Source: a virus
Reading direction: 5' to 3' (one strand)
Virus record (IMG/VR): IMGVR_UViG_3300025286_000118
Span: 1 to 26,322 of that record
DNA length: 26,322 nt
How positions within the stretch are numbered: the first letter of the stretch is position 1; every line of letters begins with the position of its first letter. The notes under the pieces are model-generated. The model made no database searches and had not been told where the DNA came from. It worked only from the letters and a program-made list of their open reading frames with translations. The position numbers and the translations under genes are program-made. Positions 1 to 26,322 of this stretch are shown here, piece after piece.

Positions 1-403
1 CTCCCCCTAGAACCCCCGTACCCCTATTCTTATTACTTTGTATGCTGTTCTCTATTTCTAATGACGGTTCTATGACGGTTACTTGCTCGTGGCCGGTCGG
101 GGTATCCCCGTCGCCAGGGTCGGGGTGAATATTATTCAGGGTGACAATATTGACATGATAGACGTTGACACGGTTCGGGCCTGCGTTAGGAAATACCCTG
201 AGCTCGTCAGATGCTACCAATTCGTTGATGATGCGTTGTACACCCCGGGGTGTAAGCCGGGTTTTGCGGGCTAGAGTGGCGTTAGCGGGGTAGGCACCGC
301 CACCGTCGTCGTGCGCATGATCAGCGATAGCTAGGAGTACCAACAGGCTTGCACCCTTCTGAGTTGAGCGTTCCCAAACAAGATCCATAACTTTGATTGA
401 CAT
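1..403 (-). CDS. Winged-helix replication-type protein, 3' end cut by the window edge
   Basis: The reading frame is open from an ATG at 403 to the left edge, giving at least 134 codons, so the C-terminus is missing. It begins MSIKVMDLVWERSTQKG, followed by LLVLLAIADHAHDDGG, an 'LA.KTRLTPRGVQRIINEL' helix-turn-helix and a wing ending in 'GPNRVNVYHV'. This is the pattern of the HTH_36-type domain at the N-terminus of phage replication initiators and replisome organisers (family knowledge). A DnaD-like or helicase-loader region may follow outside the window. The start codon abuts the U-tract of a strong terminator hairpin at 404-462, and the only Shine-Dalgarno candidate (GGGAGG) lies in that hairpin, so expression is probably regulated. 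DNA binding is well supported; the role in replication is inferred from the domain and position. Confidence 0.72.
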   Translation of the reverse strand, partial: MSIKVMDLVWERSTQKGASLLVLLAIADHAHDDGGGAYPANATLARKTRLTPRGVQRIINELVASDELRVFPNAGPNRVNVYHVNIVTLNNIHPDPGDGDTPTGHEQVTVIEPSLEIENSIQSNKNRGTGVLGG

Positions 404-462
404 AAAAAAGAACCGCCTCCCGGCCACACCGTCTTCACCCAGTGTGGCCGGTGAAGCGGCTC
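404..462 (-). terminator. Strong intrinsic terminator abutting a start codon
   Basis: On the minus strand, GAGCCGC (456-462) pairs with GCGGTTC (410-416). Inside this stem a perfect 10-bp stem pairs 442-451 with 420-429 (CCGGCCACAC and its complement). A run of six T follows immediately and leads straight into the ATG at 403. The stem, loop and U-tract fit a Rho-independent terminator. The placement suggests an attenuator between the two winged-helix genes rather than a plain operon end. Confidence 0.85.
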
Positions 463-479
463 AGTGGACTAATCCAAGG

Positions 480-490
480 CCAGTATATCA
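480..490 (-). promoter_or_regulatory. Extended -10-like motif TGATATACTGG, copy 1
   Basis: On the minus strand this reads TGATATACTGG, that is a TGn extension plus TATACT, five of six bases of the sigma70 -10 box. The same 11 bases occur at 26293-26303 just before the ParB/methyltransferase gene. No good -35 box is visible here. It lies at the end of the 87-residue gene, upstream of the terminator and the next replication gene, so it could feed the attenuated leader. This is a suggestion only. Confidence 0.3.
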
Positions 491-751
491 TAGGAGGAGC
501 TCATAATGATTAGCCGACTGCCGCGTTTCTTTGCGCTGCTTGCTCCTTACGAGGAATGAATGAGTCTCGAGTTCCGCTAGGTGCTTAAACACCGTGGACC
601 GGGTCAGTCGGCATTTCCCAGCCAACTCGTACCCGGTCGCCCGGCACTGGCCTAGCGGATCGGCTTGGTCCGCCAGGCAGAGCAAGATTAGCTTGGCCCC
701 CGACGACCGGGGCTCCTGGGCCCAGGCCCACGCTGAGGCTTCGGCGCTCAT
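488..751 (-). CDS. Small winged-helix DNA-binding protein (replication-type HTH)
   Basis: An 87-residue protein starting MSAEASAWAWAQEPRSSGAK, then LILLCLADQADPLGQC, a helix-turn-helix 'LAGKCRLTRSTVFKHLAELE' and a basic wing ending NHYELLL. The layout (W.WAQ, 'KLILLCLAD.AD..G', HTH, L-rich helix, wing with N.Y.L) matches the winged-helix domain of phage replication proteins. The protein stops right after the wing, so it is a stand-alone domain with no replisome-organiser region. It overlaps the upstream gene by ATGA (748-751), implying translational coupling. A second protein of the same type starts at 403. It may be a DNA-binding accessory to replication or a transcription regulator; the sequence does not decide. 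Confidence 0.7.
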   Translation of the reverse strand: MSAEASAWAWAQEPRSSGAKLILLCLADQADPLGQCRATGYELAGKCRLTRSTVFKHLAELETHSFLVRSKQRKETRQSANHYELLL

Positions 752-1173
752 GGTCGGCGCTCGAATTTCAGCCGTCCCCTACCATAGCTCCGAGCACGTT
801 CGACAATAAGCTGGGCGATGGTTCCGTACCGTGTCGCCAAAGCAATTACCTTGCGTGTGTCCCACTTATCGGGAAACAGGACAGGATTGGTTTCAGTATG
901 CTCCGCCTCGAAGCACGTAGCTAAGTCGACATCGTTGAAGATCTCCTTTAAAGGAGTGAAGGCAGTTTGGTCATATGATGGCCTAGTAATCAACTCACAC
1001 ACGTAAAGTTCTGAAGGGATGGCAGACCCACCGTTGACCTCCAACCGCCGATAAATTTCCTGCTCGAGACGACCGGCTGACTTCTGATAATTCTCGGCGA
1101 TCGTCAACCTATCCTCATATTGGCGCAGCAACTCCGCGTCACTGAGACTTTGAGGGACTGTTTCATCAACCAT
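748..1173 (-). CDS. Unknown phage protein of the early region (141 aa)
   Basis: I choose the ATG at 1173 (MVDETVPQSLSDAELL) because AAAGGAGG sits about eight bases upstream; a longer frame to 1224 has no such site. Residues 10-50 are a charged helical segment with coiled-coil character (Q-Y-E-D-R-L, AGRLEQEIYRRLE). The C-terminal half contains LYVCELITRPSYDQTAFTPL and PDKWDTRKVIALATRYG, a layout I associate with uncharacterised phage proteins encoded near RecT-type genes. No catalytic motif is visible. It lies between the RecT-like gene and the winged-helix gene and overlaps the latter by four bases. A role in recombination or replication is inferred from neighbours only. Confidence 0.65.
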   Translation of the reverse strand: MVDETVPQSLSDAELLRQYEDRLTIAENYQKSAGRLEQEIYRRLEVNGGSAIPSELYVCELITRPSYDQTAFTPLKEIFNDVDLATCFEAEHTETNPVLFPDKWDTRKVIALATRYGTIAQLIVERARSYGRGRLKFERRP

Positions 1174-1189
1174 GCCATATCCTCCTTTT

Positions 1190-1225
1190 AGTGGGGCCCC
1201 TGCCGGTGTCGGGGCCCCGGCCACT
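1190..1225 (-). repeat. GC-rich hairpin with two GGGGCCCC blocks next to an RBS
   Basis: GGGGCCCC occurs at 1193-1200 and 1211-1218, each self-complementary and complementary to the other, with AGTGG/CCACT extending the pairing. On the minus strand it sits directly 5' of the AAAAGGAGG ribosome binding site of the gene starting at 1173. There is no U-tract, so it is not a classical terminator. Two further GGGCCC sites lie at 1280-1285 and 1301-1306. Confidence 0.5.
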
Positions 1226-1251
1226 TAAGGGAGCTAAGTTGTGGGAAACCG

Positions 1252-1279
1252 CTTATACCCCGTCGGGTTTAAACTCCAA
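1252..1279 (-). promoter_or_regulatory. Weak sigma70-like promoter candidate
   Basis: On the minus strand TTGGAG (1274-1279) is followed after 16 bases by TATAAG (1252-1257). The -10 box matches five of six bases and the -35 only three of six. It lies in the 143-base gap between the RecT-like gene and the gene starting at 1173 and points at the latter. This is a candidate from base matching only. Confidence 0.3.
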
Positions 1280-1316
1280 GGGCCCGCTCCCGGCGATGCT
1301 GGGCCCGAGGGCCAGG

Positions 1317-2579
1317 TTAATGCTCCGCCGCGGCCTGCTCCCGCTCCGCCTCCTGATCGAGCTCCTGGTTGCTGGGCCTAGGCGTTTCCCCGGAATACTT
1401 CTGAGGCCCATCCTCAGCCGGGTCAGGGATCTCCCCGGTTTCCTCGTCAACGTTCGGCGGCGTACCGGTCCGAGCGTCCCAGTGACCGATGGCGTCGAGT
1501 TGCTGTCGCGGCGCCATCTTCGACCACGTTAGGCCGTTGAACGTTTCTTTCAACCAGGCATCGGCGTCTTTCTTGACAAACTCCCCGTCGTGGCTCGCCG
1601 CATAGGACGATGCAAAGATAGGGGCGTAGACCTTCCCGAAGGTGCACCACGGCACATCATTGGCCTTGTGGAAAGCCCGGATTGTCCCATAATGATCGTC
1701 CATACTCCACGGTACTTGATGCTCCGGACAATCCCCAAGGTGTCCCTGGTTGAACGGATCTGCGTCGTCGACAATATGGGAAGCACCCTCGACGACATTG
1801 GTTTCGTCCCCTTCCTCCAAGATGGTGATGTTCCGGACAAGATCCGGTTTAGCGACGGGCCCGAACATGATCTCTCGCATCCGGCGCTCCCCACGCTTTT
1901 GCGCCATCTCTATCTTACGTTGGACTACCGGCAGGAACGCCTGGGCGTTTCTTGATGCCCCCGATCCTTCTGACCCGAGGACGCGCCCAAACCCTTCGAC
2001 TGTCATGCCGCTTTCCGTGTCGGTCCCAACGCAGATCTGGACCACGTCCGTCTCCTGCATCGCGCCGACCTTGATGTAGTATGCTTCCTCGTCGCCGGTC
2101 GGCGGACGGAACGCCACGCTAACCCGGTGCCCGGCCACGTTGTCGAGACGGCGCCGACCCGCGATCGTGATATAAGGTCGGCCCTGGTAGGGTATGATCT
2201 CCCCCATGAGGGGATCCACACCATAGGCGAAAGCTACCTGGGCCAATAGCTGGGCCTGCTCTGGTGTCGCCTTGTCGGGAAACAACCCGAGGTCTGAAGC
2301 ACGGTTGACGGTCGCGAGGGCCGTCGCCTGATCGGTGATTGGGGCTAATTCTGATGTCGGTCTTTGTGTAGTGATGTCGTACTCCTTTAATTCGCCGGTC
2401 GCCCCGTCGTAGAGGTGCCGGGTGTTGTAGGGTTTCTTCTGGTACGTGTCATGGTCGGCGTCGACCGTACAGACGAGAGCGTGATCCTGGAGCTCGTGTA
2501 CCCACGGCATCCGGAGCATCCCGCCACAGCCGCACCGGTGAGTGTTGGGGTTGACCCCCGCCGGGACCGGATGGATCAT
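1317..2579 (-). CDS. RecT/Bet-like single-strand annealing protein with an N-terminal zinc-binding region
   Basis: A 420-residue protein. The N-terminus carries a Cys/His cluster (HRCGCGG...C...DHDTY, residues about 13-45), probably metal-binding. Residues about 95-240 hold 'LLAQVAFAYGVDPLMGEIIPYQGRPYITIAGRRR' followed by a beta-rich stretch and 'RNAQAFLPVVQRKIEMAQKRGERRMRE'. This order recalls the RecT/Redbeta annealing core, where a helix with 'YGLDP..gEI' precedes a strand with a conserved 'iDG' and a late 'MA.kRA..rAlr' helix. The C-terminal third has a second Cys/His-containing segment and an acidic Pro-rich tail. Such proteins anneal single-stranded DNA in phage recombination. It overlaps the upstream coiled-coil gene by ATGA. 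No exonuclease partner is in the window. The family call is by pattern and is moderately sure. Confidence 0.6.
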   Translation of the reverse strand: MIHPVPAGVNPNTHRCGCGGMLRMPWVHELQDHALVCTVDADHDTYQKKPYNTRHLYDGATGELKEYDITTQRPTSELAPITDQATALATVNRASDLGLFPDKATPEQAQLLAQVAFAYGVDPLMGEIIPYQGRPYITIAGRRRLDNVAGHRVSVAFRPPTGDEEAYYIKVGAMQETDVVQICVGTDTESGMTVEGFGRVLGSEGSGASRNAQAFLPVVQRKIEMAQKRGERRMREIMFGPVAKPDLVRNITILEEGDETNVVEGASHIVDDADPFNQGHLGDCPEHQVPWSMDDHYGTIRAFHKANDVPWCTFGKVYAPIFASSYAASHDGEFVKKDADAWLKETFNGLTWSKMAPRQQLDAIGHWDARTGTPPNVDEETGEIPDPAEDGPQKYSGETPRPSNQELDQEAEREQAAAEH

Positions 2580-2788
2580 GCCGCCTCGAGCTCCGGATGG
2601 TCGATCGCAAGCACATGGATGGACTTCTCTAGTCCGTGTTTGAGATCCCGCAGTTGCTCCTCACGGTCCCTGAGAGCGGCGTCCCGGTCCTGGAGATGCT
2701 CGCGGCTTAACTTGATCTCCTCGAGACTTTCCTCGACCTGCTCTAGCTTGTCGTTCATCCATTTGAGTCCCTGTTCGTCCATCGTCAT
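2576..2788 (-). CDS. Small coiled-coil protein, first gene of the early operon
   Basis: A 70-residue protein starting MTMDEQGLKWMNDKLEQ; the ATG at 2788 is chosen because AAAGGAGGT lies five to six bases upstream. Almost the whole chain is a charged amphipathic helix (LEEIKLSREHLQDRDAALR, REEQLRDLKHGLEK), a long coiled coil. No other motif is visible. It directly follows the strong promoter at 2832-2860 and overlaps the RecT-like gene by ATGA, so it is the promoter-proximal gene of the early unit. It could be a recombination accessory or a small regulator; the function is unknown. Confidence 0.75.
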   Translation of the reverse strand: MTMDEQGLKWMNDKLEQVEESLEEIKLSREHLQDRDAALRDREEQLRDLKHGLEKSIHVLAIDHPELEAA

Positions 2789-2805
2789 ACGCCACCTCCT
2801 TTTGC

Positions 2806-2831
2806 TATAGACTCGCATCTATGCGTCTATA
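2806..2831 (-). promoter_or_regulatory. Operator-like palindrome downstream of the early promoter
   Basis: Arms TATAGAC (2806-2812) and GTCTATA (2825-2831) flank an inner GCAT-AG-ATGC palindrome (2815-2824), with a two-base asymmetry. It starts right at the edge of the -10 box and covers the expected transcription start. That position fits a repressor operator or a 5' hairpin of the early mRNA. The binding protein is not known; the two winged-helix proteins at the left end are candidates by inference. Confidence 0.55.
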
Positions 2832-2860
2832 ATTTTAGGGATAAGTCGGCCAATTGTCAA
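2832..2860 (-). promoter_or_regulatory. Near-consensus sigma70 promoter of the early leftward operon
   Basis: On the minus strand TTGACA (2855-2860), a perfect -35 box, is separated by exactly 17 bases from TAAAAT (2832-2837), five of six bases of the -10 box. It is the best promoter seen in the window. It lies in the gap between the end of the tail operon and the coiled-coil/RecT genes and would give a leader of roughly 40 bases before the ATG at 2788. Confidence 0.8.
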
Positions 2861-2943
2861 TGGGGTAATTGTTGCCGTTGGTAGCAGATAGGTTACCGCA
2901 AATTGGTGGGAAGTATACCGGGGGAGGTGGAACGATGGCAGTT

Positions 2944-2986
2944 ACGGACCCCGCCGTCCTATTGTGGGAGCCGTGGCGGGGTCCGT
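2944..2986 (-). terminator. 12-bp perfect hairpin after the late operon, possible terminator
   Basis: ACGGACCCCGCC (2944-2955) and its exact reverse complement (2975-2986) enclose a 19-base loop. It lies about 80 bases after the last gene of the tail block (stop at 3068) and before the early promoter, where a terminator is expected. No T-run follows on either strand, so it may need Rho or serve another purpose. The rest of the 2861-3067 spacer shows nothing else I can support. Confidence 0.45.
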
Positions 2987-3067
2987 AGGGGTTGCGGTTA
3001 GGGTTTGGTGGTCCGGGGGATTAGAGGCCGTGGTTGGGCCTTAGAATGGCGCGGGGGCCATCATCCG

Positions 3068-3367
3068 CTAGGTCAGGGCCTCGATGATCGACTTGATGAC
3101 TGCAAACAGGCCGAACACCGAGGTGCCACCTACAACGGGTACAGCGGCGGACTTGGCTCGGTCCCGCTTGGTCCGGTGACCGTCGCCGTTCATCCGCTCC
3201 ATATAGGCTAGCGTTGCCCCCGCAACGATTACTACCCCGTCTAACCGAGCTAGCAGCAACTCGCGGAAGTTGTCGTTATCAATCTGGACCATACCGGGGG
3301 TATCCCAGCGGTCTAGGGCTGCGTTGATGATCCGGTGTTCTGTCGCGAGCGGGTCATGGTGCGCCAT
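3068..3367 (-). CDS. Small protein with one C-terminal membrane helix, holin position
   Basis: A 99-residue protein. The N-terminal half is polar (MAHHDPLATEHRIINAALDR). A moderately hydrophobic helix runs through DGVVIVAGATLAYMERM (about 43-60), a basic stretch follows (GHRTKRDRAKS), and a membrane helix AVPVVGGTSVFGLFAVI lies near 75-92. It starts directly after the stop of the upstream gene (TAA then ATG at 3367) with GAGGGG upstream. As the last gene of the tail operon with membrane helices it could be a holin or other lysis protein, but no endolysin is adjacent and no family is recognised. The position is the main argument. Confidence 0.6.
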   Translation of the reverse strand: MAHHDPLATEHRIINAALDRWDTPGMVQIDNDNFRELLLARLDGVVIVAGATLAYMERMNGDGHRTKRDRAKSAAVPVVGGTSVFGLFAVIKSIIEALT

Positions 3368-3907
3368 TTAAGAACCCCTCGCCGGTAACTCAGCGGGCCA
3401 GGATAGTTTCAGGAGCCCCGGGTCGGTGATGGCTTCCAGGATGTCAATGTAGTTCTGCGGGATGTCTCGGAGCGTTTGCTTGAGCGTAGCTATACGCAGT
3501 TGCTCCGCGGTGTCCCCGGCTTCGAGCGCCTTCATGTATGAGATATCCAGCTTTTTAAGTTCCCGGTTTCGGTCTTCCCGGATATGAGCCATGTGAACCA
3601 GACGGGCCTTCGGCCTGTCAAAGTCAACATGGTCTACGTCCCACACCCAGGCGTCCCGCAAGGATAGGCTCTCTTTGGGGTTAGTAAGTAAACGGTCGGT
3701 CCATTCCTCCGCCGGTAGATCGGTTACCTCGATTATATGAGGAGTACACGGCCCATAACGGGCCTCGATCCCAAACCGGGCACTAAAGAGCGCCCAGGAG
3801 AGGACGTCATCGTCGGTCCATCCTTCAGGACGATCCCTACCTCCATAAGCCGGGTGGGTCACGGTAATACCCCCGTCGGGGCGCTCCCAAACAATACACT
3901 CTGTCAT
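3368..3907 (-). CDS. Tail fibre assembly-like or tail-associated protein
   Basis: A 179-residue protein beginning MTECIVWERPDGGITVTHPA. The middle contains RDAWVWDVDHVDFDRPKARLVHMAHIREDRNREL, and the end contains 'LRIATLKQTLRDIPQNYIDILEAITDP' and 'LKLSWPAELPA'. A C-terminal 'LRDIP...P..L...WP..LP' pattern is typical of phage tail fibre assembly chaperones and of small proteins encoded next to fibre genes (family knowledge). It begins exactly where the fibre gene stops (3907 shared base), which supports coupling and partnership with it. Assembly-chaperone function is inferred. Confidence 0.55.
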   Translation of the reverse strand: MTECIVWERPDGGITVTHPAYGGRDRPEGWTDDDVLSWALFSARFGIEARYGPCTPHIIEVTDLPAEEWTDRLLTNPKESLSLRDAWVWDVDHVDFDRPKARLVHMAHIREDRNRELKKLDISYMKALEAGDTAEQLRIATLKQTLRDIPQNYIDILEAITDPGLLKLSWPAELPARGS

Positions 3908-4662
3908 TACACTTGCTTCCCGCAGAACATGACGAAGGATTGGACATCAGACCGGACAGTGTCGTTATAGGTGAGCATCTGGCAGTCGGTGGACAACTTC
4001 GCATCTAGCTGGACGGTGCGGTCGTCCGCTTGCTGGGCCGCATTGTCGCAAACCCCCGCCGCCACGTAGTTCGTGTCTGCCATGTCCGCGTTGAACACCA
4101 CGTCGTAATCCCCGGTCCCATTGTCGTTGACGCTGGAGACGTTGTAGCTACCTGAGTCAAGAATTTGGTTGCTGGCAACCCCACAGTAAGCCTTGACCAC
4201 ACCGGGCGAGTGTTTGAAAAGATCCGGCGGTGGGTAGCTGTTCTCGTTCGTCTCAGCCTCTAAAGCTGACTGGGTAGCCTGCGATATTGAAGTACCGACG
4301 GCCCACTTCGTACCAGAGGCTTCCGCAGAGTCCGCCGTCAAGACATGGGTGTTAGTCCCGACCGCCAGAGCCACGGGGTCCGTAGTTCCGTCCCCAACTA
4401 GGATAGATCCTTTAGCGGTTACGTCTAAGGGAGTGACGGCGCCAGTTCCGGAACCCAACAAGACAAACCCATCACTCAGGCTCGCCGCTCCGGTACCACC
4501 GCGGGCCACGCTGAGAGTCCCGGCGTCGGTGGCGCTTGCGATGTTGAGCTGCTGCCCCTCTGTACCTTCGTGGTCGTGGGTCGCCCGGACGTCGGTTCGC
4601 AGGTTGTTGTAGTCGGTCGCCTGGACGACGTCACCGGCGGCGACTTCTGACGATGTTGCCAT
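3907..4662 (-). CDS. Tail fibre / receptor-binding-type protein
   Basis: A 251-residue protein. After an N-terminal 'AGDVVQATDYNNLRTDV' segment it has the repeat-like run common in phage fibres: LSVARGGTGAASLSDGFVLL, GSGTGAVTPLDVTAKGSILV, GDGTTDPVALAVGTN, HVLTADSAEASGTKWA. The C-terminal domain (about 150-251) contains SGSYNVSSVNDNGTGDYDVVF and two-strand motifs ending in QSFVMFCGKQV, typical of a small beta-rich tip. It sits after the large tail protein and a small Cys-rich protein and before the assembly-like gene. Receptor binding is inferred from family style and position. Confidence 0.75.
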   Translation of the reverse strand: MATSSEVAAGDVVQATDYNNLRTDVRATHDHEGTEGQQLNIASATDAGTLSVARGGTGAASLSDGFVLLGSGTGAVTPLDVTAKGSILVGDGTTDPVALAVGTNTHVLTADSAEASGTKWAVGTSISQATQSALEAETNENSYPPPDLFKHSPGVVKAYCGVASNQILDSGSYNVSSVNDNGTGDYDVVFNADMADTNYVAAGVCDNAAQQADDRTVQLDAKLSTDCQMLTYNDTVRSDVQSFVMFCGKQV

Positions 4663-4949
4663 TAGTGCATCACCTGAGCCGGGGCCGCGACAGTCCCAGG
4701 AGCGGGCCAGTCGTCGGGCGGCGAGTGGAATCCAGGACAGATGTCCTTAGCAGGATTGACTTTTTGGGGTGAGTACAACCAGAAGGCCCAAGGCCCGTGG
4801 TTCTCAGTAGGCAGCTTGATAATCGGGGAAATATCACCGCACCAGCAACAGACCTCTTGGGTGCCGTCCGCCCCGGGGATAATATGATGGCAATGGTGCG
4901 AGAGCTCACACCAGCAACCACCGGGCCTATGCGGTCGTTCTTGCGTCAT
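4662..4949 (-). CDS. Cys/His-rich small protein between tail genes
   Basis: A 95-residue protein; the start at 4949 (MTQERPHRPGG) is chosen because it overlaps the upstream stop as ATGA. The first half is rich in Cys and His: CWCELSHHCHHIIPG and VCCWCGD, which together could bind one or two zinc ions. The second half has WAFWLYSPQKVNPAKDICPG and a Pro-rich end. No family is recognised. It is translationally coupled to the large tail protein and abuts the fibre gene at 4662, so a structural or assembly role in the tail tip is plausible but unproven. Confidence 0.6.
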   Translation of the reverse strand: MTQERPHRPGGCWCELSHHCHHIIPGADGTQEVCCWCGDISPIIKLPTENHGPWAFWLYSPQKVNPAKDICPGFHSPPDDWPAPGTVAAPAQVMH

Positions 4950-7252
4950 GCGTAAGTACACTCGTCGTACCGACCGTTGTCGGTATTGGATCCGTAAGTC
5001 CAGCCTTCCTTGTCCCGCATGTCCCAGTCACACTCGACATAGGTGTTGCCCTCTTTCATCTCAATCCGTTTACGCTCGACGAAATACTTAGAGTCGATTC
5101 CCATGTCGCTATAGTTGAGGGTGACTAGGTCGGACATCTGCCGATGGACGATCTGCATGAGGTTCGCCTGGGTACCATTCGCCATCGTCAGGACAACCCG
5201 CTCGTGAGGGATACAGCGACGGACGCGGGCCTTGGCGCGGTCCCGAGCTCCGCCATTGGTGGCGAGCCCGTCATGGGTGAACCGGTCTATGTGTAGCGTG
5301 GTGTGATCGACCCGGCGCCGGCCGATGTTTGTACGTGATACCGCGTTCTCGCCGCGGGCGTAAACCTCGTCGGTCTTGGTCCCTTTCTGAGCTTCGATCT
5401 TCAGGAGTTGAATGTAGCCGTCGCTCCCCGAGAAATTACCGATCCGAACGGACCGATAGTTGCCATCGAATCCAGTCTCGAACTCGATAGTGACGTCGTA
5501 GACGTTGTAGGTGAGGGTCGCGTCCGTTCGGTCAAACCCGCTATCACTAGCAATATAGCCAGCCGTCCCAAGGTCTCTGTCGGTATACATGGTGACTGCG
5601 GTAGTCCCTGTTGTGCCAATGAATCCAATGGCCGTTAGCCCAGCCTCATCGGTAACCCTCACAACATGATATTTGACATCTTTCTTAGTCAACCAAGGAT
5701 CGAAGGCTTGGCTGCTATCCGTCAATAAGAATCCCGCACTAAGCGTAGGGGTACCGACTTGGGAATCCTCGGCGACGAGCAAGTCGGTACCGCCACCGCC
5801 CACCGCTGAATTAAAGGTGAAGTCCGTCGTATGACGCGGGAGCCGCGGAGCCGCGATCGAATCCCCGGCTCCAAGGGCCCCGATAGTGACGAACTGCCCA
5901 TTTTGGATCTGCATCTTATCTTCGGCGTCCAGGCGCCACACCTGCGCCTCGGCAGCAAGGTTGTAACGGAAGTATTTGAAATAGATCTCGTTCTCTACCT
6001 CGCCTTTACCGTCGTCCCAAATGATGTCATGGAAATAGATGTCGCTCTCGGCGGGCGTTTGCTTGGATGCGTACCAAGTCCCCAGCGACGTGAGGTGGAC
6101 CCCGGAGGTGGGGTACCGGTGCTGAGTCTCCTCATAGCGTAAGTAGCCGGAGCCGTCGAGGAAAACCAGGCCGACGTCGTCGTCAGCGACTTGATAGAGC
6201 TCGGTCAAAGCATCTCGGGACATCACGGATTGAGAGTCCGCGTCGATCGTCAGAGTCTCACCGGCATCTAGGATCCGGTTACCAGCGGAAAAGTCAGCGG
6301 CGTCGGCGATCGTACCGATGATGGCTTTGGCGGTAGCCGGAGCGGTCGGCGCCAACTTGAACACGAGGTGTCGGGAGAGCCGCTCCATATCGTCATAGCA
6401 ACGCATGTACGCATACTGGCGAGAATGGATCGGCCTCGGCTGGACCGAGTCGAGCCTCCCAAAGAACACGGAGCGCCAGCCGCCGAAGTCGTCCCAGCGG
6501 TCGTCGGCGTGGGTCGCCCGGCCACCAATACCGTGCTTGGTGACGGTGTTAAACCGAGTAGTCGTATGTTCCAACTGGAGCGTATTGTCAACCGACACCC
6601 GGATGTCGTTACCGTGGAGCTCGCACAGGATCCACTTCTCGGTCCCAGCCGCCCAGGTGAACGCGACCGACTTCAGCGAGGTCAACGTCCCGGTTACGAC
6701 TTCACCAAGCCGGAGATTGGTCCCGTCGTGATAGACCAAGAGGTAATTGCTGGCGTCGGTATAGCGGAGGATCAATCCGCTGGTCGTACCGCCGCGAGTG
6801 TATTTGACGCCAACGGAGCAATGGATCTCCCCGAAGTCCAGGACCGCCGATTTGTTGGCTCCGGTAGCCGTCCGGAGCTTATTAGTGAGGACGTCGAAGT
6901 CGGCGGTATCCCCGGCCCATGCCGCGAATGTGTCGTCGAAATCGGGCTTGCGACTTGCCAGGGTAGTAGCGTTGGCGACGTCGAACGTATCCACCGGGTA
7001 ACCCATCAAGAACCACACGTTGGGCGATAGCTTGACCCGGTCGAACTTAGTGGTCGATTTCGAGGGCGAGTAGATATGATCGTCGTTTTTGAGGTTGAAC
7101 TCCAACTGAGAAGCCTCGACACGGTATTTAGTAATCTCCTTGCCGCCGTCAAAGCGCAACCACCGGACGTTACTGGTGACGTCCTCATCGGCATCCACGA
7201 AGTCTCCATCTTCGTTGAAATCGATGAATACGTAGATCTTCGGCGTCGCCAT
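4946..7252 (-). CDS. Large tail protein with a LamG-like insertion (baseplate/hub type)
   Basis: A 768-residue protein, MATPKIYVFIDFNEDGDFVD. The first 90 residues resemble an N-terminal tail-hub beta-domain (VSASQLEF-like 'YRVEASQLEFNLKNDDHIYSP'). Residues about 105-255 (DTFAAWAGDTADFDVLTNKL ... ILRYTDASNYLLVYHDGTNL ... GIGGRATHADDRWDDF) have the pattern of a concanavalin/LamG jelly-roll. 'FFGRLDSVQPRP...YAYMRCYDDMERLSR' then returns to a tail-protein layout. The C-terminal part ends with an acidic tyrosine-containing tail. It follows the tape measure directly (TAATG overlap at 7252), where distal tail or tail-associated proteins are found. It could bind glycans on the host surface through the inserted domain; this is inferred. 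Confidence 0.7.
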   Translation of the reverse strand: MATPKIYVFIDFNEDGDFVDADEDVTSNVRWLRFDGGKEITKYRVEASQLEFNLKNDDHIYSPSKSTTKFDRVKLSPNVWFLMGYPVDTFDVANATTLASRKPDFDDTFAAWAGDTADFDVLTNKLRTATGANKSAVLDFGEIHCSVGVKYTRGGTTSGLILRYTDASNYLLVYHDGTNLRLGEVVTGTLTSLKSVAFTWAAGTEKWILCELHGNDIRVSVDNTLQLEHTTTRFNTVTKHGIGGRATHADDRWDDFGGWRSVFFGRLDSVQPRPIHSRQYAYMRCYDDMERLSRHLVFKLAPTAPATAKAIIGTIADAADFSAGNRILDAGETLTIDADSQSVMSRDALTELYQVADDDVGLVFLDGSGYLRYEETQHRYPTSGVHLTSLGTWYASKQTPAESDIYFHDIIWDDGKGEVENEIYFKYFRYNLAAEAQVWRLDAEDKMQIQNGQFVTIGALGAGDSIAAPRLPRHTTDFTFNSAVGGGGTDLLVAEDSQVGTPTLSAGFLLTDSSQAFDPWLTKKDVKYHVVRVTDEAGLTAIGFIGTTGTTAVTMYTDRDLGTAGYIASDSGFDRTDATLTYNVYDVTIEFETGFDGNYRSVRIGNFSGSDGYIQLLKIEAQKGTKTDEVYARGENAVSRTNIGRRRVDHTTLHIDRFTHDGLATNGGARDRAKARVRRCIPHERVVLTMANGTQANLMQIVHRQMSDLVTLNYSDMGIDSKYFVERKRIEMKEGNTYVECDWDMRDKEGWTYGSNTDNGRYDECTYA

Positions 7253-8466
7253 TACAGACCCCGCCGCCTACGCAGGTCGATCCGACGGTCGATCTCGTCG
7301 GCGAGCTTCCCCATGCGAATATCATCGTCGACGATGGCGTCGCCTTGAATGATTACCGTGGTGCCGCCTATCCCGCCAGCGCGGTCGAGCGGGACTACCG
7401 CCTCGGGCCCACCCTCTCCTATGATGGCCGCTGTCGGCTCTCGCACGACGCCCCCGTGTTGTAGGAATACAGGACCGCCACGGGGACCAAAGAACCCGCC
7501 ACCGAAGGTACCACCGCCTCCACTCAACCCGCTCCCGAACCCCATCATGCCGCCGGAGCCGCTACCACCGGCCACGATGGGGCCCATGAAGGGCCTCCCA
7601 CCACGGCGTATGGCGGGCCCAGCAGGAGTACCGTGAGGATCTGTGTCTAGGTTGGCGTCGAACGGTGTGGATACACGAGTCGGGGCTCGATCGATAAAGC
7701 CCAAAGCTCCGCCGAGATCCCTCAGCTTTTGCAGAGCGCGGCTGGCGAGTTCAGCCGCCCGGTGCACCTTCTGGGCATCGCGCTCGAAGAATCCGGCCCA
7801 GTCTCCCCGCGTTAATTGATCGAAGGCTTCCCCGGTGCGTCGTTTCATTTCATCCATATGCCTCCCGATCTTATCGGAGATCTGGACCGCCTTCTCGCCT
7901 TCCTCAGCGTGGCGGGCGATGGCTTCGTCAAGTCCCTCGAAAAAGCCGGTCAGACTTTCGATGGCTTTCTCATCGCCTTTCCAGGCGGCAATCCATAGAG
8001 CCGATGCGTCCTCGATCGAGTTGACTGTACCATCGCGGAACGTACCAATGACACCAGCGAGATCCTCGAAGCCTCGGTTGGGTTGCCGAGTCGATTCGAG
8101 GATTTGAGCAAAGGCGATGGCGACGTCGTCCTCCAGTACACCAAACCGGTCGGCGATCTCACCGAAGTGTGGGGCCGTTTCGTCGAACGATGCTTTCAAC
8201 TCCGATGGAAGCCGACCGCTGATCACGCTCAATTGAGCCTGGGCTTTCGCGGACGCAGCCGCTCCCTGGATGATGGTCCGCATGGCGACGCCGACACCGA
8301 TACTACTCAGCCCCAGGAGCCCGAGAGTCTTAGTCAATCCACCGACTGAGTTGCCCAAAGACTTGACTTCGGGCGTAGTCTTTTCAAACCGTTGGCCCAG
8401 CCGCTTGACGCTCGTCTCGGCCTGCTGGGTATTAGCCGTTACCTGTATTTCAACTTTCTGAGCCAT
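7252..8466 (-). CDS. Tail tape measure protein (short)
   Basis: A 404-residue protein starting MAQKVEIQVTANTQQAETSV at 8466, with GGTGGGAG upstream. The N-terminus (VTANTQQAETSVKRLGQRF) and a hydrophobic Gly/Leu segment (LTKTLGLLGLSSIGVGVAM, about 45-65) are typical of tape measures. The middle is helical. The C-terminus has a Gly-rich linker and then 'GGVVREPTAAIIGEGGPEAVVPLDR', a motif common at the C-terminal end of tape measure proteins. The protein sets tail length and is threaded through the tube. By the usual rule of about 1.5 angstrom per residue the tail would be near 60 nm, which is short for a siphovirus. It overlaps the upstream gene by 17 bases. Confidence 0.85.
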   Translation of the reverse strand: MAQKVEIQVTANTQQAETSVKRLGQRFEKTTPEVKSLGNSVGGLTKTLGLLGLSSIGVGVAMRTIIQGAAASAKAQAQLSVISGRLPSELKASFDETAPHFGEIADRFGVLEDDVAIAFAQILESTRQPNRGFEDLAGVIGTFRDGTVNSIEDASALWIAAWKGDEKAIESLTGFFEGLDEAIARHAEEGEKAVQISDKIGRHMDEMKRRTGEAFDQLTRGDWAGFFERDAQKVHRAAELASRALQKLRDLGGALGFIDRAPTRVSTPFDANLDTDPHGTPAGPAIRRGGRPFMGPIVAGGSGSGGMMGFGSGLSGGGGTFGGGFFGPRGGPVFLQHGGVVREPTAAIIGEGGPEAVVPLDRAGGIGGTTVIIQGDAIVDDDIRMGKLADEIDRRIDLRRRRGL

Positions 8467-8839
8467 TCGCTCCCACCGGAACAACGACGCTCATATCCCC
8501 GAGATCCAGATCTTCTATCGCCTCGTCGTCCGCTAAGTTGTTGTCGACGTTGATCGCGGCCTCTCCCCGCCAGGTCGAGATGATGAGATCGCAGAACTCC
8601 ATCGGCTGACTTGCAAACCCAAGGCCGGTCGCCGGAATAGCGATGCCATCGTTGTCGACGTTCCACGAGATGAGCACACCCTCGCCAAAGGCCATGAGGA
8701 GCCGGATCCACTGGTTGGTATCTCCAAGCTCCTCCAGGCGCATGAGCACGTCGGCGGCAGGGTTGAGGCGGACCGTCACCTCGGCGCCTTCGTACTTCGT
8801 GTCGTCGAATGTCAACGTCGCGTCAATCGCCGGGTCCAT
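8450..8839 (-). CDS. Tail assembly chaperone-like protein
   Basis: A 129-residue protein, MDPAIDATLTFDDTKYEGAE. It has 'VTVRLNPAADVLMRLEELGD', then 'WIRLLMAFGEGVLISWNVDNDGIAIPATGLGFASQP', a helix 'FCDLIISTWRGEAA' and an acidic tail. The pattern (W.v.d..G.piPat..G....P..f...ii..W..A) is common in proteins encoded just before the tape measure that act as assembly chaperones. The ATG at 8839 has GGAG seven bases upstream. A programmed frameshift product, as in lambda G/GT, is not apparent because the tape measure begins at once. Family call by position and pattern. Confidence 0.65.
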   Translation of the reverse strand: MDPAIDATLTFDDTKYEGAEVTVRLNPAADVLMRLEELGDTNQWIRLLMAFGEGVLISWNVDNDGIAIPATGLGFASQPMEFCDLIISTWRGEAAINVDNNLADDEAIEDLDLGDMSVVVPVGANGSES

Positions 8840-8842
8840 GCT

Positions 8843-9250
8843 CTAGCTCCAGGTGGGATCTGTGCCGTCCTGTAGGACAGCGGGCCCGGTGATCGTCAAG
8901 CTCCCATCGGCGGCGCGGGCAATCGCCATATCAATCAGCAACACCTCATTGTTGAGCGTCTGACCGCTAACGACGAGGCTCTCGCTCCGGGTGACGTCGG
9001 CGCTCCCAACTGTCTTGTGGACGTCGAAGCTCCGATTGGACGCGTCGTTGAAACTCATTAGCCAAGTCGACGTGTAATCCCCGAGTAGTAACAAGCGCTC
9101 CATCGCGGACTTGTCCAACCCGGTGACATCCTGGGATCCACGGGGGATAGCAAAGTCAACGTTTAATACGTCGTTGACGATAGCCTTGAGGGACGCCGCG
9201 CTATCATCCCGGGATGCTGTAGTCCAACCGATACCTGATTCTTTAGCGAT
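8843..9250 (-). CDS. Short tail-tube paralogue with apparent AUC start codon
   Basis: Coding similarity reaches upstream of any ATG, GTG or TTG that would give full length. The frame from an ATC at 9250 gives 135 codons starting (M)AKESGIGWTT, parallel to MAKKSGLTQQ of the tail tube gene at 10156-10884. Both share VTG(I/L)DKSA(I/M)ERLL, a following FNDA and a later RAADGS block, so they are paralogues. GGAGG lies at 9257-9261, six bases before the ATC. The ATG at 9255 is out of frame and its reading ends after 30 codons. A TTG at 9118 would start after the conserved N-terminus. The protein is just over half the length of its paralogue. Either a rare AUC start, a mutated start codon or a base error is possible. 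Confidence 0.65.
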   Translation of the reverse strand: MAKESGIGWTTASRDDSAASLKAIVNDVLNVDFAIPRGSQDVTGLDKSAMERLLLLGDYTSTWLMSFNDASNRSFDVHKTVGSADVTRSESLVVSGQTLNNEVLLIDMAIARAADGSLTITGPAVLQDGTDPTWS

Positions 9251-9264
9251 GACATGCCTCCATT

Positions 9265-9708
9265 TTAGCTAGGGGCGCCCAGCAGATAGCGAAGCGCCGC
9301 CTCGAATATTGATGGATCATCACCCATCAGACCGAGAGCTCGATTGCACGTATTACATAAGAGGCCCCGAATACTTCCTGTTGTGTGATTGTGGTCAACG
9401 CCTAAATTGAAAGGGACACCATACCGACCGTGTAGCCGAGTTTCCGGTTGTCGGCAAATGGCGCACAAACCAGCCTGCTCAAAATATAGGCGATCATATT
9501 GGGCCTGAGTAATTCCATAGGCTTGACGGCGTTTGGAGTCAGCGTTTTTGCGCCGGTTCGCTGGACTCTTTAACTCGGTCAACCGACATTCCTTGCAAGG
9601 CCCCTTCGGACGGCGAGTATCATGGCGAGCGTAGAACTCGCTCGCTGGCTTCACCGCGTCGCAGCGGTTACAAAGTTTCGCCTGCTCCAATTGATTTGCC
9701 GCTGGCAC
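9265..9708 (-). CDS. Endonuclease VII-type HNH nuclease (free-standing)
   Basis: A 147-residue protein with a GTG start at 9708, whose GGGAGGT site lies inside the end of the preceding gene. It has an N-terminal zinc module (C13, C16, C38, C41) and a linker rich in basic residues (NRRKNADSKRRQAYGITQAQY). The nuclease core is LCAICRQPE (C82, C85), LGVDHNHTTGSIRGLLCNTC (D105, H106, H108, C118, C121) and the helix NRALGLMGDDPSIFEAALRYL. This matches the recombination endonuclease VII / HNH family, which cuts DNA branches or acts as a free-standing homing-type nuclease in phages. It sits between the two tail-tube paralogues, a place typical of inserted mobile endonuclease genes. Nuclease family is sure; homing or junction resolution is open. 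Confidence 0.88.
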   Translation of the reverse strand: MPAANQLEQAKLCNRCDAVKPASEFYARHDTRRPKGPCKECRLTELKSPANRRKNADSKRRQAYGITQAQYDRLYFEQAGLCAICRQPETRLHGRYGVPFNLGVDHNHTTGSIRGLLCNTCNRALGLMGDDPSIFEAALRYLLGAPS

Positions 9709-9711
9709 TCG

Positions 9712-10155
9712 CTATACCTCCCGACGTGCCTGTCTAATCTGAACGACCGTCTCGTTCATGGTGTCGTGAAATTGATCGTAGTCCATGACGACTGAGTCGC
9801 GACCGCGGGCTAGGTGATTGAAGATAGGGTCGCGCTCGATCGGTTTCTGGTGCGGGCCCCGAAAGCATTTCTGGCCGGGCGGAAAATGGAACCGGACCAG
9901 ACCATCGCCGCCACTATCCTCACGGAAGGATCTGTTCTTGAGCTTACGAACGAATCGGATCTGTCGGCGCCCAAGCTCCGTGCTCGGGTCGTAGGTGCTA
10001 GTCCACCCGCGCTCGTACTGCTCGCAGTCGAACTCGCGACAGTTAGCTACTTCCCAGTAATCCGTCAAACGAACGCCCCCCAGGGTGAGGTCCGCCCGGT
10101 TCATGCGGAACACCTGGGCACCGAGATCCAGCGGATGCTTGATGTAGATACCCAC
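9712..10155 (-). CDS. Conserved-looking phage protein of unknown function in the tail block
   Basis: A 147-residue protein with a GTG start at 10155 directly after the stop of the tail tube gene, with AGGTGAG upstream. Visible features are 'YWEVANCREFDCEQYERGWTSTYD' with two cysteines, 'ELGRRQIRFVRKLKNRSFRED', and 'FHFPPGQKCFRGPHQKPIERDPIFNH', which has a Cys/His pair. I have an impression of similar sequences in uncultivated tailed phages but no function. It lies between the tail tube gene and an HNH nuclease. The Cys/His residues might bind a metal. A tail structural role is possible only by position. Confidence 0.65.
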   Translation of the reverse strand: MGIYIKHPLDLGAQVFRMNRADLTLGGVRLTDYWEVANCREFDCEQYERGWTSTYDPSTELGRRQIRFVRKLKNRSFREDSGGDGLVRFHFPPGQKCFRGPHQKPIERDPIFNHLARGRDSVVMDYDQFHDTMNETVVQIRQARREV

Positions 10156-10884
10156 TTAGTAGCTCACCTTATCCACACTCTCACCCCTGCGAGTAGCGAT
10201 CACGACGTCGACCGAGTTGAACGTCCCGCCGTGGTTGACCCGCAGATATTGGTTGACCGTACCGCTCACAGTGACCCTCTCGGCCTTGTTGACAGCGGTG
10301 ATCTGAGCAAACGCCTTCAACGTACAGAAGCATGAATCGTTGGTGCTATCTTGGATTGTGGCCGTGTAGTCCGTCCCTGAAAAGGCGGTGAGGTGAATCA
10401 TACCCGCGAGCCCCGCTGAGCTACTACCACCGTTATTCTCAGAGGCGGAGTTACCGGTCGAGGAGATCGTCGCCTTCGCGAGTAGGATCGTCCCGTACTC
10501 GGGCGTGACCCCGGACGCCTGCGTAGTGACCTGACCGGTAAAGGATCCGTCAGCGGCACGGGTCCAGTCATAGTTGGCCTGCTTCGCCGTCATAATAGCA
10601 GACACGCTACCCTTGGCTCCGCCAGCCAAGGCCACCAATACCTCGACGTCCGTCCGGGCCAAACCACGTAGAGCCAGGTGCTCTTGGCCGGTGGCGTCGT
10701 TGAAGTAAGGCGTGAAAGCGATCGCACCGTCCGCTTGCGCCAAGAGCCTCTCGATCGCAGACTTATCAATGCCCGTGACCTCCAGGGTCGTCCGCGGCGA
10801 ACCCAGGTCGAGAGTCCCGACGTCATTCGACAGATCGAATCCGCCGACGTACATCTGCTGGGTAAGACCGGATTTCTTAGCCAC
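10156..10884 (-). CDS. Tail tube (major tail) protein
   Basis: A 242-residue protein with a GTG start at 10884 overlapping the upstream stop. It begins MAKKSGLTQQMYVGGFDLSN, then DVGTLDLGSPRTTLEVTGID, KSAIERLLAQADGAI, and has alternating beta-strand segments such as 'ADGSFTGQVTTQASGV' and a C-terminal 'CFCTLKAFAQITAVNKAERV', 'RVNHGGTFNSVDVVIATRRG'. The pattern (MAKKSGL..., DISGDIGS..., EVTGIDKSA.ER) is seen in siphovirus tail tube proteins, and its place between the tail terminator region and the tape measure is right. It would polymerise into the tail tube. A shorter relative is encoded downstream at 8843-9250. Confidence 0.75.
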   Translation of the reverse strand: MAKKSGLTQQMYVGGFDLSNDVGTLDLGSPRTTLEVTGIDKSAIERLLAQADGAIAFTPYFNDATGQEHLALRGLARTDVEVLVALAGGAKGSVSAIMTAKQANYDWTRAADGSFTGQVTTQASGVTPEYGTILLAKATISSTGNSASENNGGSSSAGLAGMIHLTAFSGTDYTATIQDSTNDSCFCTLKAFAQITAVNKAERVTVSGTVNQYLRVNHGGTFNSVDVVIATRRGESVDKVSY

Positions 10885-11071
10885 TGGTCACCTCGATCAA
10901 CGACTCATCCTCGAGCCACCGGGCGATCATTGCCTTGGTTGTCTTAGGGCCCGGCGTCCATTCGTCGCCTTCGTAGAAATCGACCTCTGTGCCGTCCGCG
11001 TTGACTCGGGACTTGATCGGGACACCCTTCGGGATCTCTCTCGGGTTGCCGACGATGTATTTCTTAGCCAT
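10877..11071 (-). CDS. Small unknown protein before the tail tube gene (64 aa)
   Basis: A 64-residue protein MAKKYIVGNPREIPKGVPIK with a mixed beta/alpha look ('GTEVDFYEGDEWTP', then a helix TTKAMIARWLEDESLIEV). Its start overlaps the upstream stop by eight bases and its stop overlaps the tail tube start by eight bases, so it is embedded in the operon. Small proteins with a similar 'G....EGD.......R.l..G.i' layout are frequent near phage structural genes. The ribosome binding site is weak, which suggests translational coupling. Function unknown. Confidence 0.65.
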   Translation of the reverse strand: MAKKYIVGNPREIPKGVPIKSRVNADGTEVDFYEGDEWTPGPKTTKAMIARWLEDESLIEVTSG

Positions 11072-11603
11072 AGAACTGCACCACTCCGTTGTCGGATATC
11101 CACGCGGGTTGATCGGCGTGGACGTGGGGCCCGCCGTCCATCCGCGAGATATGGACGATCCCCCGGTAGCCGTTGGTGTTCCACATCTTCTCCGGGTGAC
11201 GCTCGTCCCGGATCCTCCAGACGCGCCGGGGCCTGTTGAGACAGAGCCGCCACTGTGCGCGTAACCCTTGCGGGAAGTCCGCCCAATCTTCCGGCTGGGC
11301 GTTCGTACCAGGCCGGATTACCTCTGCCTGGAGAGCATCCAGGATGGCGCCGTCGGGAGCCCACACCTGGGCGGTCCCGGCGGAGTCGATGCTCAACTGG
11401 CAGACGACGTACAGCTTGCCGGTGTTGCCGTCGGCCCGGCGGATCCAGAGATCACCGGCCAGGACGTCGCAGAGCCAAAACTGGTCCCGGTGGCGGAACC
11501 GGAATCGATCGATGCTCCGTGCATAGGAGAACTCGTATTCGAGTACGCTAAGGGGAGGACGTGAGGGATAGGTTGAGCGGGTCTGCGGTGTTTGCGTAAC
11601 CAT
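11064..11603 (-). CDS. Unknown structural-region protein (179 aa)
   Basis: A 179-residue protein with an excellent site (AGGAGGT about eight bases before the ATG at 11603). It is rich in aromatic and basic residues: SYARSIDRFRFRHRDQFWLC, GLRAQWRLCLNRPRRVWRIR and a C-terminal WNTNGYRGIVHISRMDGGPH followed by 'VHADQPAWISDNGVVQFYG'. No family is recognised. It overlaps the upstream gene by 56 bases and the next one by eight. The position between the tail terminator candidate and the tail tube suggests a tail or neck role, by inference only. Confidence 0.65.
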   Translation of the reverse strand: MVTQTPQTRSTYPSRPPLSVLEYEFSYARSIDRFRFRHRDQFWLCDVLAGDLWIRRADGNTGKLYVVCQLSIDSAGTAQVWAPDGAILDALQAEVIRPGTNAQPEDWADFPQGLRAQWRLCLNRPRRVWRIRDERHPEKMWNTNGYRGIVHISRMDGGPHVHADQPAWISDNGVVQFYG

Positions 11604-11883
11604 TCGGGCTCACCTCCTCTACGGGTAGTATCGCCCCGTTGGGCCGCGGCGCTTTTATGAGCCAGCCATCCGGGTTGACGATCACGGTGGCCGGGTCAAT
11701 GTCACCGGCGATGATCTCGCCCAACAAGATTAGCGTTTGTCGGTGAGCTTCTTTCTCCAGGATCGTCCGCTTGTAGTACGCGGCCAGGATCTCCAACTGC
11801 GGCTTCATTACGACGATGTGGAGATCTTCGAGATCATCGTTGTGGATACCGCCCTTGCGTGTTAGTTCGTCACACGTTGCCAT
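11548..11883 (-). CDS. Unknown small protein (111 aa) of the neck/tail block
   Basis: The start is one of two adjacent ATGs (11886 or 11883). I prefer 11883 (MATCDELTRKGG) because AGGAGG is then about four bases away rather than one. The first 60 residues are helical (DLHIVVMKPQLEILAAYYKR, ILEKEAHRQTLILLGEII), followed by 'IVNPDGWLIKAPRPNGAILPVEEVSPNG', a beta-rich Pro/Gly region. No known motif is seen. It overlaps both neighbours: the 41-residue gene at its start and the 179-residue gene by 56 bases at its end. Confidence 0.6.
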   Translation of the reverse strand: MATCDELTRKGGIHNDDLEDLHIVVMKPQLEILAAYYKRTILEKEAHRQTLILLGEIIAGDIDPATVIVNPDGWLIKAPRPNGAILPVEEVSPNGYANTADPLNLSLTSSP

Positions 11884-12008
11884 CATTCCTCCTGCTTACC
11901 CGCTGGGCCTATCCCGATGAAAAAGTTGGCCGTCGGTCCCTTCCATGCGACCACCGCTCGGATGTCGAACCGCCAGCCCTTGATCCTGAAGTTAAACCCC
12001 ATCTCCAT
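11883..12008 (-). CDS. Very small protein (41 aa) in the neck/tail operon
   Basis: An ATG at 12008 opens a 41-codon frame, MEMGFNFRIKGWRFDIRAVV ... FFIGIGPAGKQEE, ending TGA at 11883-11885. The AAAGGA of its leader lies about eleven bases upstream. It fills a gap that would otherwise be empty, its last codons carry the ribosome binding site of the next gene, and its stop overlaps that gene's ATG. The composition (basic, aromatic, Gly/Pro) does not look random. Function unknown; the case rests on tight packing. Confidence 0.55.
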   Translation of the reverse strand: MEMGFNFRIKGWRFDIRAVVAWKGPTANFFIGIGPAGKQEE

Positions 12009-12010
12009 GC

Positions 12011-12211
12011 CTACCGTCCTTTAATCCCCACGAATAGGAAAGCGACGATCGCTGTCCAGAGTCCCCAGTGGAAACCTCGCTCCGCGCTTAAGCTCCAGAA
12101 TCCATTCTCCAAGTCGTTGGGACGCACGACGTCCGATATGTCCAGGAGCCATAACCCACCGAGCCCAACGAACGCGGCCAGCCGAATCGAGTGGTCCCAT
12201 ACCCACCTCAC
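12011..12211 (-). CDS. Small two-helix membrane protein inside the tail block
   Basis: A 66-residue protein. I choose a GTG at 12211 because it overlaps the upstream stop as GTGA; a longer frame to 12301 overlaps the tail-terminator gene and has an Arg-rich, unlikely beginning. The sequence starts MRWVWDHSIRLAAFVGLGGL, with one membrane helix at about 9-26 and a second near 49-62 (WGLWTAIVAFLFVGI), joined by a polar loop. It resembles holin-like or other small phage membrane proteins. Its place among neck and tail genes is unusual for a lysis gene, and no function can be given. Confidence 0.6.
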   Translation of the reverse strand: MRWVWDHSIRLAAFVGLGGLWLLDISDVVRPNDLENGFWSLSAERGFHWGLWTAIVAFLFVGIKGR

Positions 12212-12672
12212 GGCGCGGACGTCGCAGAGTCGTCTACGATCACCGGAACCGTGATGTCTACCACTCGGTACATCAAATTTCCCATCTCGATATGTCCCCA
12301 CTCGGAGCCGAGTGATACCCCGCCCTGACCGCCCGCAACGTCGATCTCCCGTACTGTCGCCCCGAGGGTGAAGTCCTCGGCGAGATCCTCCAGGAGCTCT
12401 GAGGCGGCTATAGCGAGCTCCCGCTCACCATCCGCGACGGGTTCCCGGAGTACCGGCCTATAGAGCCGTACAACGACGACGTGGCTCTCCTGGGTAGCAC
12501 CGTCACCGTAGACAATGAGGACCGACGTACTCCGCATGTAGACGGATCCGAACAGCCGCTCCACCCCCTCCGGCGGTATGACCGGCTCGCCAAGACTGGA
12601 GCCGCTCACATGGCCGCTAGAGGCCACATGGCCTAGGACGACGTCGAGGGTGTCTGAGATGTTGAAAGCCAT
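12208..12672 (-). CDS. Tail terminator-like / minor tail protein
   Basis: A 154-residue protein, MAFNISDTLDVVLGHVASSG. It shows an alpha/beta layout with 'GVERLFGSVYMRSTSVLIVYG', 'SHVVVVRLYRPVLREPVADG', 'ASELLEDLAEDFTLGATVREIDVAG' and an ending 'YRVVDITVPVIVDD'. A strand-helix-strand order with a final 'y....i.v.v' strand fits tail terminator or tail completion proteins such as lambda gpU types. It lies directly after the HK97 gp10-like gene (stop TAG immediately before its ATG), the usual place for such proteins. Family call mostly by order and layout. Confidence 0.55.
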   Translation of the reverse strand: MAFNISDTLDVVLGHVASSGHVSGSSLGEPVIPPEGVERLFGSVYMRSTSVLIVYGDGATQESHVVVVRLYRPVLREPVADGERELAIAASELLEDLAEDFTLGATVREIDVAGGQGGVSLGSEWGHIEMGNLMYRVVDITVPVIVDDSATSAP

Positions 12673-13086
12673 CTATCGCAACTTGTTGACGTACCGGGTG
12701 ATTACCTTTTTCGAGATCTCCGGGACTTTGGCTTGGATGAATTGCCCGGTGCGCCGGAACTGAGCATACCCACGGAACCGGGTACCTCCCGCTCCTCGCT
12801 CCAACCAAGGTCCGTACACTACACCACCGTCGTCGATCCGGGCGTGTAGATCCTGGTACCTGGCGTGTACTGATCGCCGGTAATGGCCCGTGCTGGCTTT
12901 CCCACGGTCAGCTTGGGAAACCGACAGGTAGACCCCGGCGGGCCTGGGCCGGAGCACCTGGTCGAGTCGGCTCTCCCCGAGCTGGACGAGCTCACGGATG
13001 ATGTCATTCCCGAGCCGGTGCATGTCAGCGGAGCCGGACGTGAAAATCCGACCCGTCTGCCTAACTGTGACGCCGGGCGTCGTCAT
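12673..13086 (-). CDS. HK97 gp10-like head closure / neck protein
   Basis: A 137-residue protein starting MTTPGVTVRQTGRIFTSGSA at 13086; this start gives an ATGA overlap with the upstream connector. The body has a helix 'MHRLGNDIIRELVQLGESRLDQVL', then 'STGHYRRSVHARYQDLHARI', 'GVVYGPWLERGAGGTRFRGY' and a C-terminal helix 'TGQFIQAKVPEISKKVITRYVNKL'. 'YGPWLE.G....RF.GY..FR' is a hallmark of the HK97 gp10-like family, which joins head and tail. Position between connector and tail terminator candidate agrees. Confidence 0.75.
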   Translation of the reverse strand: MTTPGVTVRQTGRIFTSGSADMHRLGNDIIRELVQLGESRLDQVLRPRPAGVYLSVSQADRGKASTGHYRRSVHARYQDLHARIDDGGVVYGPWLERGAGGTRFRGYAQFRRTGQFIQAKVPEISKKVITRYVNKLR

Positions 13087-14165
13087 ATCGCCGCCTGCCG
13101 GGGACGCTGCCACGAATCGATACGGCGCTCGCGCATGGACGAGAGCTCCCGGCCAGTGACTTCCCGGGCCCCTTCACCCGCGCCCACACTACGACCCATC
13201 CCGCCCGTCTCTTGGTGGATCGTCGCGATCGCTTCCTGTATGCACCACTCGATGATCTCGAACGGTGCCTCGTACTTCGAGACGGCGTCATTGTCTGAGA
13301 TAGCCGCCGCCGTGGTACCGTTCACCCCGCGCTCGACGGTCAAGCTCCGGGCCACGTCGATGGCGTCGTTGTCCGTGTGGGCCGCGAGGGTCGAGCCGTT
13401 GAACCCACGGATCACGGTCAAGTCGTTCGTCGAGACGTAGAGAACATACATCTGCTCGGTATTGATCCGGATCACTTCGCCCGCGACGACGCTGTGGCTC
13501 GCGTCCAGGGTAACCAGGTCCGTCCCTGGATTCGCGGCCAGGTTGCCGGACATGTTCAAGAGGATGGCGCCGCCCGCGTCGGGGTTGAGGGCCAGGAAGT
13601 CTTTATCTGCCACGAATAGTTGCTCAGACCCGATCAAGAGAGTATCGCCCACGCCAGCACCGGTATGGAGGCTCCCATCTTTAAGGATCAGGGTCGTCTC
13701 TGAGGACGTGATCCCGCTGGGGTCGTCGACCAGCCCGATCGACCGGGTAGTGCTCTTGTATCCCCAGGAACCAAGGACGCTGATGGACCGCTGAGGAGTG
13801 TCGCCAGACTCGAACGCCGCTGTACTAGACGTGTCGATCTCAATCGAGTCGTAAGGCGGGCCCGAGTTGTTAGGCTCGGTGAAGTAGTCCGTGGCAGCGA
13901 TCGTCGTGGGGGTAGTATTTTGGGCCTTGGTCTGGAGCGTCGTCACGGAGATGAGATCTTGATCCAGCCACAGCTTGCCGACACCGGACGCTACACCCGG
14001 CCAACGGTAGAGTCGCGTCTCAGTTCGGGGAATGAAAAAGCGGCGAGTCCAGAGGTCGATCCGTTCGCTCGCGGATTCGATGATGCGGTCAATGACGGGA
14101 TCCAAACCGCGACCACTAAAGCCGCGGGCCTTGACCGACTCTCTTGTGGCGTACCAGTTGGGCAT
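13083..14165 (-). CDS. Head-tail connector (gp6-like) with a repeat insertion
   Basis: A 360-residue protein. The N-terminus 'WYATRESVKARGF', 'DPVIDRIIESASERIDLWTRRFFIPRTETRLY' is the helical start of head-tail adaptor proteins (phage gp6-like). The usual adaptor is about 100-200 residues; here residues about 145-300 form an insertion of beta-type repeats: LILKDGSLHTGAGVGDTLLI, LVTLDASHSVVAGEVIRINT, and twice an RG-NGT-x-AA-DNDA unit (LTVIRGFNGSTLAAHTDNDA and LTVERGVNGTTAAAISDNDA). A C-terminal helix 'IIEWCIQEAIATIHQE' closes the adaptor. It would form the ring below the portal, with the insertion possibly exposed. The ATG at 14165 has CAGGGG upstream. Confidence 0.75.
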   Translation of the reverse strand: MPNWYATRESVKARGFSGRGLDPVIDRIIESASERIDLWTRRFFIPRTETRLYRWPGVASGVGKLWLDQDLISVTTLQTKAQNTTPTTIAATDYFTEPNNSGPPYDSIEIDTSSTAAFESGDTPQRSISVLGSWGYKSTTRSIGLVDDPSGITSSETTLILKDGSLHTGAGVGDTLLIGSEQLFVADKDFLALNPDAGGAILLNMSGNLAANPGTDLVTLDASHSVVAGEVIRINTEQMYVLYVSTNDLTVIRGFNGSTLAAHTDNDAIDVARSLTVERGVNGTTAAAISDNDAVSKYEAPFEIIEWCIQEAIATIHQETGGMGRSVGAGEGAREVTGRELSSMRERRIDSWQRPRQAAI

Positions 14166-14217
14166 CTCAACCCCTGCTTTCTAAGCTGAAAGATTCCCGG
14201 CGGTGTTGCCGAGTCGT

Positions 14218-14340
14218 TTAATGCTGTTTTAAGAGTACGGTGTGGCCTCTCCCACAGACGGCGTAATTAGCCCAAGAGATATCGCCGGTTCCGCCACCGG
14301 CGCCCGCCACGATCAGGAGAGCCCCGCACGAACAATTCAC
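14218..14340 (-). CDS. Tiny Cys-rich protein (40 aa)
   Basis: A GTG at 14340 overlapping the stop of the 54-residue gene (GTGA) begins MNCSCGALLIVAGAGGGTGD, with later YAVCGRGH and an end at TAA 14218. The CSCG and CGRGH pairs could hold one zinc ion. AGGTGG lies upstream inside the previous gene. The overlap with its neighbour and the Cys spacing argue for a real gene despite its length; the long frame that extends further upstream is only a shadow of other genes. Function unknown. Confidence 0.6.
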   Translation of the reverse strand: MNCSCGALLIVAGAGGGTGDISWANYAVCGRGHTVLLKQH

Positions 14341-14501
14341 CTGGGCCACCTGTAATTCCCCATCGGGCAATTCCGGACCCCGTCGGCGCGGACCACCAGG
14401 AGCGTCCCGTCGATCGGACACGCGACGGGCGGCTCCGTGGCTCGCCGCGTCGCGTCCGCCCGGTTCTCCTTGAGGATGGCCTGTAGTTGCTCCCACGACA
14501 T
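14337..14501 (-). CDS. Small zinc-ribbon-like protein (54 aa)
   Basis: An ATG at 14501, overlapping the upstream stop (TGATG), opens 54 codons: MSWEQLQAILKENRADATRR, then PPVACPIDGTLLVV and a second Cys in VRNCPMGNYRWPR. 'W..L..il.e.r......PP.aCP..G..L.....G...CP' is a common layout of small proteins in phage head operons (family impression). Only two cysteines are present, and the end seems to lack a second pair, so it may be half of a ribbon completed by the downstream 40-residue protein, which starts with CSCG. Function unknown. Confidence 0.65.
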   Translation of the reverse strand: MSWEQLQAILKENRADATRRATEPPVACPIDGTLLVVRADGVRNCPMGNYRWPR

Positions 14502-15022
14502 CAGTCTTGATCAATATCCAGGTTGATCCGGAATACCTCACCCGACGTCGGGGTAAGGGCGTCGACCGCGACGAGGATTCCGTAGATGGCGTCGTCTCCC
14601 TCCTCACACCTGAAAGAAAGCGGTAACTTGCTATTACCCTCGGTAGCGACGGCGAACGAGAAACCGGTCCCGTAATCCTTCGAGGCGTCGAAGTCAATGG
14701 ACCCGATGAAGTTGTCGCTGTCGGCGAGGATGGGCCCGGTGTTGGCCCCGTTATCATCCAGGGCGCTTGTGGGCGTCACGCTGAACAAGAGTAGGGCGAC
14801 CTGGTTGGTATGGGCGGTGTCGTCGTCCAGGAACGCAGCCCGGACTATGCGACCGCTACCGCCGTTCGAATGGACGACCGCATCAAACGTCCAGGTCGTC
14901 CCGGCCGACGTGCTCTCGGAGATCACGTCCCCGGCGGAGTAGGCGTCGGTGTCGGCAGGCCGGGTCTTAGTGACAGTGACGACGACCTGCTGACCAATGA
15001 CGTTGCGATTTTTCATTATCAC
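14501..15022 (-). CDS. Probable head decoration or fibre-type structural protein
   Basis: A 173-residue protein; the GTG at 15022 has AGGAG about eight bases upstream, while an ATG at 15016 is also possible. The sequence is beta-rich and acidic: VIGQQVVVTVTKTRPADTD, 'YSAGDVISESTSAGTTWTFDAVVHSNGGSG', 'NQVALLLFSVTPTSALDDNG' and 'YGILVAVDALTPTSGEVFRI'. This style (AGDVi..s....t..w.f..a...nG.sG.i....) is seen in phage structural proteins encoded between major capsid and connector, probably exposed on the capsid. It is separated from the beta-helix gene by 11 bases. Confidence 0.6.
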   Translation of the reverse strand: MIMKNRNVIGQQVVVTVTKTRPADTDAYSAGDVISESTSAGTTWTFDAVVHSNGGSGRIVRAAFLDDDTAHTNQVALLLFSVTPTSALDDNGANTGPILADSDNFIGSIDFDASKDYGTGFSFAVATEGNSKLPLSFRCEEGDDAIYGILVAVDALTPTSGEVFRINLDIDQD

Positions 15023-15033
15023 GGCGGCTACTC

Positions 15034-16329
15034 CTATGAGGCGGTCGCGATGATGATCCCACCCTGACCACCGGCCCCACCGTCGTTACCGAAGTTCCCG
15101 GGGGGTAGCACGAAGAACCCGGCCCCCACGGTGCCGACCAGCGTGGCCTCGGCGGCCGCAGTTTCTGCGGGGGTGATGAATCCACCACCGACCATCGCAC
15201 CGCTCTGACCGTCGACCAGTTGGAACGGCTCAGCGCCGGATAGGTTCTGGATACCGTGGCAGTTGATCACGAATAGGTGAGTCCCAGCGGTCGTCCGGTT
15301 GTGGAAGATCGCCGTCTCGAAGTTCCCGTAGAACTCGCAGTCCTCCACCAAGATGTACTCAGTGTCAACCCAGTAGATGCACCCGGTCCCGGCGGCGCCA
15401 TCGGTGCCCGCGGGGTCTGTCGGCTGATAGAACCGGCACCGGCGGAACACGAAGTTGTCGAAGGTAGTGGCGATGTCTACGAAAGTGACGGCCTCCTTCG
15501 CGGAGCTCGTAACGAAGTCGCAGTCCTCGACCGTGAGATTACCGACACCCATATCCAGGAAGTTGACCAGCGAGTTGACATCCGACACATGTCGGAGATT
15601 ACCGAGGTAATTGCTCCCGGCAGTCATGGCTATATCGGCGGTAGTGTCGGTCCCATAGGTAATGGTGGGTTTCGCGAGCTCGCGGCCTAGCCCACGCACG
15701 TCGATACCGGCCACGTCCATGGTGATCCGGGCGGAGTTGGTGATAGTCTCAGCGTGGCCGGTGAGCACGAGCACTGTATCGCCCTGGCTGGCGGTACAGA
15801 GGTTGTAACCCGCGTCGATGGTAGTCACGGCCCGGTCAGGATGTTGACCGAAACCCGCTGTAGTCCCACCGGTGGCGGTGCCATCGTCGACGAAAAATAT
15901 GTTCCCAGTAAACATGCTCGCGTCAGAGATGAACGGGAAGCCCCCAGGCTGTTGGCGGTAGTACAACGGACTCATGGGTGCGGACCTGGTCACGCCCCCG
16001 GCGACTGGCATGTAGACCCATCGCCCGGTCCTCTTGTACGTCTCCCACCCGACCATCGTCCGGTGATAGGCGCTCTCTAACTTATACTGGATGCTGTTGC
16101 GGGCCCACTGTAAGAACGGAGCGCGGCGCGCTGTCCTCCAGTACGGATCGTCGATCGGCCCGAATTGGTAGTAGATCATCCCTAGGTAATACCGCTTGAA
16201 CAACATCGGGAACCGACCGAGGTTGATCTGGAAATATCCGCGGATCTCGTCGATCACCACGAACACGAGGAACAAGGCGATCACGAGCGGGTTACCGTGT
16301 AGGTAAGGGGTGTTGAGTAGGGTTCTCAT
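15034..16329 (-). CDS. Membrane-anchored parallel beta-helix protein (capsid spike/decoration candidate)
   Basis: A 431-residue protein with AAAGGAG upstream of the ATG at 16329. Residues about 13-28 (NPLVIALFLVFVVIDE) form a membrane helix. Residues 30-120 are basic and aromatic (FKRYYLGMIYYQFGPIDDPY ... ETYKRTGRWVYMP). From about 140 on, 'FFVDDGTATGGTTAGFG', 'DTVLVLTGHAETI', 'VEDCDFVTSSAKEAVTF', 'VFRRCRFYQPTD' and 'ILVEDCEFYGNFETAIFHN' are the repeating rungs of a right-handed beta-helix (pectate lyase-like fold). The end is Gly-rich. It lies in the head block between the capsid gene and connector, so it may decorate the capsid; the membrane helix is unusual. No catalytic residues can be named. 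Confidence 0.7.
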   Translation of the reverse strand: MRTLLNTPYLHGNPLVIALFLVFVVIDEIRGYFQINLGRFPMLFKRYYLGMIYYQFGPIDDPYWRTARRAPFLQWARNSIQYKLESAYHRTMVGWETYKRTGRWVYMPVAGGVTRSAPMSPLYYRQQPGGFPFISDASMFTGNIFFVDDGTATGGTTAGFGQHPDRAVTTIDAGYNLCTASQGDTVLVLTGHAETITNSARITMDVAGIDVRGLGRELAKPTITYGTDTTADIAMTAGSNYLGNLRHVSDVNSLVNFLDMGVGNLTVEDCDFVTSSAKEAVTFVDIATTFDNFVFRRCRFYQPTDPAGTDGAAGTGCIYWVDTEYILVEDCEFYGNFETAIFHNRTTAGTHLFVINCHGIQNLSGAEPFQLVDGQSGAMVGGGFITPAETAAAEATLVGTVGAGFFVLPPGNFGNDGGAGGQGGIIIATAS

Positions 16330-16521
16330 TTTGGCTCTCCTTTAGCTTTTCGGGGTTCTAACCCTTGTTGCTATAGCCCCTGATTTTATTGGTGCTTGTT
16401 CAAAATTGGTCGGTTTCTAAGAAACTGCGTCGCGGAGATGCGCTTGTGAGCCCCAAAGAGGCTGCTTTAAATTTGAGTTGAATTAGGGGGTAGCGCCTCT
16501 TGTTAAATCTACACAAACGTG
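16330..16521. other. AT-rich spacer before the beta-helix gene
   Basis: This 192-base stretch is clearly richer in A and T than its surroundings and I see no gene in it. It contains small inverted repeats, for example GGGTT-AG-AACCC near 16353-16365 and GTTTC-TAA-GAAAC near 16409-16421. It ends in the AAAGGAG site of the beta-helix gene. A promoter for that gene could lie here, but no pair of boxes at correct spacing is convincing. Confidence 0.5.
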
Positions 16522-16638
16522 CTATTTTTTGACGGGCTCAGAGGGCTTCTCAGCGTCCTTGATTTGCTTGTCCTCACCACGCCGGATCGGTCGACCGACC
16601 CCCCGGGTAGTTCTAGGACGTTTCGGCTTCGTCGTCAC
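16522..16638 (-). CDS. Very small basic protein (38 aa)
   Basis: A GTG at 16638 with GGAGG six bases upstream opens 38 codons: MTTKPKRPRTTRGVGRPIRR followed by GEDKQIKDAEKPSEPVKK and TAG. The first half is Arg/Lys-rich and the second half mixed charged; it looks disordered. It overlaps the end of the zinc-ribbon gene by 26 bases. Similar small charged proteins are frequent near capsid genes. The good ribosome binding site is the main support; a chance frame cannot be excluded. Confidence 0.45.
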   Translation of the reverse strand: MTTKPKRPRTTRGVGRPIRRGEDKQIKDAEKPSEPVKK

Positions 16639-16918
16639 CGCCAACCTCCGCCGGTGGATCCATGACGGCTACCGCTGTCGCCCCGCTTACCGATGGGACT
16701 CCTGACGTCCCGGCTATCTTGTCCATGAATACCTTGGCCTTCACCGGGTCCATCGGACTCCCGCACCGCTTGCACTTGTCTGGAGCTTTGCTCGTGTCGG
16801 CTATCGGGAACTGCTTACCGTCCCTCTCCTGATAATTGGTAATCAGGAAATGGTCCGAGCAATTCGGACATCGGGCCGTCCACTCTAATCCATTCTCCTC
16901 GATCAATACCTGGGCCAT
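16613..16918 (-). CDS. Small zinc-ribbon protein (101 aa)
   Basis: The ATG at 16918 (MAQVLIEENGLEWTARCPNC) is chosen because GGGAGG lies about eight bases before it. It has a four-cysteine ribbon: CPNC (residues 17-20) and CKRC (about 49-52), separated by 'DHFLITNYQERDGKQFPIADTSKAPDK'. The C-terminal half is Ala/Val/Pro-rich, ends acidic, and is probably flexible. It sits between the capsid genes and the beta-helix gene. Nucleic-acid or protein binding is possible; no enzyme motif is seen. Confidence 0.7.
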   Translation of the reverse strand: MAQVLIEENGLEWTARCPNCSDHFLITNYQERDGKQFPIADTSKAPDKCKRCGSPMDPVKAKVFMDKIAGTSGVPSVSGATAVAVMDPPAEVGGDDEAETS

Positions 16919-17372
16919 TTTGGTCCTCCCTCTCGTCGTGCGCGACGATCGTGATTCGGTCGCATAGTTTACAGCGGTCCGCATGGGGACTGCCGTCATG
17001 ATGGGGGCTCCAGCGGGCCCCACAGAAGCCGCACTGAAGGACGCCGCTGGAGTTAATAATGCTCGCCGCGGACCACGTACCGTGAGGCACCTGGCCCCGT
17101 CGACGTCCCTGTCTGACGGGCCACCACCAAGCGATCTCCGCCGGGAAAGCGCCGGTGTGCTTGCGCCAGACTAGGGCCTGTATCTTGAGCCTCACCAATA
17201 GGGTCGGCTCAAGGTACTCCATGACGGGATGGATCCACGGGATCTCCGCCAGGAGCTCGTCGCGGTCGGGGTGACTCGCGAGCCCGCGCATTTCCTCGAA
17301 CCAATCGCCATCCGGGACTCCCGGCGGGACTTCCCGCCGGTTGCCCAATGTTTTTATGGTGATCTCAATCAT
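16815..17372 (-). CDS. Unknown protein with a zinc-ribbon half, long overlap with the next gene
   Basis: A 185-residue protein, MIEITIKTLGNRREVPPGVP. The first part has 'WIHPVMEYLEPTLLVRLKIQALVW', a helical region, and Trp-rich 'AEIAWWWPVRQ'. A ribbon CGFCGARW ... CKLCD lies at about 113-137, with HHDGSPHADR between. The last 34 residues are read from sequence that also encodes the start of the 101-residue protein in another frame, an overlap of 104 bases. It lies six bases downstream of the accessory head gene. Its position suggests a head accessory; function unknown. Confidence 0.65.
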   Translation of the reverse strand: MIEITIKTLGNRREVPPGVPDGDWFEEMRGLASHPDRDELLAEIPWIHPVMEYLEPTLLVRLKIQALVWRKHTGAFPAEIAWWWPVRQGRRRGQVPHGTWSAASIINSSGVLQCGFCGARWSPHHDGSPHADRCKLCDRITIVAHDEREDQNGPGIDRGEWIRVDGPMSELLGPFPDYQLSGEGR

Positions 17373-17377
17373 TGGTT

Positions 17378-17884
17378 TTAGTTGGCCGGTGAGTTGACGT
17401 CCACGTAGACTTTGCTACCCAGTACAGCGGCGCCCTGGAGCTCCTTCTGCGGGTGGGCGTAGCCGTAGCGGGTGACGATCAGCGTGACGTTGTCGACCCC
17501 GGTGTTGTCGTCCTCAGTCACCAGCATCCGAATGTGATTGAAAGGCGTGGTCGAATCCACATCGAGATCCTCGCCCCTTATCTCGATGATTACGAAGTCA
17601 CCGTCGGCGTCTAGGATGTCACCAGTGGTCGCCGTGGTGTCGTAGTTGCCACCGTCTGAGGAGGTGGTGAGGGCTTTCACTCCGGTGCCGCTGGAGTCGC
17701 TCGCCTGCTGGAAGCTGGCCTCATCCAGATCGTCGGAGCTGTCCCAAGTACCGATCTCGGCGTAGCCCATCGCTCGGGTGTAATTTTTCATGGCGAGATA
17801 ACCGCTATTCGCGGAGGCGTTGCCGATGTCAACCGTCTCGGTCAGGGTAAGGCTCGCGTGTTCTGATAGTCTCATGCTCCCCAT
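17378..17884 (-). CDS. Probable head accessory / decoration protein
   Basis: I prefer the ATG at 17884 (MGSMRLSEHASLTLTETVDI) because ATAGGAG lies eight bases upstream; a start at 17920 with a weaker GAGG is possible. The 168-residue protein is acidic and Ser/Thr/Gly-rich with strand-like segments: 'MKNYTRAMGYAEIGTWDSSD', 'GDFVIIEIRGEDLDVDSTTP', 'NHIRMLVTEDDNTGVDNVTL', 'IVTRYGYAHPQKELQGAAVL'. It follows the major capsid gene directly, the common place of decoration or head-stabilising proteins. No family is recognised. Confidence 0.6.
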   Translation of the reverse strand: MGSMRLSEHASLTLTETVDIGNASANSGYLAMKNYTRAMGYAEIGTWDSSDDLDEASFQQASDSSGTGVKALTTSSDGGNYDTTATTGDILDADGDFVIIEIRGEDLDVDSTTPFNHIRMLVTEDDNTGVDNVTLIVTRYGYAHPQKELQGAAVLGSKVYVDVNSPAN

Positions 17885-17933
17885 GTCGTCACTCCTATTG
17901 CTCAGGTCTGCCCACCCCATGCGGGCATCCTCA

Positions 17934-19355
17934 CTAGGCTCTGGTTGCCAGGTTCACGAACGGGGTCACAGTGTTCGACCCGTTCCGTGGGGTAAGCGCC
18001 GAGTCGATCCACGGTCTGCCGGTCAACCGTTCGATGAATCTCCACTCCGTCTCGTCGGTGTTGAACCGGGTGTGCATCGAGCTCGCGATCTCCAAGCTCT
18101 GCCGGTCGCCGATCAGGTAGTAGCTCGGGTCGCAGAACACGATGTCTCCCGCGGTACCAAGGGTCTGCGCCTTCTCGGTAAAGAACACCGGGCGCCCGAG
18201 GATGGTCGCCGGGGGCCCGGCCACGCCGTTGTTGATCCAGACCGCAGACCCGCCGGTGCCGACGTTGAGGGCCATTGTTGCCAACTGAGGGAACACGTCG
18301 TTATGGGCGTACCAGATGGCCGATCCCAAGGACGCCGGGAGCATCCGGGAATACATCTTGACCAGGTTCTCCCAAACGAGCGTTGTAGCCGCTTGGCCGG
18401 TTTCTTTAGTCACGCTCACCAGCGCGTCAGCGTTGAGGATGCCGACGGGTTGGCCTGCACCGACGCCGTTGATGAAAGCGTCGTCCTCGAAGTACGCCAT
18501 CGCCTGGGCGAATAGCCTGTTGAGCACCGCCTCCAGGGAGATCGCACTGTCGCGGATCAACTCGTTCGCAACGCGAGTACCTCCCATCAACTTGCCAGCG
18601 TCCAACCGCACCTGTGAGAACGTAGGCTCGGTCTGCGTGAAGGATCCAGACTCCGGCGTCCAATACGCTTGGATGCCACCGAACACCGTGGAGCTGTGGG
18701 TCGTGTCGCGGATAGCAGGGATCCGGACTGTTAGCCCGGTCATGGGAATGACGAACGCCCGGCTCCGGATGAGGGCTTGCTCGAGGGCCAGGGATAGGAG
18801 CTGGACTCGGAACTCCTCCGGGACCAGGAATCCGCCCTGGTCGCCTTGGCTCTCGTTGAGGACTTTGGTCCGGGCTTCGGTCAGTCCCTTCAACCCCTGG
18901 CTTTCCCAGTAGTTATCAGTGACCGCCGCGGCCCCTTGGTAGAAATGGCCTATCCGTCCGAATAACCCGTCTAGGCGGGCGCCGTCGGATTCGGGCTCAT
19001 AAATCGACAGAGCCGCCGCGCGTTGTCCGGGCTTCATATCCCGGAACCACGCGAGCTCGCTGCCGCCGTTGTAGGCCATCTTGTTCGCGGTGATCTGGTC
19101 CATCGGTAACCGCTGGATCCCCTCTTTATGGAACCCTTGCTCCTCGAGGAACCCTGCGAGCCCCTTCTGGATGGCCTCCTTGCCTTGACCGACGAGGTCC
19201 GGGTCGTTTGAAGCGACCTCTTTGGCGTACTCGCCGACGAAGGTCTTAAGTCCGGCGGGGTCCATCATGAGGGCACGGACTTTCGCCTCGTCGTTGAGGA
19301 GCTCCTCTAGCTCTGACGCGCTTTCCGGGATGATCAACTCCACAGTCTTAGGCAT
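17934..19355 (-). CDS. Major capsid protein, HK97 fold
   Basis: A 473-residue protein starting MPKTVELIIPESASELEELL at 19355, with AGGAGG about nine bases upstream. Residues 1-165 form a charged helical region, probably the delta domain that acts as an internal scaffold and is removed by the protease. The capsid fold starts at GGFLVPEEF (174-182), followed by 'LALEQALIRSRAFVIPMTGLTVRIPAI', 'TFSQVRLDAGKLMGGTRVANELI', 'AQAMAYFEDDAFINGVGAGQPVGIL' and 'ILGRPVFFTEKAQTLG', all typical of HK97-type capsid proteins. The gene begins inside the end of the protease gene (8-base overlap), the usual order. Very sure. Confidence 0.95.
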   Translation of the reverse strand: MPKTVELIIPESASELEELLNDEAKVRALMMDPAGLKTFVGEYAKEVASNDPDLVGQGKEAIQKGLAGFLEEQGFHKEGIQRLPMDQITANKMAYNGGSELAWFRDMKPGQRAAALSIYEPESDGARLDGLFGRIGHFYQGAAAVTDNYWESQGLKGLTEARTKVLNESQGDQGGFLVPEEFRVQLLSLALEQALIRSRAFVIPMTGLTVRIPAIRDTTHSSTVFGGIQAYWTPESGSFTQTEPTFSQVRLDAGKLMGGTRVANELIRDSAISLEAVLNRLFAQAMAYFEDDAFINGVGAGQPVGILNADALVSVTKETGQAATTLVWENLVKMYSRMLPASLGSAIWYAHNDVFPQLATMALNVGTGGSAVWINNGVAGPPATILGRPVFFTEKAQTLGTAGDIVFCDPSYYLIGDRQSLEIASSMHTRFNTDETEWRFIERLTGRPWIDSALTPRNGSNTVTPFVNLATRA

Positions 19356-20187
19356 GACTGAAAGCCTCCTGTAATGCTTCTCGGAATACAGACGCGATGG
19401 GGGGATCCGGTTCGGGTTCCTCGGTTTCCTTTTCGTGGGCTTCCGCGAGCTCGTCACCGAGCTCCAGCAACGCCTTGTAGCCGAGCTCCAGGAGCTTGAT
19501 CCGCTCCTCTAGATGCTCGTTCTGAGTCAGCGTGATTAGCCCGCTGAGGAAACAGACCTCCTCGGGAGTGAAGATCCCGGGGTTCTCCTTCAGGAACGCT
19601 TCCTCTGCCGCCGACTGTTCGATCGCGTACTTGATACGGTTGATCCCATCGCCCAGGACTTCATCGACGATCCCGTCGATCACGGGATGGAATCCTTTCA
19701 TGCGCTGGAGTGCGTCCGGGTTGGCGGGCACCGATACCTGACTGACTTCGAGGAGCTCTTGGCCGTTGAACTCGTAGTTGGGCCACATGCTGTCGGTGGC
19801 CTTGATCTCTTTGGCCTTCGACATATCGGGAATGAAACCGACGCTGAACGCGGCCCGGCCTTCCTGGGCCAACTGGAACCCACGGTCAGCCGCTGGTATG
19901 CCCTGGCCGACGTCGTAGGTGGCCTCTCCCACGAGGGACTTGCCACGGGTAGCCATCGCGGTCCATTGGCCGATGATCGCCTCGATGGACCCGTACCGGT
20001 GGGAATCGAGCATCACGGGGTTAGCCATGAAATTGTCGACGTCCCAACCGGAGGCCCGGATGATGTCGCCATCCCGGTCCCGCGTCTCGGTCGATACCAC
20101 CGCGTGGATCTTTCCCAGCCTGGCGTCGACTACCTTGACTTCGGCCCGCTCCAGGTGGCGGACAAACTTCAGACTGCGTTCGTTCAT
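19348..20187 (-). CDS. Prohead maturation protease (HK97 type)
   Basis: A 279-residue protein; the ATG at 20187 (MNERSLKFVRHLERAEVKVV) has GGGAG about seven bases upstream, and a longer frame to 20379 reads through the terminator region and is not credible. The sequence shows 'STETRDRDGDIIRASGWDVDNFMANPVMLDSHRY' with the likely catalytic His63, and 'GRAAFSVGFIP' with the likely nucleophile Ser115, as in caudovirus prohead serine proteases. 'LEVSQVSVPANPDA' is the usual following strand. The C-terminal 100 residues are helical and acidic and may act as scaffold. It cleaves the capsid delta domain during head maturation. A strong terminator lies only 20 bases upstream of the start. Confidence 0.92.
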   Translation of the reverse strand: MNERSLKFVRHLERAEVKVVDARLGKIHAVVSTETRDRDGDIIRASGWDVDNFMANPVMLDSHRYGSIEAIIGQWTAMATRGKSLVGEATYDVGQGIPAADRGFQLAQEGRAAFSVGFIPDMSKAKEIKATDSMWPNYEFNGQELLEVSQVSVPANPDALQRMKGFHPVIDGIVDEVLGDGINRIKYAIEQSAAEEAFLKENPGIFTPEEVCFLSGLITLTQNEHLEERIKLLELGYKALLELGDELAEAHEKETEEPEPDPPIASVFREALQEAFSHA

Positions 20188-20207
20188 GCCTTCGCTCCCA
20201 TGACAAC

Positions 20208-20259
20208 AAAAAAGGGTCCGACCCCACGCTCCGGTTTTCCCAACGTGGATCGAACCCTT
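20208..20259 (-). terminator. Strong intrinsic terminator just before the protease gene
   Basis: On the minus strand, 20250-20259 pairs with 20212-20221 (nine of ten bases) and CCACG/CGTGG (20224-20228 with 20244-20248) continues the stem. The stem is followed at once by a run of T (20208-20213 as A on the plus strand). It is a good Rho-independent terminator. It lies about 20 bases upstream of the protease ATG, inside what would otherwise be one head operon, so either the head genes have their own start, or readthrough is controlled here. Confidence 0.8.
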
Positions 20260-20444
20260 GGCTCTACAGATCGGCTCTGTGCTACGTGAGCACACCGCGC
20301 TTGGCGGCTGGCCGGGTCGCCTATTCAATTGTTTGGTTTTAGGACTCCCGGAGTTGAATGGCAGATGCCGGGCAGTCACTCAACTCCGTTGGTCGATGGA
20401 GTCCCCGATAAAAGGAGGTGACACTTGACTAGCAACAAGCGCCA
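20208..20444 (-). ncRNA. Candidate structured small RNA or leader between portal and protease genes
   Basis: No gene is visible on either strand in 20208-20480. The stretch has a promoter-like element at one end and a terminator at the other, and in between nested inverted repeats: GGACTCC (20342-20348) with GGAGTCC (20398-20404), CGGAGTTGA (20349-20357) with TCAACTCCG (20380-20388), and GGCA/TGCC (20360-20363, 20366-20369). Smaller hairpins are GTGCT/AGCAC (20279-20293) and ACAGA/TCTGT (20266-20280). The minus-strand transcript would also carry TCACCTCCTTT (20413-20423), like the 3' tail of 16S rRNA. It may be a free RNA of about 235 bases, or the attenuating leader of the protease-capsid genes. 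No known RNA family is recognised. Confidence 0.4.
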
Positions 20445-20450
20445 AGACGG

Positions 20451-20480
20451 ACGCTACCACAAGCGATGGTAGGGTGTCAA
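20451..20480 (-). promoter_or_regulatory. Promoter candidate for the structured RNA/leader
   Basis: On the minus strand TTGACA (20475-20480), a perfect -35 box, is followed after 18 bases by TAGCGT (20451-20456), with a TGn extension just before it. The -10 box itself is weak (three of six bases), so the case rests on the -35 and extended -10. It starts right after the stop of the NrdR-like gene and reads into the inverted-repeat region and the protease gene. Confidence 0.45.
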
Positions 20481-20723
20481 CTATTGGCTACCGGCGGTCG
20501 TAGTGGAAGAATACCTCATTGGACTTCCCGGGCGAAGGCGCTTCGGAGATCTTACTCGTCGCGTCAGATTATTGACGACGACCTCCTCGGTACTTATACG
20601 AAACCCGCAATCATCACATTCCCGGCGGCGGGTAATACGCGTAGGGAATGACCGCGAATCAACGACGCGTGTTGGACCGCCACAAAGATTGCACCGCCAG
20701 GATAAACCGCTACTACGTTTCAG
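20481..20723 (-). CDS. NrdR-type zinc-ribbon protein without canonical start, C-terminus overprinted on captured portal DNA
   Basis: After a TAG at 20724-20726 the frame reads LKRSSGLSWRCNLCGGPTRV, then VDSRSFPTRITRRRECDDCG and FRISTEEVVVNNLTRRVR to a TAG at 20481 (80 codons). C11, C14, C36 and C39 with VVDSR, RRREC..CG.R and STEE are the zinc ribbon of NrdR, the regulator of ribonucleotide reductase genes. The ATP-cone half of NrdR is absent. No ATG, GTG or TTG precedes the ribbon; a CTG at 20723 has GGAG seven bases upstream and is the likeliest start. The last 25 codons or so overlap DNA copied from the portal gene (20505-20557), read in another frame. It may be a functional small DNA-binding protein or a decaying gene. 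Confidence 0.6.
   Translation of the reverse strand: MKRSSGLSWRCNLCGGPTRVVDSRSFPTRITRRRECDDCGFRISTEEVVVNNLTRRVRSPKRLRPGSPMRYSSTTTAGSQ
20505..20557 (-). repeat. Captured portal gene fragment (deleted copy)
   Basis: Bases 20505-20533 match 22732-22760 in the portal gene (28 of 29) and 20540-20557 match 22794-22811 (18 of 18), same orientation and order. Between them six bases replace 33 in the portal gene, so 27 bases are missing, a multiple of three. In the portal frame the fragment still spells SKISEA and GKSNEVF, with a stop close by on both sides. The host gene here reads it in a different frame. Confidence 0.85.
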
Positions 20724-20899
20724 CTAGGGACTCCAAAATAAGGCCCACCCGATTGAGGGATGAGGCAATCGAGCGGGCCGCTGGTTTGGGGGCGACTATA
20801 GTTTACTCCCGCCGTGGACCGTCCGCAAGTGGATCGTCAAGAGTCCGGGGTAGGACGTCCACCACGGACAGAGCGGACACTGATACCAAGGGAACTGAA
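20724..20899. other. Spacer between portal and NrdR-like gene
   Basis: About 176 bases without a credible gene. On the minus strand there is a weak promoter-like pair, TTGCGG and TAAACT at 17 bases spacing, near 20799-20827, and small inverted repeats around 20855-20870. A plus-strand open frame crosses this stretch, but it continues for 500 bases antisense to the portal gene and is taken as a shadow. Confidence 0.4.
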
Positions 20900-22993
20900 C
20901 TAAGCGATCAATATGAGGTTGCACCGGCGGCAGAAGTACCCGGCGCCGTCTCGGTTAGTGACCACCATGTCGGGCTTCCCACAGTGAGAGCAGACGCTCC
21001 GAGTCTCGGTCCGGTCGGGATCCCGCCGGTACCGGACGTTGCACCGGCAGTTGGGATGGGCCGGGATGGTGTCGAGCCCGTTGATGAAGGGATCCCCGAC
21101 CTTAATCCAGCCCTCGCCCTCGGCGTCCAGGCAAGGCGTACCGGCGCCAGTGGCGTCCACCACGTCGTCGCCCTGAGTGATCCACCGCTTCTGATCGAAG
21201 TCCTGGGCTTCGGCGGCTTGCTTGGCCCCCTGGCCCTGAGCGGTGGCCGTCTCGGTGCGGGCCACGACGCGAGCCTTCTCGGGACTGAAGGCCAAGTCCT
21301 CACGCAACGACTTCTGGAGCGTCGAGAGACTCTCGCCGTTCTCGATGGTCCGGGCTACCAAGACGTTGACCCGGTTCCGGGTCGCGTTCGTGAGGTTGAG
21401 ATTTCCGTCCGCACGTAGGAGCCGGGCTCCGCGTTCACGGGCGTAGGTAGCCGCGAGCTCCTGGGCGGTGACGAGAGACATAGCGGGAAACTGGTTGAGC
21501 ATCGCGATCCGGATCGATGCCTCGAGCTCCTCGATAACTTCCGGTCCGTACTTCGACCACCAATCCCAGTCGTACCCCTGGATGTCGGAGATCTCGATCT
21601 TAGTGGACACCACACTGAGCTCCAACGTGGGTTTGCCGAACTGTTCAAGGAACGCGACCAGCTCCGCGGCCTCTGCCGCTAACCGGCGCTTCCAACCGAG
21701 GAGCATCGCCCGCTCCGCGATGTCCTCCTCGGTGAGCGCCTTGGAATATTCTTGGGAATATTTGCCACCTGCTTTCACCCCAAGGGCGAAGGGCTCGCCC
21801 ATCATGGGCGCCGGGACCGAGACCTTGAACTCGTCACCCTCGGGGACTTCCTCCAGGTTTAAGAGGGCCCGCGCCTCGTTGAGCTTGTGTGTCCCCTTCT
21901 CGTACCCGGTAGTGGCCTCAGTGAGATCGAGCTCCCTGTTGTTGGGCGTCGGATCGTTGTACTCGAAATGGAGCCCACGGTCCGGGTAGAGCTTCAGGAG
22001 CTTCTCGTTGAGCGCCAGCCTAATCCGGTTCAATCGCGGTTTAATAGCCCACCGAGCAAAGATGAACTCTGCCGCCTGAGCGTTCGCTCGCGACGGCGCC
22101 TCCATGACACCGAGCATCGGGAGCGGTACGCCGTAGGCCGCGAGCACCATGTCCCGGACCTGGTCCCGCAACTGGACGAACTGCATGTCGCGTTGGGTAT
22201 ACTTCCGCTCAGTGAACTTCGCCCGCTCCAGGAATCCAATACGTCCGGCGTTGTTGGTACCCTGATGAAATTCCTTCCACCGCTCGACCAGCCTCTTGAA
22301 GTCAGGATCACTCATTGAACGGTCGGCCTCGATGATCCCCCCGGGCGTAGCGTCGTTGCGGAAGAACGCCCGGTTGTAGTTGGCCGCTTCTACCTCGGAG
22401 CCAAGGTCGAGGACTAGGGCCTGTATGGGGCCTTGCCCACGGTAGGGATCCAAGGGGTTGGGGCGCCGGATAAAGATCACGTCCTGGAGGTCCAGAGGGA
22501 TCCGCTCGCCCCCGAGGGTGTACCAGTACCCGAGGATGTACTCGTCATGGCTCTTGATCGGAGTCATGCGGTCGGGCCGGACAGCCCACATCTCGACGGG
22601 AATCCCGCTGTTGTTGCGGACCAAGACCCACCAACTCTCGCCGGTGAGCTCGAAGTGCTGTTGGCTCATCTCGAGGAAATCATGGCGCGTATCGAACTCG
22701 TTGGCCGAGTTCCACAGGGTAAGGGCCAGGTGGGAGAATACCTCATTGGACTTCCCGGGCCCGGCGTAGAGGTGCCACTCCGCAGACGCCACGGCTTCGG
22801 AGATCTTACTCACGGCGGCGTAGACCGAGCTGACCGTCGAGTAGGTATTCATCTGCCCGGCCATGCCAGCCTGTCCACCAACACCGAGGCCCGTGTTCGC
22901 GAAATTGACCTGCCCCTGAGCGACCTGGGGCGGGCGCTCTTGGTTGTGCGCCCGAGTCAGAACCAGATCTGAGAGCCGTTGAAGCATCGTCAC
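20900..22993 (-). CDS. Portal protein fused to a MuF-like minor head domain and a zinc ribbon
   Basis: A 697-residue protein with a GTG at 22993 and GGAGGT six bases upstream. Residues about 45-400 are an HK97-type portal: 'STVSSVYAAVSKISEAVASAEWHLY', 'ELTGESWWVLVRNNSGIPVEMWAVRPDRM', 'DVIFIRRPNPLDPYRGQGPI', 'FFRNDATPGGIIEADRSMS', 'VLAAYGVPLPMLGV'. Residues about 440-655 match the phage head morphogenesis (MuF) layout, with 'VARTETATAQGQGAKQAAEA' and 'TIPAHPNCRCNVRYR' (642-656). A last module CSHC (668-671) and CRRC (688-691) is a zinc ribbon. Portal and MuF are more often separate genes; a fusion puts both at the head vertex in one chain. It packs DNA with the terminase upstream. Confidence 0.9.
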   Translation of the reverse strand: MTMLQRLSDLVLTRAHNQERPPQVAQGQVNFANTGLGVGGQAGMAGQMNTYSTVSSVYAAVSKISEAVASAEWHLYAGPGKSNEVFSHLALTLWNSANEFDTRHDFLEMSQQHFELTGESWWVLVRNNSGIPVEMWAVRPDRMTPIKSHDEYILGYWYTLGGERIPLDLQDVIFIRRPNPLDPYRGQGPIQALVLDLGSEVEAANYNRAFFRNDATPGGIIEADRSMSDPDFKRLVERWKEFHQGTNNAGRIGFLERAKFTERKYTQRDMQFVQLRDQVRDMVLAAYGVPLPMLGVMEAPSRANAQAAEFIFARWAIKPRLNRIRLALNEKLLKLYPDRGLHFEYNDPTPNNRELDLTEATTGYEKGTHKLNEARALLNLEEVPEGDEFKVSVPAPMMGEPFALGVKAGGKYSQEYSKALTEEDIAERAMLLGWKRRLAAEAAELVAFLEQFGKPTLELSVVSTKIEISDIQGYDWDWWSKYGPEVIEELEASIRIAMLNQFPAMSLVTAQELAATYARERGARLLRADGNLNLTNATRNRVNVLVARTIENGESLSTLQKSLREDLAFSPEKARVVARTETATAQGQGAKQAAEAQDFDQKRWITQGDDVVDATGAGTPCLDAEGEGWIKVGDPFINGLDTIPAHPNCRCNVRYRRDPDRTETRSVCSHCGKPDMVVTNRDGAGYFCRRCNLILIA
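22732..22811 (-). repeat. Portal gene segment that has a second partial copy at 20505-20557
   Basis: This part of the portal gene (residues about 62-87) is the source of two blocks repeated in the NrdR-like gene 2.2 kb away: 22732-22760 and 22794-22811. The 33 bases between the blocks have no counterpart there. In the portal gene the reading frame is intact, so this is the parent copy. Confidence 0.85.
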
Positions 22994-23170
22994 GATAAGA
23001 CCTCCATGAGCCGCTGGCCGATATATTCTGTGTAGGCTGGCGGGATGGCGCTACTGCGTTCGTCTCTTTTCATCCAATCGATGCCAAACTCACCAGAGAT
23101 CAGCGTGCGTCTCCCGCCGCCGACCCTTGGCCGCACCGCCAGCACCGCAGAACAAATCCAACAAGAGCAT
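22990..23170 (-). pseudogene. Remnant of a C5 cytosine DNA methyltransferase with its middle deleted
   Basis: The ATG at 23170 overlaps the upstream stop (TGATG) and starts MLLLDLFCGAGGAAKGRRRE, the motif I beginning of phage C5 methyltransferases; this frame stops at 23090-23092. Another frame then gives EFGIDWMKRDERSSAIPPAY TEYIGQRLMEVLS and a TGA overlapping the portal GTG, which is the usual C-terminal end of the same family. The catalytic PCQ/PC motif and about 150 residues in between are missing, and the join is out of frame (181 bases in total). Both ends keep perfect operon overlaps, so a real gene was once here. The remnant cannot methylate DNA. Confidence 0.85.
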
Positions 23171-23376
23171 CAAACCCTCCGCATTAGCTGGGCGTAGACC
23201 ACGACGGTTATACCGAGGAGTGCCAGCCCCGCCCCGATCGACACCCAAAAGATCGACCCCACTACTATACCAAATCCGACCACCTCGACGATCTGAGCCC
23301 GGCGTCTAGGGGTCAAAGAAGCGAAGGCTGGGCGCACCATGTAGGGGAGAGTAAGCCATCGCGAGAGCGTCCGCAT
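23170..23376 (-). CDS. Small membrane protein with two hydrophobic helices (68 aa)
   Basis: The ATG at 23376 has AGGAG about eight bases upstream, although it overlaps the terminase gene by 71 bases; a start at 23340 (MVRPAFASLTPRRR) is possible but lacks a site. The main part is basic (LTPRRRAQ) and then strongly hydrophobic: IVEVVGFGIVVGSIFWVSIG and AGLALLGITVVVYAQL, two close membrane helices with a basic tail LMRRV. It could be holin-like or an inner-membrane protein; it lies between terminase and portal genes, so the role is unknown. Confidence 0.65.
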   Translation of the reverse strand: MRTLSRWLTLPYMVRPAFASLTPRRRAQIVEVVGFGIVVGSIFWVSIGAGLALLGITVVVYAQLMRRV

Positions 23377-24691
23377 CGTCTGGACTCCTGTGGATCCTTT
23401 TCTTGTAGTCGGCCTTGCTTTCGAGGATGAGGCGCCGGTCGCCCTGGATCTTGTAACGTCTCGAGGAGAGCTGAGAGATTAGTGCGGGGTTGTCGTCGAC
23501 GTCGATAGTACCAGACTTGAACGCTCGGGCGAGCTCAAGCCAGGCTTCGGCAATGGCGTTGACGTAGCGGTCGTCAGCGTCGGCACGCTCACCACCATTG
23601 AAACCCGAGACGCTAGCATCCCCCTGCCGAATGTCGCTCTCATTAAGTCGGTCCACCACACCGGCTCCAATTCCGGTTTCATCGACGATGATTTCAACGG
23701 TGATTCCATCCGGTTCCTCCTCCGCCATGATGATCAACTGCCCGGCTATCTGCTGGGTATCGTGGCCCTGGACGTCCCACACCTTCCGGCACTGATGGCC
23801 CTGGCGACGATATACGACGGTTCTATCGCTGCCGAATCTCGCGACATCGCATGATAGGATGATTACGTCGCCCTCGTTCGGCGGTAGGTTACGTTTTACG
23901 GCAGCAAGGATAGACGACCTTGGGACCACCGTGTCCTCCAGATTGTCCGGGAACCGGCCCAGGACCGAAGCGACATAAAGGGCCGACTCCTCTCCCCACT
24001 CCCGGCGCCGTTCCTCTACCTGCTCCGCTGTAACCATCCCAGGTATAAGCTCCCGATTTTGCTGGATGTTCGGTGTGTCTGCCGCCGCAATTTCAACCGT
24101 GTGGTATAGGTCGCTTCCACCGTGGAACGCATCGTAGAACTCGCCCGAGCTGGCGAAGGCGTTCCCGGTGAGCAACATTCTGCTGGGATTGAGGCGCTTG
24201 ACCGCGTCGATGTGGGATTGCTCGATGTTGTGGGCCTCGGTCAGGATGACCAGAAGGTGGGGACTGTGGAACCCCTGGATGTTGTACTCGTTATCAGTGG
24301 CGAACCCGACCGCATAGTGGCGGTCGTCATACTCCCACCGTGCCGTCCGGTACATCTGCCCGCCCAGCGATATCCTTGACGTTAGATATGCGGACCGGGC
24401 CTCCTTCCACACAATGTCCGAGACCTGGCGATGAGTCGGGCCGAGGACGACCGTAATAGCCGGGTAGTGGGTAGCCATCCACCAGAGCATGATCCTGGCC
24501 GATTGCCAGTCCTTGCCGGTGCCGTTGGCCCCAACGACCGCGACCCGGTTGTGGTCCCTGACCGCCCTCGCCATCTCTAATTGCTTATCGTAAACCGTGC
24601 CGCATCCCAGAACCGACTCCCAGAAATAATCCGGATCAGCCCTGGAGTGATCGACCAGCCACCGCTTCTCAGCCTGGGTCAGTGCTGTCAC
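23306..24691 (-). CDS. terL: Terminase large subunit
   Basis: A 461-residue protein with a GTG start at 24691. Walker A is GANGTGKD (54-61) and Walker B is LLVILTEAH with the likely catalytic Glu152, where a Thr replaces the more usual Asp (TEAH). The ATPase coupling stretch 'RMLLTGNAFASSGEFYDAF' follows. The RNase H-like nuclease has SCDVARFGSDRTVV (Asp282), IIVDETGIGAGVVDRL (Asp337) and DDADALAMA (438-446). It cuts concatemeric DNA and drives it into the prohead through the portal encoded next. It overlaps the small subunit gene by 23 bases. Confidence 0.93.
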   Translation of the reverse strand: MTALTQAEKRWLVDHSRADPDYFWESVLGCGTVYDKQLEMARAVRDHNRVAVVGANGTGKDWQSARIMLWWMATHYPAITVVLGPTHRQVSDIVWKEARSAYLTSRISLGGQMYRTARWEYDDRHYAVGFATDNEYNIQGFHSPHLLVILTEAHNIEQSHIDAVKRLNPSRMLLTGNAFASSGEFYDAFHGGSDLYHTVEIAAADTPNIQQNRELIPGMVTAEQVEERRREWGEESALYVASVLGRFPDNLEDTVVPRSSILAAVKRNLPPNEGDVIILSCDVARFGSDRTVVYRRQGHQCRKVWDVQGHDTQQIAGQLIIMAEEEPDGITVEIIVDETGIGAGVVDRLNESDIRQGDASVSGFNGGERADADDRYVNAIAEAWLELARAFKSGTIDVDDNPALISQLSSRRYKIQGDRRLILESKADYKKRIHRSPDDADALAMAYSPLHGAPSLRFFDP

Positions 24692-25136
24692 AGGCTTCCA
24701 CTATCTCGCCGCCGGTCATCGCCTCCCGGAGTAGGTCCGCGAAGGTCGCGCCGCCGGCCATAATGTTCTGCTGATTAAACTGGATTAACGGTTTATCCGG
24801 CACAAGCCCGCCGATGGTATCAAGTCGCCGGAGAATGTCCAGGACGATCCCCGTAGCCCTCGCCGCTTGGGTATCATCTGGGCCCGTGGCCTGGCTCCAC
24901 CATCGGAGCAGCAGTCGCTCGTATCTGGATTTCTGGAGGGCGTATTCCTGCTCCACCGCCTCGGTGTCACTCTTCCGAATCTCCGCCAGCCGCCGCTTGA
25001 CGTCGTTGTTGATCTGCGTCTTGGACACGCCGAGCTGGTCGGCGATGGCTTGCTCCGACGCCCCGGCTTGCTTTAGCTGGAGGACTTGCGACCGTCTTAA
25101 TTCGGCTGTGATTCGCGTTCCGTTTTGTAAACCCAT
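24669..25136 (-). CDS. terS: Terminase small subunit-like HTH protein
   Basis: A 155-residue protein, MGLQNGTRITAELRRSQVLQ. Residues about 13-52 form a helix-turn-helix, 'LKQAGASEQAIADQLGVSKTQINNDVKRRLAE', and a charged helical region follows ('EQEYALQKSRYERLLLRWWS', 'ARATGIVLDILRRLDTIGGL'), which suits oligomerisation. The C-terminus 'FADLLREAMTGGEIVEA' is acidic. DNA-binding N-terminus, helical core and position directly before the large subunit match terminase small subunits, which recognise the packaging site. The start at 25136 has no strong ribosome binding site, only GGAT about ten bases upstream. Confidence 0.75.
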   Translation of the reverse strand: MGLQNGTRITAELRRSQVLQLKQAGASEQAIADQLGVSKTQINNDVKRRLAEIRKSDTEAVEQEYALQKSRYERLLLRWWSQATGPDDTQAARATGIVLDILRRLDTIGGLVPDKPLIQFNQQNIMAGGATFADLLREAMTGGEIVEACDSTDPG

Positions 25137-25139
25137 GTA

Positions 25140-26288
25140 TTATCCAGTGTCCAACTTCGGCTCAAGCCCCATGCCGGCCATCCGTTCCAGGGTCACCGCG
25201 ACATACTTCGGCTCGATCTCCACCCCGTAGCAGATGCGGCCCAGTTGCTCAGCGGCAACCATCGTCGTCCCGGAGCCAAGGAATGGGTCGTAAACATCCC
25301 CTGACGTACAGTTGCCGAGTAATAATCTCATCCAGTCCACCGGTTTCTGGTGCGAGTGCAGCCCCCCTGCATGGAGGCGCGGTAATGGATATTGGAATAT
25401 ATCAGCTAGATGCTTGCCTCGTGGGTCGGGGTGGAACACATAGCGACCCCTGGTGTTTTGCACTTGCCGACTCTCCCCGGCGGTTCCGTAATGCGCTCCA
25501 TCGAATCGGTACGCATCAACTGAACCGTACCAGAAGCATAACTTATGGCGTTGCAATGGGCGGTTCGGCGTGTACCAGCTCGTCACACAATCCCATACGA
25601 ACACCCACGCTGGAGGGCCAAAACGCTCCAGAGATTCGTGCGCCCGCCGCCCGTCGGTAAAGACGAGGGCTGATTTAAAGTCAGGCACACCCAACTGTTC
25701 AATGCTCCAGTCTGGGTCGAACACAAGGTCAAGCCCTTCACTCTGGTTGTATTGCTGGCTATCCCCGCACATCAGCCGGTGGCGTCCGACCTCCCAGACC
25801 TGGCCCCGCTCGGTCTGCCACTTTTGCCGCAGCTCGTCTGCCCGGTCTATCTGTGGGCCTGGGTCTTCCACCGGCTCGGTCAAGTCCGGCATCCGATCCC
25901 CGTTAGCCAACGCCTCCAACATATCGTTGACCGCCCGGTCCTCGAATTGTGTACTCTGGAGCAGGTGTTGAAGTTGATCCTGGTCGGCGTGGGCCATCAT
26001 CGCCAGCGGATCATGGGTGAGGAGCATCTTGTCCGCTTCCTCCTCGGTCACGTCCACGATCAATACCGGGATGACTTGGTCGCCCATGACCTCTTGGCGC
26101 AAATGGCCGTCGATAAGCTCCAGGCCGTCGTCGGTCTCCCTGGCGATGACCGCGTCCGCGAATCCGATGTCCTCCAGGACTCCCCGGAGGGCGGCTTCCT
26201 GGGACGGTGGGTGCCGGCGCCAGTTCTTGGGGTTCGCCCTGAGTTCTGACGCCGGCACCCGACGAAGCTCTTTTACTCTATCTTGCAT
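25140..26288 (-). CDS. ParB-like domain fused to a DNA N4/N6 methyltransferase
   Basis: A 382-residue protein. Residues 10-130 are a ParB/Srx-like domain with 'ELRANPKNWRRHP', 'GFADAVIAR' and ELIDGHLRQE (57-66). From 160 on, 'GQVWEVGRHRLMCGDS' (163-177) is the usual entry to phage methyltransferases of this fusion type. Motif I is VYDPFLGSGTTM (332-343) and the conserved HSHQKPVDWMR lies at 311-321. The catalytic DPPY/DPPW motif is replaced by DPDW (191-194, in LVFDPDWSI), so activity may be changed or lost. Such enzymes methylate phage DNA, often against host restriction. It precedes the terminase genes by three bases, with GGAG close to the ATG at 26288. Confidence 0.8.
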   Translation of the reverse strand: MQDRVKELRRVPASELRANPKNWRRHPPSQEAALRGVLEDIGFADAVIARETDDGLELIDGHLRQEVMGDQVIPVLIVDVTEEEADKMLLTHDPLAMMAHADQDQLQHLLQSTQFEDRAVNDMLEALANGDRMPDLTEPVEDPGPQIDRADELRQKWQTERGQVWEVGRHRLMCGDSQQYNQSEGLDLVFDPDWSIEQLGVPDFKSALVFTDGRRAHESLERFGPPAWVFVWDCVTSWYTPNRPLQRHKLCFWYGSVDAYRFDGAHYGTAGESRQVQNTRGRYVFHPDPRGKHLADIFQYPLPRLHAGGLHSHQKPVDWMRLLLGNCTSGDVYDPFLGSGTTMVAAEQLGRICYGVEIEPKYVAVTLERMAGMGLEPKLDTG

Positions 26289-26292
26289 GGCT

Positions 26293-26303
26293 CCAGTATA
26301 TCA
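26293..26303 (-). promoter_or_regulatory. Extended -10-like motif TGATATACTGG, copy 2
   Basis: The same 11 bases as at 480-490, here just upstream of the ParB/methyltransferase start and including its GGAG site. If it is a -10 box, transcription would start almost at the start codon and the mRNA would be nearly leaderless; a -35 box cannot be judged because of the window edge. A repeated protein-binding site is an alternative. Confidence 0.3.
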
Positions 26304-26322
26304 AGAATTAGGTGTCCCGAAA

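Follow-up and report, generated by a model that had tools for sequence, protein, structure and literature searches.

What does the gap between the portal and head protease genes of this phage contain, and does it control the head genes that follow? The window, by which we mean the whole stretch of 26,322 bases that was analysed, is a complete IMG/VR record and represents a phage genome or a fragment of one. Its head genes all lie on the minus strand, in the order methyltransferase, helix-turn-helix protein (possibly the small terminase), large terminase, portal-MuF fusion, head protease and capsid. The portal-MuF protein has a zinc ribbon at its C-terminus, for which the matches are weak and generic. 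Portal and protease genes are separated by 712 bases, and the downstream half of this gap is filled by a structured RNA unit (Table 1). A preliminary description of the sequence had called positions 20208-20480, between the portal side and the protease, free of genes, and we found no conserved ORF in the region of the RNA unit. The protease frame is open as far upstream as GTG 20379; an N-terminal extension from this codon was rejected, as the homologous proteases align from ATG 20187.

The upstream half of the gap contains an NrdR-like zinc-ribbon frame of 80 codons (20481-20723, minus strand). It has no ATG, GTG or TTG start, just a CTG behind a GGAG, and was not seen in those homologous gaps that were read. 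Two pieces of the portal gene, of 31 nt (97% identity) and 18 nt (100% identity), recur here, window positions 22730-22811 corresponding to 20503-20557. This shortened copy falls within the last part of the NrdR-like frame, in a different reading frame, a short way ahead of the RNA promoter.

Table 1. Features of the portal-protease junction and the adjacent genes in the window, in the direction of transcription.
Feature	Position	Strand	Basis
Portal-MuF fusion, upstream gene	20900..22993	-	Pfam Phage_portal 4e-62, Phage_Mu_F 6e-10
Sigma70-type promoter: -35 TTGACA (20480-20475), 18-nt spacer, extended -10 TGG-TAGCGT (20459-20451)	20451..20480	-	Read directly
Predicted transcript, ~237 nt	20208..20444	-	Start predicted from -10 distance; fold z = -3.6
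5' hairpin TGGCGCTTG..CAAGTGTCA	20419..20444	-	Fold
Single-stranded TCACCTCCTTTT, anti-Shine-Dalgarno-like (16S rRNA end)	20410..20421	-	Sequence; function inferred
Hairpin H1, 7-bp GGACTCC/GGAGTCC around a 9-bp stem	20342..20404	-	Folds
Single-strand box ACAATTGAATAG, family consensus ACAACTGAATAARTA	20321..20332	-	Six-sequence alignment; recurs in unrelated phages
Helix H2, CGGC/GCCG, around two small hairpins in the window	20272..20314	-	Pairing across seven sequences
Candidate antiterminator hairpin GAGCC-AAG-GGTTC, overlapping the terminator 5' arm	20252..20264	-	Folds without the terminator 3' arm
Intrinsic terminator with a 13-14 bp stem (20257-20214), ACCGGA in the loop (20235-20230) and a U tract of T6 (20213-20208)	20208..20257	-	Folds
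Head maturation protease, 279 aa	19348..20187	-	PHROG 617 and 80 (head protein / head maturation protease); Pfam Peptidase_S78 weak; homologues aligned
Major capsid protein	17934..19355	-	Pfam Phage_capsid E = 6e-52; homologue alignment

The TTGACA and extended -10 that had been noted at one end of the stretch were found again on the minus strand. A generic sigma70 scan did not call this promoter at 20451-20480, because its -10 element is weak. The pattern TTGAC[AG]-N14/15-TGNTA has a single occurrence in the 26 kb window, both strands counted, which is at the RNA unit, and it is present in nine out of nine homologous units. The length of the predicted transcript agrees with the 235 or so bases of the preliminary description. 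Folded as the minus strand, the whole stretch reaches -106.5 kcal/mol (z = -3.5) and beats 200 of 200 dinucleotide shuffles, whereas the signal of the plus strand is weaker (z = -2.4). The RNA unit lies on the minus strand. No known family had seemed to fit this RNA, and Rfam 15 indeed gave no match above the gathering cut-off in the window or in the related sequences L003, L004 and L006; the best sub-threshold match in the region scored 17.2 of 50 bits, and a permissive E gave chance-level matches only. Neither ARAGORN nor Rfam found a tRNA or tmRNA cloverleaf in the window.

Homologues were gathered by protein-guided scans with the portal, protease and capsid, and the gap before the protease was read in each. 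A BLASTN search with the region found no match in the phage collection. In eight lineages the parts of the unit stand in the same order before the protease: the window, L004, L005 (the same as L006), L014, L129 (almost the same as L130 and L131), L323, L403/L404 and L405. L003 and L008 are identical to the window in the RNA region. All folds of the nine units beat dinucleotide shuffles (z -2.3 to -5.8), and mean column identity in a six-sequence alignment is 46%. As nucleotide conservation is otherwise low, the conserved parts are informative. Judged from the alignments and folds, promoter geometry, fold, H2 and terminator are kept while the sequence diverges, a degree of conservation beyond what chance would produce. 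L014 has the unit before its protease without any portal gene directly upstream, suggesting that the unit travels with the protease. A structured RNA that has its own start and stop signals, and that is found at the same place in relatives, is therefore probably a switch that sets when the head genes are read, or a small free RNA.

The hairpin at the 5' end is an extra of the window copy only and is not obvious in homologues. H1 was assessed through separate folds rather than covariation statistics, the structure calls being partly manual. Of the three-level inverted repeat (7, 9 and 4 bp) that had been described here, the 7-bp stem and the 9-bp stem (GGAGTTGAG/TTCAACTCC, with one G-U) are upheld, whereas the small inner stem is weak. 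Most homologues have a hairpin at the place of H1. In L403 and L404 this place is occupied by a tRNA-like cloverleaf (L403:4629-4700; Rfam tRNA 42.7 bits, no call by ARAGORN) with CAU in the anticodon loop and the T-loop TGCAACT, which directly adjoins the box. Furthermore, a tRNA-Leu-like stretch is located upstream of the box in L418, one of the unrelated phages discussed below, and H1 of the window begins with a 7-bp acceptor-like stem. These likenesses would suit a structural or assembly RNA, i.e. a packaging RNA or tRNA mimic made beside the head genes. We consider this highly improbable, given that other members have a plain hairpin at H1, that the RNA is similar to no Rfam family and that its position relative to the terminase is not kept.

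The ACCTCC of the single-stranded segment is also found in L323 and L129, and related forms are found in L014 (ACCTCT) and in L004 and L005 (ACCTGC), always 5' of H1. Its presence in six members is consistent with a free trans-acting small RNA of ~237 nt, in which the anti-Shine-Dalgarno-like segment and the terminator loop would pair with other transcripts while the capsid genes are transcribed independently. The terminator is strong, and ACCGGA is kept in its loop, at the same distance from the end, in five lineages (the window, L129, L323, L403/L404 and L405) despite diverged stems; the default product of a leader would be such an RNA anyway. However, L403-L405 are without the ACCTCC-like segment, and even unrelated phages keep the unit in front of their head genes, a constancy needless for action in trans. 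A purely trans-acting RNA thus appears somewhat unlikely to us.

The inner four pairs of H2 are formed in all 28 cells of a seven-sequence comparison. Changes on both sides were found at four of the seven pairs, exemplified by T-A in place of C-G in L014 and C-G in place of G-C in L129. When the arms were re-paired at random, the observed number was reached in 1.8% of trials, a value that holds for seven sequences with relatedness ignored. Compensating changes in homologues had been proposed as a check on the structure; besides those in H2, the arms of the terminator vary among lineages, yet they pair in every one. The covariation of H2 may be taken as support for a conserved helix rather than as proof of it. 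Two other candidates were rejected: a triple-frame stop role for CTGAATAAGTAG, of which the window retains just two frames, and a pairing between ACAAC and the GUUG that follows the U tract, which shows no covariation.

The intrinsic terminator with its T-run was likewise located at the other end of the stretch, as described before. The sequence TTTTTTRTTG after a strong terminator hairpin is common to the homologous units (TTTTTTGTTT in L403). The distance from the U tract to the protease start is 20 nt in the window and about 15 nt in L405. This is so short that no promoter fits there, and transcription from upstream therefore gets to the protease only past the terminator. It follows that the genes would be fed either through an attenuator with read-through or by a polymerase that is already resistant, and either way the default product would be a short structured RNA. 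In L004, L005, L014, L129 and L323 a tiny zinc-finger-like frame (consensus CRQPWDDHD..GWMVCR) is found between terminator and protease; the window is without it.

The candidate antiterminator is mutually exclusive with the terminator and appears in the fold as long as the terminator 3' arm is still missing. Its pairs are GAGCC/GGTTC in the window, GAGCC/GGCTC in L323 and GAACC/GGTTC in L129, three sequences only. It has to be considered whether the region is a simple boundary: transcription of the portal operon would end at the terminator, and the promoter and a leaky terminator would fix the capsid level, with neither regulation nor an RNA function. No parts of the unit are better conserved than promoter and terminator, and in the more distant relative L346 the corresponding gap holds a plain terminator hairpin. 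Still, a promoter ahead of a terminator makes a poor boundary, and a boundary would leave the box, H2 (with its compensating changes) and the ACCGGA loop unexplained. We regard a simple boundary as distinctly unlikely.

The chances are about even, in our judgement of the sequence evidence, that the region is an attenuated leader of the protease-capsid operon, with a free RNA as its default product, working like pR'-6S RNA-tR' of lambda. The polymerase would start near 20444 and by default go no further than about 20208, where a short structured RNA would be released, and the head protease and capsid genes would be read once the polymerase passes the terminator. Box, H1 and H2 are the proposed sites where a phage or host factor lets it through, and in this subtype the small hairpin sequestering the terminator 5' arm may join in read-through control. 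We infer that such a factor regulates read-through and that the box serves as a site of antitermination; the roles given to the box and to ACCGGA are likewise putative. The earlier alternative of a free RNA or an attenuating leader is partly supported, with the leader somewhat favoured and the unit recurring in the same slot in other phages.

Streptomyces phage Dagobah, the closest isolated relative (portal 40%, capsid 47%), has no RNA unit at the portal-protease junction, and neither does a Gordonia phage related to L431, because their portal and protease genes overlap. The absence from Dagobah counts against the leader reading. Furthermore, head-gene transcription from the portal side may be generally antiterminated, or the capsid transcript may start inside the protease gene, which would count against a switch at this place. 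This phage RNA is conserved and unclassified, and it marks a point in virion production at which the making of head protease and capsid is decided. Were it an antitermination leader, late-gene control could be tested on it for uncultured phages, in which little regulation is known.

The viral collection was also scanned for AACTGAATAARTA followed by TTTTTTRTTG within 46-106 nt. The scan gave 22 stretches, and four were left after matches from the family and T4-like or coding matches had been removed; L432 was also set aside. A motif scan with 16 fixed bases was too loose. The match in L418 lies between the portal and an S77-type head protease, the one in L431 between the portal and a ClpP-type head protease, and the one in L420 has a P22-type portal on one side and, on the other, an unassigned gene that is followed by the major head protein. 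The fourth, in L430, precedes an HNH gene and the large terminase. That three of the four remaining matches fall in the portal/head slot, out of dozens, is unlikely to be due to chance, small as the number is. In L431 the box is located directly behind a sigma70 promoter, and a zinc-finger gene separates it from the portal. The portal of L418 (10432-12489, minus strand) is fused to a C-terminal 2'-5' RNA ligase-like domain. Cyanophage and T4-like matches (L417, L419, L421-L423 and L426-L429) were rejected; those examined overlap the end of an ORF (Thr-Glu-stop) and are outside the head slot. A box and terminator shared before non-homologous head proteases would point to a portable regulatory part, and if the host rRNA leader carries ACAACTGAATAAGTA, the box is probably a host antitermination site.

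The three lineages without the ACCGGA loop carry another motif, GCCAGACGCTnnGACGCAGnGC, of which L004 and L005 have two copies each and L014 one exact copy. It recurs in an element that follows Cys_rich_KTR (PF14205) genes in Clostridia, consisting of AGAGCCAGACGC(N1-3)AGACGCAGAGCC and a terminator. Each of L004 and L005 has two occurrences of the core GCCAGACGCUnnGACGCAGnGC of this element, and L014 has at least one, whereas the window sequence is diverged (CCAGCCGCCAAGCGCGGTG). In Clostridia it is mostly small zinc-ribbon genes that carry the element, at their 3' ends. The motif was found in at least 120 genome stretches, not all of them clostridial or non-coding, and it is common in Clostridia behind Cys_rich_KTR genes. 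In a survey of one bacterial family, with genes drawn without using the motif (loci L440-L467), it is present, allowing up to three mismatches, in 20 of the 24 loci with a readable gene, and in nearly all of these a terminator hairpin follows immediately. The motif is kept when the reading frame changes and is hence a nucleic-acid element. The element was seen in L433-L467 and L201-L320, and in some loci its second half is the 5' arm of the terminator. A reading of KEPDAKTQSR as a recombinase tail proved wrong, as it is Cys_rich_KTR protein. The KTR element is a side result that may matter more widely.

In the prophages L079, L181 and L189 the KTR motif precedes the GP20 scaffold and capsid genes, which is the same slot. 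In L181 (10108-10263), RAGATH-21 and GP20-b RNAs are found in tandem between the KTR zinc-ribbon gene and the scaffold gene. Since part of the family has the motif found behind Cys_rich_KTR genes, a small zinc-ribbon protein could be the reader of the unit. Taken further, an undescribed RNA control module, made up of a promoter or tRNA mimic, the box, a hairpin and a terminator, might serve at the portal/head-gene junction of unrelated tailed phages as a general antitermination switch for head genes, with such a reader where the KTR motif is present. This wider proposal we think unlikely.

The box was also considered as a nut/boxA site and rejected. The boxA core (U)GCUCUUUA and its Firmicutes form UGUUCUUUGA are absent, all members are without UCUUU, and only the 3' flank ACAACTGAATA is similar. 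A T4-type late promoter TATAAATA was not found either, the window having TTGAATAGG. LoaP targets a UNCG-type hairpin in the leader, and no UNCG-type loop is present in the folds of the window, so a LoaP target was rejected as well (PMC12691694). Literature searches yielded nothing of use on the box sequence or the GP20 RNAs. GP20-b (RF03003) occupies the corresponding slot in L181, before the scaffold and capsid genes, but the window does not match it.

In lambda nut and HK022 put, a short single-stranded box is followed by a hairpin, upstream of a terminator. The window unit likewise has a box and a hairpin before its terminator, although its box, ACAACUGAAUAARUA, is without the boxA core UCUUU and H2 is no known boxB. 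The late leader of lambda has a constitutive-looking promoter, pR', which gives a ~200-nt RNA (6S RNA, ~194 nt) ending at the intrinsic terminator tR', with the late genes behind it and antitermination by Q. There is no sequence relation between this leader and the window unit, and no Q-like protein or other antitermination factor (N or similar) was recognised among the genes examined. Furthermore, the window unit is located inside the structural cluster, between portal and protease, whereas that of lambda lies before the lysis genes. The two are nevertheless alike in having a promoter, a ~200-nt RNA, an intrinsic terminator and then late genes, and this arrangement, with the terminator within ~250 nt, is found in the window and seven further lineages.
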